DNA from: an uncultured Bacteroidales bacterium
Lineage (GTDB): Bacteria; Bacteroidota; Bacteroidia; Bacteroidales; Muribaculaceae
Direction of reading: 5' to 3'
Length of the DNA stretch: 62,435 nt
Assembly (NCBI GenBank): GCA_902776435.1
Contig: CACYQB010000018.1
Location: 1 to 62,435 of the forward strand
Positions 1-62,435 of this stretch are shown one piece after another. Position 1 is the stretch's first letter; every line of letters starts with the position of its first letter. The translations under genes were made by a program, and so were the position numbers. Under the pieces are notes generated by a model. The model saw only the letters and a program-made list of their open reading frames with translations. It made no database searches and was not told where the DNA came from.

Positions 1-21
1 TTGTTAATAACTTTTTTTGAG

Positions 22-29
22 TACTTTTG
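22..29 (+). promoter_or_regulatory. -7 promoter element for the thioredoxin-fold gene
   Basis: TACTTTTG matches the Bacteroidetes -7 box TAnnTTTG. The predicted transcript start near 33 lies about 95 bases before the ATG at 129. It also rules out the in-frame upstream ATG at 27, which would precede the transcript. The -33 element would fall at the very left edge of the window (TTG at 1-3). Confidence 0.5.
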
Positions 30-128
30 CAGACCCTATCAATTACCACTATCGGTAATCGTGGGCTGTCGAGAATCGACAAGGGGTATCTAGTGATGCC
101 CTTTATTGTGAATCATAATGAACGATTA

Positions 129-611
129 ATGAATAAGACTTTATTGACTATTGCCATATTGGGGCTGCTCACCTTGTTCTCTTCGGCCTATTACTCGGCT
201 CCTGCCGATAGCCGCATCGGGTATAAGGCTCCAGGCTTGGTATTGGATAATAACAATGGCCTGTCGCCCTTGCAACAGCACATGGGCGAAAATGTGCTGC
301 TCACCTTCTGGTCATCGGCCGATGTCGAGTCAAGATGGATCAATAAGCATTATGACTCGCTGTCACGTGTAGATGGGGCGGGTTTTGTTCATGTGTCGGT
401 CAACATGGACCGCAGCGAGGGCGTGTTTGACGCTGTGGTGGCCATCGATAACCTGAATCACTCGACACAATTCAGCACTTCACAGGAAGCTCAGGAGAAA
501 ATCATCAAGAGTTGGCGCCTCGATGAAGGGTACCACTCATTCCTCATGGACGCCAACGGCAAAATTGTTGCTGTTGACCCTGATGAACAATTGCTTGCAA
601 GTCTAAAGTAA
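129..611 (+). CDS. secreted thioredoxin-like (TlpA-type) protein lacking CXXC
   Basis: This is a 160-residue protein with an N-terminal hydrophobic signal or anchor (about residues 1-20). Its thioredoxin-like layout includes the strand LLTFWSS, a later VSVNMDR strand, and a C-terminal FLMDANGKIVAVDP segment typical of the TlpA/ResA fold. Where the CXXC redox motif should follow FW, the sequence reads SSADVESR, so thiol-disulphide chemistry is not expected. The start at 129 is preferred over the ATG at 27 because the -7 promoter box lies at 22-29. The gene converges on the acyltransferase at 654. Exact role is unknown; a structural or binding role in the periplasm is inference. Confidence 0.75.
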   Translation: MNKTLLTIAILGLLTLFSSAYYSAPADSRIGYKAPGLVLDNNNGLSPLQQHMGENVLLTFWSSADVESRWINKHYDSLSRVDGAGFVHVSVNMDRSEGVFDAVVAIDNLNHSTQFSTSQEAQEKIIKSWRLDEGYHSFLMDANGKIVAVDPDEQLLASLK

Positions 612-653
612 GAGATATTACTTTAAAAGTTTGAGATATAATCGAGGTTTTCA

Positions 654-1637
654 TCACGACGATGATTGCCTCGATTTCTTTTCCAGGGTGGGGTGAGTCA
701 GCCATCGCAGCGCTTTCACACGGTGCAACGGCACCAGGATGGCCATGATGATGGCGCAATAAACCAGTATAAATGGCAGGCTTGTCGGCAACGAGAAATA
801 CTCCACAGCGGGCTCAATGAGAGCGATGAGGAGAATGTAGTGATACAGGTAATAGAACAGGCTGTCCTTGCCGATGGGGCGAAGCAATTTCACATCGGGC
901 ATGAGGTTGTACACCAGCAGCGACATGGCGGTTGAGCACATCAGGATGAGCACTTTCTGGGGAATCTCGGTGATAGGGTAATGGTCCGCACCGTTCAAGA
1001 TGTATCCGCACCTGGGGAACAGGATGAAGATGACAGGCAACAGGACGACTACGGTCAACACGTGCAAGATGTTGTTTTTCCACCATTTTTCGCTGATGCG
1101 TCCCTGCTTGTAGTAATAGCCCAACAAGAAGAACGGATAGAAATTGAGGGTGCGCTGGATCGACAGGAATTTGCCCAGTTCGGTCAAGCCGCACAATACC
1201 GAAATCAGAAATGCAACTGCAATGTAAACCACTGGTCGTTGTAATAGTGCCCGAGGCGTGTAATAAATCATCAACCTCCAGTAAATGAGGCTCATGAGAT
1301 ACCACAGAATGCCATAGGGGAACTCTAGCAGGATGTCAATCGGATCATCGCCTTTCAGGCTGTACCTGAGGAACACCCAAACCAGGTGGAAGAAGACAAT
1401 CGTTACCATCAGCCTTGCTACGGTCTTCCACAACTGGCGACCATCCTGCTGGTCGGCAGGACGGGTGAAATAGCCTGAAATCAGGATGAACAAGGGCATG
1501 TGGAACACATAGATAAGGCCCATGACAGCATGATTGAAGATGTTGGTGTTGTTAAGCGCGGTAATCACATGACCGAGCACAACAAGCAGTATCAGGAAGC
1601 CCTTCAGTGAGTCTATGCGGTAATTGCGTTCCATCAT
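654..1637 (-). CDS. acyltransferase 3 family membrane protein
   Basis: This 327-residue polytopic membrane protein has the acyltransferase-3 N-terminal signature: RIDSLKGFLILLVVLGHV, with the family His in helix 1, followed by FHMPLFILISGYF. About ten hydrophobic helices follow. Family members O-acylate cell-surface or exopolysaccharide sugars using a cytoplasmic acyl donor. The start is the ATG pair at 1637/1634; a longer reading would overlap the preceding GNAT gene. It is the last gene of the leftward operon that includes a GNAT acetyltransferase and a GT2 glycosyltransferase, which is consistent with surface-glycan decoration, but the substrate cannot be read from sequence. Confidence 0.85.
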   Translation of the reverse strand: MMERNYRIDSLKGFLILLVVLGHVITALNNTNIFNHAVMGLIYVFHMPLFILISGYFTRPADQQDGRQLWKTVARLMVTIVFFHLVWVFLRYSLKGDDPIDILLEFPYGILWYLMSLIYWRLMIYYTPRALLQRPVVYIAVAFLISVLCGLTELGKFLSIQRTLNFYPFFLLGYYYKQGRISEKWWKNNILHVLTVVVLLPVIFILFPRCGYILNGADHYPITEIPQKVLILMCSTAMSLLVYNLMPDVKLLRPIGKDSLFYYLYHYILLIALIEPAVEYFSLPTSLPFILVYCAIIMAILVPLHRVKALRWLTHPTLEKKSRQSSS

Positions 1638-1642
1638 AATCT

Positions 1643-2167
1643 TTAGAATAACATTTGCAGCAGAGCCACGTCGTGATAGGTAGTGCCACGTTTCACCCAC
1701 GCCTGGAGCACGCCCACGCGTTGGTACCCGAATCGCTCAAAGAGGTCAAGGCACACCTTGTTGTTAAGTGAAATATAGACATATAACTGTCGCAACCCGA
1801 TGTGGTCGCGGGCATAGGCCGTGAGGCGTTCCAGTGCTTGTCGGCCCAGACCCTTGCCCCGGAACTCTGAAGCAATGAACAGCCCCAACTCAGCGCGGTT
1901 GTTCAGCGGGTCAAAATTCATGAAATCGATAGTGCCAACAGGTGTGCCGCCATCGGTAAGGGTAATCATCAAGCGCAGTTGGCGTTGGGAATAGATGTCG
2001 CCGGTATAGGACTCTAAATAGTCCCACAGCGCCTTGCGGGAATAGGGCGCTGACGTGTCGCTCACTGCCCATATTTCGCTGTCGTTTTCCCAGCGGTACA
2101 GAGTGCTGAGGTCGGTGGGCTCAAGCGGGCGCAAGGCAATTATGTCATTGCTTAACAGTTGGCTCAT
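1643..2167 (-). CDS. GNAT family N-acetyltransferase (RimJ/RimL/SpeG-like)
   Basis: The 174-residue protein opens with IALRPLEPTDLSTLYRWEND, the usual start of the RimJ/RimL-type GNAT group. The acetyl-CoA pyrophosphate loop is visible as RGKGLGRQAL (about residues 103-112), with GLFIASEF before it and SLNNKVCLDLFERFGYQ after it. It should transfer an acetyl group from acetyl-CoA to an amine (protein N-terminus, polyamine or amino sugar; not decidable). Its start codon overlaps the GT2 stop by one base (TAATG), so the two are translationally coupled, and the acyltransferase begins five bases after its stop. Confidence 0.88.
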   Translation of the reverse strand: MSQLLSNDIIALRPLEPTDLSTLYRWENDSEIWAVSDTSAPYSRKALWDYLESYTGDIYSQRQLRLMITLTDGGTPVGTIDFMNFDPLNNRAELGLFIASEFRGKGLGRQALERLTAYARDHIGLRQLYVYISLNNKVCLDLFERFGYQRVGVLQAWVKRGTTYHDVALLQMLF

Positions 2168-3291
2168 TATTGGGACATTTTAGGGGATATGATGATGCCG
2201 TGGCGGTTGGCATAGATATGGAACGCTATGTGCTTGCTGTCGCTGTGCAGCCTGATGTAGTCAACAATCTGTGCACAGGTGTGGCAGCCGTCGTCAATGA
2301 GCACATTATGGCAACCTGTGGAGGGAATGGTAGTCTCGTAGTCCTTGATGCCGCATCGGTCGGCCACTGCACGGGCGTCGTCGCTGATGATGACCCACGG
2401 CAACGTTTCGCGCACCGATTTGGTCTTGTGGAGAAATATTCGCTTGAACACGCGCTTGGCAATCGACAAGCCGGCACGCACAAGCACACCCAACTTGATG
2501 ATGGGGTAGAAAATGACGCTGAAACGCGGGAAATGCTTGCGGTAGAAAATGAGCATAGCGTCATAGAAGATTCTTACATAGCGTATTGAGTTCTTGTGGG
2601 TGCTCTCGCCCTTGTAATGAATCATGGGAGTCGGCAGGAACCAGTTCTCATAACCGGCTTTGACAATGCGATAACTCAAGTCGATGTCCTCGCCATACAT
2701 GAAGAAGTCCTCGTCAAACCCGCCCAACTGCTGTAACAATTTGGTGCGGCACAGCATGTAGGCTCCAGACAGGATATCGATGTTCTGAGGCTCCAAATCA
2801 CTCAGGTAGCGCAGGTGGTATTTGGCGAACCACCGTGAACGGGGAAACAGTTTGGAGAGTCCGAAAATCTTGCAGAACGACACCCACGGAGTGGGGAAGG
2901 AGCGCTTACTCTCAGGCAGGAACACTCCATTGCCGTCCATCATCCTGGCACCTATCGCTCCGCATTTGGGATGCGACTTCATCCAGGCAATGCCTTCTTG
3001 CAAACATTGCGGGGTGATGATGGTGTCGGGGTTGAGAATGAGGGTGTATTCGCCGCGGGCTTGCATGATGGCCTGATTGTTGGCGCGCGCAAAACCCACG
3101 TTCTCCTGGTTCTCAATATAGGTGACGTCGGGATGCCTTTCACGAGAAAATGCGATGCTATCGTCACCCGATAGGTTGTCCACGACGATGACCTCGCCCG
3201 ATATACCCTGCATAGCTTGCTCCACCGAGCGCAAAGTCTGCTCTAACAGGTACTTAACGCGGTAGTTAACGATGACAACAGTCAGTTCCAT
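2167..3291 (-). CDS. GT2 family glycosyltransferase
   Basis: This is a 374-residue glycosyltransferase of the GT-A fold. The N-terminal MELTVVIVNYRVKYLLEQTL is followed by VVDNLSGDDS and NVGFARANNQAI, and the metal-binding region is ILNPDT. The acceptor region YMLCRTKLLQQLGGFDEDFFMY and EDIDLSYRI are typical of WbbL-like rhamnosyltransferases. A C-terminal extension of about 85 residues with a VLIDDG core follows the catalytic domain; similar extensions are common in Bacteroidetes GT2 proteins. The start at 3291 is used because the longer in-frame reading runs into the upstream kinase gene. It likely acts in surface polysaccharide assembly at the cytoplasmic face of the membrane. Confidence 0.88.
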   Translation of the reverse strand: MELTVVIVNYRVKYLLEQTLRSVEQAMQGISGEVIVVDNLSGDDSIAFSRERHPDVTYIENQENVGFARANNQAIMQARGEYTLILNPDTIITPQCLQEGIAWMKSHPKCGAIGARMMDGNGVFLPESKRSFPTPWVSFCKIFGLSKLFPRSRWFAKYHLRYLSDLEPQNIDILSGAYMLCRTKLLQQLGGFDEDFFMYGEDIDLSYRIVKAGYENWFLPTPMIHYKGESTHKNSIRYVRIFYDAMLIFYRKHFPRFSVIFYPIIKLGVLVRAGLSIAKRVFKRIFLHKTKSVRETLPWVIISDDARAVADRCGIKDYETTIPSTGCHNVLIDDGCHTCAQIVDYIRLHSDSKHIAFHIYANRHGIIISPKMSQ

Positions 3292-3313
3292 AATGAATGC
3301 AGATAAGTTGGCA

Positions 3314-4153
3314 TTAACTGTTAGTGGGATGTTGGCTATACGATAATGCGGCGCCGAGCGCGGTGCAGTATCGGGCATGGCTTGGGATATGGAACCTAAC
3401 GTTATACAGGTTCTCCATCATCGGGAAGATGATTTGGCACTCGGGTAGCTGTGTCAAGTTGCCGATGAGGACAAAGTCCTTGAACCCGTTGTTTACCTGG
3501 GAGAGTACGGCACATGAGCCGATGGTTTCCAGAACCATGCATATCAACCCCTTGGCGATGTCGTTGTCCGTGGCATTGCTGTCAACCGCTTTACCAAATA
3601 GCGAGGCCGTGGCGTGCATGGGCAGCCCTTCGATATCTCCCTCGCTGATGTCCTTAATCTGGAGGTTGATGTGCGTGATGTCTCCCTGAGAAGCCATTTC
3701 CACGACTTTATCGATGTGACTGGTTTTCAGCATCAAGCGGGACAGGCCTTGCAGGGTTCCGCCGCCCATCGAGATGCCACCGATGTGCCTGATATCTTCG
3801 CCATCGACTCGCACTAGCGTGGTGCCTGTTCCCATCGACACAACAATCAGCTGATTTAAGCCGCTGTCAAAACGTGCGCCTAATCCGTCGGCCTGGAATT
3901 CATCCACATGGGCTGTCGGCAAGCCATAGATAGGGGTGGCTACTCGGCTGGCTCCCACACCGGTGAGCATCACCTGCTCCACATCTTCGAGGGAGATGTT
4001 ATTGTCATACAGGTATTTACCGAAAGCTCCGAACAGCGAAGTGATAGGATCATTGGCTTTGATGTTCATGGGGGACTTGATGGTGGTGCCATTCTCAATG
4101 CCCACAATCTTGGTCGTACTGCCGCCCACGTCTATGCCGATTACTAAACTCAT
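3314..4153 (-). CDS. type II pantothenate kinase-like ASKHA-fold kinase
   Basis: The 279-residue protein starts with IGIDVGGSTTKIVGI (residues 5-19), the phosphate-1 loop of ASKHA kinases. VVSMGTGTTLVRVDG and HIGGISMGGGTLQGLSRLML are characteristic of the eukaryote-like type II pantothenate kinases (CoaW/Fumble), which phosphorylate pantothenate in coenzyme A synthesis. Length matches the roughly 270-residue bacterial CoaW proteins. It lies between algH (20 bases upstream) and the GT2 gene (22 bases downstream) in one leftward operon. BadF/N-acetylglucosamine-kinase-like enzymes are the alternative, but the GGGT loop favours the CoaW group. Confidence 0.78.
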   Translation of the reverse strand: MSLVIGIDVGGSTTKIVGIENGTTIKSPMNIKANDPITSLFGAFGKYLYDNNISLEDVEQVMLTGVGASRVATPIYGLPTAHVDEFQADGLGARFDSGLNQLIVVSMGTGTTLVRVDGEDIRHIGGISMGGGTLQGLSRLMLKTSHIDKVVEMASQGDITHINLQIKDISEGDIEGLPMHATASLFGKAVDSNATDNDIAKGLICMVLETIGSCAVLSQVNNGFKDFVLIGNLTQLPECQIIFPMMENLYNVRFHIPSHARYCTALGAALSYSQHPTNS

Positions 4154-4173
4154 TAACTTTTGATTTCTGGTTA

Positions 4174-4779
4174 TTAATTACATGCTGGGTCATTGGGCAG
4201 GTTAAGCCACAAGCGGTAACGGTCACCGAAACGGGCCACTGCATCTCTCCACTGGTCATCGTCCCCTTCTCCCATGAGCAGGTCGCGACCGCCATTGTCA
4301 AGCACAGCCCAGTCGTGACGTGAAATCTCACTGGCAAGTTGGTCCTTTTCCCAACCGCTGTAACCCACGATGAACTTGATGCGCCCTTCGATAGGGCCGC
4401 CTAATTCCACATAGCGCTTGATGGCATCGAATTCTCCACCGAAGTAAACTCCGTCATCAACTTCGATAGCCCCGGGAATGACATCCGGCCCTAACGTGTG
4501 CATGAAAAACAGCATCTGTGTGCCCACGGGACCGCCAATGTACAGCGGAATCTCCTCGACACTCTCGATTTCAGGCATGATGTCGCGCAGGTTGTAACCC
4601 ATGAAATGATTGACGATGACACCCATCGCGCCCTCTCCTTCGTCAGGGTCCACAATGAGCACTAGCGACCGCTTGAAAAAGAAGTCGCCAACGGTGGGTT
4701 TGGCCACCAAAATTGAGCCGCGTCGGGGCTGCGGTTGCTCATCGTTGAGGTGATATATGTCCTGATCCCAATCGTTCAT
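4174..4779 (-). CDS. algH: YqgE/AlgH family protein (UPF0301)
   Basis: This 201-residue protein carries the AlgH signature: GSILVAKPTVGDFFFKRSLV near the N-terminus, then GAMGVIVNH, the glycine turn IYIGGPVG, and FIVGYSGWEKDQL. AlgH/YqgE proteins are widespread and poorly understood; one was linked to alginate regulation in Pseudomonas. The ATG at 4779 is chosen over a longer reading because a -7 box (TATCTTTG) sits at 4792-4785, only five bases before this ATG. It is the first gene of the leftward operon running to the acyltransferase at 654. Confidence 0.9.
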   Translation of the reverse strand: MNDWDQDIYHLNDEQPQPRRGSILVAKPTVGDFFFKRSLVLIVDPDEGEGAMGVIVNHFMGYNLRDIMPEIESVEEIPLYIGGPVGTQMLFFMHTLGPDVIPGAIEVDDGVYFGGEFDAIKRYVELGGPIEGRIKFIVGYSGWEKDQLASEISRHDWAVLDNGGRDLLMGEGDDDQWRDAVARFGDRYRLWLNLPNDPACN

Positions 4780-4784
4780 CGTGG

Positions 4785-4816
4785 CAAAGATACTGAAAGC
4801 CGCACACAATGGCAAG
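4785..4816 (-). promoter_or_regulatory. promoter for the algH operon, leaderless geometry
   Basis: On the minus strand, CTTG (4816-4813), a 20-base spacer and TATCTTTG (4792-4785) match the Bacteroidetes -33/-7 promoter. Only five bases separate the box from the algH ATG, so the predicted transcript would carry a leader of roughly zero to three bases. Confidence 0.6.
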
Positions 4817-4903
4817 AAAAACTACTTTTTTCTCCTTTGCTCTCTAATAAATGAGCATGTTTTACGTTATATAATAAAGAAATTAAACCGATTCAAGATA
4901 GCA

Positions 4904-5797
4904 ATGAAAGTCATGAAATTTGGAGGGACCTCGGTCGGTAGTGTCGAGAGTCTGCTCAACCTCAAGAATATAGTCAATGCCGAGAAACAGCCCGTGCTCG
5001 TGGTGGTCTCGGCTATGGGTGGTTTCACCAACCAGCTGTTGGCCATGTGTGAGCAGGCCCAGCAGCGCGACATCTCTTGTCTCGATACGCTCGAGCTGGC
5101 GCGCAAGCGTCACCACGATGCCATCGATGGCGTGGTCATCGAGTCTATGCGTGACGAGGTCCACGCGACCATCGACCGTTTCATTGACGAGAGCCTCAAG
5201 CCTTATTATCTTGCCCTTGCCACTAATCCTCATATGCCTGTGAGCGAGATTGAACGCGTGTGTGATGCAATTGTCGCCCATGGCGAGATTCTGTCATCGG
5301 CGATAGTGACGGGTATGTTCGAGGACGGTGTTCCTCACCTGTCGCTCAATTACATGCGCACTGTCCCTGATGCCGGTGGCCGTGTTCTGGATTGGGATGA
5401 GACGGCTCGTCTTGTCAATGCTGATTTCGCTTCGATGGAGCAGGGCGTACACGTGGCCCAAGGCTTCATTTCCCGTGACAAAGATTCGGGTGATGTGACT
5501 AATCTGGGCCGTGGTGGCAGTGACTATACTGCTGCCATTCTCGCTTCGTTGCTGGATGCCGAGGCGCTTGAGATTTGGACCGACGTAGATGGTTTCATGA
5601 CCGCCGATCCACGCACCCATCCTGATGCAACTGTCATCCCGCACATGACTTACGAACAGGCTCAACAGATGTGTGATGCCGGTGCCAAGGTCATTTATCC
5701 GCCCACCATCGCTCCCGTGGCGATGAAGCGCATTCCCGTATGGGTCAAGAACACCTTCAATCCCAGTGCTCCTGGAACAGTCATCGTCAACGAATGA
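4904..5797 (+). CDS. aspartokinase, catalytic domain only (no ACT domains)
   Basis: This 297-residue aspartate kinase makes aspartyl-4-phosphate, the first step to threonine, methionine and lysine. Visible motifs are KFGGTS (5-10), VSAMGG (35-40), LGRGGSD (201-207), WTDVDG (225-230) and VKNTFNPSAPGT (281-292). The protein ends five residues after this last motif, exactly where the kinase domain of bifunctional ThrA ends. The regulatory ACT repeats (and any homoserine dehydrogenase) are absent, so feedback inhibition by lysine or threonine through ACT is not expected. The start at 4904 (MKVMKFGG) fits the family; upstream in-frame sequence is poor. The stop overlaps the thrC start as ATGA, which indicates translational coupling and argues against a frameshifted longer gene. 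Confidence 0.88.
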   Translation: MKVMKFGGTSVGSVESLLNLKNIVNAEKQPVLVVVSAMGGFTNQLLAMCEQAQQRDISCLDTLELARKRHHDAIDGVVIESMRDEVHATIDRFIDESLKPYYLALATNPHMPVSEIERVCDAIVAHGEILSSAIVTGMFEDGVPHLSLNYMRTVPDAGGRVLDWDETARLVNADFASMEQGVHVAQGFISRDKDSGDVTNLGRGGSDYTAAILASLLDAEALEIWTDVDGFMTADPRTHPDATVIPHMTYEQAQQMCDAGAKVIYPPTIAPVAMKRIPVWVKNTFNPSAPGTVIVNE

Positions 5798-7119
5798 ATT
5801 ACTACAGTACTCTGAACCATCAACACACAGCAAGCCTCGAGCAGGCTGTCACCAGAGGGCTCGCACCCGATGGGGGCCTGTATATGCCTGAGGGTTTACC
5901 TCGGTTGCCCCAGGCCTTCCTGCGTAACATGAGCGCGATGACCTTGCAGGAGATGGCCTATGCTATAGCGTCATTTGCTCTCAAGGATGATGTCCCTGCC
6001 GATGTGTTGCATGACATCGTGTTTGATGCCTTCAATTTTGACATCCCGTTAGTCGCTATGCCGGGAAATAAGTATGTGCTGGAACTCTTTCACGGCCCGA
6101 CGATGGCTTTCAAGGACGTGGGAACCCGTTTCATGGCGCGACTGTTGAACTATTTCCGCAAACGTAACCCCGAGTTGTGTGACCTCAACGTGCTGGTGCC
6201 CACCAGTGGTGATACAGGCAGTGCCGTGGCTAACAGTTTCTGGCGGATGCCGGGCGTGAAGGTCTTTGTGCTTTATCCCCGTGGGGCCGTCAATAAGATA
6301 CAGAAGTCGCAGTTTGCCACCTTGGGAGAGAATGTGACGGCTATTGAGGTGAACGGAACGTTTGACGACTGCAAGGCGCTGGTCGAGGATGCCTTTATGG
6401 ACAAGGAACTGAACGACACAATGCGACTGACTAGCGCCATGTCCATTAACTATGCGCGCATCATCCCTCAGATGGTCTATTACTTCTGGGCCTATGTTCA
6501 ACTCCTTCGGCAGAAGGTGGATGTCTCCAACCTGGTGTTTGCTGTGCCTTGTTCAAACTTGGGAAATCTGGCCAGCGGACTGATGGCGCAGGCTATGGGC
6601 CTGCCTGTCAAGCGTTTTGTCAGTGTTGAGAACCAGAACAACATCTTCTATAACTACGTCAAGACGGGTGTGTTCACTCCCAGGCCCACTAAGTACAGCA
6701 TCGCGCCCGCCCTGGATGCAGGTTGTCCTAACAACTTCGGTCGTATTGTGGACCTGTTGGGTTCACATGATAACGTTTGTCGCCACATCCATGCCTATAG
6801 TTATGACGACAACCAGATTATCGATACCATCATGCACGCCTATGATGACGAGGGTTATCTGCTTGATCCCCACAGTGCTGTGGCCTATAGGGCTCTTGGC
6901 GAAGATTTGCAGCCTGGCGAGACTGGTGTGGCGCTTGCCACGGCCCATCCCGCTAAACTCAAGCACTTGATGGAGAACATTATTGAGGAACCCGTTCCGC
7001 TGCCTAGCCAGCTGTCCCGTTTCCTCAAGGGTGATTTACACGTCATGAAGATGAGTAATGGCTTCACCGCTTTCAAGCGGTTGCTGATGCACTCCGCTCT
7101 AACACCCGATTTCAAATAA
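5794..7119 (+). CDS. thrC: threonine synthase
   Basis: This 441-residue PLP enzyme converts O-phosphohomoserine to threonine. LAPDGGLYMPEGLP is the N-terminal family signature. The PLP lysine is K107 in GPTMAFKDVG, and PTSGDTGSAV (136-145) forms the phosphate-binding loop. The length is close to E. coli ThrC (428). The start at 5794 overlaps the aspartokinase stop by four bases. In many Bacteroidales thrC follows a bifunctional thrA and a homoserine kinase. Neither a homoserine dehydrogenase nor a homoserine kinase is in this window, so they must be elsewhere if the pathway is complete. Confidence 0.95.
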   Translation: MNYYSTLNHQHTASLEQAVTRGLAPDGGLYMPEGLPRLPQAFLRNMSAMTLQEMAYAIASFALKDDVPADVLHDIVFDAFNFDIPLVAMPGNKYVLELFHGPTMAFKDVGTRFMARLLNYFRKRNPELCDLNVLVPTSGDTGSAVANSFWRMPGVKVFVLYPRGAVNKIQKSQFATLGENVTAIEVNGTFDDCKALVEDAFMDKELNDTMRLTSAMSINYARIIPQMVYYFWAYVQLLRQKVDVSNLVFAVPCSNLGNLASGLMAQAMGLPVKRFVSVENQNNIFYNYVKTGVFTPRPTKYSIAPALDAGCPNNFGRIVDLLGSHDNVCRHIHAYSYDDNQIIDTIMHAYDDEGYLLDPHSAVAYRALGEDLQPGETGVALATAHPAKLKHLMENIIEEPVPLPSQLSRFLKGDLHVMKMSNGFTAFKRLLMHSALTPDFK

Positions 7120-7137
7120 GAACTGTCTTTTTTCGGT

Positions 7138-8064
7138 TTACAGCAAGAAGAAGAGAGAGACTCCGATGACCGAGATGAGGGCACCCAGGAGGCTCTTCAT
7201 CGTGATGGGCTGTTTGAACAGCCACCAGGCAGGTAAGATGATGATAATGGGTGTCAACGCCATCAGGGTGCTGGCGATGCCGGCAGCAGTGTATTGGACG
7301 GCGAGCAGTGATGCGCCCACGCCCACAAACGGCCCGAAAATGGTCGTCGCAACGGCAGCAGTCATCCCCACGCGGTCTTTCACGCCCTTGACGAGAGGAG
7401 AGAAACCTCCCTTAAATGCCATCAATAATGCGAAGCCGATTGTTCCAGCAATGCAGCGAAAGAAATTGGCATGGAACGGCAGCATCCATCCTGCCAGGTC
7501 GGAAGTGAGCGTTGCTTCGTAGTGGTCCATGCCTATCTTGCTCAGCACCAGCCCAACGCCCTGACATACAGCGGCGCCGATGGCAAACAGCACGCCGACC
7601 AGCGGCAGCTTGAGCGACAGTTTGTGGTCATCGCCGCGTCCAAGCACGGTGATGCCAATACCTGCCAGCGTGACAATCATGGCCAGGATGGCGGTAGGGC
7701 GAATTTCCTGGCCAAGCGTGAACCAGGCCATGATGGCGGCTGTGATGGGTGCCAGGGTCATGAACAGCTGGCCAAACTTTGAGCCAATGATAATGTAGCA
7801 CTGGAACAGGCAGTAGTCACCGATAACATAGCCCACCAGTCCCGATAGCATCATCCACAGGTAGGCCTCATTACTGGCCCCAGCGGGCAGGGGAGAACCC
7901 GACAAGGCCCAAAACATGATACAAGAGAATATTAGGGCTATCACCATGCGCATCAGGTTCAGTGTCAAGTTGCCCATGCGCTTACTTCCGAACTCGCTTA
8001 GCAGTGCCGTCGCCGTCCACGAGAATGCTACCCCTATTGAAATCAGTTCACCGATGTATTGCAT
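7138..8064 (-). CDS. EamA/DMT family transporter
   Basis: This 308-residue inner-membrane protein has about ten hydrophobic helices arranged as two EamA repeats, with FSWTATALLSEFGSKR in the first half and GAAVCQGVGLVLSKIG in the second. It is a probable metabolite exporter of the drug/metabolite transporter superfamily; the substrate cannot be predicted. The ATG at 8064 is preferred to a GTG at 8070 because the GTG would overlap the -7 promoter box (TACCTTTG, 8077-8070). It converges on thrC with an 18-base gap. Confidence 0.9.
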   Translation of the reverse strand: MQYIGELISIGVAFSWTATALLSEFGSKRMGNLTLNLMRMVIALIFSCIMFWALSGSPLPAGASNEAYLWMMLSGLVGYVIGDYCLFQCYIIIGSKFGQLFMTLAPITAAIMAWFTLGQEIRPTAILAMIVTLAGIGITVLGRGDDHKLSLKLPLVGVLFAIGAAVCQGVGLVLSKIGMDHYEATLTSDLAGWMLPFHANFFRCIAGTIGFALLMAFKGGFSPLVKGVKDRVGMTAAVATTIFGPFVGVGASLLAVQYTAAGIASTLMALTPIIIILPAWWLFKQPITMKSLLGALISVIGVSLFFLL

Positions 8065-8069
8065 GACCA

Positions 8070-8077
8070 CAAAGGTA
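8070..8077 (-). promoter_or_regulatory. -7 promoter element for the EamA gene, leaderless geometry
   Basis: TACCTTTG on the minus strand ends five bases before the ATG at 8064, the same spacing as at algH. The -33 element is unclear. Confidence 0.5.
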
Positions 8078-8125
8078 ATGCTAAAAAAACTAACAACTAA
8101 AAACTATCAACTAAAAACTTTTCAT

Positions 8126-8133
8126 TATATTTG
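8126..8133 (+). promoter_or_regulatory. -7 promoter element for the PBP1A gene
   Basis: TATATTTG matches TAnnTTTG and lies in an AT-rich stretch, giving a leader of about 80 bases before the ATG at 8217. No clear -33 TTTG is seen. Confidence 0.45.
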
Positions 8134-8216
8134 CAGTTTGATAAGTGTCATTCTACCTGTTGATTGGGTTCAATAGGCTGATTGATAGTGATTAATGTAA
8201 ATAACTAGACCAAGAT

Positions 8217-10679
8217 ATGAGCGAAAAGACTACTGGAAAGAGAAAGAACAAGAGCCGCAGCATCACCCGCAAAATGTGGACCTGGTTTGCCATATTTGTC
8301 GGCTTACTGGTGCTGATGTTTGTGTTAATTTACAATGGCGTGATTGGCTATATGCCGCCCATTGACCAGTTGAAGAATCCCACCGACAAGTTTGCCTCGA
8401 CAATCTACAGTGCCGACGGCGTGGAGATGGGACGTTACTACCGTAGCCGCAGCAACCGCATCTATGTGGACTTTGACGAGATGTCACCGCATTTGACCGA
8501 TGCTCTTATCGCTACCGAGGACTCTCGATTTGATGAGCATTCCGGTATCGATGTCAAGGCTATCGGCCGTGCGATCATCAAGCGCATCATTATGGGTCAG
8601 AAGAGCGCTGGTGGTGGCAGTACCATCACTCAGCAGTTGGCCAAGCAGCTGTATTCGCCTGAGTCTCACAACATCTTTGAACGCGCCTTGAAAAAGCCCG
8701 TCGAGTGGGTAATCGCGGTCAAACTCGAGCGCTATTATACCAAGGATGAGATTATCAAGATGTATTTCAACCAGTTCGACTTCTTGAACAACGCTGTGGG
8801 TGTCAAGATGGCAAGCCGTGTCTATTTTGACAAGGAACCCAAGGACCTGAACATCCAGGAAGCTGCCACACTGGTGGGTATGTGTAAGAATCCGTCCTAT
8901 TATAATCCCGTTCGCTATCCCGAGCGCACTCGCCAGCGCCGCAACGTGGTATTTGAGCAGATGGTCAAGGCTGGCTATCTGAGCGAGGCCGAGTGCGAGC
9001 AGCTCAAGAACTTGCCTCTTGTGTGCAAGTTCCAGAAACTGGACCATAACGATGGCCCCGCACCTTACTTCCGTGAGGAGTTACGCCGTGTGATGTCGGC
9101 CAAGAAGCCCAACCGTAAGGACTACCCCTCGTGGAATCAGCAAGCCTTCATAGACGACTCGGTAGCCTGGGCTGTCAATCCGCTGTTCGGCTGGTGTAAC
9201 AAGAACACCAAGCCCGATGGTTCACATTATGATATATATACCGACGGTTTGAAGATCTACACGACCATCGATTCCCGCATGCAGGAGTATGCCGAGAAGG
9301 CCGTGCACAAGCACATGAGCAAGACCTTGCAACCGGCCTTCCTGCGTGAGCGTGGTGGTACCAAGAATCCTTATACCAACAACAAGCAGGAACTTTCCAG
9401 CGCTGGAAAGCAAGCCCTCATCAATGCGGCCATCCGTCACAGCGAGCGTTACCGTGTCCTCAAGAACGATGGTTTGAGCGATGCCCAAATCATGGAAAAC
9501 TTCAAGAAACCCGTGCAGATGCACCTGTTCAACTACGAGGGCGGGTTTGATGCCCAGATGTCGCCGTTGGATTCGCTATTATACACCAAGTCATTCTTGC
9601 GTTGCGCTATGATGTCGATGGACCCCGTAACAGGTTTTGTCAAGGCCTATGTGGGCGGTCCCAACTTCCGCTTCTTCAAGTATGACATGGTATCAACAGG
9701 CCGCCGCCAGATTGGTTCGACGGTAAAACCCTTTGTCTATTCCCAGGCCATCGAGTTCGGTGGTTTGACTCCTTGCTCGACACGTCCCGGTGGTGCCCCC
9801 AATATCATCTGGAACAATGAGGTTTACAACCCTGCCAACGAGGGTAGTGGTGGCGGAATGACGCTGAAGCAGGCCCTGAAGTACTCTAAGAACTGGATTT
9901 CGGCTGGCTTCATGCGTGGTACTCGTGAGAACTGGATTGAGCGTAATGGTTACTACACGATGACACCGTCTGAGTTGGCTAAATGGATGCACAGTTTCGG
10001 TATCACGAGTTATCTGGATCCCGTGCCCGCGTTGAGTCTGGGCTCTTGTGAGGTCACGCTGCGTGAGATGGTGGCAGCCTATTCCGCATTTGCCAATGGT
10101 GGTATGCGTGTCGAACCGGTTTACGTTTCTCGCATCACCGACAACCGTGGTAATGTCCTTGCTGAGTTCACTGGAAGCCAGACCGAGATTATGAGCGAAG
10201 ACACTTACCTGAAGATGCTCTCGATGCTGACCGAGGTTGTTGATGGCGGTACAGGTGCACGCCTGCGTTACGCTTATGGTATCACAGCCGAGATGGGCGG
10301 TAAAACGGGCACTACCAACTTCCATAGCGACGGTTGGTTCATGGGCTTCACGCCCGAACTGGTTACTGGCGTATGGGTAGGTGGTGAAGAGCGCTACATC
10401 CACTTCAACAGTATGGCAATGGGTCAGGGTGCCGAAGCAGCGCTTCCCATCCTGGGCTATTACATGAAGTGGATCTATGACGACAAGACCTTGCCTTACA
10501 AACAGAGCACCAAATTCGACTTCCCCAAGGACTTCAACGCCTGCGGTGACGAACTGGGTGGCTACTACGGTAGTGGTGGCGGTGGCGGCTGGCACGGCGG
10601 CGGAGGCGGCGGTGCCGAAGGTGACGGCGGCGGTGGCGGAGGCCAAGACGACGCAGCCACCGAAGGCCTCTTCGACTAA
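8217..10679 (+). CDS. penicillin-binding protein 1A (bifunctional transglycosylase/transpeptidase)
   Basis: This 820-residue class A PBP polymerises and cross-links peptidoglycan at the outer face of the inner membrane. It has a basic cytoplasmic start and one membrane helix (about 21-45). The GT51 domain contains the catalytic Glu in ATEDSRF (E101) and GGGSTITQQLAKQL (132-145). The transpeptidase domain carries SxxK at S501-K504 (GSTVKPF), a KYSKN box and K696-T-G. The last roughly 45 residues form a low-complexity Gly-rich tail with runs of five and six glycines, ending in acidic residues, which is not part of the catalytic fold. The gene is monocistronic or leads into the four-helix gene 36 bases downstream. 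Confidence 0.95.
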   Translation: MSEKTTGKRKNKSRSITRKMWTWFAIFVGLLVLMFVLIYNGVIGYMPPIDQLKNPTDKFASTIYSADGVEMGRYYRSRSNRIYVDFDEMSPHLTDALIATEDSRFDEHSGIDVKAIGRAIIKRIIMGQKSAGGGSTITQQLAKQLYSPESHNIFERALKKPVEWVIAVKLERYYTKDEIIKMYFNQFDFLNNAVGVKMASRVYFDKEPKDLNIQEAATLVGMCKNPSYYNPVRYPERTRQRRNVVFEQMVKAGYLSEAECEQLKNLPLVCKFQKLDHNDGPAPYFREELRRVMSAKKPNRKDYPSWNQQAFIDDSVAWAVNPLFGWCNKNTKPDGSHYDIYTDGLKIYTTIDSRMQEYAEKAVHKHMSKTLQPAFLRERGGTKNPYTNNKQELSSAGKQALINAAIRHSERYRVLKNDGLSDAQIMENFKKPVQMHLFNYEGGFDAQMSPLDSLLYTKSFLRCAMMSMDPVTGFVKAYVGGPNFRFFKYDMVSTGRRQIGSTVKPFVYSQAIEFGGLTPCSTRPGGAPNIIWNNEVYNPANEGSGGGMTLKQALKYSKNWISAGFMRGTRENWIERNGYYTMTPSELAKWMHSFGITSYLDPVPALSLGSCEVTLREMVAAYSAFANGGMRVEPVYVSRITDNRGNVLAEFTGSQTEIMSEDTYLKMLSMLTEVVDGGTGARLRYAYGITAEMGGKTGTTNFHSDGWFMGFTPELVTGVWVGGEERYIHFNSMAMGQGAEAALPILGYYMKWIYDDKTLPYKQSTKFDFPKDFNACGDELGGYYGSGGGGGWHGGGGGGAEGDGGGGGGQDDAATEGLFD

Positions 10680-10685
10680 ATAGGA

Positions 10686-10713
10686 GATAAAAGATAAGAG
10701 ATAAAAGATAAGA
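10686..10713 (+). repeat. heptamer array, 4 units (GATAAAA/GATAAGA)
   Basis: Four alternating units GATAAAA, GATAAGA, GATAAAA, GATAAGA are followed by GATG, whose ATG is the start of the four-helix-bundle gene. The array begins seven bases after the PBP1A stop. An array of the same heptamers in inverted orientation lies at 11124-11158, so the two can pair across the intervening gene. Confidence 0.95.
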
Positions 10714-10714
10714 G

Positions 10715-11074
10715 ATGGCCGATAGCTTGACATTTGAGAAGAGTAAGGGATTTGCCATACGAATTGTGAATCTCTATAAATATTTGTGCAATGAGAAGAA
10801 GGAGTTTGTTATGTCCAAGCAATTATTGCGATGTGGCACTTCAATTGGAGCAAATCTCTCAGAAGCATTGTATGGAATAAGCCGTAAAGATTTTCTTGCA
10901 AAAGCATCGATTTCATTAAAAGAAAGTGTAGAGACAAGATATTGGCTTGAGTTGTTGAACAAAACAGGTTATCTAAACGATAATGAGTACGAGAGGATTG
11001 ATGGTGACTGCGAAGAGTTAATCAAGCTCTTGTCAAGTACTGTGATAACAACTAAACAAAACAATTCTAAATAA
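10715..11074 (+). CDS. four-helix bundle protein (23S rRNA intervening-sequence / S23-like family)
   Basis: This 119-residue all-helical protein carries the TIGR02436-type pattern: F-E-K-S-K-G-F-A at the start, SKQLLRCGTSIGANLSEAL in the middle, then F-L-A-K-A-S-I-S-L-K-E-S-V-E-T and YWLELL. The family includes proteins encoded inside 23S rRNA intervening sequences and relatives of Avd from diversity-generating retroelements. Here it stands alone between inverted heptamer arrays, with its ATG formed by the end of the first array. Its base composition is clearly more AT-rich than PBP1A and folD on either side, which suggests separate acquisition. No reverse transcriptase, variable repeat or rRNA is nearby. 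Molecular function is unknown; nucleic-acid binding is inference. Confidence 0.88.
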   Translation: MADSLTFEKSKGFAIRIVNLYKYLCNEKKEFVMSKQLLRCGTSIGANLSEALYGISRKDFLAKASISLKESVETRYWLELLNKTGYLNDNEYERIDGDCEELIKLLSSTVITTKQNNSK

Positions 11075-11095
11075 AGAATAAGCAATCAATAAGAA

Positions 11096-11125
11096 GAGGT
11101 GCTTCGACACTTGTCAAAGCACCTC
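11096..11125. terminator. hairpin after the four-helix gene, between convergent genes
   Basis: GAGGTGCTT (11096-11104) pairs with AAGCACCTC (11117-11125), giving a 9-bp stem. The loop contains a further short GACA/TGTC pairing. A T-rich heptamer array follows on the plus strand. It lies between the four-helix gene and convergent folD and probably terminates transcription from the left. Confidence 0.7.
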
Positions 11126-11158
11126 TTATCTTTTATCTTTTATCTCTTCTCTCTTCTC
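11124..11158 (-). repeat. heptamer array, inverted copy (3 perfect plus 2 degenerate units)
   Basis: On the plus strand the units read TCTTATC, TTTTATC, TTTTATC, then TCTTCTC twice, abutting the folD stop codon (11159-11161). The first 14 bases are the exact reverse complement of units 3-4 of the array at 10686-10713, and G-U wobble would extend an RNA stem to about 28 pairs around the four-helix gene. Confidence 0.93.
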
Positions 11159-12037
11159 TCATTCGTAGATTTCTTTTTTGGCGGCGGAAAGGGTGTTCTT
11201 CATCAGCGAGCAGATGGTCATGGGACCGACACCGCCGGGGACAGGGGTGATATACTCGCACTTGGGGGCCACCTCGTCAAATTTCACGTCACCATTCAGG
11301 CGGTAGCCGTTCTTGGCGGTGGGATCGGCAACGCGAGTCGTGCCCACGTCGATGACGATAGCGCCATCCTTAACCATATCGGCAGTGACGAAGTTAGGAC
11401 GGCCAATGGCTGCGATGATGATGTCTGCCTCAAGGCATTCCTGCTTGAGGGTTGTAGAGTGGCTGTGGCAAATGGTCACTGTGGCGTCGCCATGTTCCTT
11501 CTGGAGCATCAGCTGGGCCATCGGCTTACCCACGATATTGCTGCGTCCCAGCACCACGCACTTCTTGCCTGAAGTTGGGATGTTATAACGCTTCATCAGG
11601 GTGATGATACCCAGTGGTGTGGCTGAAATGAAACTGGGCAGACCCAAGGCCATGCGTCCGGCGTTCATCGGGTGGATGCCGTCAACGTCCTTGCGGTAGT
11701 CAATCGTGTTGATGACTTTCTGCTCATTGATGTGCTTGGGTAATGGCAGTTGCACGATAAAGCCGTCAACATCGGCATCCTCGTTGAGCTGTCTGATGCA
11801 ATCTAGCAATTCTTCCTCAGTCGTATTTTCCTCCAATCGGATGAGTGACGACTTAAAACCACACTTCTCACATGCGATAACCTTGTTCTTTACATACGCC
11901 TCCGAGCCGCCATCGTGTCCCACGAGTACGGCTGCCAGGTGCGGGCGCTTCATGCCCGCTTCTATCATCTGCTCCACCTCGGCTTTGATTTCTTCCTTGA
12001 TGGCAGCGGCAGTCATTTTTCCGTCTATCAGTTTCAT
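11159..12037 (-). CDS. folD: bifunctional methylenetetrahydrofolate dehydrogenase/cyclohydrolase
   Basis: This 292-residue FolD interconverts 5,10-methylene-, methenyl- and 10-formyl-tetrahydrofolate in the cytosol. The signatures are [17 protein letters not shown] (with the YxxxK catalytic pair), [40 protein letters not shown] for NADP binding and the C-terminal [12 protein letters not shown]. The length is normal. The stop codon directly abuts a heptamer repeat array, so the array may form its 3' untranslated region. It lies downstream of priA on the same genomic side but is separated by 153 bases carrying its own promoter. Confidence 0.97.
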
Positions 12038-12080
12038 ATTGTATTGTTCTTTTTATCTTGTTATCTCGCAAATTAGGCCA

Positions 12081-12088
12081 CAAAATTA
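12081..12088 (-). promoter_or_regulatory. -7 promoter element for folD
   Basis: TAATTTTG on the minus strand fits TAnnTTTG and gives a leader of about 40 bases before the folD ATG at 12037. No convincing -33 box is seen. The rest of the 12038-12190 gap shows no coding sequence. Confidence 0.4.
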
Positions 12089-12190
12089 CTGCAAAAAATC
12101 CAATTAGAGGGCACAATAGAGAAATTTTTCTATAATGCATCTTGATTTTGCGGTGTGCTGCTGTCAGGAGATTGTTGCACAAGCCTGCTG

Positions 12191-14653
12191 TTATACGGGA
12201 TCGACGTCGTAGTAAAGTTTCACTGTTTTCATGCGGGCGTCAGCAGCAATCATCTGTTCATAGAGGTCACGCAGGATCTTTTTGACCTTTGCCATCGAGG
12301 CGGCTGTCTCCATCTTGAGGGTGATTTGGCGGATGTACAGGTTTTGCACACGGGCCACGAAGGGAGCCATAGGCCCCAATACGCGTGTTCCGAAGACTTG
12401 GTGCAGCAGACCGCAGTAACGCACGGCGAGTTCGCCCACGGTGGCATCGTCACGGTGCTTGAGGTAGATATTGATGACCTTAGTGAACGGGGGATAACCG
12501 AATTGCTGGCGGTCATTCAATTCATGTTGGTAAAATCCCTCATAATCATGGGCTTGCACAAACTTGATGACGTCATGATCGGGTTGGCTTGTTTGGATGA
12601 TGACCTGACCTTGTTTATGGGCTCGTCCTGCACGGCCAGAGACCTGTTCCAGCATGTCGAAGGCCCGCTCATGGCTGCGGAAGTCCGGGAAGTTGATCAT
12701 GGTGTCGGCATTGAGGATGCCCACAATGCTCACGGCGTTAAAGTCAAGCCCTTTGGTCACCATCTGTGTCCCCACGAGAATGTTGGTGCGGTGCTGTGAG
12801 AACTCGTCTATTATGCGGTCATAGCTGTTCTTGCTGCGCGTTGTGTCAAGGTCCATGCGGGAGATCTTTTCTCCAGGGAAAACGGCATCGATATCGTCCT
12901 CGATTCGCTCGGTGCCATAGCCCACAATTTCGATGCCCGGCAACCGGCAGGCGGGGCACAGGTCGGGCCGGGGTATCGTGTAGCCGCAGTAGTGGCACAC
13001 AAGGCTGTTGTTGTGCTTGTGATAGGTGAGCGAAACGTCGCAGTTCTCGCACTTGGGTACCCAGCCACACTCCTTGCAACGCACAATCGGTGAATAGCCG
13101 CGGCGGTTCTGGAACAGAATGACTTGCTCATTGTCCTGCAGTGCCTTGCGGCAGCTAGCGATGAGTTCGTTGCTGAACAGGCCGTGCATTTCTCGTCGCT
13201 TGCGTGCGGCGATGGTATCAATGACCTTGACTTCAGGCATCTTGATGTCACCGTAGCGCGTGAGCAGCTTCACGAGTCCATAACGGCCTTGAAGGGCCAG
13301 ATAATAGACCTCGATGGCAGGGGTTGCCGAGCCTAGCACAGTCTTGGCTCCATGCATCTGTGCTAACACCAGGGCTGCATTTCGTCCATTATAGCGTGGT
13401 GCGGGATCCTGTTGCTTGTAGCTGCTGTCATGTTCCTCGTCAACGATGATAAGGCCCAGGTTGGAGTAGGGGAGGAACACCGAGGAGCGCACTCCGATGA
13501 CCACACAGGGCTCGCTGGAGTTGAGCAACTTCTTCCAAATGTCCACCCGTTCGTTATCACTGAATTTAGAGTGGTAGATGAGCAATTTGTCGCCAAACAC
13601 ACGTCGCAACCGTCGGGTCAGCTGTGTTGTCAACGCGATTTCGGGGACGAGGTATAGCACCTGCTTGCCCAGTCGCAAGGCATCAGCGATGAGATGCATA
13701 TATACTGATGTCTTGCCACTGCTAGTCACGCCATGCAGCAGGGTGATGGCATGCTCGCGCATGGAATGGTGGATTTCGTCATAGGCCCGCCGCTGCTCGT
13801 CACTTAAAGTGGGCGGTTCTTCAAGGATGCTTCCCAAGTCGTCAAAGCGGTTGATTTCTTTTTTATAGATCTCGAACAAGCCGCGCTTCACGGCTTCGTG
13901 CAGCACGGCACTGCTCACGCCAGCCCGCTTCAACAGGTTTTCCTTGCTCACTTCCCGCGTTTCGCCGCTCTGCAGCCATCGTGACATGTCGAGATAGGCC
14001 AGCAGCAGGGATTCTTGCTTAGGTGCCCTCTTCAACTGGTCAAAGAATTCATGCAGTTTTTCCTCGTTGTCACGGGCTACAGTAAGACGCACACATGCCT
14101 CAGTTTTAGGACGATAGTTATCAACGACGCGCTCACTGACATACAATGCGTCCATGTCTAACAAGTGGCTGACATTTCGTTCTACGGTCTTGAATCCGGT
14201 TGCCTTTGCAATTTCGTTAATCTGAACGCGTCCACGTTGGGCTGTAAAATCCAGAATAACGCGCTCTCGGTCGCTCAACTGGCCAGGTTCGCTCTCCTCA
14301 AAGTCTGGATTGACGCTGATGGTCGTCTCACTCTCCACCTTGAGTCCCGATGGCACGGCGGCTTTATAGACTTCGCCCATCGAACACAGGTAATAGTCGG
14401 CAATCCATTGCCAGAATTCCAACTGTGGATGCCTCAGGATAGGCTTATCGTCAAGTGTGCCCAAAATCTCTTTCACATCATAGCCCCTAGGTTCCCTGTC
14501 GTGCAGCGAAGTGATGATGGCCGTGAAGATTTTTTTACGGCCGAAGGGGACTAAAACACGCATGCCGATAGAGAGCCGCATTCCCTCAGGAATACGGTAT
14601 GTATAGGTGCCCGGAATGGCTAACGGCAGCAATGTTTCGGCAAATTTGGGCAT
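12191..14653 (-). CDS. priA: primosomal protein N' (replication restart helicase PriA)
   Basis: This 820-residue superfamily 2 helicase reloads the replisome at stalled forks. The N-terminal 3'-DNA-binding domain (about 1-110) precedes the Walker A loop GVTSSGKT (308-315) and the DEEH box (405-408). Eight cysteines form two zinc sites (526, 529, 535, 538, 553, 556, 566, 569) in the usual CxxC spacing, followed by GTERIEDDIDAVFPGE and the VLGSAT/GRAGRAHKQG helicase motifs. The second ATG (14653) is taken as start; the ATG one codon earlier is equally possible. A very AT-rich spacer separates it from the upstream GT4 gene. Confidence 0.97.
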   Translation of the reverse strand: MPKFAETLLPLAIPGTYTYRIPEGMRLSIGMRVLVPFGRKKIFTAIITSLHDREPRGYDVKEILGTLDDKPILRHPQLEFWQWIADYYLCSMGEVYKAAVPSGLKVESETTISVNPDFEESEPGQLSDRERVILDFTAQRGRVQINEIAKATGFKTVERNVSHLLDMDALYVSERVVDNYRPKTEACVRLTVARDNEEKLHEFFDQLKRAPKQESLLLAYLDMSRWLQSGETREVSKENLLKRAGVSSAVLHEAVKRGLFEIYKKEINRFDDLGSILEEPPTLSDEQRRAYDEIHHSMREHAITLLHGVTSSGKTSVYMHLIADALRLGKQVLYLVPEIALTTQLTRRLRRVFGDKLLIYHSKFSDNERVDIWKKLLNSSEPCVVIGVRSSVFLPYSNLGLIIVDEEHDSSYKQQDPAPRYNGRNAALVLAQMHGAKTVLGSATPAIEVYYLALQGRYGLVKLLTRYGDIKMPEVKVIDTIAARKRREMHGLFSNELIASCRKALQDNEQVILFQNRRGYSPIVRCKECGWVPKCENCDVSLTYHKHNNSLVCHYCGYTIPRPDLCPACRLPGIEIVGYGTERIEDDIDAVFPGEKISRMDLDTTRSKNSYDRIIDEFSQHRTNILVGTQMVTKGLDFNAVSIVGILNADTMINFPDFRSHERAFDMLEQVSGRAGRAHKQGQVIIQTSQPDHDVIKFVQAHDYEGFYQHELNDRQQFGYPPFTKVINIYLKHRDDATVGELAVRYCGLLHQVFGTRVLGPMAPFVARVQNLYIRQITLKMETAASMAKVKKILRDLYEQMIAADARMKTVKLYYDVDPV

Positions 14654-14656
14654 CAA

Positions 14657-14824
14657 ATTTTAGAACTTAAATATTTACTTTAAAATTACGATTTATTAAA
14701 TTGATATTCAATAAATAAGTCGAATTAATTCTTATTTATTTGTCAGATTGTTACAAATATTTTGATATTAAATAATCACTTTAAATTAATATAGATAAAG
14801 GATTGTTATATAATATTTTGATAA
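14657..14824. other. AT-rich spacer between priA and the GT4 gene
   Basis: These 168 bases are strikingly AT-rich compared with both neighbours and contain many TTTAA/ATATT tracts but no gene. A spaced TAnnnTTTG directly before the priA ATG is a poor match to the promoter consensus. I see no terminator hairpin. Confidence 0.6.
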
Positions 14825-16003
14825 TTATTTGTCTAAATATTGGTGATAAATGCCATTTTCCTTGATGGCGGTGGCGGTCCAGCTCACTTCGGGTGGCAAG
14901 TGTTGCTCAATGTTACCCTGTAATAATTGCACTGCTCGATCGGTGAAACGCTCCACAAAACCATCACCCAGATCGATGGCATTTTCACGTCCCACGGCCT
15001 CAGCCGTGCCGATGACGTTGGTGGCAACAACGCGGGCGCCACACGAGAGCGCTTCGATAACAACCAGGGGCAGGCCCTCAAGGCTGCTGGGTAATACAAG
15101 CAGGTCAACGCAATTGAGCAGGTCAGGAATCTCTTCGGGTGGAACCTTGCCGGTAAAATGGCAGCTGATACCTTTTTTAGCCATCAACTGGCGCGTCTCT
15201 TCTAGCTGGACGCCGTCGCCTATTGCCCAGAATGTCAGTTCTTTGCCATACTTGGTCTCAATCTCTTTGTAGATGTCGGGCAGCAGGGTGACGTTCTTCA
15301 CGGGTTCAAATCGTCCGACGAACGCGACAACCTTTTTGCCATCATTAACCCCGTATTTCTCTCGTAATTGAGCACGGATTTCTTCGTCATATTGGCGGAA
15401 CTGTTCGCTGGCGCCGTTGAGCAGGATCTCGGCAGGGAAGCCGTCGGTCAATTCGGCATGCGCTTTGTCAAGAAGTCCCTGGCTGACAAAGAAATTGCAG
15501 GTTGCCTCGTGCAAGAGCTTGATGGTTAATTCTTTAAGCATCTGGTCGCGGGGAGGATCGGTATAGATGCTTGCCCCGTGCCAGGTGATAAAGCTGGGAA
15601 TATGCAGCTTCTTGCCGGCAAAAACGGCGGCATGTCCCACAATGCGGTCATGGGCACTGACCAGGTCGTGACCACGCATTTCCCAGCCGAGGCGGTGCAA
15701 GCGATGCAGCAGCGCGCGGGGCGGTTTGCTGAACAAGCGGTGCATGATGGAGTCTGTCCAGCGACGGCGGAACCAAGTGATGTGAATTGTCACACCATCG
15801 GCGACAATGGCATCGGGGCGGGAGTTTATCTTCTTGCTATGGCGGATGCGTCGCATCAACCATCCGTCATACATCTGGAACATGTACACATCTATCTTGT
15901 AGTCAGCGACTTGTTGCAGGTGCTTCACTCGGTTGATGACGGCGTTAAACACACCCAGCCGCCTGTTGATGTCTCCTTCGAATAATACCGCAATCTTTTT
16001 CAT
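14825..16003 (-). CDS. GT4 family glycosyltransferase
   Basis: This 392-residue GT-B fold transferase has an N-terminal acceptor domain beginning MKKIAVLFEGD. The C-terminal nucleotide-sugar domain carries VVAFVGRFEPVKNVTLLPDI, then FTGKVPPEEIPDLLNCVDLLVLPSSLEGLPLVVIEAL, where the E-x7-E motif is E-G-L-P-L-V-V-I-E. It probably adds a hexose to a lipid-linked glycan on the cytoplasmic side of the membrane. The start at 16003 (MKKIAVL) is preferred to a start three codons upstream because of the promoter at 16061-16030 and the family-like N-terminus. No other polysaccharide genes are adjacent, so the pathway is undetermined. Confidence 0.88.
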   Translation of the reverse strand: MKKIAVLFEGDINRRLGVFNAVINRVKHLQQVADYKIDVYMFQMYDGWLMRRIRHSKKINSRPDAIVADGVTIHITWFRRRWTDSIMHRLFSKPPRALLHRLHRLGWEMRGHDLVSAHDRIVGHAAVFAGKKLHIPSFITWHGASIYTDPPRDQMLKELTIKLLHEATCNFFVSQGLLDKAHAELTDGFPAEILLNGASEQFRQYDEEIRAQLREKYGVNDGKKVVAFVGRFEPVKNVTLLPDIYKEIETKYGKELTFWAIGDGVQLEETRQLMAKKGISCHFTGKVPPEEIPDLLNCVDLLVLPSSLEGLPLVVIEALSCGARVVATNVIGTAEAVGRENAIDLGDGFVERFTDRAVQLLQGNIEQHLPPEVSWTATAIKENGIYHQYLDK

Positions 16004-16029
16004 AGCGTTCACGTGGTTGATTAATCAAG

Positions 16030-16061
16030 CAAATTTACACAAATTCCGCCACGCGTGCAAT
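16030..16061 (-). promoter_or_regulatory. promoter for the GT4 gene
   Basis: On the minus strand, ATTG (16061-16058), 20 bases and TAAATTTG (16037-16030) match the Bacteroidetes promoter, with a leader of about 23 bases before 16003. Confidence 0.55.
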
Positions 16062-16104
16062 ACCATAGACAAAATTTTGTCGTAAAACCCTTATAGTCAG
16101 ATAT

Positions 16105-16137
16105 AAAAAACGAGATCAAGCATTACGCTTGACCTCG
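16105..16137 (-). terminator. intrinsic terminator downstream of the initiator tRNA
   Basis: On the minus strand, CGAGGTCAAGC pairs with GCTTGATCTCG around a 5-base loop (16137-16127 with 16121-16111), with one G-U pair. A run of six T follows (16110-16105). This is a textbook rho-independent terminator eight bases after the tRNA. Confidence 0.9.
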
Positions 16138-16144
16138 TCTCTAG

Positions 16145-16216
16145 TAGCGGGAGCCAGACTCGAACTGACGACCTTTGGGTTATGAGCCCAACGAGCTGCC
16201 ACTGCTCCATCCCGCA
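16145..16216 (-). tRNA. initiator tRNA-fMet (CAT)
   Basis: The 72-base cloverleaf has anticodon CAT in loop CTCATAA. Initiator hallmarks are present: positions 1 and 72 do not form a Watson-Crick pair (here U1 and U72), A11-U24 in the D stem, and three consecutive G-C pairs (GGG with CCC) at the base of the anticodon stem. The T loop is TTCGAGT. CCA is not encoded. It has its own promoter upstream and a strong terminator downstream, so it is transcribed alone. Confidence 0.93.
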
Positions 16217-16227
16217 ATTTGCGAGTG

Positions 16228-16258
16228 CAAAAGTAATGCTTTTTTAGTTACTGTCAAG
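16228..16258 (-). promoter_or_regulatory. promoter of the initiator tRNA
   Basis: CTTG (16258-16255), 19 bases and TACTTTTG (16235-16228) on the minus strand lie 11 bases before the tRNA 5' end. Confidence 0.6.
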
Positions 16259-16333
16259 AGTTATGGAGCAAAAAAATGTGCTATTTAACATATTTTTACC
16301 AATATCGGTAGGATTTTGGCTCGTTCTTTACAA

Positions 16334-16376
16334 GAAAAACGCCGTGCGGCTCGACGAAATCGGGGCGCACGGCGTT
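16334..16376 (-). terminator. intrinsic terminator after the fumarase gene
   Basis: AACGCCGTGCG (16338-16348) pairs with CGCACGGCGTT (16366-16376) in an 11-bp GC-rich stem. On the minus strand the stem leads directly into a T tract. It starts 36 bases past the fumarase stop. Confidence 0.88.
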
Positions 16377-16412
16377 GTGGTGATTAACCGTTTTAAGTAG
16401 GTTCGGTTTGCT

Positions 16413-18038
16413 TTAGAGGCCGATTTTCTTGAAGAAGTCGTTGCCCTTGTTGTCCACGAGGATAAAGGCGGGGAAGTCCACGACGCGGATTTTCCATACG
16501 GCCTCCATACCCAACTCGGGGTACTCAACACACTCGATGCTCTTAATGCTCTCCTGGGAGAGGATGGCGGCGGGGCCTCCGATGCTGCCCAGGTAGAAAC
16601 CGCCATGCTTTTTGCAGGCGTCGGTCACTTCCTGGCTGCGGTTGCCCTTGGCAATCATGACCATGCTGCCGCCCAAGCTCTGGAACAGGTCCACGTAGGG
16701 GTCCATGCGGTTGGCTGTCGTCGGGCCCATGGAGCCGCAGGGCATGCCCTTAGGCGTCTTGGCGGGGCCGGCATACAGTACGGGATGGTCCTTGATGTAC
16801 TGGGGGATACCCTCACCGCGGTCATAGCGCTCTTTCCACTTGGCGTGGGCGATATCGCGGCCTACAATAATGGTGCCGCTCAGTGATACGCGGGTCGAAA
16901 CGGGGTACTTGTCGAGGATAGCCAGCGTCTCGCTCATGGGGCGGTCGAGGTCGATCTTGATGCCGTCGCCCTCGCCTGCCTGGCGCAGTTCTTCGGGAAT
17001 CAGCTCGGTGGGATTGTCGTCGAGTTTCTCAATCCACACACCGTCCTTGTTGATTTTCGCCTTGATGTTGCGGTCAGCACTGCAGCTCACGCCCAGACCG
17101 ATGGGGCAGGAGGCACCGTGACGCGGCAGACGCACGATGCGCACGTCGTGAGCCATGTACTTGCCGCCGAACTGGGCACCCAGACCAATCTTGTAGGCCT
17201 CTTCGAGTACCTGTTTCTCGAGTTCGGTATCACGGAAGGCACGGCCGGTTTCGTCGCCCGTAGTGGGCAGGTTGTCATAGTAGTGGGTGGATGCCAACTT
17301 GACGGTCAGCAGGTTCTTTTCGGCACTGGTGCCGCCGATAACGAATGCGATGTGATAGGGCGGGCAGGCTGCTGTGCCCAGGGTGCGCATCTTGTCAACC
17401 AGGAAGGGGACCAGTGTGCCAGGGTTCAAGACGGCCTTGGTCATCTGGTACAGGTAGGTCTTGTTGGCGCTGCCGCCACCCTTGGTGACGCACAGGAAGT
17501 GGTATTCCATTCCCTCGGTGCACTCCAGGTCAATCTGAGCGGGCAGGTTGCAACGGGTGTTTACTTCCTCATACATGCTCAAGGGAGCATTCTGGGAATA
17601 GCGCAGATTCTCCTGAGTATAAGTGTTATACACACCGCGGGCAAGGGCTTCCTCGTCACAGAATCCGGTCCACACCTGTTGGCCCTTCTCGCCGTGAATG
17701 ATGGCGGTGCCGGTGTCCTGGCACAGGGGCAACTGGCCCTTGGCGGCCACCTCGGCATTGCGCAGGAAGGTCAGAGCCACATACTTGTCGTTGTCACTGG
17801 CCTCGGGGTCGCGCAAGATCTTGGCAACCTGCTCGTTATGGGAGCGGCGCAGCAGGAAGTTCACGTCGCGGAAAGCCTGTTGAGCCAGCATGGTCAGGGC
17901 CTCGGGCTGGATTTTCAGGATGGGTTTGCCTTCAAACTCGCCCACCGACACATAGTCGCTGGTGAGCTTGTAGTATTCGGTGTCGTCTTTGCCCAATTGG
18001 AACATGGGCGCATAGCGGAATTCAGGATTGTTTGCCAT
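16413..18038 (-). CDS. class I fumarate hydratase (Fe-S fumarase)
   Basis: This 541-residue single-chain class I fumarase interconverts fumarate and malate using an oxygen-sensitive [4Fe-4S] cluster. The N-terminal half has [11 protein letters not shown], with the cluster cysteine, then [27 protein letters not shown] and the [14 protein letters not shown] region. The C-terminal beta domain includes [17 protein letters not shown] and [10 protein letters not shown]. The length matches E. coli FumA (548). An oxygen-labile fumarase fits an anaerobe using the fumarate/succinate branch. The gene has a near-consensus promoter (18115-18084) and a strong terminator, so it is monocistronic. Confidence 0.96.
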
Positions 18039-18083
18039 AAGTTTCGATTAAAAGTTATGTTGATAATAGTTGATTCGTTGCTG

Positions 18084-18115
18084 CAAAGGTAACCATAATT
18101 CTTCAGAAATACAAA
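18084..18115 (-). promoter_or_regulatory. near-consensus promoter of the fumarase gene
   Basis: TTTG (18115-18112), a 20-base spacer and TACCTTTG (18091-18084) on the minus strand match the Bacteroidetes -33/-7 consensus completely. The leader is about 42 bases. Confidence 0.8.
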
Positions 18116-18136
18116 ACCACACGCCGTGGTTGTCTT

Positions 18137-18817
18137 TCACGACTCGGGAACATCTTCAAACCCGAGCCGCTTGAAGTCGTCAGGCAGGGGGGCGGTGATG
18201 TCGATGTCGTTGCCGCTCACGGGATGGGTGAAACGGATGCGGTGGGCCTGTAGCGAGATGCCGCCGTCGGGATTGCTGCGGGGGGCGCCATACTTCAGGT
18301 CGCCCTTGATGGGACACCCGATGGCCGATAACTGGGCCCGTATCTGGTGTTTACGGCCAGTGATGAGATCCACCTCAAGCAGCCAGTAACGCTGGCTGGC
18401 AGCGATAACGCGATAGTGGAGCACTGCCCGCTGGTGGCCTTCACGTGGCACGATGCTCACATGCGTCTTGTTGTTGCTCTCGACGCTCTTGAGATAGTGC
18501 GTCAGGGTGGCTTCGGGCTCGGGGGGCTGTTTGCCGACCACGGCCCAATAGGTCTTGTGGACCTCGCCCTTGCGGAAGAGTTCGTTCATGCGGGACAACC
18601 CCTTGCTGGTCTTGGCCATGACCACCAGGCCACAAGTTGGGCGGTCAATGCGGTGGGTAACCCCCAGGAACACGTTGCCCGGTTTGTTGTATTTCTCCTT
18701 GAGCCACGCTTTCACCGAGTCGATCAGCGTGGGATCCCCGGTGCGGTCGCCCTGGACGAGTTCCCCGGCGTTCTTGTTGACGATGACAATGTGGTTGTCG
18801 TCATATACGATTTCCAT
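18137..18817 (-). CDS. RluA family pseudouridine synthase
   Basis: This 226-residue single-domain RluA-type enzyme isomerises uridine to pseudouridine in rRNA or tRNA. The catalytic Asp lies in THRIDRPTCGLVVMAK (the HRxDxxTSG motif, here with C for S). GRKHQIRAQLSAIGCPIKGDLKYG near the C-terminus is also diagnostic. No S4 RNA-binding domain precedes the catalytic domain, as in the short RluA/TruC-like members. The start MEIVYDDNHI at 18817 is used in preference to a start four codons earlier. A -7 box (TAACTTTG) lies at 18853-18846. The exact RNA target is not predictable. Confidence 0.93.
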   Translation of the reverse strand: MEIVYDDNHIVIVNKNAGELVQGDRTGDPTLIDSVKAWLKEKYNKPGNVFLGVTHRIDRPTCGLVVMAKTSKGLSRMNELFRKGEVHKTYWAVVGKQPPEPEATLTHYLKSVESNNKTHVSIVPREGHQRAVLHYRVIAASQRYWLLEVDLITGRKHQIRAQLSAIGCPIKGDLKYGAPRSNPDGGISLQAHRIRFTHPVSGNDIDITAPLPDDFKRLGFEDVPES

Positions 18818-18845
18818 GATGCTGCACAATATGGTTGCTGATTCG

Positions 18846-18853
18846 CAAAGTTA
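18846..18853 (-). promoter_or_regulatory. -7 promoter element of the pseudouridine synthase gene
   Basis: TAACTTTG on the minus strand gives a leader of about 25 bases. No good -33 match is seen. Confidence 0.45.
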
Positions 18854-19363
18854 CTTCTTTTCTTCCGAATATCGTCTTATGGAAGCAAAAATCTGCTGAA
18901 AATAGCAGGAAATACCTTCATGCTGGTGGCTTCATTACTTTAGTGGCCTGAAACCCTCGAGATATGGGCTTTGCTATTGTAATCCGTAGTTAATCTACTG
19001 AAAAACAGCAGTGTAAAGCCGAATTAAGAGATGCTCTCTCTTAATGCGCTGATTTGCAGTTATTTGTCGAAAAAACTCACAACAAATCTTTAAAAAAAGG
19101 AAAAAAGTTTATCATATGTTTACATTAATTAAAAAATAATCATTAACTTTGCAAGCCTATCTTTTAAAGATGTGGAGTTAAGAAACTGTTGCGATGTTGG
19201 TCAATCCATCTGTCGTAGTGAATGGAAGCTTGTAATACGATACCTATATGAATAACCGGGTTCGTGTGTTTAGTGAAGTCTTGAAGCCGTCATGTGTTAG
19301 AAGGGTAGGTAATAGAATGTAAACTTATAAAACATTAATAATTAATCAATTAAAATTAAATTT
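18854..19363 (+). promoter_or_regulatory. divergent intergenic region with promoter and long leader of the susC operon
   Basis: The gap holds no gene. TAACTTTG at 19144-19151 is a good -7 box in a very AT-rich context, with a weak TGTTTA about 20 bases upstream. The predicted leader before susC is about 210 bases, long enough for regulation, but I recognise no riboswitch. A 9-bp hairpin (19023-19031 with 19037-19045, loop TGCTC) lies upstream of the promoter and may be an operator or a stray terminator. No sigma, anti-sigma or two-component regulator is adjacent. Confidence 0.55.
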
Positions 19364-22300
19364 ATGAGTCTTAAACATTTAGTTTTGTTTCTTGTTATGG
19401 CTCTTGCTTCGCTTGGTGTTTCGGCCCAGGTGAGCGGTACAGTGCTTGACGAGAACAACGAACCTGTAATCGGCGCTTCGGTCGTTCAGCAGAGCAATCC
19501 TAAGAACGGCGTCGCTACCGATTTCGATGGTCACTTTTCATTGAATGTGCCAGCAGGCACTAAGATTAAAGTCACCTATGTGGGTTATGAAGATGCCGTT
19601 GTCGCCGCTAAGGCTGGCATGACAATCGTCCTTAAGCCCAAGGGTGAGATGCTTGGCGAGGTCGTTGTCACCGGTTACCAGAAGGTGGACAAACGACTCT
19701 TTACTGGTGCAACCCAGAGCGTTGACGCCGAGAAGACAAAGCTGTCTGGTGTCGCTGACGTCAGCCGTGGTCTTGAAGGCCGCGTCTCTGGTGTGCAGGT
19801 GCAGAACGTGTCGGGTACCTTCGGTACCGCACCCAAGATCCGCGTGCGCGGTGCTACCTCTATCTACGGTAGCTCCAAGCCCCTGTGGGTTGTGGACGGT
19901 GTGATTCTGGAGGACAACGTGGACATTAGCGCCGACGACCTCTCGTCGGGTGACGCTACCACGCTGATTGCTTCGGCCGTCGCTGGTCTTAACGCCGACG
20001 ATATCGAGAGCTTCCAGATCCTGAAAGACGGTTCTGCAACCTCTATCTACGGTGCTAAGGCTAATGCCGGTGTGATCGTTATCACCACCAAGACTGGTCG
20101 CAAGGGATCTACCTCGATTAACTACACGGGTGAGTTTACCTATCGTTTGAAACCCAACTATCGTGACTTCAACATCTGCAACTCTCAGGAGCAGATGAGT
20201 ATCCTTCGTGAGATGGAGCAGAAGGGCTGGCTGGAGTATGCCAACCTGGTTAACAGCACCACCTCAGGTATCTATGGCCAGATGTACACACTGATGGACA
20301 CCTACGATCCCGCTACCGGAACGTATGGCCTGCCCAACACTCAGGACGCACGCAACAAGTACCTGCGTGAGGCTGAGATGCGTAACACCAACTGGTTTGA
20401 CCTGTTGTTCAACAACAACGTGATGCAGAACCATGCTATCAGCGTTTCGGGTGGTACCGACAAGGGTTCGTTCTACACCTCGGCTTCGGTAATGACCGAC
20501 CCGGGATGGTACAAGAGCAGCCGTGTTGAGCGCTACACCTTCAACGCCAACGCTATTTACAACATTACCGATAAGATCAAGGTCAAGATTCTGAACAGCA
20601 ACAGCTTCCGTGACCAGAAGGCTCCCGGTACCCTGAGTCAGAACGTGGACGTCGTTTACGGTGAGGTAAGGCGCGACTTCGATATCAACCCCTATAGCTT
20701 CGCTTTGAACACTGCCCGTACCCTTGATCCCAACAGGCGTTATGTCCGCAACTACACCAACTTCAACATCTTTGACGAGTTGGAGTCCAACTTCATCAAT
20801 GTGGGCGTTACCGACCTCAAGTTCCAGGCTGAATTGAACATCAAGCCCATCATCAAGCAGGACCAGAGCCTTGAGTTCAACATTTTGGGTTCGATGCGTA
20901 CCGCTAACTCTGAGCAGAACCACTACGTTCTCGAGACCAGTAACCAGGCCAATGCTTACCGTGCCGGTATCATCCCCGAGAACGCTCTTATCCGTTCGTC
21001 CAACTCATACCTCTATACTGACATCGACGTGCCCAACGCACTTCCCGAGAGTGTCATGAAGGAGGGTGGTATGCTGTTCTTCTCCAAGAACGAGCTGAAG
21101 ACCTTTGACTTCCGTGTCACTGGTCAGTACATGAAGGACTTCAACAATGGCAAGCACCTCCTCAACCTGTATGCCGGTATGGAGGCCAGCCGCGTTGACC
21201 GTTTCTACCAGAACTTCGAGGCTTGGGGCGTTGTTTATGACAACGGTAACCTGCCCTCGTTGAACTACAAACTCTTCAAGCAGATGCAGGAAGAGAATGG
21301 TGCCTACTACAGCCTGGGTAACACCCATCGCCGTAACATGGCTTACTTCGCTAATGCCAACTACGCTCTCTTAGGCCGTTACGTCCTCAACGGAACCATC
21401 CGCTATGAGGGTTCTAACCTGATGGGTCAGACCGACCAGAGCCGCTGGCTTCCCACCTGGAACGTTTCAGCTGCATGGAACGTCTATGACGAGCCGTTCT
21501 TCCAGAACATGGGCCTGTTCCAGAAAGGTACTCTCTCTTATGCTAAGCTGCGTCTGAGCTACTCACTGACTGGTGAGAGTGGTCCCTCTGGTTATGCCAA
21601 TGCCGAGGCACTCTATTATCCCACTCGCCCCTGGCGTCAGGAAATTGACGCGATGGAGATGGGTCTTTATCTGTCAGGTCTTGGCAACAGTGAGTTGACC
21701 TATGAGAAGAAGCATGAGTTCGACCTTGGTGTTGACCTCGGTTTCCTCTACAACCGCATCAACCTCGTGTTTGACTGGTACTTCCGTAACAACTTCGACC
21801 TGATCGGTCTGATCCGCACCCAGGGTGTCGGTGGTGCTACCACCAAGTATGGTAACGTGGCCGAGATGAAGTCGCATGGTGTCGAGTTCACCTTGTCTTC
21901 ACGCAACATTGAGCCCCGCAGCGCTGGTGGCTTTGCTTGGAGCACCGACTTGACGTTCTCCTATGCTGTGACCGAGATTAGCAAGCTGCAGTCACGTTCG
22001 CGCGTTATCGACCTCGTTCGTGGTAGCGGTTTCCCCTTGGAGGGTTATCCCCACCGTGCTATCTTCTCGATTCCTTACGAGGGTCTTGACAGCCACGGTC
22101 TGCCTCTGGTTACCGACGAGAATGGCCAGATTTCTAACATCGGTGTGAACTTCCAGGAGTATGAGAAGTTAGGCTTCCTCAAGTATGAGGGTCCCGTTGA
22201 TCCCACCTTCACCGGCGGTTTCGGCAACAACTTCGACTTCAAGGGCTTCCACCTGATGGTCTTCATGACCTATGCCTTTGGTAACAAGCTTCGCCTTGAT

Positions 22301-22720
22301 GAGGTGTTCCGCTCGAGCTATAGCGACCTGACATCGTTCACCAAGGACTTCAAGAACCGTTGGGTTCTCCCCGGTGATGAGTTGGTTGACGGTGTAGTAC
22401 CCGCTATCGCTTCTCGTCGTCAGGTTTACTCCAACTATGAGTTGAGTATGGCTTACAATGCCTACAACTACAGTACCGCACGCGTAGCCGACGGTGGTTT
22501 CATTCGTCTGAAAGAGGTTTCTCTGACCTATGACATCCCCCGTTCAGTGATTTCTCACCTGCGTCTCAACACTGCTTCGATCAAGTTCGCTGCCACCAAC
22601 ATCTGTCTGCTCTATGCCGACAAGAAGCTCAATGGCCAGGATCCTGAGTTCTTCAACAGCGGTGGTGTGGCTTCGCCTAACCCCAAGCAGTTCACCTTGA
22701 CTCTGCGTCTGGGTATGTAA
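19364..22720 (+). CDS. SusC/RagA family TonB-linked outer membrane transporter
   Basis: This 1118-residue TonB-dependent outer-membrane importer works with the SusD lipoprotein downstream. It has a signal peptide (cleavage after ALASLGVSAQ, about residue 22) and a carboxypeptidase-D-like beta-sandwich (VSGTVLDENNEPVIGASV, about 23-97). The SusC-type boundary LGEVVVTGYQ, the plug domain (about 110-240, with RVRGATSIYGSSKPLWVVDG and ILKDGSATSIYGAKANAGVI) and a 22-strand barrel follow. There is no STN domain at the N-terminus, so direct signalling to a FecR-type anti-sigma factor is unlikely. The substrate is unknown; the neighbouring metallohydrolase makes a peptide or glycopeptide plausible (inference). 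Confidence 0.96.
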   Translation: MSLKHLVLFLVMALASLGVSAQVSGTVLDENNEPVIGASVVQQSNPKNGVATDFDGHFSLNVPAGTKIKVTYVGYEDAVVAAKAGMTIVLKPKGEMLGEVVVTGYQKVDKRLFTGATQSVDAEKTKLSGVADVSRGLEGRVSGVQVQNVSGTFGTAPKIRVRGATSIYGSSKPLWVVDGVILEDNVDISADDLSSGDATTLIASAVAGLNADDIESFQILKDGSATSIYGAKANAGVIVITTKTGRKGSTSINYTGEFTYRLKPNYRDFNICNSQEQMSILREMEQKGWLEYANLVNSTTSGIYGQMYTLMDTYDPATGTYGLPNTQDARNKYLREAEMRNTNWFDLLFNNNVMQNHAISVSGGTDKGSFYTSASVMTDPGWYKSSRVERYTFNANAIYNITDKIKVKILNSNSFRDQKAPGTLSQNVDVVYGEVRRDFDINPYSFALNTARTLDPNRRYVRNYTNFNIFDELESNFINVGVTDLKFQAELNIKPIIKQDQSLEFNILGSMRTANSEQNHYVLETSNQANAYRAGIIPENALIRSSNSYLYTDIDVPNALPESVMKEGGMLFFSKNELKTFDFRVTGQYMKDFNNGKHLLNLYAGMEASRVDRFYQNFEAWGVVYDNGNLPSLNYKLFKQMQEENGAYYSLGNTHRRNMAYFANANYALLGRYVLNGTIRYEGSNLMGQTDQSRWLPTWNVSAAWNVYDEPFFQNMGLFQKGTLSYAKLRLSYSLTGESGPSGYANAEALYYPTRPWRQEIDAMEMGLYLSGLGNSELTYEKKHEFDLGVDLGFLYNRINLVFDWYFRNNFDLIGLIRTQGVGGATTKYGNVAEMKSHGVEFTLSSRNIEPRSAGGFAWSTDLTFSYAVTEISKLQSRSRVIDLVRGSGFPLEGYPHRAIFSIPYEGLDSHGLPLVTDENGQISNIGVNFQEYEKLGFLKYEGPVDPTFTGGFGNNFDFKGFHLMVFMTYAFGNKLRLDEVFRSSYSDLTSFTKDFKNRWVLPGDELVDGVVPAIASRRQVYSNYELSMAYNAYNYSTARVADGGFIRLKEVSLTYDIPRSVISHLRLNTASIKFAATNICLLYADKKLNGQDPEFFNSGGVASPNPKQFTLTLRLGM

Positions 22721-22759
22721 TCCTTGAAGTTCCACATTATATATAATATATACACGACT

Positions 22760-24511
22760 ATGAAATTAAGATATAAAATATTATTCATTGCAGTGGCGCT
22801 CGTTGGTTTGAGCTCTTGTAAGGACTTCCTGGACAAGGTGCCCGATACCCGCGTCTACCTGGTGAACCTTGACCAGCTCCAGCAGTTGCTTGTTACTGGT
22901 TACATGGACTCCAACTACGCACTCGTTGGTGAGCTCTCGAGCGATAACGTTATCGACAACAACTCGCCCAGTAAAGATGGTGTCCGTTATCACCTTTCCT
23001 ATTATGACCAGTTCGACGAGCAGGTTTATGCTTGGGATGATGTTGACCTCAATATCTCTGACAGTGATTCTCCCTCTGGCGTTTGGAACTCTTGCTATGG
23101 CGCCATCGCTGTGGCCAATGCCGTGCTGGAGAAGGGACTTCAGTTCAAGTCCACTGGCATGATTGAAGATGAACCCATGACTGCTGCCGATAAGGCTCGC
23201 CTTGATGCCATCTTGGGTGAGGCTTACATGATTCGTGCCTATCACCACTTCATCCTGGCTCAGATCTTCTGTATGCCTTATCGTGGTGATGCCATCAATG
23301 CTACTTTGCCTGGCATTCCTTATTCGACTAAACCCGAGACTACGCTCGATCCCAAGTACGATCGTGGTACTTTGAAGCAGACCTATGACTCAATCGAGGC
23401 TGACCTGCTCAGGGGACTGCCCCTCATCACCGAGGAGTATTACCAGTCGCCCAAGTATCACTTCAACCTGGCTTCTTCCAACTCCTTCGCTGCACGCTTC
23501 TATCTCATCAAGCGTGACTATGAGAAGGTGGTTCAATATGCTAACGCTGCATTCCGTGGCAATGAGCCCTCATCGATGCTTAACGATGGCTGGTGGCAGG
23601 AAGACTTCTACTACATCAGCGACATCGGCCGCTACTTCACCAGTATTGAGCGTCCCAGCAACTTCCAGCTCTTCACCAGCTACAGCACCTGGTGGCGTCG
23701 CTTCCTGGGCTATCGCTTCACCTGTAACCGTGACGCTAAGCGCGCTACTATCCAGGGTCCTGGTCCGTCTTGGAGACGTTGCCAGTACCAGAACACCAAG
23801 ACCAAGGAGAAATTCGCTATGATGCCTTGCTTCAATGGTGTCTGCGGTAGTGCCGGTGGCCAGGAGTACGGTTCATACTATGCTGGTAACTGCTTCGAGC
23901 AGTTCGAGTACACCGACAAGATTTCGGGTATCGGTTATTGCCACGAGATTCGTCCCGAGTTCACCAGCGAGGAAACCCTGCTGATGCGTGCCGAGGCTAA
24001 CCTCTTCTTGGGCAACATCGATGCTGCCTTCGACGATCTCTACCTCTGGAACGAGGAGCACCTCTCGCCAAATGAGAGTGACCGTTATAACCACGTTGAA
24101 CTCACCAAGGAGCAGATTATCGACTTCTATGGTTGCTTTGATGATCCCGACCGTGCCGATCCCGGTTATGGTATCGTGATGAAGTTCAACATCGATGAGG
24201 TTTGTCCCAGCGACAAGTACAAACTGACCGATGAGATTGAGCCTTACTTGCAGTGCATACAGCACTTCCGTCGCATCCAACTCGTTCACATGGGTAACCG
24301 TTGGTTTGATATCAAGCGCTACGGCTTCACCATTGAGCACAAGATGGGCATCAGCGATGTTTATACCCTGAAGGTTCTGGATCCCCGCTACGCTATCCAG
24401 ATCCCGAGTGAGGTTATCGGTGCCGGTCTCGATCCCAACCCGCGTTCGACCAACGCGCCTGTTCAGGCACCTCGCATTGGCCGTGACGAGAATGTTCGTA
24501 TTTCTGATTAA
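22760..24511 (+). CDS. SusD/RagB family nutrient-binding lipoprotein
   Basis: This 583-residue surface lipoprotein forms the lid over the SusC channel. The signal peptide ends in the lipobox LSSC (C20), followed by KDFLDKVPDT, the usual SusD start. ARLDAILGEAYMIRAYHHFIL is the TPR-like helix pair conserved in RagB/SusD, and the C-terminal region has RRIQLVHMGNRWFDIKRYG. The start at 22760 is used because it gives a clean lipoprotein signal; an in-frame ATG 12 codons earlier adds a non-signal segment. It lies 39 bases after susC in the same transcript. Confidence 0.95.
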   Translation: MKLRYKILFIAVALVGLSSCKDFLDKVPDTRVYLVNLDQLQQLLVTGYMDSNYALVGELSSDNVIDNNSPSKDGVRYHLSYYDQFDEQVYAWDDVDLNISDSDSPSGVWNSCYGAIAVANAVLEKGLQFKSTGMIEDEPMTAADKARLDAILGEAYMIRAYHHFILAQIFCMPYRGDAINATLPGIPYSTKPETTLDPKYDRGTLKQTYDSIEADLLRGLPLITEEYYQSPKYHFNLASSNSFAARFYLIKRDYEKVVQYANAAFRGNEPSSMLNDGWWQEDFYYISDIGRYFTSIERPSNFQLFTSYSTWWRRFLGYRFTCNRDAKRATIQGPGPSWRRCQYQNTKTKEKFAMMPCFNGVCGSAGGQEYGSYYAGNCFEQFEYTDKISGIGYCHEIRPEFTSEETLLMRAEANLFLGNIDAAFDDLYLWNEEHLSPNESDRYNHVELTKEQIIDFYGCFDDPDRADPGYGIVMKFNIDEVCPSDKYKLTDEIEPYLQCIQHFRRIQLVHMGNRWFDIKRYGFTIEHKMGISDVYTLKVLDPRYAIQIPSEVIGAGLDPNPRSTNAPVQAPRIGRDENVRISD

Positions 24512-24529
24512 TGCTCATCCTAATACAAT

Positions 24530-25663
24530 ATGAAAAAGATTAAATTTTATATTTCAGCATTGCTGCTTGTTGCCGTGAGCGCCATGTCGCTTTCCTCTTG
24601 CAGTGAAGACAAGCTGGGCGATACGATTTTCCCCGATGTCGATGAGACGCTTGATCCCAGCTCTTACACTTATCAGCTCGATAAGTTCCTCAAGCAGAAC
24701 TATCTCGATAAGTATAACTTGACGTTCCTCTACAAGATGCCGGACGTGAGCACCAATATGAACTACAACCTGGTGCCTGCTACCTACGAGAACTCCATCG
24801 ACCTGGCTGTTCTGTGTAAGCATCTGTGGTTTGACGTGTATGACAAGGTGGCTGGTGAGGACTTCCTCAAGACCTATGGTCCCCGTATCATCCTCTTGAT
24901 TGGTTCGCCTGCCTATAACCCGACTTCGGGTACCGAGATTGTCGGTCTTGCCGAGGGTGGTATCAAGATTTCGCTGTTCAAGGTCAATGCCATGCGCATC
25001 AACGACTTCAACATGATGAATGAGTACTACTTCAAGACCATGCACCATGAGTTCGCTCACATCCTGCACCAGACCAAGACCTATCCCAATCAGTTCAACA
25101 CGATTTCGATTGGTCACTACGACAGCAACAACTGGCAGGACCGCAGTGAGGGTCAGGTGGCTTCCTTGGGCTTCGTGACGACCTACGCTTCCAGTGAGTT
25201 CCGTGAGGACTTTGCCGAGACCATCGCTAACTATATCGTTAAGACCGATGCTCAGTGGAATCACATCCTGGATCTTGCAAGCCGTGGTTGGGCTTCGGGT
25301 GACGAGGATGACGTGACTAGCCAGTTCTACTGCTACTACTACTATCCCGATAATGACGTGACCCGCGACCTTGAGTACGTGAGCGAGTTCAACGTATTTA
25401 TCGAGGAGGATGAGGATGGTACCATCCACAAGTACTGGCGTAACAATGTTGACCATGACGGTAACCGCATCATTGTCTATGACGTAGAGGACAAGGACGG
25501 TATCGATGGCGTACAGGCTATCCTTGACAAGGTCAACATCGCCCGCGAGTGGCTCAAGACCGACTGGAATGTGGACCTGGATGAGCTCCGCAAGGAAGTC
25601 CAGACTCGCCAGATCTCTTACAACATCAACGAGTTGCGTAAGTGGGTCACCGAGATTCAGTAA
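24530..25663 (+). CDS. substrate-import-associated zinc metallohydrolase lipoprotein
   Basis: This 377-residue lipoprotein has its lipobox Cys at C24 (SLSSC). It has a gluzincin-like zinc site H173-E-F-A-H177 within YFKTMHHEFAHILHQ, and a downstream glutamate-rich helix FREDFAETIANYIV (E226, E230), likely to supply the third ligand. This matches the Bacteroidetes group found beside SusC/SusD pairs (TIGR04549-like, Peptidase_Mx1). It probably cleaves a peptide, or a peptide part of a glycan, at the cell surface before SusCD uptake; the actual substrate is unknown. It begins 18 bases after susD, in the same operon. Confidence 0.9.
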   Translation: MKKIKFYISALLLVAVSAMSLSSCSEDKLGDTIFPDVDETLDPSSYTYQLDKFLKQNYLDKYNLTFLYKMPDVSTNMNYNLVPATYENSIDLAVLCKHLWFDVYDKVAGEDFLKTYGPRIILLIGSPAYNPTSGTEIVGLAEGGIKISLFKVNAMRINDFNMMNEYYFKTMHHEFAHILHQTKTYPNQFNTISIGHYDSNNWQDRSEGQVASLGFVTTYASSEFREDFAETIANYIVKTDAQWNHILDLASRGWASGDEDDVTSQFYCYYYYPDNDVTRDLEYVSEFNVFIEEDEDGTIHKYWRNNVDHDGNRIIVYDVEDKDGIDGVQAILDKVNIAREWLKTDWNVDLDELRKEVQTRQISYNINELRKWVTEIQ

Positions 25664-25695
25664 TGTGTTTCACCTTATAACATGATGAAAATAAA

Positions 25696-27033
25696 ATGAA
25701 AAAGTATTTTAATATCTTTTTACTGGCGCTTGTTGCGCTCGCATCGCTGACTCTCGTGTCATGTAAGAATGAGACTGAAGAGATCTTTGATGACGATGCT
25801 ATTACGCGTCTGGAAAAAGCCAAGGCTGACTTCATCAAGATTCTTACCGACAAGGGTGGTAAGTGGCAGATGCAGTATTATGCCAACAGCAATGAGCCGG
25901 GTTACGTCTATGTAATGACGTTCCGCAACGATGGTTCTGTGACTATCTCTGGCAAGAACGAGTGGATCGGTTATGTCGAGGGTGAGTCCCTGAAGGTGCC
26001 CACCTATGGCAGCCAGACCTCTCTGTGGGATGTGATTACCGACAATGGCCCCGTGCTTTCGTTCAATAGTTTCAACAAGTACTTCCACGTCTTTGCTGAT
26101 CCTGAGGACATCCCCAGCATGAGTGACGAGGATCCCGACGAGACTGGCTACGGTCACGAGGGTGACTATGAGTTTGACCTGATGAAATACTCGGGCGACA
26201 CGCTCTATATCTCGGGTAAGAAGTATGGCATCGACATGATCATGACCCGCCTCGATGCAGGCATCGATGACCATGTTTACATGGATGAGGTTGTCGCTAT
26301 GGCCGACTCCTTCTTCAATGCCAAGATTCCTCAGGTTTATATGAACCTGCCCAATGACACCCGCTGGATCATCAAGAATGGTGCTACCAGTATCTTGAAG
26401 ATGTTCCGTGAGGGCGACGATGAGATCTCGACCGCTGTGACTCACAACGTGATTATCACTCACGATGGTTTGTCATTCATGAACCCCCTCACCATCGACG
26501 GTTACACTGTACAGAACTTCATCCGTCAGGCCGATGGTTCGCTGCTTTGCCGCGATGACAACGAGACGACCATCACTGCCGATGACCTGAACAAGGTGTT
26601 CACCATTCCCACGTTCATTTGGAAGGTTGATACAACCCAGGTGGGTGGCGCATTTGCAACTCAGCTCAATACATTGAAGAATGAATTGAATGATTACGGC
26701 AAGCGCAAACTCACGTCTATTCAGATTTCTTATGATGCTGACAATAGCCGTTATTCACTCATCTTCGGTTGCTTGTATCAGAAGAAGACTTTCTATCCCA
26801 CATTCTACCTCAAGATTGAACCCGTGGGTGACGATCAAATTAAGTTCAACTTCACTGGCGAGGGTGATGCTGCAAGTGCTGTTTATGCTGAGAAGTGCCC
26901 TGCACTCAACTCGATAATCGGCCTGATGAATGGCAATACTTTCACATTGACCACTAGCTCCCTCCTTGCTCCTGTCGATATGAAGTTATCCGATAGTGGC
27001 AATGGCGCTAACTACTTTGTGTGCAAACTATAA
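25696..27033 (+). CDS. DUF4302 family lipoprotein
   Basis: This 445-residue secreted lipoprotein has its lipobox Cys at C23 (TLVSC). After a helical stretch it contains GGKWQMQYYANSNEPGYVYVM and TFRNDGSVTISG, a pattern of the DUF4302 family, which co-occurs with HExxH lipoproteins in SusCD loci. The rest is predicted beta-rich. It is likely a surface ligand-binding partner of the importer; no catalytic motif is evident. It is the last gene of the operon, 32 bases after the metallohydrolase and before a strong terminator at 27054-27095. Confidence 0.85.
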   Translation: MKKYFNIFLLALVALASLTLVSCKNETEEIFDDDAITRLEKAKADFIKILTDKGGKWQMQYYANSNEPGYVYVMTFRNDGSVTISGKNEWIGYVEGESLKVPTYGSQTSLWDVITDNGPVLSFNSFNKYFHVFADPEDIPSMSDEDPDETGYGHEGDYEFDLMKYSGDTLYISGKKYGIDMIMTRLDAGIDDHVYMDEVVAMADSFFNAKIPQVYMNLPNDTRWIIKNGATSILKMFREGDDEISTAVTHNVIITHDGLSFMNPLTIDGYTVQNFIRQADGSLLCRDDNETTITADDLNKVFTIPTFIWKVDTTQVGGAFATQLNTLKNELNDYGKRKLTSIQISYDADNSRYSLIFGCLYQKKTFYPTFYLKIEPVGDDQIKFNFTGEGDAASAVYAEKCPALNSIIGLMNGNTFTLTTSSLLAPVDMKLSDSGNGANYFVCKL

Positions 27034-27053
27034 GTATTAGTGGCTACTGATAT

Positions 27054-27095
27054 AACCGGGGTATGATCCCCACAGGTGAAATGCCCCGGTTTTGA
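27054..27095 (+). terminator. terminator of the SusCD-metallohydrolase operon
   Basis: AACCGGGG (27054-27061) pairs with CCCCGGTT (27084-27091), followed by TTTTGATTT. It starts 21 bases after the DUF4302 stop and separates that operon from the dockerin gene. Confidence 0.85.
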
Positions 27096-27151
27096 TTTAG
27101 TTTAAGAAAATTCATATATTTTATTAACATATCTTATTTATCAATTTTTTT

Positions 27152-29026
27152 ATGAAAAAGGTTTTACTTTTAGCTGCAGCCGCACTCATGGTGACGTCTG
27201 CCAATGCGCAACTCAAGCGCTCTGAAACTACCCAGATTCCTGCTCGTCCTCAGACGCAGTTGGTCAAGCCGCAGGCCCAGATGAAAGAGATGCAGATGCG
27301 CACTCCTGGCACCCCTGTTGTTCAGAATGCTCGTAAGAAAGCTGGCGCTGTTGACGTTTGGTATCGTCGTCCCGCCGGTGCTCTTGCCGGAAGCGTTGTT
27401 GTTGAGGAAGGTGCATACGCTGGTATGTACTATGCTCCTTATATCGCTATGACTCCCTATGTTGACTATACCTTCAACGGTTATGCCGACGGTGTGGCCG
27501 ATGGTACCACCTATGACTGGAGAGTTCAGTACTCTGACATAAATGATGCTGGCGAAGAGACTCAGATGTGGGCAACAGTGCCTGGCATGGACCTTGAAAT
27601 GCAGTATAGCTATGAGATTGACTCTGTGCCCATCTTCAGGGCTACTGTTCCTGGTGGAAAGTTCTATCAGTTCTTTATCCATGGCTATGAGATGAGCGGA
27701 ACTTCCGATAAGCCCATTACCGGTGCAGAGCATAGCGCTAACATCCTGGCTGTTCCCAGCACGATGGACATTTGGGATATTGACGTCCTCAAGTCCAGTA
27801 AGTCTTTCTGCTACGGTGGCCGCAATGGTGACGAGCGCTATCCCATGTCCTACTACAGTGGTGCTAAGCCCTATGACCCCAGAGGTGAAGAAGGTTCGGG
27901 CTACTGGTTCGGTAAGAACGGTGGTACCAACGGTGGTAACCGCGTTGATGGTATCGCTCAGGCATTTGAGAAACCGACTTTCCCCTATCTGTTGAAGCAG
28001 GTGGTTCTTGACTGCGCTGTCCTCGAGGTTACTGCTCCTGTCGAGATGACTTGTAAGATTTACAAGCTCGATGAAATTCCTGCTTACAACGATTCCAATT
28101 CGGTTGCTCTGCCCGAGGAGCCTGGCGAACTCATCGCTATGGGTCGCGCAACCCTGACTCCCGAGACCGCAACCGAGACTGGTGACCTGATTTTCTTCAC
28201 CCTCTACGGTGAGGAGGACGGTCTGCAGTATGACATCACCCCGACTATCGATTGCGCTATCCTCGTGGTTATTGATGGTTACAACGATCCCGAGATGGCT
28301 AATCTGAAGGACTTCTCTGCTATGATCAGCAGTGACATGTATGTCGATGAGGGTTATGGTGAGCTTGCTTACCTCAAACTTGGTCTCACTGATGAGGATG
28401 GTAACCTTGACCATTATGTATGGGCTGGACTCAATCGTTTCTTCGGTGGTGACGATAATGAGATGAAGACTGGTCTGACCATCTTCTTGAGCACCGAGAA
28501 CCCCTATCTGACCTTCAACTACAATGATGAGGACGGTGAGTACACCTTCCCCAATGAGGGTGGTCTCATGGAGAAGCACTTCGGCAGCTACACTACCCGC
28601 AGTATTGAGTTCTGGGCATGGACTCCCAGCGCCGATGATGCTTGGTACATTTCCTGCAACGACGAGGAGGTTCCCGATTGGTTGAGCATTGAGCTGACTG
28701 ACCAAATGAAGAATGGCGAGTTCACCGGTCTTGTAAATGCCGAGGTTGTGGCTGAGCCCCTGCCCGCTGGCGTTTCATACCGCGAGGCTATCGTTCGCTT
28801 TGAGTTCCCCGGTGCCTACATTGATTACAAGTTCATGCAGGGTGAGGGTGGTCCCGTTCCCGTTCCCGGTGACGTGAACCAGGACGGTGAGGTAACTATC
28901 GCCGACGTTAACGCTCTGATCGACATGATTCTGTCGGGTGAGCTCGAGATGATTGGTGACGTTAATGGTGACGGTGAGGTAACTATCGCCGACGTTAACG
29001 CTGTTATCGACATCATCCTTAGCTAA
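27152..29026 (+). CDS. secreted protein with C-terminal dockerin-type calcium-binding repeats
   Basis: This 624-residue protein has a standard signal peptide (cleavage near VTSANAQ). A long beta-rich region of unrecognised family (about 50-565) follows. Two dockerin-like F-hand repeats sit at the extreme C-terminus (about 573-594 and 602-623), each with D-V-N-x-D-G-E-V-T-I-A-D-V-N-A, after a Pro-rich linker PVPVPG. Type I dockerins bind cohesins through calcium-dependent repeats, but no cohesin is encoded here. The two repeats share an exact 33-base DNA identity (28883-28915 and 28970-29002). It has its own transcription unit, between terminators at 27054 and 29097. The role is unknown; surface attachment or assembly is inference. 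Confidence 0.88.
   Translation: MKKVLLLAAAALMVTSANAQLKRSETTQIPARPQTQLVKPQAQMKEMQMRTPGTPVVQNARKKAGAVDVWYRRPAGALAGSVVVEEGAYAGMYYAPYIAMTPYVDYTFNGYADGVADGTTYDWRVQYSDINDAGEETQMWATVPGMDLEMQYSYEIDSVPIFRATVPGGKFYQFFIHGYEMSGTSDKPITGAEHSANILAVPSTMDIWDIDVLKSSKSFCYGGRNGDERYPMSYYSGAKPYDPRGEEGSGYWFGKNGGTNGGNRVDGIAQAFEKPTFPYLLKQVVLDCAVLEVTAPVEMTCKIYKLDEIPAYNDSNSVALPEEPGELIAMGRATLTPETATETGDLIFFTLYGEEDGLQYDITPTIDCAILVVIDGYNDPEMANLKDFSAMISSDMYVDEGYGELAYLKLGLTDEDGNLDHYVWAGLNRFFGGDDNEMKTGLTIFLSTENPYLTFNYNDEDGEYTFPNEGGLMEKHFGSYTTRSIEFWAWTPSADDAWYISCNDEEVPDWLSIELTDQMKNGEFTGLVNAEVVAEPLPAGVSYREAIVRFEFPGAYIDYKFMQGEGGPVPVPGDVNQDGEVTIADVNALIDMILSGELEMIGDVNGDGEVTIADVNAVIDIILS
28883..29002 (+). repeat. 33-base exact direct repeat inside the dockerin region
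   Basis: Copies at 28883-28915 and 28970-29002 are identical over 33 bases and lie 87 bases (29 codons) apart in the same frame. Loss or gain of one unit by recombination would stay in frame. Confidence 0.9.
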
Positions 29027-29096
29027 TTCCTTTTGGGATGAAAGTTGTTGAACTGAAAATTATTACAGTTTCTTAACATATCATCTATTACCTGAA

Positions 29097-29137
29097 GAGA
29101 CGGGGAGCCTGATTGAAGGTTTCCCGTCTCGACTTTT
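29097..29137 (+). terminator. terminator after the dockerin gene
   Basis: GAGACGGG (29097-29104) pairs with CCCGTCTC (29123-29130), followed by GACTTTTAT. It starts 70 bases after the stop codon. Confidence 0.8.
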
Positions 29138-29181
29138 ATACGTGCCCCCAGTTTGGATTTGGGATTTTGGGGGATTTAGTG

Positions 29182-29189
29182 TATCTTTG
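29182..29189 (+). promoter_or_regulatory. -7 promoter element of the TIGR04076 gene, leaderless geometry
   Basis: TATCTTTG is separated from the ATG at 29194 by only four bases (CGCT). A TTTG at 29157-29160 lies 21 bases upstream as a -33 element. The predicted transcript start is at or next to the ATG. Confidence 0.65.
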
Positions 29190-29193
29190 CGCT

Positions 29194-29532
29194 ATGAACA
29201 ATGACAAAGCCGATTCACCGATGAAACGTGTGCGCATTACAGCCATGCGCCAGACGGTCTATACCGATCTCATGAAACAATATGAGAACCCGATTGAGCA
29301 TACCTGCGATATCAGGGTGGGGCAGACCTTTATTTCTATCGATGGGCAACGCCCGTCAGACTTGTGCGAGAGCGCATGGGAATCTATGCGCCCCTTCGTC
29401 GAGGCGCTCGCTCGAGGCGAGGGAAACTTCTATGACGGATGGATGCAGAACCCCCACTCAGCGATGATTTCCTGCAATGACGGCTTCCGTCCCGTTTCCT
29501 TCTATTTAGAAGCAATTGAAACCGACAACTGA
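29194..29532 (+). CDS. TIGR04076 family protein
   Basis: This 112-residue cytosolic protein matches the TIGR04076 pattern: RVRITAMRQTVYTDL at the start, C-D-I-R-V-G-Q-T-F-I, then P-S-D-L-C-E-S-A-W, and near the end CNDGFRPVSFYLEAIE. Conserved cysteines in this family suggest metal or redox chemistry, but no function is established. The start at 29194 is fixed by the promoter ending at 29189; a longer in-frame reading begins upstream of the promoter. engB follows 16 bases later and is likely co-transcribed. Confidence 0.85.
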   Translation: MNNDKADSPMKRVRITAMRQTVYTDLMKQYENPIEHTCDIRVGQTFISIDGQRPSDLCESAWESMRPFVEALARGEGNFYDGWMQNPHSAMISCNDGFRPVSFYLEAIETDN

Positions 29533-29548
29533 AAACTGAAAAAGGAAT

Positions 29549-30154
29549 ATGAACATCAAATCAGCCGAATATCAAATCAGTAACAGTGATTACCGCAAGT
29601 GCCCGGATACATCATTGCCGGAGTATGCCTTTATCGGGCGCAGCAACGTGGGCAAGTCTTCACTCATCAATATGCTCACGGGGCGCAAAGCGCTGGCCAA
29701 GACCAGTGCCACCCCGGGCAAAACGATGCTTATCAATCACTTCCTTATCAATGGCGAGTGGTATATTGTCGACCTGCCTGGCTATGGCTATGCCAAGCGC
29801 AGCAAGGAAGAACGTGATAAGCTCTGGCGCATGATTCAGGGTTATGTCCTCGGCCGTGAGCAGATGACTAACCTCTTTGTCCTTGTGGATAGCCGCATCA
29901 AGCCTCAGAAGATTGACCTCGAGTTCATGGAGTGGCTCGGTGAGCATGGTGTGCCTTTTTCTATCGTCTTCACTAAGATGGACAAGCTCGGCAAGGTGGC
30001 TGGACCCGCTGCTGTTGAGGATTACAAAAAGGTACTGCGTAAGACCTGGGAGGAGCTGCCTCCCGTATTCATGACATCGAGCGAGGATGCCCGTGGTCGT
30101 GACGAACTGTTGAATTACATTGATAGCATTAACCAGGAATTGAAACAGCAATGA
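29549..30154 (+). CDS. engB: ribosome biogenesis GTP-binding protein YsxC/EngB
   Basis: This 201-residue TRAFAC GTPase helps assemble the large ribosomal subunit. The motifs are G1 GRSNVGKSS (31-39), G2 around TSATPGKT, G3 DLPGYGYA, G4 TKMDK and G5 TSSEDARG. Length and order are typical of EngB. Its stop overlaps the start of the GH2 gene by four bases (ATGA), so a housekeeping GTPase is translationally coupled to a secreted glycosidase. That arrangement is odd and may simply reflect compact gene packing. Confidence 0.97.
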
Positions 30155-32559
30155 AAAAGATAACCATAATCTTGCTGACTGCACTTGTCTCCATGGGGGC
30201 AATGGCACAGGGAAAAATTGAGATGACGCTTAGCGAAGGCTGGCAGTTCTCGCGTGATAACATTAACTGGGAATCGGTGACCGTGCCCCATGACTGGGCC
30301 ATCAGCGGTCCGTTTGACAAGAAGTGGGACCTGCAGGTGGTCGCCATCAAGGAAAATGGCGAGGACGTAGCCACCGAGAAGTCCGGACGTTCAGGCGCTC
30401 TGCCGTGGATTGGCAAGGGCTACTATAAGACCACGTTCACCGTTCCTGTGAGCTACAAGCATGTTCAACTCATGTTTGACGGCGCGATGGCCGACGCCCA
30501 TGTCTATATCAACGGACAGTTGGCTGGCCATTGGGCTTACGGTTACAATGCTTTCATTGTTGATGCCTCCCCTTATATCCACAACAATCGCACGGTCAAT
30601 GAACTTGAGGTGCGACTCGAAAACAAGGAGGAGAGCAACCGTTGGTATCCTGGCGGTGGCATCTATCGTCCCGTAAAGCTGATGATGACTCAAGGTTTTA
30701 ACGTGTTGGACACTTGGGGAATGTATGTGCGCACACTCAGCATCGACGGCGACAAAGCCAGTCTGCAAATCGAGCACCAGCTTGATGCCGGCAGTTCGCT
30801 TGACGGGGACTATGAACTGATCATCACACTGGCCGACGCGTCAGGAAAGGTGGTAGCGACAAAACGGACTACTCCCGACGGCATGGGACATTTTGCCACG
30901 CAGTTGACGGTGGATCATCCTTCGTTATGGTCTCCCGAGTCTCCTTATCTTTACCATGTCTCGACCGTACTGCTGTGTGACGGTAAGGAATTGGATCGCC
31001 AGAGCCAGAAAGTGGGTATCCGCACCGTCTCGTTCAGCAAGGAGGGTGGTTTCCAGCTCAACGGCGTGCGTCGCAGCATCAAGGGCGTTTGCCTGCATCA
31101 TGACCTCGGCCCGCTGGGTGCCGCTATCAACAAGACGGCGCTCATCCGTCAGATTGAGATGATGAAGGCCATGGGTGCCGATGCCATCCGCACCAGCCAC
31201 AATATGCCCTCGACGATGCAGATGGAGATCTGCGACAGTCTGGGCATGATGGTCATGGCCGAGAGCTTTGATGGCTGGAAGGAGCCCAAAGTGCGTAACG
31301 GCTACGGTAGTTATTGGGATGAGTGGTGGCAGCAGGATATCCGCAACCTGGTGCTCAATCATCGCAATCACCCCAGCATCATCCTGTGGAGCGTGGGCAA
31401 CGAGATTCCCGAGCAATGGAAACCCGAGGGCGTGAAGCGTTACAAAGACCTGATTGCCCTGTGCCACCAGTATGACCCCAGCCGCATGGTGACTTGTGGC
31501 ATGGACCAAGCCGACGGCACCATCTGGTGCGGCTTTGCCCAAGTAGCCGATGTGCCAGGCTATAATTACCGCCTCCACAAGTATGAGGAAATGATTCAGC
31601 GCTTGCCGCAGGGATTTATCCTAGGCAGCGAGACGGCATCGACTGTGAGCACACGTGGCCATTACTACTTCCCCGACACGGTTGCCACCAACAAGGCTTG
31701 GCCCGACGGCCAGTGCTCGGGCTATGACGTGGAACACTGCTGGTGGAGCAACCTGCCCGACGATGACTGGAAGATGCAGGACGACCGCGACTGGACTGTG
31801 GGTGAGTTTGTCTGGACCGGCTACGACTACCTGGGCGAACCTACGCCCTATGATGAATACTGGCCTTCGCGCAGCAGTTATTTCGGCATCTGCGACCTGG
31901 CTGGCCTTCCTAAGGATCGCTACTACCTCTACCGTAGCCATTGGAACAAGCAAGAACACACCATCCACCTGTTGCCGCACTGGACCTGGCCCGACCGAAA
32001 GGGTAAGGTGACTCCTGTCTATTGCTATACCGACTATCCCAGCGCCGAACTCTTTGTCAACGGTAAGAGCCAGGGACGCATCACTAAGAATGATACCACT
32101 CGTCTGGACCGTTTCCGCCTGCGTTGGCGCAACGTCATCTATCAGCCCGGTGAGTTAAAAGTGGTTGTCTATGACGAAAACGGCAACAAGGCAGGGCAGC
32201 AGATTGTCCGCACTGCTGGCAAGCCCAAACGCCTCGTGCTTGAGCCCGAGCGCAAGACCATCAAGGCCGACGGCAACGATTTGGCCTACATCACTGTGAG
32301 TCTCGTTGACAAGAATGGCACCCTGTGCCCCGATGCTGCCAATAGACTTGAATTCAGTGTCACAGGTGCTGGCACCTACAAGGCTGCGTGCAACGGCGAT
32401 GCCACCTCGCTGGAGCCCTTTACTCAGCCCCAGATGAGCCTCTTCCACGGCCAGTTGGTAGTCGTTTGCCAAGCCGGTAAAACCCCAGGCGTGATGACGC
32501 TCACCGTCAAGGACCCCGCTACGGGCCTGAAATCCACCGTCAACATCGCCGTCAAGTAA
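30151..32559 (+). CDS. glycoside hydrolase family 2 (beta-galactosidase-like)
   Basis: This 802-residue secreted GH2 enzyme has a signal peptide (cleavage after MGAMAQ). The N-terminal jelly-roll begins with [11 protein letters not shown] and includes YKTTFTVP. An immunoglobulin-like domain precedes a TIM barrel containing [18 protein letters not shown] and [10 protein letters not shown]. The proposed acid/base is E418 in [10 protein letters not shown], and the nucleophile is E494 in LGSETAS. C-terminal DUF4982-like and Ig-like domains follow (after about 610). It should release a terminal beta-linked galactose or glucuronate from a glycan in the periplasm. It overlaps engB by four bases and ends before a long hairpin. 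Confidence 0.93.
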
Positions 32560-32569
32560 AAATATAAAT

Positions 32570-32641
32570 AACAACTGAATCATCTGAAAAGTCTGAGCCT
32601 TTCGTCCAAAAAACTCAGATTCTTCAGATGATTCAGTTGTT
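32570..32641. terminator. long hairpin between convergent GH2 and S41 genes
   Basis: A 19-bp perfect stem (32570-32588 with 32623-32641) continues inward through a short mismatched step to TCTGAG/CTCAGA (32592-32597 with 32614-32619). It probably terminates both converging genes. The stem is much longer than an ordinary intrinsic terminator. Confidence 0.8.
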
Positions 32642-32663
32642 GTTTATCTCCAGTTGTTATGGT

Positions 32664-34292
32664 TTAGTTTTTTCCCTCGATGATATCCATTAAGTACATG
32701 GGGATGGTGTTCCAGTCAAAGTTGTAGCGCTTGAAGTCCTCGTAGGTAGGCATCAGGTCAGGGTAGAAGTCCTTGGCGCGAGGATCATCCGCTGGCAGAA
32801 ACAACTGCAGCGAGTTGGAAATGCTGCCTTTCAGACCGGTGCGTGGTAACTCGAACGGCGTCTGTTCCATATAGGTGTTGGGTGCCTGACTGCTGGTAAT
32901 GCCGACGATTGTTGCCCCCATCTTCCACAAGAAGAATGCGTAATGGAATGCTGCACTGAAGGTGACAGGGTTGGTCAATACATACACATGCTCGGGTGTA
33001 TAGACCGGTTTCCCCTTTTGTGCAATAAGTTTGTCCTTGACGCTACTCATCATTTGGGAAATCTCCTTGTTGCGGATTTCATCGGTAACGATGGTGATGG
33101 GTTCTCCTTGTTCTTCCCATTGATAATCACCATATTTAAACTTGACAGGACTCTCAGCGTTCATCTTCTCTAAAGTGGTGTTATACTTTTGCGTCAACAG
33201 TGGAGAAATCATGGTATAGCCCTCGGTATTGAACGTTGAACTCTTCTTGATATATTCGTCGCCCCACATCTGATACAACGTCGGTATTACAATAGGAGTG
33301 AAACCGCCATTGTTCCAGCGCAGGTCGATGATGAGGTTTTTGCTACCGTTTGCCTTCATCTGGAGGAGCATCTTTTCAAATTCGCCACTGAAAGAGGGCA
33401 GCATCGCAATGGCTTCATTGGGGTCGCTGGGCATTTCCTGATTGCGATACACTTGTCTGAATAGCCACTGGAGTTCACTTTCATAATCCCAACCATTATC
33501 ACGCATATACTCAATGCAGTCACGAGCCATGATGCTTTTAATGCTCATGTACATTGTATTCTTGCCCTTACCGACAAAGTCAAATGCAAGTTGTTTAGAA
33601 GGGAAAATATCGGTTCCTGGAATTCCGCAGTCTTCTTTTAGCCCGATTTCACTTGAGGTTGAAAACGGTAACTTCAATGCCACTTGCTTTCCTTCGGGAG
33701 TTTCAAGATGATAGGTGATGGAATCTTCGGGAATATTGGGTATCACTTTATCTAAACTTACACAATCCCAGCCGATAAGTTCCATGCGGCCGATTTCGTT
33801 TTCGACGGCTTTGTATTTGGCCATTGCGGTCAGGATATCTTCAACGGACATGTTCTCTATTCCCACCAATTTGCTACCCAACAGTTCCTTGTATTGGGTG
33901 GGCAATACGTGGACATAGATGATACCTTGGTTCATGGCTTCAAACCTGATTGGTGCGTGTCTCCACCATTCAAAGTTATCACTCCAAATCTCTGTATGGC
34001 GGTCCTTCATCGGAGCCAGAAACTCATTGATGCGATTGGCGAGCACATCGGGGCTAGTCACTGAATCCATGACAAGACTAAAGCGTGTCTCCATCGCGGC
34101 CCGGCGGAAGAAAGGCCTGCCGCCATAGTTGGTGTAGGGGTCGGGATGGGTTTCTTCCAGGAGTCTGATAAACTCGTTGAAGTCTGCCACGATCGAGTCC
34201 GTAGGAATCTGTGCGTTGGCGCTGTTAAAAGCCAGCACTGTTGCTAACACGCTGAGCAGGGCTGCTCGTTGGAAAAATGTTGTAAGTTTCAT
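32664..34292 (-). CDS. S41 family peptidase, secreted
   Basis: This 542-residue protein has a signal peptide (MKLTTFFQRA, cleavage after SANAQ) and an N-terminal helical region. The C-terminal S41 (tail-specific protease-like) domain has NLIIDLRWNNGGFTP in the strand preceding the active site and YVLTNPVTFSAAFHYAF with the probable nucleophilic serine. No PDZ domain is evident between the two, unlike the Ctp paralogues at 44339-47666. The start at 34292 is used because the -7 box (TAACTTTG, 34339-34332) lies just upstream; ATG 34304 is an alternative. The substrate is unknown; a periplasmic or surface protease is likely. Confidence 0.85.
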   Translation of the reverse strand: MKLTTFFQRAALLSVLATVLAFNSANAQIPTDSIVADFNEFIRLLEETHPDPYTNYGGRPFFRRAAMETRFSLVMDSVTSPDVLANRINEFLAPMKDRHTEIWSDNFEWWRHAPIRFEAMNQGIIYVHVLPTQYKELLGSKLVGIENMSVEDILTAMAKYKAVENEIGRMELIGWDCVSLDKVIPNIPEDSITYHLETPEGKQVALKLPFSTSSEIGLKEDCGIPGTDIFPSKQLAFDFVGKGKNTMYMSIKSIMARDCIEYMRDNGWDYESELQWLFRQVYRNQEMPSDPNEAIAMLPSFSGEFEKMLLQMKANGSKNLIIDLRWNNGGFTPIVIPTLYQMWGDEYIKKSSTFNTEGYTMISPLLTQKYNTTLEKMNAESPVKFKYGDYQWEEQGEPITIVTDEIRNKEISQMMSSVKDKLIAQKGKPVYTPEHVYVLTNPVTFSAAFHYAFFLWKMGATIVGITSSQAPNTYMEQTPFELPRTGLKGSISNSLQLFLPADDPRAKDFYPDLMPTYEDFKRYNFDWNTIPMYLMDIIEGKN

Positions 34293-34331
34293 GATCTGTA
34301 TCATATTAGTTGTTAGTGGGTTTGATTGGCT

Positions 34332-34362
34332 CAAAGTTATGCATTTTATTGTTTTCCACAAT
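34332..34362 (-). promoter_or_regulatory. promoter of the S41 gene
   Basis: ATTG (34362-34359), 19 bases and TAACTTTG (34339-34332) on the minus strand fit the consensus and exclude the longer reading that starts at 34361. Confidence 0.6.
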
Positions 34363-34445
34363 TTGTTTTTCCATAATAATTACTGATTGACTGTTTTTTG
34401 TATAAAAGTGTCTAATCTTTTTACACTTGTCAGCCGAAAGATTGC

Positions 34446-34453
34446 TATCTTTG
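34446..34453 (+). promoter_or_regulatory. -7 promoter element of the ATP-grasp-like gene, near-leaderless
   Basis: TATCTTTG is seven bases before the ATG at 34461. A CTTG at 34426-34429 lies 16 bases upstream, which is short for a -33 element. Confidence 0.55.
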
Positions 34454-34460
34454 CATTTAG

Positions 34461-35498
34461 ATGAGAGAAATCTATCTTTTCAACCCGGAGCATGACTTGG
34501 CACTGGCACACGGGGCGCACAACTACACTGCGCCGCCGTTCGCACGCCAGTTCCGTCATGACCTGAGGCTGCTGCCTGCCTGGGTAGCGCCTGCGGGGTC
34601 TTATATCGCCATTCCTGACGATTGCCCGGTTGACGAGGACCGCCATTGGCTCCATGACCATCATCTTGACATCACCCCGGTTCCCATCAGCCAAATCGCC
34701 GATTTCGGCGATTGCCGCATCAATCCATGGGGCTGGGATGCCACGTTGCGCCACCAGTTGTTGCAGTCGGGCGTCTCACCCGACAATCTGCCCACCGATG
34801 AACAGCTGGATTGGATACGTCGCTTGTCGCACCGTCGCACCAGTATTGCTATTCATCAAGCCTTGGGTGAGGCTTTTTCGCCTTGCCCTATGGAATTGAC
34901 CGCTGTTGACGATGTGACCGCTTTCATGCACAGCCACCCGGGTTGTTACTTGAAGATGCCGTGGTCGGGTAGCGGCAAGGGCATCTACCGCGTCATCGAC
35001 CCGATGGGCGACAACCACGTGCCTCGCTGGATTGAGGGCGCCTTGAACCGTCAAGGCTCGCTCTTGTGTGAGGTGGGATTGGATAAGGTGCAGGATTTTG
35101 CCATCGAGTGCATGTGCCGTGATGGCCGTACGATGTTCATGGGCTATTCGGTGTTTGACAGTGACTTCCACAGCCAGTTCGGGGCGGGTAGGGTAGCCCC
35201 GATGGAAGAACTGCACGAGATGCTGCTGGGTATGTATCCCGATCTTGACCCCGTGATAGGTCAAGTCCTTATGGTCATTGATGACCTGATTGCTCCTCAC
35301 TATAATGGATACTTGGGCATCGACATGATGCTTTATTGGGATGAAAATTGCAGAATCGCTCTAAATCCCTGTGTAGAGGTCAACCTGCGCATGACCATGG
35401 GCATGGTCACCGCCGCCATGGGCAGCCGTCACGGTTTAAACGGCCAGTTCAAGATAGTTGATGATGTATCAGGCCACTATCAAGCCACCCTGGAATAA
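34461..35498 (+). CDS. conserved protein of unknown function, ATP-grasp-like features
   Basis: I do not recognise a named family for this 345-residue cytosolic protein. It opens MREIYLFNPEHDLALAHG. The second half shows an ATP-grasp-like order: a glycine-rich loop after a lysine (K165-M-P-W-S-G-S-G-K-G), an acidic strand LLCEVGLDKVQDFAIE (E204, D212), YLGIDMMLYWDEN, and the metal-ligand-like LNPCVEVNLRMTMG (E306, N308, R310). This suggests carboxylate-amine/thiol ligase chemistry (inference). It stands alone between a near-leaderless promoter and the heptamer array, which begins two bases after its stop. Confidence 0.7.
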   Translation: MREIYLFNPEHDLALAHGAHNYTAPPFARQFRHDLRLLPAWVAPAGSYIAIPDDCPVDEDRHWLHDHHLDITPVPISQIADFGDCRINPWGWDATLRHQLLQSGVSPDNLPTDEQLDWIRRLSHRRTSIAIHQALGEAFSPCPMELTAVDDVTAFMHSHPGCYLKMPWSGSGKGIYRVIDPMGDNHVPRWIEGALNRQGSLLCEVGLDKVQDFAIECMCRDGRTMFMGYSVFDSDFHSQFGAGRVAPMEELHEMLLGMYPDLDPVIGQVLMVIDDLIAPHYNGYLGIDMMLYWDENCRIALNPCVEVNLRMTMGMVTAAMGSRHGLNGQFKIVDDVSGHYQATLE

Positions 35499-35500
35499 AC

Positions 35501-35654
35501 TCTTATCTTTTATCTTTTATCTCTTATCTCTTATCTTTTATCTCTTATCTCTTATCTCTTATCTCTTATCTCTTATCTTTTATCTTTTATCTTTTATCTT
35601 TTATCTCTTATCTCTTATCTTTTATCTCTTATCTTTTATCTCTTATCTCTTATC
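35501..35654 (+). repeat. 22-unit perfect heptamer tandem array (TCTTATC/TTTTATC)
   Basis: Twenty-two uninterrupted 7-base units fill 154 bases; 13 are TCTTATC and 9 TTTTATC, differing only at position 2. The same units, read on the other strand as GATAAGA/GATAAAA, form the arrays at 10686-10713 and 11124-11158. The array fills the whole gap between the ATP-grasp-like gene and the VanY gene. It reaches into the latter, supplying its last codons (GAT AAG AGA) and stop (TAA). Confidence 0.98.
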
Positions 35655-36614
35655 TAAATAGTAGGCATAGTACTCGTCGAAGGTAATGTCTTCGTCATGG
35701 ACTCGTTTGGCCACCTCCTTGCCCACGTAGCGCAGGTGCCACGGCTCGTAGGCAAAACCAAAGATCTGTGACTGCCTCTTGGGATAGCGCAGGATAAAGC
35801 CGTATTCATGGCAATGCTCCCGCATCCATATGCCTTCCTCGGATGTATCAAATGGCCATCTCATGGGATGCTGCCGCGATGTGACGTCGATGGCAAAACC
35901 CGTCTGGTGCTCGCTGCTTCCTGCCCGGGCAGCATATCCTTTTGGGTTGCGCTTATAGGTCCCGATTTGATCCTGATAGGAGCGGTAGGCCGAGTTGACC
36001 ATCAACTGTGCATCGGTCTGCTGCTTGCATGCCTCCTGCAACGCCATGAATGCATCAACTACAACACGCTGAGCCTTTTGATGCTCATAGCAGTAGTCCA
36101 TGCTGAACGTGGCCAGACTGTCTGGCTTGTAGTTCTCATCCAGATAATGGCGGCCATTGACCAGCATGAGTTGGCCTTTGCTGGTGTCGCAGGGAACGGC
36201 ACTTGATTCTCGGTCTTGGTCGGCGCCGATGTTAACCAGCGCAACGATGTTGGTGAGTGGTGCGCCAGTCGTGTCCTTCTTGTGGTAGGCGAGATAGCGA
36301 TTAAAGTTGTCGGCAATGAAATAGCGCTCGCTGAGTAATGGGATAGCGATGGTGTCGTGTTCGTCATGAGCAATGAACGTGTCGGTTTCAGCTTTACTCA
36401 GTACCGATACGATTTTTCGGGCGTCCTCGATGGGGTAGCCCAGCCGGTAAACTTTGCACTCGTCGCTATTGTAATAGACGATACCCTGGCAGCTCTTGAC
36501 AATCACCAGCAACACGAACAACGCTGCGATGGTGCAAGGAACCGACAACCAGCGGTTATCGCGATCAGTCCATCGCCTGATGAGTTTCTTGAATTGTTCC
36601 GTTGTGCGTTGCAT
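35643..36614 (-). CDS. D-alanyl-D-alanine carboxypeptidase (VanY-like, M15B)
   Basis: This 323-residue membrane-anchored peptidase has a single N-terminal helix (about 25-46). The C-terminal M15B domain has zinc ligands H236 and D243 in S-S-E-H-Q-T-G-F-A-I-D and H293 in EPWHLRY, with E290 as catalytic base. It trims the terminal D-Ala from peptidoglycan stems in the periplasm; vancomycin resistance is not implied, because housekeeping homologues are common. Residues about 50-180 form an N-terminal domain of unknown role. The last three residues, Asp-Lys-Arg, and the stop codon are encoded by heptamer repeats. msrA ends six bases upstream of its start, so they share a transcript. Confidence 0.92.
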   Translation of the reverse strand: MQRTTEQFKKLIRRWTDRDNRWLSVPCTIAALFVLLVIVKSCQGIVYYNSDECKVYRLGYPIEDARKIVSVLSKAETDTFIAHDEHDTIAIPLLSERYFIADNFNRYLAYHKKDTTGAPLTNIVALVNIGADQDRESSAVPCDTSKGQLMLVNGRHYLDENYKPDSLATFSMDYCYEHQKAQRVVVDAFMALQEACKQQTDAQLMVNSAYRSYQDQIGTYKRNPKGYAARAGSSEHQTGFAIDVTSRQHPMRWPFDTSEEGIWMREHCHEYGFILRYPKRQSQIFGFAYEPWHLRYVGKEVAKRVHDEDITFDEYYAYYLDKR

Positions 36615-36620
36615 GAGGGC

Positions 36621-37124
36621 TTAACGGTTCGCGCGCTTGGCCATTTCAAACAGTTCCAACGGCAAGTGGCAATAACCCTCAGGATTCTTGTCCAGATAGT
36701 CCTGATGGTAGTCCTCTGCGCTATAGAAGTTCTTGAGCGGCAAGAGTTCTACGGCAAGTCTCAACTTTACCTCGGCCTGCACACGGTTATAGACCGCCTG
36801 TAACGTCGGAATATCCTCGTTGTCAGTGTAATAAATTCCTGTGCGGTATTGTGTGCCCTTGTCGTGTCCCTGCTGGTTGACGCTTGTCGGGTCGATGGCT
36901 TTGAAGTACATCTCGGTCAGGAACTCCAGCGATATGACTTTGGGGTCATAAACAATGCGTACCGTCTCGGCAAAGCCTGTCTTATCGGTACAAACGTCTT
37001 GATAGGTTGGGTTCTCGGTATGTCCGTTGGCATAGCCCACCTCGGTTTCTACTACTCCATTCACCATCTTGAAGTAATGTTCTGTTCCCCAGAAACATCC
37101 TCCCGCAAAATAAATCTCTTTCAT
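36621..37124 (-). CDS. msrA: peptide methionine sulfoxide reductase A
   Basis: This 167-residue cytosolic MsrA reduces the S-epimer of methionine sulfoxide. The catalytic Cys is in AGGCFWGTEHYF (C10), followed by GYANGHTENPTYQDVCT and H-D-K-G-T-Q-Y-R-T-G. The length matches single-domain MsrA; no MsrB domain is fused. It lies upstream of the VanY gene and has its own divergent promoter (37179-37148). Confidence 0.97.
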   Translation of the reverse strand: MKEIYFAGGCFWGTEHYFKMVNGVVETEVGYANGHTENPTYQDVCTDKTGFAETVRIVYDPKVISLEFLTEMYFKAIDPTSVNQQGHDKGTQYRTGIYYTDNEDIPTLQAVYNRVQAEVKLRLAVELLPLKNFYSAEDYHQDYLDKNPEGYCHLPLELFEMAKRANR

Positions 37125-37147
37125 AATGCTATACTTGAAATGATTGA

Positions 37148-37179
37148 CAAAGATAATTCATCCCATTGGCTTGTACAAG
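37148..37179 (-). promoter_or_regulatory. promoter of msrA
   Basis: CTTG (37179-37176), 20 bases and TATCTTTG (37155-37148) on the minus strand give a leader of about 20 bases. Confidence 0.65.
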
Positions 37180-37196
37180 TAAATTGCTTAAACTTT

Positions 37197-37228
37197 CTTG
37201 TCTATTTCGAGTCTTAAATGTACCTTTG
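37197..37228 (+). promoter_or_regulatory. promoter of the DUF2520-maf operon
   Basis: CTTG (37197-37200), 20 bases and TACCTTTG (37221-37228) fit the consensus, with a leader of about 17 bases before 37249. It is divergent from the msrA promoter, with the two -33 regions about 17 bases apart. Confidence 0.7.
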
Positions 37229-37248
37229 CATACGATTACAACTGGTAA

Positions 37249-38025
37249 ATGAAGCGAGTGGTTATCATCGGTTCGGGTAATGTGGCGACCAGCTTGGCGC
37301 ATGGTTTGGCCGCACATTGTCAGGTGGCTCAAATTTACAGCCGCACCTTGGCTCATGCCCAAACTCTGGCTTCAGCCATCGGTTGTCCCCATGCCATTGA
37401 TGACCTTCAGGACCTTCTTGCTGATGCCGATGCCTATATCATTGCTGTGAAGGACGATGCCATAGCGGACATTATCACCTCGACGGCCGATAACGGGGCG
37501 CTGTGGATTCACACCTCGGGCAGCAAGCCGATAGACCTGTTTGCTGGCCGCCGTGAGCATTATGGCGTCTTGTGGCCCATGCAATCCTTCTCGCGAGAAA
37601 TCGTGGCTCCGCTGGATGATGTGCATTTCTTTGCCGAGGCCAGCGATGAATCCACCCTTGCTGACTTGATGGCATTGGGACACTTGATGTCTCATCACGT
37701 TATCGAGGCCGATAGTGTGAAGCGCCGCCAGTTGCATGTGGCATCGGTTTTCTCGTGCAACTTTGCCAACCACATGTGGACATTGGCCAGCGAAGTGCTC
37801 CACGATGCCGATTTGCCCTTTGAGGCCATGTTGCCGCTTATCCGCACCACGGTCGATAAATTGGACCGCCTGTCGCCCTTCCAGTCCCAGACGGGGCCTG
37901 CAGTCCGCCACGACCACCAGGTCATCGACAGCCATTTGGCGATGCTTGACGGCGATAAGCGTGAGTTGTACCGCATGCTTTCAGACTCTATTATGAATCG
38001 TAATCCGCTTGATGATGCTCAATAA
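37249..38025 (+). CDS. Rossmann-fold and DUF2520 domain protein
   Basis: This 258-residue protein combines an N-terminal NADP-binding Rossmann domain (VVIIGSGNVATSLAHGLA, residues 4-21) with a C-terminal helical DUF2520 domain (HVASVFSCNFANHMWTLA and SPFQSQTGPAVRHD). The arrangement resembles ketopantoate reductase or pyrroline-5-carboxylate reductase. It is likely an oxidoreductase with unknown substrate. It overlaps maf by 14 bases, an arrangement I recall as common in Bacteroidetes. Confidence 0.92.
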   Translation: MKRVVIIGSGNVATSLAHGLAAHCQVAQIYSRTLAHAQTLASAIGCPHAIDDLQDLLADADAYIIAVKDDAIADIITSTADNGALWIHTSGSKPIDLFAGRREHYGVLWPMQSFSREIVAPLDDVHFFAEASDESTLADLMALGHLMSHHVIEADSVKRRQLHVASVFSCNFANHMWTLASEVLHDADLPFEAMLPLIRTTVDKLDRLSPFQSQTGPAVRHDHQVIDSHLAMLDGDKRELYRMLSDSIMNRNPLDDAQ

Positions 38026-38590
38026 CTTAGCAAAATATGATGTAGTGCTGGGCAGTAACTCTCCGCGGCGCCGGGAGTTGCTCAACGACATGGGCGTTAA
38101 GTTCCGTGTCGAAGCCATTAAGGGTATTGACGAGACTTATCCCGCCAATCTGCCTGTTGAGGATATTCCCGTCTTTCTGGCCCGCATCAAGGCCGAGGGA
38201 CATCCCTTGATGCCCAATGAACTGCTCATCACTGCCGACACTGTTGTTGTGCTCGATGAGGCCGTGCTGGGCAAGCCAACAAGCGAAAAGGATGCTCACC
38301 GCATGCTGCGTGCCCTCTCGGGGCGCGCCCACCGTGTCATCAGTGGTGTTTGTGTCTCAACAACGGAACGTGTCGAGTCGTTTGCCGACACGAGCATTGT
38401 CCACTTCGCCGAACTCACCGACGATGAGATTGACTACTATATTGAGCACTACCATCCCTTGGACAAGGCCGGTGCTTACGGCATCCAGGAATGGATCGGC
38501 AACATAGGCATTTCGGGAATCAATGGGGATTTCTACAACGTGATGGGCTTGCCCACACGCAAACTTTACCAACTATTGAAAACATTTTAA
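38012..38590 (+). CDS. maf: Maf-like nucleotide pyrophosphatase
   Basis: This 192-residue Maf protein hydrolyses non-canonical or pyrimidine nucleoside triphosphates to monophosphates. The family signature is LGSNSPRRRELL near the N-terminus, then ITADTVVVL, GKPTSEKDAHRML and KAGAYGIQEWIG. The ATG at 38012 (or 38015) is taken as start; an upstream TTG is less likely. It is translationally coupled to the DUF2520 gene. Confidence 0.95.
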   Translation: MMLNNLAKYDVVLGSNSPRRRELLNDMGVKFRVEAIKGIDETYPANLPVEDIPVFLARIKAEGHPLMPNELLITADTVVVLDEAVLGKPTSEKDAHRMLRALSGRAHRVISGVCVSTTERVESFADTSIVHFAELTDDEIDYYIEHYHPLDKAGAYGIQEWIGNIGISGINGDFYNVMGLPTRKLYQLLKTF

Positions 38591-38605
38591 ATCACACATA
38601 AAGAT

Positions 38606-39256
38606 ATGAAAAACTGGTTAAGATATATTTTAATTCTGCTGGCAGTTGGCTCGCTCCAGACGGTTGCTCAAGCCCAAGTGCGTGACTCGGTATATTTTTA
38701 TGACACATGGGAACAAATGCTTAACGTGGATCCATCAACCCTCGTGGTTTCTCCTGTTATTGAATGCGAGACACCTTATGCGGTTGACATTTATACCACA
38801 AGCGACGACTATCGTCTCTATGACCACTTGGGAGCGACCCTTGATGACATGTGGCTCATCAGCAGTACTTACTTGAGGAAGAATTTCAAGGGTGACATCC
38901 GCAACATAGAATTTAAATATATGCCCCTGTATTTCAATGACAAGATAGCATACTTCTACTATGTGGGCTATGGTAAAAATTTGAGTTTAAAGGATCTCTT
39001 ATATGGTGAAGAGGTGATTGATTATTCCGAGATTGTGGACTTGTATTACATCGACTTCAAGAATCACATGGTGCGTAAGGTCACTCCCGAAGTGTTAAGC
39101 GAATTGCTGGAAGATTACCACGACCTGAAGATGCGGTATGAAGGCATGAAAAATTACAAGAAACGGGAGATCATATTTGACTATTTCTTCAAGTATGTTG
39201 AGCGGGCCACTGATGATATCATGCGCCCCTTCATCCTTGATTTGGTGAAAGAATAA
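38606..39256 (+). CDS. secreted protein of unknown function, tandem family copy 1
   Basis: This 216-residue protein has a signal peptide (cleavage near VAQAQ). It shares with the next two genes the blocks VYFYDTWEQML, PLYFNDKIAYF, YYIDF and a C-terminal LLEDYHDLKMRYEGMKNYKK and DDIMRPFILDL. I recognise no enzyme motif. It lies 15 bases after maf and is probably in the same operon. The family runs directly into an ABC importer, so a role tied to uptake or envelope function is possible, but this is inference. Confidence 0.8.
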   Translation: MKNWLRYILILLAVGSLQTVAQAQVRDSVYFYDTWEQMLNVDPSTLVVSPVIECETPYAVDIYTTSDDYRLYDHLGATLDDMWLISSTYLRKNFKGDIRNIEFKYMPLYFNDKIAYFYYVGYGKNLSLKDLLYGEEVIDYSEIVDLYYIDFKNHMVRKVTPEVLSELLEDYHDLKMRYEGMKNYKKREIIFDYFFKYVERATDDIMRPFILDLVKE

Positions 39257-39309
39257 AGTTTATCCTTTGAACAACAGTCCTCGCAAAATATTCTAATTGA
39301 TATTGCATT

Positions 39310-40011
39310 ATGGAAAAGAGTATTTTTTATAAGCTGATGGCGCTTGTGGTGGCAATGTGTTCACTGCACTGTGGCGCTGTCGAACCTGAGGATCACGACA
39401 CGGTCTACTTCTATAACACATGGGAGCAGATGTTATATTTTGAACCTGTGAGCATGTTGCGCGATCCGTTTATCTATGCTCAAACTCCGTTGCAAATATT
39501 TTTTGAGATTGAAGATGAGAAATGGAACAGTGTAATCGATCACGACTTTTTGGGGGCATCAATGGGTGATAGCATCTGGTATGTTAACAGTAACTATCTA
39601 AAGAAACATTTTGATGGGGATGTCAACCTCTTAAAAGGCTATATACCGCTGTATTTTAATGAGAAAGTGGCCTATTTCACATACGGAGGTTATCCCTATA
39701 GGGATTATTCTGAAGAGAACTTTTATAATGGAAAGTTGCATTATAGTATGTCCAAAATTGGTCAACCACGGTCCCTTATCCAGATTAATTGGAATTACTA
39801 TTACATTGATTTTGAGCACCACAAGGTCCTCAAGGTAAAACATGCTGTGCTGAGTGCATTGCTGCGTGATTACTATGACCTGCAGGTGCGCTACGAGGGC
39901 ATGATGGATTACAAGAAGGAAGACATCGTCGAGTATTACTTCCTCAAGTTTGTCGAACGTGCGTCGACTGATGTCATGCGCCCCTACATCCTCGATTTGG
40001 TGAAAGTATAA
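39310..40011 (+). CDS. secreted protein of unknown function, tandem family copy 2
   Basis: This 233-residue paralogue of the flanking genes has an N-terminal hydrophobic signal (MEKSIFYKLMALVVAM, then CSLHCGAV). It shares VYFYNTWEQML, LYFNEKVAYF, YYIDF and a C-terminal block R-Y-E-G-M-M-D-Y-K-K through VMRPYILDLVKV. The first 80 or so bases of its coding sequence are nearly identical to those of copy 3, and the upstream spacers also match, which points to recent duplication. Function is unknown. Confidence 0.8.
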   Translation: MEKSIFYKLMALVVAMCSLHCGAVEPEDHDTVYFYNTWEQMLYFEPVSMLRDPFIYAQTPLQIFFEIEDEKWNSVIDHDFLGASMGDSIWYVNSNYLKKHFDGDVNLLKGYIPLYFNEKVAYFTYGGYPYRDYSEENFYNGKLHYSMSKIGQPRSLIQINWNYYYIDFEHHKVLKVKHAVLSALLRDYYDLQVRYEGMMDYKKEDIVEYYFLKFVERASTDVMRPYILDLVKV

Positions 40012-40064
40012 TGTCGATCATTTAATTAACAGTCCTTGCAAATTATTTTAATTGATTGTGCTTC

Positions 40065-40748
40065 ATGGAAAAGAGTTTTTTTTATAAGCTGATGGCGCTT
40101 GTGGTGGCGATGTGTTCACTGCACTGTGGCGCTGTCGAACCTGAGGAGCACGACACTGCCTATTTTTATAACACATGGCAGCAGATGCTCGATGGTCGCC
40201 CCGTTTCCATGTATGTCGATCCCTATATAGTTATGGTGGATGGTTCCCCTTTTTCAGTCTATTTCAAGGGCGGAATCAAGGTCAATGAAACGATAAAGAA
40301 ACAACACATTGCTCTATCCATTGGTGACAGTATCTGGATGATCAATGATGAGTATATCAGGGAGTGTTTTAAGGGGGACGCCAAGAATATCCGTCGATTT
40401 TCCCCCCTATATTTCAACGATAAGGTGGCATATCTGATCTCGAGTGCGTCAGTGAGTTTGACTGAGTCATTGTTAGGCAGTTCTTATGAGGGAGTAGCAC
40501 TTGATGTTCCAGCTATCTACTACATTGATTTCATGAACCGTAGGGTTGAAGAATTGACGTCCGATTACCTCAGCAAACTGCTGGAGGACTACCCGGATCT
40601 GAAAATGCGCTACGAGGGAATGAAAGACTACAAGAAACAATATATCATTGAGGACTTTTTCTTCCAGTACGTTGACCGTGCTACCGAGGACATCATGCGC
40701 CCCTATATTGTCGATCTCATGAATCCTGCCAACAAGCGTCAAGAATAA
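40065..40748 (+). CDS. secreted protein of unknown function, tandem family copy 3
   Basis: This 227-residue copy 3 has a signal sequence almost identical to copy 2 (MEKSFFYKLMALVVAM) and a diverged centre. The C-terminal block LLEDYPDLKMRYEGMKDYKK is closer to copy 1 than to copy 2, suggesting mixed ancestry or gene conversion. The start at 40065 aligns with copy 2; an ATG three codons earlier is not supported. The ABC importer lipoprotein begins 12 bases after its stop. Confidence 0.8.
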   Translation: MEKSFFYKLMALVVAMCSLHCGAVEPEEHDTAYFYNTWQQMLDGRPVSMYVDPYIVMVDGSPFSVYFKGGIKVNETIKKQHIALSIGDSIWMINDEYIRECFKGDAKNIRRFSPLYFNDKVAYLISSASVSLTESLLGSSYEGVALDVPAIYYIDFMNRRVEELTSDYLSKLLEDYPDLKMRYEGMKDYKKQYIIEDFFFQYVDRATEDIMRPYIVDLMNPANKRQE

Positions 40749-40759
40749 CAACATCAGTT

Positions 40760-41878
40760 ATGAAAAAGTGTTTTAACCCGTTGATAATCCTCTCTATCGT
40801 CTTGTTGTTGACCTCTTGTTTTAGGGGTGGCAACAGCAGTGCGTCGTTGAATCTTGAGGATTCGGTCATCACGAGTGCCAAATTGCTGTCGATGCAGCGA
40901 GCGGCTGATTATACGTTAGTCACTGTGGGTGATCCATGGAAGGGTGGGGTGTTGCACCGCTATGTGCTGGTGCCTGCCGACGCTCCGCTGCCCGATGATT
41001 TGCCCGAAGGAACTGTGGTGCGCACTCCTGTCAAGAATGCGTTGGTCTATTCCTCGGTGCACACGAGTTTGCTGGCCGAACTGGGCGCTATTGATGCCGT
41101 GCGTGGTGTCGTGGATAGCCAGTACTTCAACGACTCGACGATTGCTGCAGGATTGGCCTCTGGAAGGATTGCCGATTGTGGCAACTCGATGAATCCCACC
41201 GTAGAGAAGGTCATCAACATGCAACCTGATGCCATTCTCCTGTCACCTTATCAGGATGCCAGTTATGGACAGATTGCCAGTCTTGACATTCCTATCATCG
41301 AGTGTGCCGATTATCTTGAATATGACCCGCTGGGCCGGGCAGAGTGGATGAAGTTCTATGGTGAGTTAGTCGGTAAGCGTGCCGAGGCCGATAGTCTCTA
41401 CGATGCCGTTGTTACCGCTTATAACGATATGAAAAGCAAAGCCGCTGACGCTGCAACTCATCCCACCGTTGTTACCGAGATGGTTATCAACGGGGTGTGG
41501 AACGTGCCTGGCGGCCAAAGCTACATGGCGCGTATTCTGGGCGATGCTGGTGGCAAGTACCTGTGGGCCGATAATGATAATACGGGTTCTCTGGCACTCG
41601 ATTTTAACCAGGTGCTCGCAGTGGCTCAGAATGCCGATTACTGGTTCATCAAGTGGACCAATATCAATTCACTCAAGGATTTGCAAGGCGCTTATGACCT
41701 GAATAAGGAAATGAAGGCCTTCCAAAATAAGCACGTCTATGTCTGCGATACAGACAAGACTCGCTTCTTTGACCGCATCCCCTTCCACCCTGAGGCGCTG
41801 CTGCGGGAGTTTGCGGCCATACTGCACCCTGAATTGTTCCCCGATTTCACTAACCAGATGTATCATCACATTGACTGA
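40760..41878 (+). CDS. ABC importer substrate-binding lipoprotein (iron-siderophore/corrinoid type)
   Basis: This 372-residue lipoprotein has its lipobox at LLLTSC (Cys about 20). It has the two-lobe class III binding fold (Peripla_BP_2): LLAELGAIDAVRGVVD, VEKVINMQPDAILLSPYQ, IPIIECADYLEYDPLGRAEW in the linker region and FFDRIPFHPEALLREFAAIL near the end. It captures a metal chelate or corrinoid for the FecCD-type permease and ATPase downstream. No cobalamin riboswitch or Fur-like site is visible just upstream, because the gap is only 12 bases. Confidence 0.9.
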   Translation: MKKCFNPLIILSIVLLLTSCFRGGNSSASLNLEDSVITSAKLLSMQRAADYTLVTVGDPWKGGVLHRYVLVPADAPLPDDLPEGTVVRTPVKNALVYSSVHTSLLAELGAIDAVRGVVDSQYFNDSTIAAGLASGRIADCGNSMNPTVEKVINMQPDAILLSPYQDASYGQIASLDIPIIECADYLEYDPLGRAEWMKFYGELVGKRAEADSLYDAVVTAYNDMKSKAADAATHPTVVTEMVINGVWNVPGGQSYMARILGDAGGKYLWADNDNTGSLALDFNQVLAVAQNADYWFIKWTNINSLKDLQGAYDLNKEMKAFQNKHVYVCDTDKTRFFDRIPFHPEALLREFAAILHPELFPDFTNQMYHHID

Positions 41879-41885
41879 TTCCCCG

Positions 41886-42920
41886 ATGACATATCGCCGC
41901 TATGCTGTCACGCTGATTGCCTTGACATTGTCGCTTGTGCTCCTGGCATTGGCTTGCTTGATTTTTGGTTCAGTGGATATCCCGATGAGTCAGATTACTG
42001 ACATTGTCATGGGAAAGGGCAGTGACAACAAGGCTTGGGAAATTATCATCCTGCAATCACGCATCCCGATGATTGCCACTGCGGCATTGGCTGGCGCTGC
42101 GCTGTCTATTTCGGGCCTCTTGTTGCAGACCACCTTCAATAACCCCTTGGCAGGACCGTCGATTCTTGGCGTTTCGTCGGGCGCGGGTTTGGGCGTTGCC
42201 ATTGTGATTCTGGCAATGGGTGGCTCATTGGGTGGTTTGTTCGGTGGAAACGTGGGCAGTTATATGGCGGTACTTTTGGGCGCTCTGATGGGTGCTGGCG
42301 TGGTGTTGGTTGTGCTGATTGCCTTCTCGGCCATTGTGCGCAGCAATACGATGCTGTTGATCATCGGTATCCTTGTGAGTTACCTCACTTCCAGTGTCGT
42401 TCAGTTGCTCAACTCGGTGGCGACCGAGGAGGGTGTACACAATTACGTGTCGTGGGGCTTCGGCAACTTCTCGGGTGTGAGCGTGGCCCAGATGCCTGTC
42501 TATGCCGGAATCATCATTCTGGCGCTGATAGGGGCGGCTCTGATGGTCAAACCGTTAAATGCTTTATTGTTAGGAACCAGATATGCCCGTAACCTGGGTG
42601 TGAATGTGGCTCGCACACGCAACATCCTATTGCTCATCACTGGTGTGTTGACGGCGGTCGTGACGGCCTTCTGCGGACCTATCGGTTTTATCGGCCTTGT
42701 GGTGCCCCACATTGCCCGTATGTCGCTCGGCACAAGCAACCACAGCCGGTTGGTGCCTGCGACCATCCTGGCGGGCGCTGATATAGCCCTGTTGTGCGCC
42801 CTGGTCAGCGTGTGCAACCCTCATGGCATCATTCCCATCAATGCCATTACTCCCATCATCGGTGTGCCCATCATCCTATATATCATCTTGAACCGTCGTC
42901 GCATCCAATACTTTAATTGA
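41886..42920 (+). CDS. FecCD/BtuC-type ABC transporter permease
   Basis: This 344-residue inner-membrane permease has about ten helices. ILQSRIPMIATAALAGAALS and SGLLLQTTFNNPLAGPSILGVSSGA are the FecCD signatures, and FCGPIGFIGLVVPHIAR contains the ATPase-coupling helix. The start at 41886 follows the lipoprotein stop by seven bases; longer in-frame readings run antisense to the family. It is part of the three-gene importer. Confidence 0.95.
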   Translation: MTYRRYAVTLIALTLSLVLLALACLIFGSVDIPMSQITDIVMGKGSDNKAWEIIILQSRIPMIATAALAGAALSISGLLLQTTFNNPLAGPSILGVSSGAGLGVAIVILAMGGSLGGLFGGNVGSYMAVLLGALMGAGVVLVVLIAFSAIVRSNTMLLIIGILVSYLTSSVVQLLNSVATEEGVHNYVSWGFGNFSGVSVAQMPVYAGIIILALIGAALMVKPLNALLLGTRYARNLGVNVARTRNILLLITGVLTAVVTAFCGPIGFIGLVVPHIARMSLGTSNHSRLVPATILAGADIALLCALVSVCNPHGIIPINAITPIIGVPIILYIILNRRRIQYFN

Positions 42921-42922
42921 AA

Positions 42923-43705
42923 ATGGAAGATAACACAATATTAAGAACTCGTGACCTCGCTGTCGGCTACCGCAATGGCAAGCAACAGGTGACCTTGCTC
43001 AAAGGATTGAACTTGAGTTTGGAATGTGGTAAACTCGTTGCCCTGTTGGGCCAGAATGGTGCGGGCAAATCCACGCTGTTAAGGGCTATCACTTGTGACG
43101 AGAAGCCCATCGGCGGTAGTATTGAGGTGAAGGGTAAGAACCTGATGGATATGCCTCAGAAGGAGCGTTCGCGCATCTTGGGCCTCGTCTCGACCGAGCG
43201 CATCCAGGCTGGTGCTCTCACGGTCGAAGAACTCGTGGGGTTAGGACGTCAGCCTCACACGGGATTCTTGGGACGTCTCGATGACGAGGACCACGAGATT
43301 GTTCGTCAGGCAATGGCTGACTCGGGCATCATTAACAAAGCGGGAGAGTATATCGCTTCGTTGAGTGATGGCGAACGCCAGAAGGCGATGATTGCCCGTG
43401 CGCTGGCTCAGCAGACTCCGATTATCATTCTCGATGAGCCCACGGCCTTCCTTGACGTCGCCAGCCGCATCGAGACGATGCGCCTGTTGCAGACTCTTGC
43501 CCACGAACGAGGCAAGGCAGTGCTGCTCTCCAGCCATGACATTTCACAGTCTCTGATGCTCGCCGATGAGCTCTGGCTCATCACGACCGATCGCCAGGTA
43601 ATTACCGGAACAACGGCCAAATTGGTGTCCGATGGAGCCATGGACCGCCTCTTTACCAATAAGACCATACGCTTTAATAATCAGATACTTGACTATTCGT
43701 TTTGA
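42923..43705 (+). CDS. ABC transporter ATP-binding protein (FecE/BtuD type)
   Basis: This 260-residue ATPase has Walker A GQNGAGKST, a Q-loop near TERIQAGALTVEEL, the signature LSDGERQKAMIARAL, Walker B IIILDEPTAFLD and the switch His in LLSSHD. It powers the adjacent FecCD-type permease. The ATG at 42923 lies two bases beyond the permease stop; the in-frame TTG at 42917 is less likely. It is the last gene of the operon that begins at 37249. Confidence 0.95.
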   Translation: MEDNTILRTRDLAVGYRNGKQQVTLLKGLNLSLECGKLVALLGQNGAGKSTLLRAITCDEKPIGGSIEVKGKNLMDMPQKERSRILGLVSTERIQAGALTVEELVGLGRQPHTGFLGRLDDEDHEIVRQAMADSGIINKAGEYIASLSDGERQKAMIARALAQQTPIIILDEPTAFLDVASRIETMRLLQTLAHERGKAVLLSSHDISQSLMLADELWLITTDRQVITGTTAKLVSDGAMDRLFTNKTIRFNNQILDYSF

Positions 43706-43724
43706 GCTTTTTGTTGTTAGAAAA

Positions 43725-43756
43725 TTTGGTCATTTCAATTGTTTTGCCTACCTTTG
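43725..43756 (+). promoter_or_regulatory. consensus promoter of the small secreted protein gene
   Basis: TTTG (43725-43728), 20 bases and TACCTTTG (43749-43756) match the consensus fully. The leader is about 90 bases. Confidence 0.8.
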
Positions 43757-43848
43757 CGGTGCAACATTTGTGCAAACCTCGTGCTTTTGGAGCTTGCTTC
43801 GATAGCTGAGGTGTCGCCAAATTTATACAAACCAATTACTAACAACTT

Positions 43849-44235
43849 ATGCTAAGACGATTATTTTTAGCGCTTGCTGTTGTAGTTGCTGTGTCTGCCG
43901 TGGGGCAGGATTTTAAATTGCATGCCACCAAATATCACCCTGGACAGGGAGGTGCTGGTTGGGTAACAGCAAGTGGAGACCGAATCAATTATGATAAGTT
44001 GAAAAACTATCAGATTCGATGGGTCGCTCTCTCGCATGACATGTTCAAGCAACATGGCTTCAAAATGGGCGACGTGATTATTGTTGAGAGTGAGTCAACC
44101 CCTTCCCTGAATGGAGAGTGGGTAGTAAAGGACAAGATGGGTCCGCGCTTGCGCAAACGCATCGACTTCCTCACTCCGCGTGGTGACAAGTACAACTTCC
44201 GCAACGGGTCAGTCACCATTCGCAAGAAGAAATAG
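43849..44235 (+). CDS. small secreted protein with double-psi beta-barrel (3D/RlpA-like) features
   Basis: This 128-residue protein has a signal peptide (cleavage near VSAVGQ). The segment IRWVALSHDMFKQHGFKMGDVIIV, then LNGEWVVKDKMGPRLRKRIDFL, follows the pattern of 3D-domain or RlpA-like double-psi barrels (A-x-x-x-G-D-x-I, then V-x-D-x-M-G, then R-I-D). Typical 3D domains have three catalytic aspartates; here D-K-M-G and R-I-D supply at most two. A peptidoglycan-binding or lytic role is possible but not shown. The C-terminus is basic (IRKKK). It is monocistronic. Confidence 0.75.
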   Translation: MLRRLFLALAVVVAVSAVGQDFKLHATKYHPGQGGAGWVTASGDRINYDKLKNYQIRWVALSHDMFKQHGFKMGDVIIVESESTPSLNGEWVVKDKMGPRLRKRIDFLTPRGDKYNFRNGSVTIRKKK

Positions 44236-44244
44236 AAACTTATT

Positions 44245-44316
44245 GAACCTCCTTTGTGGGTTCTTGCAGAAAATGACCAGGACGGGACAGATTACCTCTG
44301 CCTCGTCCTGGTCGTT
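44245..44316. terminator. hairpins between convergent small secreted protein and Ctp genes
   Basis: A weak stem GAACC/GGTTC (44245-44263) is followed by a 10-bp stem GACCAGGACG (44275-44284) with CGTCCTGGTC (44304-44313). On the minus strand the second ends in ATTTTC, so it likely terminates the protease operon. Confidence 0.65.
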
Positions 44317-44338
44317 AATTGATACCCCTAAAAGAGGA

Positions 44339-45958
44339 TTATTCGCTGATCGGGTATGCTGCCTTGTGTTGGTTGAGGGCCTTGAGGGCAGCCATGATGG
44401 TCTTGTCGTTGCGGTTAATGATGGGGTAGAAGGCCTTGTTGCCGAAGATGTCCCTGGCAATCAGTGCCTTAAGGTTGGTGATAATCACATCGCGAGACTG
44501 GTTGATATAGTACCATCGCGGAGTGATGCCGTTGCGTGAAGCGAAGTCGGCAAATTCGCTCAGCATCTCGTCATCGCTGGGCGCGGTGGCCAGGAATTGC
44601 TGGTAATCGTCCAGCTTGTTGAGGGCTGTGCGGTGACGGTCGCAATAGTTGAACGCATAGCGCTGCAGCAATCCCGCATTGGCCGCCTCGATATAATACT
44701 CGGTTATTCCACTCGTGTCACGGGCTACAAAGATGTCAGGGACTATGCCTCCGCCGCCATACACCGTGCGGCCATACATCGTGGTGAACATCTGGTCCTT
44801 GTCAATCTTCATGCTGTCGCGGCTGTAGAGCTCGCCATTCAGGTAGCGGTCAAAGAGTTCTTTCTCGTAGTCGAGCATGCCGGCCTTGTAATCCTTCTGG
44901 ATACAGCGGCCACTGGGCGTGTAGTAGCGTGCAGTGGTCAGGCGCAGGGCACTGCTGTCAGGCAGAGGGAACTCCTTCTGTACCAATCCCTTGCCGAATG
45001 AACGGCAGCCGACGATCAGTCCGCGGTCATTGTCCTGCAAGGCACCCGCCATGATTTCGCTGGCGCTGGCGCTGAATTCATCGATGAGCACTGCCACCTC
45101 GGCGTCCTGGAAGGAGCCGTTACCGTCACTCCACACTTCGCTGTTGTCACGCTCATAACGTCCGCGAGTGAACACGATGGGTTGATCGGCAGGCAGGAAC
45201 TCATTTACCATGAGCACCGCCATTTCCATAAATCCGCCACCATTGCCTCGCAGGTCGAGTATGTATCGCTCGGCTCCCTCTTCCCTGAGGGAAGCCATCG
45301 CGGTGATGAATTCATCGTAGGTGTGGCGCCCGAACTGGTTCACCTTGATATATCCCGTGATGTTATCGAGCAAGTAGTAGGCATCCACGCTGTTGACGGG
45401 AATGTCGCCGCGTGTGATGGTGAACGTGAGCATTTTCTTGCTGTTCTGACGCATGACGCCCAACTTGACCTTACTGCCCTTGGCACCACGCAGGCGTTTC
45501 ATCACGGCACCGTTGGTGATCTTCTCGCCGGTGGCGGTAGAGTCGTCAATCATCACAATGCGGTCTCCGGCCATCAGGCCCACTTTTTCGCTGGGGCCAC
45601 CAGGAATGACTTCTACCACGCCGATGGTGTCGTTCATGAGCACAAATGAGATGCCAATGCCACTGAACGAGCCGTTCAAGTCATCGGTAGCGGCTTTCAG
45701 CTCCTCAGCGCTGAAGTAGCTCGTGTGCGGGTCTAAGTTGCTCAATATCTCGGGGATGCTCATCTCAATGAGGTCATGGAGATTGGTCGTGTCCACATAA
45801 TCTTGTGCAATCAGATTCAGGATGGCATTGAGCTTGCGGTCGTTCTCAGCCACTTTGTTGTTGCTCGGGAAACGGCTGCCAAAGAAGACGCCCACCACCA
45901 CCGCCACTGCTAGGGCGAGGGGTATCCAGACGGGTTGAAGTGCAGACTTCTGTTTCAT
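44339..45958 (-). CDS. C-terminal processing peptidase (S41A, PDZ), paralogue 1
   Basis: This 539-residue periplasmic protease is anchored by one N-terminal helix (about 10-27). A PDZ domain (about 95-185) includes VVEVIPGGPSEKVGLMAGDRI. The S41 domain has YILDLRGNGGGFMEMAV (232-248), the serine cluster SASAS at 296-300 and the catalytic lysine K323 in FGKGLVQ. It degrades or trims envelope proteins from the C-terminus. The protein is closely similar to the upstream paralogue throughout, and the genes are 13 bases apart, so this is a tandem duplication in one operon. Confidence 0.95.
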   Translation of the reverse strand: MKQKSALQPVWIPLALAVAVVVGVFFGSRFPSNNKVAENDRKLNAILNLIAQDYVDTTNLHDLIEMSIPEILSNLDPHTSYFSAEELKAATDDLNGSFSGIGISFVLMNDTIGVVEVIPGGPSEKVGLMAGDRIVMIDDSTATGEKITNGAVMKRLRGAKGSKVKLGVMRQNSKKMLTFTITRGDIPVNSVDAYYLLDNITGYIKVNQFGRHTYDEFITAMASLREEGAERYILDLRGNGGGFMEMAVLMVNEFLPADQPIVFTRGRYERDNSEVWSDGNGSFQDAEVAVLIDEFSASASEIMAGALQDNDRGLIVGCRSFGKGLVQKEFPLPDSSALRLTTARYYTPSGRCIQKDYKAGMLDYEKELFDRYLNGELYSRDSMKIDKDQMFTTMYGRTVYGGGGIVPDIFVARDTSGITEYYIEAANAGLLQRYAFNYCDRHRTALNKLDDYQQFLATAPSDDEMLSEFADFASRNGITPRWYYINQSRDVIITNLKALIARDIFGNKAFYPIINRNDKTIMAALKALNQHKAAYPISE

Positions 45959-45971
45959 ATCTGTGGACGTT

Positions 45972-47666
45972 TTAACTTCTAAGCTTTAACCATAATTCAC
46001 TCAATAGGCCGCGACGCTTCTGCGAGATGGACTTGGGGTCTAGACTCTCGGTAATCGGGAACACGGCCTTATGCTTGTTCAGCGCCTTGAGGGCGGCTTG
46101 GACGGTCTTGTCGTTGCGGTTGAGAATGGGATAATAGGCTTGACTGCCAAATACATCCCTGGCGATAAGCGCCTTGAGTTTTGTGACTATGCGGTCGCGT
46201 GATACGTTGATGTAATACCACCGCGGGGCGATACCATTGGCCTGGGCATAATCAGCAAACATGTCGATCAGGTTATCGTCGCTGGGTGCCATGCGCAGGA
46301 ACTGCTTGTAGTCACTCATTTTATTCAGTTCGGCGCGGTTGTTGTTGCAGTAGTCAAATGTGAAACGCTGCAGCAATCCGGCATTGTCAACCTCGATGTA
46401 ATAGCCTGTCACGCCGCTCGTGTCGCGGGGAACAAAGATGTCGGGCACAATGCCTCCGCCGCCATAGACTGTGCGGCCGTGGGCGGTGGCAAACATCTTG
46501 CTCTTATCCACCTTGATGCTGTCGCGGTTGTCCATCTCTCCGCGCATAAAGCGTTCCACGAGTTCGTTGTCATATTCCTCGTTGGCTCCACGCTTGAAAT
46601 CCTTCTGGATGCAGCGGCCGCTGGGCGTGTAGTAGCGGGCGGTGGTCAGACGGATGGCGCTGCTGTCAGGCAATACAAATTCCTTCTGTACCAAGCCTTT
46701 GCCAAAGGAACGGCAGCCTACAATCAGGCCGCGGTCATTGTCCTGTAAGGCCCCGGCGAAAATCTCGCTGGCGCTGGCACTGAATTCATCGATGAGCACT
46801 GCCACCTCAGCATCCTGGAATCGTCCGTCTCCGTCACTCCACCACTCACGGTCATTGCGTTTGTAGCGGCCGTGGGTATAGACAATCAGTTGGTTGGCAG
46901 GCAGGAACTCATTGACCATGCGGACGGCCATCTCCATGAAGCCTCCTCCATTGCCACGCAGGTCTATCATGTAGCGCTTGGCACCTTCGTCCTTGAGTTT
47001 GATCATGGCTTGCATGAATTCGCGGTAGGTGTTGCGGCCAAATTGGTTCACCTTGACGTAGCCAGTGTTCTTGTCGAGCATGTAATGGGCATCGACGGTA
47101 TTCACGGGAATGTTGCCACGAGTGACTGTGAATGTCAAGGTCTTGTCGCTGTTTAGTCGCTTGATGCCTAACTTGACCTTACTGCCCTTGGGGCCTCGCA
47201 GGCGCTTGGCAATAGCACCTTTAGTCACTTTCTCGCCTATAGTGGTCGTATCGTCAATCGACACAATGCGGTCACCTGCCTTCAAGCCGACCTTGGCACT
47301 GGGGCCGCCGGGAATGACTTCGATGATGGTAATGGTGTCGTTGATTGGCTCATACTGGATGCCGATGTCACTGGTCATGCCACTAGCGCTCTCGTTCGAG
47401 GACTTGAATTCTTCGGCACTGATATAGGACGTGTGGGGGTCCAGGTTGCTTAATATCTCGGGGATGCTCATCTCCACCAGGTCCTTGAGGTTGGTCGAGT
47501 CCACATAGTCCTGGTTGATGAGGTTCAGGATGGCATTCACCTTGCGGTCATTGTCGGCAGCGTAGTTGCTGGGGGAGAGGCGATTGCCAATAAACAGCCC
47601 TACCACCACCGCCACAGCTATGGCGAGGGGTAACCAGATGGGTTGACGTCGGGACTGTTGTTTCAT
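45972..47666 (-). CDS. C-terminal processing peptidase (S41A, PDZ), paralogue 2
   Basis: This 564-residue paralogue of the gene downstream has the same order: N-terminal helix, PDZ with VIEVIPGGPSAKVGLKAGDRI, S41 strand MIDLRGNGGGFMEMAV, SASAS serine cluster and FGKGLVQ lysine. It has an extra basic C-terminal tail of about 20 residues (SQKRRG and following) missing from paralogue 1. It lies 29 bases downstream of the dCMP deaminase on the same strand, so the three are probably co-transcribed from the promoter at 48241-48234. Confidence 0.95.
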   Translation of the reverse strand: MKQQSRRQPIWLPLAIAVAVVVGLFIGNRLSPSNYAADNDRKVNAILNLINQDYVDSTNLKDLVEMSIPEILSNLDPHTSYISAEEFKSSNESASGMTSDIGIQYEPINDTITIIEVIPGGPSAKVGLKAGDRIVSIDDTTTIGEKVTKGAIAKRLRGPKGSKVKLGIKRLNSDKTLTFTVTRGNIPVNTVDAHYMLDKNTGYVKVNQFGRNTYREFMQAMIKLKDEGAKRYMIDLRGNGGGFMEMAVRMVNEFLPANQLIVYTHGRYKRNDREWWSDGDGRFQDAEVAVLIDEFSASASEIFAGALQDNDRGLIVGCRSFGKGLVQKEFVLPDSSAIRLTTARYYTPSGRCIQKDFKRGANEEYDNELVERFMRGEMDNRDSIKVDKSKMFATAHGRTVYGGGGIVPDIFVPRDTSGVTGYYIEVDNAGLLQRFTFDYCNNNRAELNKMSDYKQFLRMAPSDDNLIDMFADYAQANGIAPRWYYINVSRDRIVTKLKALIARDVFGSQAYYPILNRNDKTVQAALKALNKHKAVFPITESLDPKSISQKRRGLLSELWLKLRS

Positions 47667-47695
47667 CTGTGTTGTCGGTAAACGATTCGGGTCAG

Positions 47696-48214
47696 TTATG
47701 CTTGTGACAAAAGGTATTTTTCTACTTCCTGATAGTGAGTCTCGCTGTTGTCGCTGGTGATGGGCACTTGCTCATACTCGTCACCACGCTTCCACAGGTG
47801 TATGATCTCGATGCCGGCGCGGCACAGCAGGTCCACGCCGTCGTGCATGCGGTAATACTCGCCAAACACCACGCGCCTGATGCCTGCTTGGATGATGAGT
47901 TTGCTGCACTCCATGCACGGTGATGTGGTGACATAGAGCGTCGCCCCATCGCTGCTGTTGTTGCTGCGGGCCACCTTGGTGATTGCGTTGGCCTCGGCAT
48001 GCAGGACATAGGGTTTCGAGTGGTCGGCGTCTTCCTCACAATCGTTTTCAAACCCTGAAGGCGTGCCATTGTAGCCATCACTGATAATCATCTTGTCCTT
48101 GACCAGCAGCGCACCCACCTGACGGCGGCGGCAATAGGAATTTTCGGCCCAAATCTGCGTCATGCGCAGGTATCGGGAATCGAGCAGCAACTGTTTTTTC
48201 TCGCGAGCGTCCAT
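47696..48214 (-). CDS. deoxycytidylate deaminase (dCMP/CMP deaminase family)
   Basis: This 172-residue zinc deaminase converts dCMP to dUMP for dTTP synthesis. The zinc site is H72-A-E74 with C100 and C103 in SPCMECSK, and GYNGTPSGFENDCE supplies substrate-loop and structural residues typical of the ComEB-like group. It is the first gene of the operon with the two Ctp proteases; I recall this neighbourhood from other Bacteroidales, but have not checked it. Confidence 0.94.
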   Translation of the reverse strand: MDAREKKQLLLDSRYLRMTQIWAENSYCRRRQVGALLVKDKMIISDGYNGTPSGFENDCEEDADHSKPYVLHAEANAITKVARSNNSSDGATLYVTTSPCMECSKLIIQAGIRRVVFGEYYRMHDGVDLLCRAGIEIIHLWKRGDEYEQVPITSDNSETHYQEVEKYLLSQA

Positions 48215-48233
48215 TAATGATAATTTTAATCGG

Positions 48234-48241
48234 CAAAGTTA
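48234..48241 (-). promoter_or_regulatory. -7 promoter element of the dCMP deaminase-Ctp operon
   Basis: TAACTTTG on the minus strand gives a leader of about 16 bases. A weak ATTG lies 22 bases further upstream. Confidence 0.5.
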
Positions 48242-48489
48242 GTGATTTTTTTTGCTATAATTGCAATCACACTACTTTTTCTCTGATAAAAGACGAATAT
48301 TTTTCCTCAAGTCTGCCATGCTGCCCAACAATTGTGCTTACAGAGTGTAAAAAAGTGTAAGAATTGACCGATTTTGGTTAAATCATTCAAACGGATATAA
48401 CATTTTCGCGTTTTTTGCGTCTAAGAAAAAATAGAACTCTTCTGGAACCTGAAGATTTGGGACCAGAAACCAGAAAAATGATGATGAAT

Positions 48490-49344
48490 ATGAAAAAGAA
48501 TGTTTTGATGATGAGTTTGCTGGCCATTCTTGTGCTCGTGAGCAGTTGTGCCAGCAAGAAGGATTTAGAAGAATGTAAGCAGCGCAACCTGGGGATGATG
48601 CAATCCTACAAGGAGATGAACCTCAGTTTCCAGGAGACTAAAGAGCAACTGGCGGCTGCCAATGCGCGTGTGGCTTCGCTCCAGGAACAGCTGTCCGAGT
48701 CCAAGGCTGCCTATGAACGCCTGCAGCAGTCGCTTGACAAGAGCCTTGTCAACTCCAGCCAGAGCAATGTATCGATCGAGAAGCTTGTGGACCAGATCAA
48801 CGAGAGCAACCAGTATATCCGCCACTTGACCGACCTGAAGACTAAGAGCGACTCCCTCAACCTGGCCCTCACCAACAAGTTGACACGCTCGCTTTCTAAG
48901 GAAGAACTCAAGGACGTGGATGTGCAGGTGCTGAAGGGTGTGGTTTATATCTCGTTGGCCGACAATATGCTCTACAAGAGCGGCTCCTATGAGATCAACG
49001 ACCGTGCCGCCGAGACGCTGTCCAAGATTGCCAAGATTATCAACGACTATCAGGATTACGACGTACTCATTGAGGGTAATACCGACGACGTGCCTATCCG
49101 CCGCGAGAATATCCGCAACAACTGGGACCTCTCCTGTCTGCGTGCTTCCTCGGTGGTTCAAGCCCTGCAAAACAATTACGGTGTCAACCCCAAGCGCCTG
49201 ACCGCCGGTGGCCGTGGCGAGTACAATCCCGTGGTTAGCAACAGTACCGCAGTGGGCAAGCAGCGCAACCGCCGCACCCAGATTATCATCACGCCCAAGC
49301 TCGATGAATTCCTCGAACTCATCGACGAGGCCCCCGAGGATTAA
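48490..49344 (+). CDS. OmpA family lipoprotein
   Basis: This 284-residue lipoprotein has its lipobox at LVSSC (Cys about 19). A long coiled coil follows (about 25-135, heptad-like with Q-E-Q-L-S-E-S-K). The C-terminal OmpA peptidoglycan-binding domain has DVLIEGNTDDVPI, then NWDLSCLRASSVVQAL and AGGRGEYNPV, with the conserved Asp and Arg that bind diaminopimelate. It tethers the outer membrane to peptidoglycan. The start at 48490 gives the cleanest lipoprotein signal; Met codons at 48478-48484 are possible. A strong terminator follows at 49385. Confidence 0.92.
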   Translation: MKKNVLMMSLLAILVLVSSCASKKDLEECKQRNLGMMQSYKEMNLSFQETKEQLAAANARVASLQEQLSESKAAYERLQQSLDKSLVNSSQSNVSIEKLVDQINESNQYIRHLTDLKTKSDSLNLALTNKLTRSLSKEELKDVDVQVLKGVVYISLADNMLYKSGSYEINDRAAETLSKIAKIINDYQDYDVLIEGNTDDVPIRRENIRNNWDLSCLRASSVVQALQNNYGVNPKRLTAGGRGEYNPVVSNSTAVGKQRNRRTQIIITPKLDEFLELIDEAPED

Positions 49345-49384
49345 TCCCACATCAATATTCGCGCTCCCGCGCGAAAATCCCCAA

Positions 49385-49418
49385 AAACCACTATAGGCCC
49401 CCAAACCTATAGTGGTTT
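49385..49418 (+). terminator. intrinsic terminator of the OmpA gene
   Basis: AAACCACTATAGG (49385-49397) pairs with CCTATAGTGGTTT (49406-49418) in a 13-bp perfect stem with an 8-base loop, followed by ATTTAATTT. Confidence 0.88.
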
Positions 49419-49460
49419 ATTTAATTTGATTTCCTGCAATTTAGATTGGTGACAAAAATA

Positions 49461-49611
49461 CAAGCCCTTGACTCGACGTCAAGGGCTTGATTTAACTAAT
49501 TAACCTTCTAATACCATTAACATAAACCTTAAACTTAGGGAAATTACCTGTCTCACGACACTCATTTTGCCCTAATCTTAAAAACTAATACCATGAAAAC
49601 CACTGCAAATA
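49461..49611 (-). ncRNA. candidate small RNA with terminator (low confidence)
   Basis: On the minus strand a -7-like box TATATTTG (49611-49604) is followed by about 110 bases without a gene. A 12-bp stem then pairs CAAGCCCTTGAC with GTCAAGGGCTTG (49489-49478 with 49472-49461), leading into TATTTTTG. This is the layout of an independent small RNA of roughly 130-140 bases. No -33 element is visible, and I recognise no Rfam family. Two direct copies of CTAATACCAT (49508 and 49585, plus-strand reading) lie inside. Confidence 0.35.
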
Positions 49612-49760
49612 TAAAGCCAATTGTTTTTTACTACCTAATTTTTCGGCAAAAAAATGGCAGTATTTAACACAAATTAGCAAAAATCGACCTAAAAACACGG
49701 AAATAATATTAAAATCCCGATAAAAACTACATTCCGAAACCACTAACGGCAAGTATTTTT

Positions 49761-49853
49761 CAAACGGCTAATTACACGAACGGCATCCGCGTGACAAGTC
49801 ACTATTCATGGAGTGCGGATGCCGTTCGTGTAATTCGTATAATTCGCCGTTTG
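49761..49853. terminator. very long inverted repeat downstream of thiL
   Basis: A 21-bp perfect stem (49770-49790 with 49815-49835) is enclosed by an outer 8-bp stem CAAACGGC/GCCGTTTG (49761-49768 with 49846-49853). It sits four bases after the thiL stop and probably terminates thiL, but it is unusually long. Confidence 0.75.
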
Positions 49854-49857
49854 TAAA

Positions 49858-50901
49858 TTAGTCGTCGGGGGTGAAGGCGTTCCAGCCCTGGGCGCGGATT
49901 TCCAGTTCCTGGTTGTCGCGGGTGATCATGCAAGCGCCCATTTCGGGCTTGGTGATGTGACCGATGATGCGGGCGGTCTTCATGCGTGCCACTTTGTCAT
50001 GGTCGGCTAGGGGTACAGTGAACAGCAATTCATAGTCCTCTCCACCGTTCATGGCGGCTGTCACGAGGTTCATGTTGAGTTCCTCGGCCATCAATGCAGT
50101 CTGGTAGTCGATGGGGATGCGCTCCTCATACACACGGCAGCCCACCTTCGAATCCTTGCAGATGTGCAGCAGTTCGCTCGATAGGCCGTCGCTCACGTCC
50201 ATCATCGCAGTGGGGCGGATGCCCAGTTCCCGCAGTTCCTCGATAACGTCATAGCGGGCTTCCGGCTTTAGTTGGCGCTCGATGATATACTCCTTGCCCG
50301 AGAAGTCGGGTTCGAAGTCCTTATCCTTCATCTGGGCGCTCACTTGTCGCTCACGTTCCAGCAGTTGCAGGCCCATATAGGCAGCCCCCAAGTTGCCGCT
50401 CACGCAGATGAGGTCTGTGTCGCGTGCTCCCGTGCGATAGACGATGTCGTCTTTCGGAGCCTCGCCCAGGCATGTCACGCTGATGATCAATCCCGTGACG
50501 GACGCGCTCGTGTCGCCGCCCACCAGGTCCACGCCGTAGTGTTCACAGGCAATGCGCATGCCCTCATACAACTGCTCGATGTGTTCCAGGGTGAAGCGCT
50601 TGCTGATGCCAAGCGATACGGTTACTTGGCGCGGTGTGCCGTTCATGGCGTACACGTCACTGAGGTTTACCACGATGGACTTGTAGCCCAGATGCATCAG
50701 TGGCACATAGGTCAAATCGAAGTGGATGCCCTCCAGCAAGAGGTCGGTTGTGACCAGTGTTTCGCGGTCCTTGCCATAGTTGATGACAGCGCAGTCGTCG
50801 CCAACGCCACGGTGTGTGGACTCGTTGCGTACAGGAAAAGAGCGGGTCAGGTGCTCAATCAGCCCAAACTCGCCCAATGTAGAAATCTCGGTTTCCTTCA
50901 T
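49858..50901 (-). CDS. thiL: thiamine-monophosphate kinase
   Basis: This 347-residue ThiL phosphorylates thiamine monophosphate to the pyrophosphate cofactor. VGDDCAVI, then TTDLLLEGIHFDL (metal-binding acidic loop), VVNLSDVYAMNGTPRQVTVSLGI and VGGDTSASV are family signatures. MMDVSDGLSSELLHIC lies in the C-terminal AIRS-like domain. It is the last gene of the leftward sppA-lpxK-PNP-thiL cluster, 75 bases after the PNP gene. No TPP riboswitch is seen upstream. Confidence 0.96.
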   Translation of the reverse strand: MKETEISTLGEFGLIEHLTRSFPVRNESTHRGVGDDCAVINYGKDRETLVTTDLLLEGIHFDLTYVPLMHLGYKSIVVNLSDVYAMNGTPRQVTVSLGISKRFTLEHIEQLYEGMRIACEHYGVDLVGGDTSASVTGLIISVTCLGEAPKDDIVYRTGARDTDLICVSGNLGAAYMGLQLLERERQVSAQMKDKDFEPDFSGKEYIIERQLKPEARYDVIEELRELGIRPTAMMDVSDGLSSELLHICKDSKVGCRVYEERIPIDYQTALMAEELNMNLVTAAMNGGEDYELLFTVPLADHDKVARMKTARIIGHITKPEMGACMITRDNQELEIRAQGWNAFTPDD

Positions 50902-50976
50902 ATGATTTCAGTTGTCAGTTTTCGGTCGTCAGTGTTCATGTGGGCCACGGCTTTGCCGTGGCAATTCCTCATTGAA

Positions 50977-51819
50977 TTAAAGCTCGTCGAAGCGGTTGAT
51001 CATCTCTTGAACAAGCATGGCCATGATGGGCTGGGCAGCGGCAGCGGCCTTCTGCACTTCCTCGTGGGAGGCTTTCTCGACAGCGCCCTCGACGCCCAGG
51101 TCGGTGATAATCGAGATGCCGAACACCTCGATGTCGCCGTGGCGTGCCACGATGACCTCGGGAACGGTGCTCATGCCGACGGCGTCACCACCGATGCGCC
51201 AGAAGTAGCGGTACTCGGCAGGCGTCTCAAAGGTCGGGCCCTGAGTGCCCACATACACACCTTCCATCAGGCGGATGCCTTTTTCCTTGGCGATGTCACG
51301 GGCCATCTGGACCAGGCGGGGGCTATAGGCGTCGACCATTGCAGGGAAGCGGGGACCGAGTTCGTTGATGTTCTTGCCATGCAGCGGATGCTCGGGGAAG
51401 ACATTGATGTGGTCGGTGATGACCATCAGGTCGCCCACCTTGAAGCTGGGATTCATGCCGCCTGACGCATTCGAGACAAACAGCGTCTTGATGCCGATGG
51501 CTTTCATCACACGGATGGGGAAGGTCACCTCCTGCATCGTGTAGCCCTCATAATAATGGAAACGGCCTTGCATGGCCATGATATACTTGTTGCCCAAGGT
51601 GCCGAAAATGAGGCGTCCCTTGTGGCCCTCGACAGTCGATACTGGGAAGTTGGGAACCTCTCCATAAGGAATCTCGACTTCGATATGAATGTGGTCAACC
51701 ACTGCACCGAGGCCGGTACCCAGGATGATAGCGGTCTTGGGCAGTTTGTTATTAACGCGTTTCTTGATAAATTCGCTGGTTTCCTGAATCTTGTCCAGCC
51801 AGTTGATTTCTTGTGCCAT
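50977..51819 (-). CDS. purine-nucleoside phosphorylase (trimeric type)
   Basis: This 280-residue PNP cleaves inosine/guanosine with phosphate to free base and ribose-1-phosphate. AIILGTGLGAVVD binds phosphate, QGRFHYYEGYTM contains the active-site His, and FVSNASGGMNPSFKVGDLMVITDHIN and VYVGTQGPTFETPAEYR are hallmarks of the trimeric PNP/MTAP family (punA-type). It lies between lpxK and thiL on the same strand. Confidence 0.95.
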   Translation of the reverse strand: MAQEINWLDKIQETSEFIKKRVNNKLPKTAIILGTGLGAVVDHIHIEVEIPYGEVPNFPVSTVEGHKGRLIFGTLGNKYIMAMQGRFHYYEGYTMQEVTFPIRVMKAIGIKTLFVSNASGGMNPSFKVGDLMVITDHINVFPEHPLHGKNINELGPRFPAMVDAYSPRLVQMARDIAKEKGIRLMEGVYVGTQGPTFETPAEYRYFWRIGGDAVGMSTVPEVIVARHGDIEVFGISIITDLGVEGAVEKASHEEVQKAAAAAQPIMAMLVQEMINRFDEL

Positions 51820-51884
51820 AAGCAGTCCTTTCTTCTTGATTAGAGTTTCTTGTTGTGTTGACGTTTAGAGTTGGAAAGAGCCCG

Positions 51885-52997
51885 TTATTCCTCTGGCTCG
51901 TTAATTTTGGCCACCAGATCGTCGATGAAGTTTGAGCCTTCCATCTCCAGGAATCCCACCTTCATGGGAATGTAGTAGATGCTGTTGCGCATTGTCGGTG
52001 GATAATACGGGTTGTTGAGGATGCGCACAGCATCTTTCTCGGTGGTGATGATAAATTTGCGTTTGCCCTCAAGTTCGTTAAAGACCTTGAAGATATCTGT
52101 GAAATCCCTGCGGGTGAAGAAATGATGGTCATCAAAATGCATCACCTTGATATTGGTCGAGAACTGGCGCAGGTAGCGCACTAACGGCTTGGGCGTGGCG
52201 ATGCCCGTCAAACACAGGATGGCATCGTCCTCACGCAGCCATTGCAGGGACGTGAGTTGTGGCGATTGAACAGGATATACCGGCACAGGGTCGGCATAGC
52301 GGATGTTGCTGAAGTACAGCTGTTGTGACGGGAACAGGTCCAGGTTCTTCTTCATCATCCTGATGTCCATCGCGGTGAGGTCGCTAGGACACTTGGTCAC
52401 AACGACCATATCGCAGCGCAGCAGGCGCTCGCCAGGCTCGCGCAGGGTTCCTAACGGCATCAGTTTGTCTTCATACGGAGGACGGTTGAAGTCTACGAGC
52501 ACCACGTTCACCTTAGGCTTCACATAACGGTGCTGGAAACCGTCATCCAGCAGGATGAGGTTGATGTCGGGGTCGATGCGCAGCAATTCGCGGATGCCCT
52601 TGCGCCGCTTTTCACACACGGCCAGGGTGATAAGGCCACCATACTTGCGGTAAATCTGGTAGGGCTCATCACCGATATCGCGCGGCGTCATGTTGTTGCT
52701 GGCCAGGATAAAGCCCTTGGTCTTGCGCTTGTAGCCACGGCTCAGCACCGCCACATGGTAGCGGTTGTAGAGTTTCTCGATGATATATTCCACGTGAGGG
52801 GTCTTGCCAGTGCCGCCCACGGTGATGTTGCCCACCGAGACAACCGGCACGTCAAACTCCTCTTGTGGCAGCAGGCCCATGTTGAACGCCGAGTTGCGTA
52901 ACCACACGCCGGCGCCATATCCCCATGAGAATGGCGTCAGCAGGGCGTTCATGATGGACTTGCGTTGGTCCTTATTGAGTATCTTGGACAGGTCCAT
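51885..52997 (-). CDS. lpxK: tetraacyldisaccharide 4'-kinase
   Basis: This 370-residue LpxK phosphorylates the 4' position of the lipid A disaccharide at the inner membrane. The N-terminal amphipathic/hydrophobic segment (PFSWGYGAGVWLRN) precedes the P-loop SVGNITVGGTGKTPHVEYI, and ILLDDGFQHRYVKP carries the catalytic acidic residues. It shows that the organism makes lipid A. It begins 38 bases after sppA. Confidence 0.96.
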   Translation of the reverse strand: MDLSKILNKDQRKSIMNALLTPFSWGYGAGVWLRNSAFNMGLLPQEEFDVPVVSVGNITVGGTGKTPHVEYIIEKLYNRYHVAVLSRGYKRKTKGFILASNNMTPRDIGDEPYQIYRKYGGLITLAVCEKRRKGIRELLRIDPDINLILLDDGFQHRYVKPKVNVVLVDFNRPPYEDKLMPLGTLREPGERLLRCDMVVVTKCPSDLTAMDIRMMKKNLDLFPSQQLYFSNIRYADPVPVYPVQSPQLTSLQWLREDDAILCLTGIATPKPLVRYLRQFSTNIKVMHFDDHHFFTRRDFTDIFKVFNELEGKRKFIITTEKDAVRILNNPYYPPTMRNSIYYIPMKVGFLEMEGSNFIDDLVAKINEPEE

Positions 52998-53035
52998 TAT
53001 AGAGATTTAGGTCTTAGATTTTGGACTTTTTTTGA

Positions 53036-54838
53036 TTACAGTTCAATTTCGGCTTCGGGCATGAGGCACAGGATCTGGTCACGGCCCATGATGCGCTGCA
53101 ACTGCTTGTGCCAGTCGTAGAGCAAGCCCATCTCGTTTTGCAGCCGGGCTTCATAGCGGCTCACCATGTACTTGTCGAGCAGAGCCATGAATTTGTCCTC
53201 GAGGGCGGGATAGTTCTGTGTCTTGTAGTCGTTGCCCAACTTGGCTTTGTTGGCTACCCATGCCACGGCCTCGCGAATGCCGCCGAACTCATCCACCAGA
53301 CCAATCTGCTTGGCGGTGACGCCATCCCACACGCGGCCTTCAGCAATCTGCTTGATGGAGTCTTGGGTGACGTGACGGCCGTCAGCGCAACGCTTGGTGA
53401 ACAGCTCATAACCCTGGTTGACCATATTCTGGAGTGCGGCGAGCTGGCCCGGAGTCAGCTTCTTGCCAACAGCTGCCATGTCAGCATTCTCGTTGGTCTT
53501 GACGCTTGCCATGTGCACGCCGAGCTTGTTCTCCACGAGTTCGCTAAAGCTGGGAATGACGCCAAAGATGCCGATTGAGCCCGTGATGGTCGTGCGTTCG
53601 GCAAAAATGCGGTCGGCGCCACATGAGATGTAGTAACCACCCGATGCGGCATAGTCACCCATCGAAACTGCCACGGGTTTGCCCTTGGCCTTGAAGTCCT
53701 GGATGGCTTTCCACAACTGCTCGCTACCGAAGGCGCTGCCGCCGGGTGAGTTCACCCTCAGCACCATGCCCTTGACATTGTCGTCATCCATGAGCTTGAG
53801 GATGGTCTTGCTCAGCCTCTCGCTGTTGATACCTTCCTCGCCTGCGCTCATGATGCCGCCGCTGCCGTCAATCTCACCCACGGCATATACTACGGCAATG
53901 TGGTCGCCGCTCGCGAAGTCCTCTAATGAGGAAGACACGTCGTCGGGGGTGACAAAATTCAGGTCATCCTTCATGTCAACCTCGGTGCGTGCGCGCAGGA
54001 TGTTCTCCATCTCGTTCTTATAGACCATCTTATCCACGAGCTTGTTCTTGATCAGGTCTTTGACATCAAAGGTCATGATGACGCTGTCACACAGGCTGTT
54101 CAGTGCCTCGGGCTGGATCTTGCGGTCGATGGCGATGCTGTCGACCATCTCTTTCCAAATGACGCCCAGGTAGTGTTCCTGCTGCAGACGGTTGGCATCG
54201 CTCATGTCATCGAGCATGTAAGGCTCCACAGCGCTCTTGAACGTGCCCACGCGAACGACCTGCATTTCCACACCCACCTTGTCAAACAATTTCTTCATGT
54301 AGGGCGTCACCGATGCCATACCGTGCAGGTCCACAGAGCCCACGGGGTTGATGTAGATGCTGTCGGCAGTGCTGGCCAGGTAATAGTCGGCCTGGGTAAT
54401 ACCCTCGTAGCCGTATGCGGCAATCCACTTGCCGCTCTTCTTGAATTCCTTGAGGGCACGGCGCAAGGTCTGCAAGGTGGCGGGAGCAGCGTCCACGCCA
54501 TTGCACTCGAGATAGATGCCGTCAACTTTATCATTTGTGGCTGCATTTTCGATGGCCGACAACAGGGTGTTCAAGCCTAATGAGGACTCCATGTCATTTC
54601 CCATCATCATCGACATCATGTCAAATGCACCTTCTCCTCCGCGTTCGTCAATGGTGTTGCCCAGGTCGATTTTCAGGATAGAGTGCTTAGAGATAATTCC
54701 GGATTTCTTGACACTGCCCATACTGCTCATCGAGCCCATGATTGCAAAACTCATGATCATTGCAGCAATCATAAAGAACATGAATGCTAAGAATGCGCCC
54801 ACAAATGAGCCGCACACGATAAGGATAAATTTCTTCAT
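53036..54838 (-). CDS. sppA: signal peptide peptidase SppA, 67K type
   Basis: This 600-residue protein has one N-terminal membrane helix (about 3-30) and two S49 domains. The N-terminal half has KKSGKWIAAYGYEGITQADYYLAS with the catalytic-lysine region. The C-terminal half has VLRVNSPGGSAFGSEQLW and MGDYAASGGYYISCGADRIFAE, with the catalytic Ser in AASGGYY. It degrades leftover signal peptides in the membrane. It is the first gene of the leftward cluster, with a -7 box (TATCTTTG) at 54963-54956. Confidence 0.95.
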   Translation of the reverse strand: MKKFILIVCGSFVGAFLAFMFFMIAAMIMSFAIMGSMSSMGSVKKSGIISKHSILKIDLGNTIDERGGEGAFDMMSMMMGNDMESSLGLNTLLSAIENAATNDKVDGIYLECNGVDAAPATLQTLRRALKEFKKSGKWIAAYGYEGITQADYYLASTADSIYINPVGSVDLHGMASVTPYMKKLFDKVGVEMQVVRVGTFKSAVEPYMLDDMSDANRLQQEHYLGVIWKEMVDSIAIDRKIQPEALNSLCDSVIMTFDVKDLIKNKLVDKMVYKNEMENILRARTEVDMKDDLNFVTPDDVSSSLEDFASGDHIAVVYAVGEIDGSGGIMSAGEEGINSERLSKTILKLMDDDNVKGMVLRVNSPGGSAFGSEQLWKAIQDFKAKGKPVAVSMGDYAASGGYYISCGADRIFAERTTITGSIGIFGVIPSFSELVENKLGVHMASVKTNENADMAAVGKKLTPGQLAALQNMVNQGYELFTKRCADGRHVTQDSIKQIAEGRVWDGVTAKQIGLVDEFGGIREAVAWVANKAKLGNDYKTQNYPALEDKFMALLDKYMVSRYEARLQNEMGLLYDWHKQLQRIMGRDQILCLMPEAEIEL

Positions 54839-54955
54839 CATAACTGTACAGTATTTAGTCGTTTGTTGTTCTAATTGATTTAATGTCAGACTTTTGCCAT
54901 TGTCTATGCGTGCTAGTGACGCATGCGTTTATTCGCTATACTACAAACTAAACTA

Positions 54956-54963
54956 CAAAGATA
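54956..54963 (-). promoter_or_regulatory. -7 promoter element of the sppA cluster
   Basis: TATCTTTG on the minus strand gives a leader of about 115 bases before sppA. CAAA at 54978-54981 is a -33 candidate but only 14 bases away. Confidence 0.45.
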
Positions 54964-55017
54964 AAATATTTTCGTGACAAAAAAGCAATTTCCTAGCAAA
55001 ATATTTTCTAAGACCTT

Positions 55018-55887
55018 TTAGGTTGTCTCATTGGGGTGCGTGAAATGGTGATGGCACCACAAGGCAATGGCAATGCTGGCAATGAGACTGGCTATCGCGA
55101 GCCAGGGGATGCCGCCGTCAGCCGAGAGGCCTATGTTGTCACCATAGCCTTCAGGCAGGACGCCATTGTTGGACAGGTAATTGAACACGACCACCGTGCT
55201 GTTATTCAGGGTGTGTGCAATGATGGGTACCCACAGGCTGCCCGTCCACACGAGCAGGTAACCTAACCACAGGCCGAGTACCATGCGGGGAATGAAGCCG
55301 TAGAACTGCAGGTGGATGGCACTGAACACAATGGCGACAATCCACACCACAGCATGGGTGCCCAGTCGGCTGTCCTGCATCGTGCGCAGCATGGCCCCGC
55401 GGAAGAGCATTTCCTCGCTCAATCCGGCCATAAAGCCAACCACAAACACGCAGGCAATCAGTTCTCCAATCGAGTGGATGTCAAGTAGTTCCTTGGTGAC
55501 GTCGGCGGCTTCATCCTCGCTGAGGCGCATCCACTGTTCGATACCGCTCATCCAGGAGGGCAGTGTCATTGCCTCATTGATACTTACAAGCCAATTCATG
55601 GCAGGCAGCGAGATGACAAAGAAGACTAGCACAATGATTACAGCCGTCCAACTTGGAGCACGGTCCAGGCACATCGCGTGATGCGGACGATGATAGAAAT
55701 ATGCCATGGCAGCAACTGCCGGTACGATGAAGGCAAGGAAGTCCTGCACGGTAAGCATTGAGAGCAGGCCTTGGCCCAAATAGGGGAGGATGATACTGAC
55801 AATACTGGCAACAATCAGCCCTGCTCCCATGAAGCACAGCAGCACGATCAGGCGGGTGCCTAATTTCATGTTGGTCTTTCTTTCCAT
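55018..55887 (-). CDS. CPBP family intramembrane metalloprotease
   Basis: This 289-residue polytopic membrane protein of the CAAX-protease/bacteriocin-processing family has about eight helices. The catalytic motifs are E158-E159-x3-R163 in GLSEEMLFRGAML, H192 in FSAIHLQFYG and H225-x3-N in IIAHTLNNS. The substrate is unknown. The start at 55887 is fixed by the promoter box TAATTTTG (55921-55914), which lies downstream of the longer alternative start at 55965. Confidence 0.92.
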   Translation of the reverse strand: MERKTNMKLGTRLIVLLCFMGAGLIVASIVSIILPYLGQGLLSMLTVQDFLAFIVPAVAAMAYFYHRPHHAMCLDRAPSWTAVIIVLVFFVISLPAMNWLVSINEAMTLPSWMSGIEQWMRLSEDEAADVTKELLDIHSIGELIACVFVVGFMAGLSEEMLFRGAMLRTMQDSRLGTHAVVWIVAIVFSAIHLQFYGFIPRMVLGLWLGYLLVWTGSLWVPIIAHTLNNSTVVVFNYLSNNGVLPEGYGDNIGLSADGGIPWLAIASLIASIAIALWCHHHFTHPNETT

Positions 55888-55913
55888 AATCTCGATTGAT
55901 TTTTTTTGATTTG

Positions 55914-55921
55914 CAAAATTA
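55914..55921 (-). promoter_or_regulatory. -7 promoter element of the CPBP gene
   Basis: TAATTTTG on the minus strand; leader of about 23 bases to 55887. Confidence 0.5.
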
Positions 55922-55981
55922 AACATTTTTTTACTTGTTCGGTCTAATAGACAGAAATTAATCACTTAAACCATCCAGATT

Positions 55982-56593
55982 ATGAAGAGAATATTATTAG
56001 CCTTAGGTGCACTGATGACAATGGGGTTGTGTGCGACAGCACAGACCATCATCGATGAGGTTGACATAGAAACCAGTGATAACGTGAAGTTGGAGGTGAT
56101 CACTCCTGCTGAGCCTGTTAAGGAAACTAAAAAGGAAATCAAGGAGCGAGAGAAACGCCTGCGTGAACTCAATGACGATGTGGCTTATGCTAAGGCCGCC
56201 AACTCGATGCGTCGTGGCTACTTTGTTCTTGTCGCCGACTTTATCGAGTTTGGCCGTTCGGGCTATCGCCACTATGCCATCAATGGTAACTCCAATTTCA
56301 TTCTGGTTCAGGCCGAAGACGGCATCTTCCAGTATGCCCTCAACATGGGCAATCCCGGTATCAATGGCCTCGGTGGATGCACCAACAAAGGCAAGGTGAC
56401 CAAGAAGCGCATTCAGTACAAGGACAATGGCGACGTGTTCATGCAGTTCTCCATAGTGGGTAGATCGATTGATATAGATATCGATATCACCCTGTACCAC
56501 AATTCTAATCAGGCCTTGGCCCACATCTATGGTTCCAACACCATCACCATGTATGGCGAAATTCTGCCGTACCGCGACAAAGATCACCGATAA
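55982..56593 (+). CDS. DUF4251 domain secreted protein
   Basis: This 203-residue protein has a signal peptide (cleavage after LCATAQ) and a charged helix (about 45-65, KKEIKEREKRLRELNDD). The DUF4251 domain includes GYFVLVADFIEF, NSNFILVQAEDGIFQYAL, NGLGGCTNKGKVT and a beta-rich end. The family is common in Bacteroidales and has no known function. It is divergent from the CPBP gene, and a strong hairpin follows at 56661. Confidence 0.88.
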   Translation: MKRILLALGALMTMGLCATAQTIIDEVDIETSDNVKLEVITPAEPVKETKKEIKEREKRLRELNDDVAYAKAANSMRRGYFVLVADFIEFGRSGYRHYAINGNSNFILVQAEDGIFQYALNMGNPGINGLGGCTNKGKVTKKRIQYKDNGDVFMQFSIVGRSIDIDIDITLYHNSNQALAHIYGSNTITMYGEILPYRDKDHR

Positions 56594-56660
56594 AATAATC
56601 CCCCATACGAAATGAATTTTATAAGCTAAAGCCGGTAATAGATGATTTGAACAAAGCCGC

Positions 56661-56696
56661 GCGCCCCGCCAGTTGACCGGCAACTAGGCGGGGCGC
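56661..56696. terminator. GC-rich hairpin between convergent genes
   Basis: GCGCCCCGCC (56661-56670) pairs with GGCGGGGCGC (56687-56696), and AGTTG/CAACT extends the stem inward around ACCGG with one bulged A. It probably serves both the DUF4251 gene and the leftward gene ending at 56720. Confidence 0.8.
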
Positions 56697-56719
56697 AATT
56701 TCTTATTGATGTTTGGTTG

Positions 56720-57340
56720 TTACTGGGTGCAAGAGGGTTCAGACAGTAACGGCTTGAACTCGTTCTCAAAGATTTCCTGTTTGATGATGCGGTAGTGGGG
56801 TGAATAGGCTTCCCGATAGTCGGGCGAGTGGCTGATGGCGTATTTTCGCTGTGCGAGCACCCCTTCAATGAAGGCCATGTCTTCTTGCTGATGAGCCAAT
56901 TCCAGTCCCATCTTGTCAATGACGGCTACAATCTCGTGCCATGTTTCTTTCCAGGTCTCGATGGTGGGACGCTCGGGATCGTTGGCGCTGCGCACAAAAG
57001 CGTCTAGCAGTTTTTCGGCTTGCACCTTACCTTCCATCACGGCGCGAAGGCTGACGCGTACATAGTTGCCGTTGATGCCGCAGGGCTCGTAATACCACGG
57101 CATCAGTTCATCCAGAGCGGTGGTCTCTAATTCCTGTTCGAGATAGGCCCTTGCCGAGGCTGTATCTCCGACTAGGTGCTCGGCTCCCATATAGTCCTGG
57201 AAACAAGACTTGTAGATGTCTAGAATGCGTGCTTTGGGGTACTGTGTCAGCATCTCCGATACCCAGGATTCCACATCTTGCGCCAGCATCATGGATGCGC
57301 AGCAAGTCGTCATCAATAGCAAACTCATGATTCTTCTCAT
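56720..57340 (-). CDS. secreted protein of unknown function
   Basis: I recognise no named family for this 206-residue protein. It has a signal peptide (MRRIMSLLLMTTCCASMMLAQ; cleavage near residue 21, with two cysteines inside). The mature part is mostly helical, with ILDIYKSCFQDYMGAEHLVGD, Y-Y-E-P-C-G-I-N-G-N-Y-V-R-V-S-L and a late S-H-S-P-D-Y-R-E-A-Y-S-P-H-Y-R-I-I segment rich in His and Tyr. It starts 11 bases after ligA stops and is probably co-transcribed with it. Confidence 0.75.
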   Translation of the reverse strand: MRRIMSLLLMTTCCASMMLAQDVESWVSEMLTQYPKARILDIYKSCFQDYMGAEHLVGDTASARAYLEQELETTALDELMPWYYEPCGINGNYVRVSLRAVMEGKVQAEKLLDAFVRSANDPERPTIETWKETWHEIVAVIDKMGLELAHQQEDMAFIEGVLAQRKYAISHSPDYREAYSPHYRIIKQEIFENEFKPLLSEPSCTQ

Positions 57341-57351
57341 GCCAGATGGAG

Positions 57352-59355
57352 TTATTTGATCATCTCTAAAAATTCATCCTCATTGATGATTTGGATGCCT
57401 AATTTGCGCGCTTTTTCTAATTTGGCAGGACCCATATTCTCTCCAGCAAGGATAAAGCTCGTTGCACTCGAGATGCTGCTCACGTTCTTGCCGCCGTTCT
57501 GTTCGATCATCGCTTTGTATTCCTCGCGGGAATGCTTGGCAAACACGCCGCTGATGACGACTTTCTTGCCCATCAGTTTATCGGTCTGGCCCGCTGTCTC
57601 TTCTTCACTGAGCGACATCTGCAAGCCAGCGGCGCGCAGGCGTTCAACGATGGCGCGGTTGCGCTCCTCGGCAAAGAAATCGACAATAGACTGGGCAATC
57701 TTGGGGCCTATTTCTGGAATGGCGGCCAATTGCTCGGCGGGCAGGCTCATCAGGGTGTCAATGTCGCGTGTGTGACGGGCCAGCACCTTGCCAGTTGTCT
57801 CGCCGACAAAGGGTATGGATAATGCAAAGATGACTCGGGCGTAGGGTACCTGCTTGCTGGCCTCAATGCCGCGCAGGATTCGCTGGGCGCTGCGTTCCTG
57901 GAAGCGGTCAAGGGCGACAAGTTTTTCCTGTGTGAGGTCATACAGGTCGGACACGTCGTTGACCAGGCCGCTCTTGTTAAGGATGACGGCAACTTCTTCG
58001 CCGATGCCGTCGATGTCCATCGCGTGGCGGCCCACGAAGTGCTCAATGCGGCCACAAATCTGTGGGCCGCAACCCCACTTGTTGGGACATACCCATGCCG
58101 CCTCGCCCTCGACGCGCTGCAGGGGCGTGCCACAGGCGGGACAATGGCTGATGAACGTAATTGGCTGGCTGTCGGGTTGGCGCTGTTTTTCGTCAACCCC
58201 AACAATCTTGGGGATGATTTCGCCTCCCTTTTCCACATAGAGCATGTCACCCTCGTGGATGTCCAGCTGTTCGATGATGTCTGCATTGTGCAGCGATGCG
58301 CGTTTGACGATGGTGCCGCTCAACAATACTGGGTCAAGGTTGGCCACTGGTGTGATGACACCCGTGCGTCCCACCTCAAACGAGACGAACTGCAACCGGG
58401 TGCATTCGCGTTCTGGGGCGAACTTGTAGGCAATCGCCCAGCGGGGGGATTTGGCCGTGGAGCCCAGGTTGAGTTGCTGGCGCAGGGAATTGATTTTGAA
58501 CACGAGGCCATCGGTGGCAACTGGCAGTTTTTTTCTCTCTACGTCCCAGTGGCCGATGAAGTCCTTCACGGCGTCGATACTGGGCAAGATGGACATTTCA
58601 CCCGTCTTGAATCCCCATCTCTTGAGAGCCATGATTCCCTCATAGTGACTCTCGAATGGCAGATTGTCACCCAGCAGGAAATAGAAGATGGCATCCAGGC
58701 CACGGCGCGCAACCTCGGCACTGTTCTGCAACTTGAGGGTGCCGGCGGCAGCGTTGCGGGGATTGGCAAACAAGGGCTCTTCGTTGAACTGGCGTTCCTC
58801 GTTGAGTTTCTCAAAACTCTTCCACGGCAGCAGGATTTCGCCACGGACCTCAAATTTGTCAGGCAAATCGTCCACACAAGTAATTTCGAGGGGCACCGTT
58901 TTGATGGTGATGACATTGGCGGTCACGTCATCACCCTGTACACCGTCGCCACGAGTCACGGCACGCACCAGACGGCCATGCTCATAGGTGACCGAAATCG
59001 ACGTGCCGTCATATTTCATCTCTCCCACGATCTCGCTTTTTTCTCCACCCAGGCCCTCTTGGGCACGACGCAGGAAATCCTGCACCTCTTCAATGCTGTA
59101 ACTGTTGGAAAGTGACATCATGGGACGCTCATGGCGCACTTGGACAAATCCCTTGCTGATGTCGCTGCCCACGCGTTGGGTAGGGGACAACGGGTCTTGG
59201 TATTGCGGGTAATCGCGTTCCAAATCCTGAAGCTCACGCAGCAATGCGTCAAATTCCTGATCGCTGACGGTGGGCATGTTCAGGACGTAATAATTGTGGT
59301 TGTGGCGGTTGATGATTTCCCGCAATTCTTTGATTCGCTGTTCAAATAAGTCCAT
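57352..59355 (-). CDS. ligA: NAD-dependent DNA ligase
   Basis: This 667-residue LigA seals nicks using NAD+. The Ia domain [17 protein letters not shown] precedes the adenylated Lys K114 in EMKYDGTSI. The OB-fold has [10 protein letters not shown] and the zinc finger CPACG, with [13 protein letters not shown]. Four HhH motifs include [19 protein letters not shown], and the C-terminal BRCT domain begins near [11 protein letters not shown]. The length is normal. Confidence 0.98.
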
Positions 59356-59437
59356 TCGCTTAATGCTTTTAGTGATTTTAATGCGCTAAATTAGATGTTT
59401 TTTTTCAAAAATGAGGCTCTTGGTTTTATTTTTTATT

Positions 59438-59445
59438 ATTTTTGC
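59438..59445 (+). promoter_or_regulatory. -7 promoter element of the 60-residue lipoprotein gene
   Basis: TATTTTTG fits TAnnTTTG and lies 36 bases before the ATG at 59482. It excludes the longer in-frame reading from 59395. Confidence 0.45.
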
Positions 59446-59481
59446 AGTTCTAAGTGTATTGTTTATGGCCGTTGGGTATAT

Positions 59482-59664
59482 ATGAAAAAGATTTTAAAAT
59501 ATGTGAGACTTATTGCTGCTCTAGCTTTGATCACGACAATCAACAGTGGATGTTTCAGGCAGGATTACATGTTTGAGGATGGCGACTTTGATGGCATCGA
59601 GTTCTCAGACTATGACCTTATCCATAATGCAGAGCTCGATATGGACGACGTTGACCGCAATTAA
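59482..59664 (+). CDS. small lipoprotein, 60 residues, unknown function
   Basis: This tiny protein has a clear lipoprotein signal (MKKILKYVRLIAALALITTI, then NSGC, Cys 23) and a short acidic mature part rich in Asp and Glu (YMFEDGDFDGIEFSDYD and onward), with no recognisable domain. The mature chain is only about 37 residues. A -7 box precedes it and spt lies 176 bases downstream. It may be an envelope peptide similar to small acidic lipoproteins of other Bacteroidales. Confidence 0.65.
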   Translation: MKKILKYVRLIAALALITTINSGCFRQDYMFEDGDFDGIEFSDYDLIHNAELDMDDVDRN

Positions 59665-59772
59665 TGGTTTTTAGTATTTTTAAAAATCATTAAAAGGCGT
59701 GAAAGCCTGCATGATAGGATGTTATATGAAGTCCAACCATTAGATATGCCGCATTAAGTAATTTTTTTAACA

Positions 59773-59801
59773 TTTGCTTAAAGATTATTTTTATATATTT
59801 G
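59773..59801 (+). promoter_or_regulatory. promoter of spt
   Basis: TTTG (59773-59776), 17 bases and TATATTTG (59794-59801) give a leader of about 36 bases before 59841. The spacer is slightly short. Confidence 0.5.
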
Positions 59802-59840
59802 CAGCCAATTATAGAGTAATGTCATCATCGGCACCCGTCA

Positions 59841-61061
59841 ATGATGGCAAATCAAGAATTTAGATATAAGTATATGAATCTATTACAGAGCAAGTTAGCG
59901 CGATATGACGAGCCTCAGAAGGCTAAGGCCGCTGGGATTTATCCCTATTTTCGCGCCATCTCAAGCGAACAAGACACCGAGGTCCTCATGAATGGCAAGA
60001 AGGTGCTTATGTTCGGTTCAAATTGCTACTCTGGCCTGGTGAACGACGAGCGTATCAAGCGCGCCGCAATCGAGGCTACCGAAAAATATGGTACCGGTTG
60101 CGCCGGTTCTCCCTTCCTTAATGGCACACTTGACCTGCACAAGGAACTGGAACGTAAGCTCGCCGAGTACGAGGGTAAAGAGGATGCGATGATTTACAGC
60201 ACCGGTTTCGGTGTCAATTTGGGTGTCATCTCTACACTCACGGGACGTGAGGACTATATCCTGTGGGACGAGCAGGATCACGCTTCGATTATCGAAGGCC
60301 GCCGCCTCTCGTTCTCCAATTCTCTCAAGTACAAGCACAATGACATGGCCTCGCTTGAGGCCCAGCTCAAGAAGTGCGAGCCCGACCGCGTGAAACTCAT
60401 TGTCACCGACGGTGTCTTCTCTATGGAGGGCGACGTGTGCAAACTTCCTGATATCGTTGACCTGGCCCACAAATACAATGCCAGCATCATGGTGGATGAA
60501 GCCCATGGTATCGGCGTGTTCGGCGAGGGTGGACGCGGTGTGTGTGACCACTTCGGCCTGCGTGACGAGGTGGACCTCATCATGGGTACGTTCTCCAAGT
60601 CCATCGCTTCGCTGGGTGGTTTCATTGCAACCAGCAAGATTATTACCAACTACTTGCGTCACCATTCCCGCAGCTACATCTTCACGGCCAGCATCACGCC
60701 GGCTTCGACTGCAGCTGCAATGAAGGCTATCGATATCCTCATCGCCGAGCCTGAGCGTCAAGAGCACCTTTGGGACATTACTCACGAGGCATTGCAGGGC
60801 TTCCGTGAGATGGGATGTGAGATCGGTCACACCGAGACTCCCATCATTCCCCTGTTCATCCGTGACAACAACAAGACCTTTGCTATCACGCGCGACTTGT
60901 TGAACGAGGGCATCTTTGTCAATCCCGTCGTTTCGCCTGCAGTGGCGCCCAACGACACCCTCATCCGCTTCAGCCTCATGGCGACGCACACCCACGAGCA
61001 GGTGGCATTCGCCCTCGAGAAGATTCAGAAGGTCTTCCGCTCTTACGGACTCGTGCCTTGA
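59841..61061 (+). CDS. spt: serine palmitoyltransferase-type alpha-oxoamine synthase
   Basis: This 406-residue PLP enzyme of the alpha-oxoamine synthase family has DEAHGIG (219-225) and the PLP-lysine K253 in MGTFSKSIASLGGF. YGTGCAGSPFLNGTLDLHKELE, HASIIEGRRL and the C-terminal IRFSLMATHTHEQ fit the Bacteroidetes serine palmitoyltransferase (BT0870-like), which condenses serine with palmitoyl-CoA/ACP to start sphingolipid synthesis. 8-amino-7-oxononanoate synthase and 2-amino-3-ketobutyrate ligase are close relatives and cannot be fully excluded; the N-terminal length and context fit Spt better. No other sphingolipid gene is adjacent. Confidence 0.87.
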   Translation: MMANQEFRYKYMNLLQSKLARYDEPQKAKAAGIYPYFRAISSEQDTEVLMNGKKVLMFGSNCYSGLVNDERIKRAAIEATEKYGTGCAGSPFLNGTLDLHKELERKLAEYEGKEDAMIYSTGFGVNLGVISTLTGREDYILWDEQDHASIIEGRRLSFSNSLKYKHNDMASLEAQLKKCEPDRVKLIVTDGVFSMEGDVCKLPDIVDLAHKYNASIMVDEAHGIGVFGEGGRGVCDHFGLRDEVDLIMGTFSKSIASLGGFIATSKIITNYLRHHSRSYIFTASITPASTAAAMKAIDILIAEPERQEHLWDITHEALQGFREMGCEIGHTETPIIPLFIRDNNKTFAITRDLLNEGIFVNPVVSPAVAPNDTLIRFSLMATHTHEQVAFALEKIQKVFRSYGLVP

Positions 61062-61103
61062 TTGCGATAGAGATTATAACTGGATATAATATATTTAATG
61101 AGT

Positions 61104-61129
61104 AAAGCCGTGCCCTTGAGCATGGCTTT
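61104..61129 (+). terminator. terminator after spt
   Basis: AAAGCCGTG (61104-61112) pairs with CATGGCTTT (61121-61129) with one G-U pair, followed by ATTCGTTTATT. Confidence 0.7.
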
Positions 61130-61267
61130 ATTCGTTTATTCAGGCGGCATGAGTGCCTCTTGCGCCTTTTTTATAGGGTTTCTTGAAAAAAAATCCCAAA
61201 AACACTTGCTTGATAAAAATGTATTAGTAATTTCGCAACATCAAAACTCAAAGAATACATTACTGTT

Positions 61268-61831
61268 ATGATTTACAAATTTGTCATCGTCTCGGACGAA
61301 GCCGATAACTTCAAGTTACAGATTGCCATAGATTCTACGGCGACCTTCATGCAATTGCGCAATGTGATTTTGGACTCTGCGGGCTACAGCAAGGAGCAGA
61401 TGGATTCATTCTACATCTGTGACGACGAGTGGAACAAGGAAAAAGAAGTCACCTGCATGGACATGGGCAGCGACAGTGATGAGGACATCTGGATCATGGA
61501 CGATACTCAGCTCGATGAATTGCTCGAGGATGAGGGACAGAGGATGAAATTCGTCTTTGACTACATGACCGAGCGATTCTTCAAGGTCAAACTCAAGGAA
61601 GTCGTTCCCGGTAAGTCCCTTCATGACCCCTTGTGTGAGCGTAAGGTGGGTAATCCGCCAGCCGAGAGCGTGGACATCGCCGACTTCATCACCATCCCCA
61701 AAATCCCCGATGCCACTAACATCGAGGCCATTGACGAGAGTGAATTCTACGGTGACCAGGAGTATAACGAGGACGAAATATCCGACTATGAGGAACTCGA
61801 TAGCCTCGATAGCGACAACTACAAGTTCTGA
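61268..61831 (+). CDS. plasmid pRiA4b ORF-3-like protein
   Basis: This 187-residue cytosolic protein carries the pRiA4b ORF-3 (IS1096-TnpR-associated) domain: MIYKFVIVSDEADNFKLQIAI, S-T-A-T-F-M-Q-L-R-N-V-I-L, S-F-Y-I-C-D-D-E-W-N-K-E and F-V-F-D-Y-M-T-E-R-F-F. The C-terminal third is highly acidic and probably disordered (many Glu/Asp/Tyr). No transposase is adjacent, so the mobile-element association in the family name does not apply here. Function is unknown. Confidence 0.85.
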   Translation: MIYKFVIVSDEADNFKLQIAIDSTATFMQLRNVILDSAGYSKEQMDSFYICDDEWNKEKEVTCMDMGSDSDEDIWIMDDTQLDELLEDEGQRMKFVFDYMTERFFKVKLKEVVPGKSLHDPLCERKVGNPPAESVDIADFITIPKIPDATNIEAIDESEFYGDQEYNEDEISDYEELDSLDSDNYKF

Positions 61832-61855
61832 TTGTCAAAAAAATAAAAGTTAAGT

Positions 61856-61886
61856 TTTGTCCCTACCGCAAAAAGCACTAACTTTG
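61856..61886 (+). promoter_or_regulatory. near-consensus promoter of the terminal lipoprotein gene
   Basis: TTTG (61856-61859), 19 bases and TAACTTTG (61879-61886) match the consensus. A perfect AGGAGG (61914-61919) lies four bases before the ATG, which is unusual for Bacteroidetes. Confidence 0.8.
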
Positions 61887-61923
61887 CATCCGTAAAACAA
61901 ACAAATCGCTAAGAGGAGGTATT

Positions 61924-62256
61924 ATGAAAAGTTTAGTTTTAGCCTTTGGCTTGCTGTTCGCTATCTCGTTGTTCTCCTGCACAGGTGAGACTCAGCAGAA
62001 CGACCAGCAGGACGCAGTGGCCGATACGATAGAACAGGTCGCCGACACCGCCATCGAGGTTACCGGTGTAGCCGTGGATGGAGCAATGAACAGTGTATAT
62101 CTCAAGGTGGGTGACGATACCGTCGAGTTCAGTTATCCCGACCTGGACAGTGAGCATCGCGCTTCATGGGAAATCAATGACACCCTCACCGTGCATTATT
62201 TCGAGACTGAGAACGGAGACAGCGTGACCAACATCATCAACCACGCCGACGCATAA
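61924..62256 (+). CDS. small lipoprotein of unknown function with strong Shine-Dalgarno site
   Basis: This 110-residue lipoprotein has its lipobox at SLFSC (Cys 19). The linker is Gln/Asp-rich and the mature part is beta-rich (VYLKVGDDTVEFSYPDLD and LTVHYFETENGDSV). No domain is recognised. An AGGAGG four bases before the start is rare in this phylum, where the ribosome normally occludes the anti-Shine-Dalgarno; it may mark high or differently regulated translation. A 6-bp hairpin follows and then tRNA-Gly. Confidence 0.8.
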   Translation: MKSLVLAFGLLFAISLFSCTGETQQNDQQDAVADTIEQVADTAIEVTGVAVDGAMNSVYLKVGDDTVEFSYPDLDSEHRASWEINDTLTVHYFETENGDSVTNIINHADA

Positions 62257-62278
62257 AGGCAGACATATCATTTTCTGA

Positions 62279-62297
62279 GCCGCCACTAGTCGGCGGC
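62279..62297 (+). terminator. short GC hairpin before tRNA-Gly
   Basis: GCCGCC (62279-62284) pairs with GGCGGC (62292-62297). There is no T tract, so termination is uncertain. Confidence 0.35.
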
Positions 62298-62307
62298 AGG
62301 AAAAATT

Positions 62308-62380
62308 GCGGTAGTAGCTCAGTTGGTAGAGCATCAGCTTCCCAAGCTGAGGGCCGCGGGTTCGAGTCCCGTTTACCGCT
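62308..62380 (+). tRNA. tRNA-Gly (CCC)
   Basis: The 73-base cloverleaf has acceptor GCGGTAG/TTACCGC, anticodon loop TTCCCAA with anticodon CCC, T loop TTCGAGT and discriminator T. CCA is not encoded. It is followed by a hairpin reaching the window edge. Confidence 0.93.
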
Positions 62381-62391
62381 CAAACAAAGTA

Positions 62392-62435
62392 ATACGCTAA
62401 CAATCAAGGATTTAAACCCTTGAATGTTGGCGTAT
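62392..62435 (+). terminator. hairpin downstream of tRNA-Gly, at window edge
   Basis: ATACGCTAACA and TCAAGG pair with CCTTGA and TGTTGGCGTAT to form a long imperfect stem (62392-62435). Any T tract lies outside the window. Confidence 0.7.

Follow-up and report, generated by a model that had tools for sequence, protein, structure and literature searches.

The closest described counterparts of the locus analyzed here are the intervening sequences (IVSs) of bacterial 23S rRNA genes. In Coxiella, the IVS carries an S23p gene, measures 428 nt, has ends paired over a 28-bp stem, and is excised by RNase III; S23p itself is apparently not produced in vivo (PMC4990558). The same source describes IVSs as lower in G+C than their genomes and sporadic in distribution, naming Leptospira besides Coxiella, and reports that the S23p of Xanthomonas is a homopentameric ring. 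Structures of the S23/IVP family have been solved, and its function is not known (PMC4990558).

A second body of work concerns arrays of tandem heptamers, such as TAACTGA in Beggiatoaceae, GGGAATC in Xanthomonas, GGGGATT in Nostoc, and GGGACCG in Geobacter (PMC4679880, PMC4692102, PMC2700814). Heptameric repeats are reported to be over-represented in bacteria, and polymerase slippage has been proposed as the cause (PMC4692102). MacGregor (2015) described TAACTGA heptamers, with no evident mechanism, in Beggiatoaceae and their relatives, in Cyanobacteria, and in Bacteroidetes, and raised the possibility that the mobile element is a repeat-binding protein (PMC4679880). The passages of PMC4679880, PMC4692102, and PMC2700814 that deal with heptamer arrays do not tie them to S23/IVP genes or to inverted gene flanks, and we found no paper in the open-licence PMC literature joining S23/IVP genes to inverted heptamer arrays. 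Degenerate heptanucleotide repeats that pair into a hairpin are also described in P6b of the Nostoc tRNA-Leu intron (PMC3488679).

An S23/IVP gene between inverted heptamer arrays

We analyzed a stretch of 62,435 nt (the window) from a Muribaculaceae draft genome of 95% completeness (G000). In it, an element of ca. 474 nt from array to array lies between PBP1A and folD, and its arms are made of GATAARA heptamers. The features are the following:

10682-10714, + strand: left arm, GATAARA heptamer array directly 3' of the PBP1A stop, with exact units at 10686-10713
10715-11074, + strand: S23/TIGR02436 four-helix-bundle gene, 119 aa, 35.6% G+C, four helices predicted
11091-11124, + strand: hairpin in the gap between the gene stop and the right array, within inverted repeat I3 and paired in the RNA fold
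11123-11158, - strand: right arm, inverted GATAARA array with exact units at 11124-11144, followed by GAGAAGA-like units, touching the folD stop
35501-35654, - strand: gene-less GATAARA array of 22 units, running from stop to stop

The original prediction had described an S23 gene enclosed by GATAARA heptamers at 10686-10713 and an inverted array of them at 11124-11158, and this anatomy can be read directly in the sequence. The units of the left arm are, in order, GATAAAA GATAAGA GATAAAA GATAAGA; the ATG at 10715 arises from the next heptamer unit, the ORF stops at 11072-11074, and the inverted array makes contact with the folD stop at 11159. The perfect pairing of 14 bases between the two arms was confirmed, and where a wobble-extended stem of about 28 had been proposed, 31 of 33 positions pair between 10682-10714 and 11123-11155 when wobble pairs are included. 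Folding the RNA of 10676-11165 gave arm-to-arm pairing with a z score of -4.87 (versus 100 shuffles). The gene is also, as claimed, more AT-rich than its neighbors (35.6% G+C versus 53.2% in PBP1A, 53.6% in folD, and 51.1% in the window). The hairpin at 11091-11124, possibly a terminator, has counterparts, identified by eye, in G007, G017, G049, and G052. Two features count against reading the element as mobile, namely, that its content is a single ORF and that no recognized nuclease or polymerase was found within it. At gathering scores, Rfam returned two tRNAs only for the whole window and no structured RNA at the S23 locus. A further heptamer array (AAAAACT/AACAACT) lies upstream of PBP1A, at 8085-8119.

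The encoded protein matched TIGR02436 with 99.1 bits (cut-off, 24) and PF05635 with 94.3 bits (cut-off, 33.8), and its predicted structure consists of four helices (pLDDT, 95.1). The best structural match (Foldseek) was the five-chain structure 2rld of an S23-family protein from Bacteroides thetaiotaomicron (57% identity), and the second was 2gsc of Xanthomonas; resemblance to Avd (4dwl_D and 8ub7_E; TM of 0.74 to 0.76 by query length, E of 0.09 to 0.13) was weak and not significant. Comparison with the gene at the same site in G007 indicated purifying selection (dN, 0.066; dS, 1.19; ratio, 0.056), a value that comes from one pair, with dS saturated in all 14 others. Such selection suits a host role as well. 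A reading as a defence system was dropped, there being no PADLOC match.

G000 has three TIGR02436 genes, with arms of GATAARA, TTTAGGY, and AAGTTTA, respectively. The third copy (L003, on C30) is broken by a stop and retains its inverted AAGTTTA arms. Another frame of this genome (L004, G000:C17:38235) and similar frames in the genus, many of them of 180 to 280 codons, match TIGR02436 at ca. 25 to 35 bits, over roughly the first 70 to 80 profile positions.

Inverted arms and their units across the TIGR02436 family

A profile search of 41 genomes (that of the window and 40 relatives) provided 91 clear TIGR02436 genes (at least 48 bits, with split matches merged). L004, other matches of ca. 24 to 48 bits, and G028:C85:4662 (48.5 bits) were left out as doubtful, and G014, which had only doubtful matches, was counted as gene-free. 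To these we added 93 genes, comprising 80 named genome loci (the top-ranking ones of 582 confirmed) and 13 plasmid loci hand-picked for spread among the 46 match rows listed. We compared 200 bases of flank on each side; short flanks removed 4 of the 91 and 3 of the 93 genes, leaving 177 testable. Neighboring ORFs of at least 120 codons in the same loci, rather than annotated genes, were used as controls.

An inverted match score of at least 16 was found at 138 of the 177 TIGR02436 genes versus 16 of 449 neighboring ORFs (Fisher p, ~1e-82), so that the predicted enrichment of repeats at these genes over unrelated ones was borne out. The cut-off of 16 corresponds to the 95% level in a cross-pair control and was picked after the scores were known. 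The raw control count was 18/451, from which two TIGR02436 genes were removed; one more match, a GxxExxY gene (see below), was retained among the 16. At a score of at least 20, the numbers were 110/177 versus 10/449, and period-7 arrays on both sides were present at 72/177 genes versus 2/451 control ORFs. Under a harsher control, in which arms of different elements, with the same AT-rich heptamer style as the real ones, were paired, 34/89 and 32/90 genes exceeded the 99% level. Because the genes are non-independent, those sharing any homologous neighbor were merged, and of the 97 resulting sites, 72 (first member) or 78 (best or median member) scored at least 16. The remaining 39 of the 177 genes scored below 16, i.e., had no clear inverted repeat, which counts against a mobile element.

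Judging by record titles, the TIGR02436 matches listed come from Bacteroidota, Clostridia, Spirochaetota, Cyanobacteria, Gemmatimonadota, and others; many of these records are metagenome bins, and single phylum labels may be wrong. Some of the genes sit within operons, between cas6 and cas4, cas2 and cas1, the beta and alpha genes of ribonucleotide reductase, or hsdS and hsdR. In Pseudanabaena/Anabaena plasmids, two genes located in cas operons (L301 and L308) have inverted repeats on both sides.

Of the 138 elements whose arms matched, 121 had a best lag of 7 or 14 and 9 had one of 8. The heptamer unit varies between elements, yet it is common to both arms of one element. The expectation of GATAARA-flanked TIGR02436 genes in other genomes thus stood with regard to inverted heptamer arms but not with regard to GATAARA as a fixed sequence; as a family signature this motif was rejected, with more than one match in only two carriers among the 25 genus genomes surveyed. 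Unit similarity tracked protein identity (r, 0.389), above all 2,000 shuffles (largest, 0.172), among 110 elements with period-7 arms, counting only pairs from different genomes and without homologous neighbors. It was 3.1 of 7 positions where the proteins were 20 to 30% identical and reached 4.96 in the 8 pairs with at least 80% identity. The correlation was found both in the genus of the window (r, 0.550; 36 elements) and outside it (r, 0.419; 74 elements), each time exceeding all 2,000 shuffles. The 37 same-genome pairs had a mean unit similarity of 3.33 at a mean identity of 0.38, approximately as alike as protein identity predicts, and therefore the unit belongs to the element and not to the genome.

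Occupied sites, empty sites, and scattered arrays

Thirty folD loci were read, and in 15 of them, including the window, PBP1A converges on folD. Empty versions of the site, which the original prediction had proposed to look for in relatives, do exist: the gene is present in 6 of the 15 genomes and absent in 9. The unit of the occupied sites is GATAARA in the window and G007, GTTAAYA in G017, G049, and G052, and TAGATAW in G048. Relative to its neighbors, the gene is flipped in G017 and G048. At this site, three unit types accompany one protein type, so that strict sequence specificity of recognition can be excluded. Two of the nine gene-less sites appear by eye to keep a remnant hairpin, made of GATAAGA in G020 and of TAGATA in G019, where it is short. 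Within the six copies, the left arm matched the right with scores of 30, 30, 21, 32, 34, and 21, and scores across unit classes were mostly lower, with exceptions of 24 (G007 left and G048 right) and 21 (G052 and G048). In G052, the two arms do not differ at all and even have a variant unit in common. That both arms changed together points to copying between them. Inspection of the folD site by eye revealed no target-site duplication; the arrays blur the ends there. The best named match, L217 (a MAG of uncultured Bacteroidales RUG11934), shows the same succession of PBP1A, the gene, and folD.

Recurrence at unrelated sites was observed for related elements rather than for the window's own copy. 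Among the pairs listed (L064/L098, 88%; L269/L277, 85%; L064/L097, L097/L098, L098/L101, and L064/L101), elements of 75 to 88% DNA identity occupy different sites, and homology stops 35 to 108 bases beyond the gene; L064 and L101 (75% identity) are both in one genome. A base-by-base check of L064/L098, L269/L277, and L064/L101 placed the end of homology at the arrays. Many other pairs listed were one site in two genomes or a match internal to the gene. The same gene, a putative cysS, is followed by L064 in one case and preceded by L098 in the other. The original prediction had proposed a free-standing, possibly mobile, IVS-like element; the enrichment, the gene-less sites, and the copies elsewhere speak for it, and what has to be given up is the notion of a GATAARA-only repeat.

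Nor is GATAARA special to the S23 gene. Besides the 22-unit array at 35501-35654, two-unit matches with up to two mismatches occur 30 times in the window (0.75 expected), and the G000 genome has at least 17 array places, both arms included. GATAARA triples numbered 93 in G000, 39 in G007, 17 in G049, and one in each of four other genomes, with none in 54 of 61; in each of the 23 non-carrier genus genomes surveyed for the gene there was at most one match. The 17 matches of G049, which lies outside the 25-genome survey and has a GTTAAYA element at its folD site, count against a mobile element. For two other units, carriers were assigned by hand from the arms among 25 genus genomes, and counts include the elements' own arms. 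AATKCAY had 12 to 163 matches in carriers of an AATKCAY-armed gene and none in 16 of 20 others (56 in one other), and GTTTAGR had 3 to 74 in carriers and none in 12 of 19 others (up to 26 in the rest). Scattered AATKCAY arrays in G011, G005, and G034, which had no AATKCAY-armed gene in the survey, again count against mobility. Any of the three units was present in 21 of 32 gene-bearing versus 0 of 9 gene-free genomes, an association for part of which genome relatedness accounts.

Simple period-7 arrays in 100-kb samples numbered 17 in G009, 2 in G018, 2 in G049, and 0 in both G000 and G026, with 4 in the window and 0 in three gene-free genomes (298 kb sampled). Their absence from the samples of the gene-bearing G000 and G026 is a further point against a mobile element. 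Three array pairs of G009 form hairpins with a short loop containing GCGGATGC. For 11 gene-less GATAARA arrays in G000, an inverted partner was sought in a 3-kb stretch each and found for none (0/11); 7 of the 11 lie closely 3' of a stop codon, in the direction of the gene. The array at 35501-35654 spans the gap between two convergent genes and encodes the last codons (DKR and stop) of the gene at 35643-36614. At this junction, there are 22 units in the window, about 7 in G049, and a degenerate stretch in G041, and several other genomes have CGCTAAG-type repeats or no array.

Among the control ORFs with inverted flanks, one turned out to encode a GxxExxY protein, of a PD-(D/E)XK-like family. 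We took the best 30 GxxExxY loci and excluded one below the cut-off; of the 29 tested, 24 had inverted flanks scoring at least 16, and in 18 of these 24 the best lag was 9. GxxExxY matches above the cut-off occurred in 27 of 32 TIGR02436-bearing versus 1 of 9 TIGR02436-free genomes, and genes of the two families were located no more than 5 kb apart 6 times versus 0.97 expected (41 genomes). In G000, for example, L318 (GxxExxY, 1501-1848) and L001 (TIGR02436, 1501-1818), at G000:C1:42041 and 44704, are 2.7 kb apart. The window also contains a gene-less inverted hairpin at 49757-49856, downstream of a putative thiL, with nine-base-like repeats TTCGTGTAA TTCGTATAA TTCGCC, plus GGCATCCGC, and an RNA fold z score of -6.83; GGCATCCGC is also present in the arms of GxxExxY elements.

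Explanations and relation to known systems

On balance, we lean toward the array-to-array unit being a small mobile, IVS-like element of S23/IVP type, whose protein recognizes the tandem units; both its movement and its excision from RNA are what we infer from these patterns. The protein, a pentameric ring by homology, would bind tandem seven-base units, about one per subunit, and thereby recognize the arms in nucleic acid. At the RNA level, the arms could pair into a stem of ca. 30 bp that RNase III might cut as in 23S rRNA IVSs, which would make the presence of the element in operons harmless. In DNA, the arms might be kept alike by mutual copying (template switching on the hairpin), with inversion permitted, and the scattered gene-less arrays of the same unit may be by-products or partial copies, so that the element might also seed short repeats around genomes. 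Our best guess for the mover is a host activity that acts on the hairpin and is guided by the protein. There seems to be no general need for a reverse transcriptase, because the G000 draft and the drafts of 20 of the 32 gene-bearing genomes have no RVT_1 match.

Alternatively, a nucleic-acid-binding protein adopted by the host could use the arrays as its recognition sites, for autoregulation and a scattered regulon, with movement being rare. The dN/dS ratio of 0.056 (G000 versus G007), the location of 7 of the 11 scattered arrays examined closely 3' of stops in gene direction, and the dependence of unit on protein would all fit, but the gene is found at the folD site in only 6 of 15 genomes and is inverted in two of them, related elements have arm-delimited copies at unrelated sites, and genes are placed inside unrelated operons, so that we regard this explanation as unlikely. 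The same 3' location bears on a chance layout, in which convergent PBP1A and folD would each have a stop-proximal array and the S23 gene would be a bystander: since arrays follow stops in gene direction, convergent genes would yield an inverted pair, and at least 17 array places in the genome offer material for it. The arms at 138/177 TIGR02436 genes versus 16/449 ORFs, operons included, contradict such a coincidence, as do units that differ between elements while being common to both arms and genes that travel with their arms in related elements; it seems very improbable.

Plain slippage, by which AT-rich intergenic spots grow heptamers that genes tolerate, can draw on the over-representation of heptamers and the slippage proposed for it (PMC4692102), as well as on the variable array length at the 35501 junction. 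We give it hardly any credence, since it accounts for neither inverted partners nor a protein-tied period nor the unit-protein correlation. As for a retroelement with a helper, an Avd-like protein would recruit a reverse transcriptase in trans to copy the hairpin RNA. Avd is a component of DGRs (PMC10053308), and the fold matches to 4dwl_D and 8ub7_E (E of 0.09 to 0.13) are in keeping with this, but RVT_1 was missing from G000 and 20 of the 32 gene-bearing genomes while being present in 5 of the 9 gene-free ones, making such a helper quite improbable.

The small mobile element may belong to something broader. We would put at somewhat less than even the chance that these elements are a new class with inverted tandem-array arms and a unit length set by the encoded protein (7 for S23/IVP and 9 for GxxExxY), that their proteins generate or spread bacterial heptamer arrays, and that 23S rRNA IVSs are members that landed in rRNA. 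MacGregor's repeat-binding protein would presumably be of the kind found here. S23/IVP proteins, of which the function is not known, and heptamer arrays, for which there was only the slippage hypothesis, are now joined, and both become testable; the shift of period with protein family (7 versus 9) is a strong handle. The two S23 genes in cas operons also offer a simple reason why a figure legend of Altae-Tran (2023), dealing with CRISPR adaptation modules, mentions "23S rRNA IVP".

Compared with known systems, the window element resembles the Coxiella IVS as described in PMC4990558 in its protein family, similar size, pairing ends, low G+C, and sporadic distribution. In contrast, it lies between protein genes (PBP1A and folD) outside 23S rRNA, and it is therefore not an IVS in the strict sense; seen from the side of the element, its arms are tandem heptamers of variable unit, and these units are also scattered as arrays across the genome. 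In REPIN/RAYT and MITE systems, a gene lies between inverted repeats, and gene-less copies of the repeats are scattered. The S23 element likewise has a gene, inverted repeats, and scattered gene-less repeats, but it has no transposase, its repeats are 7-base units in arrays, and single arrays occur besides pairs. With Avd of DGRs it shares a four-helix bundle, at the level of a weak fold match, whereas the draft G000 genome has no RVT_1 match. The Nostoc P6b repeats also pair into a stem, as the heptamer arms of the window element do, but they are internal to an intron, and the description in PMC3488679 mentions no gene. Finally, the element shares with the heptanucleotide arrays described so far (PMC4679880, PMC4692102, PMC2700814) the tandem heptamers, the many places per genome, and the lack of an accepted generator.
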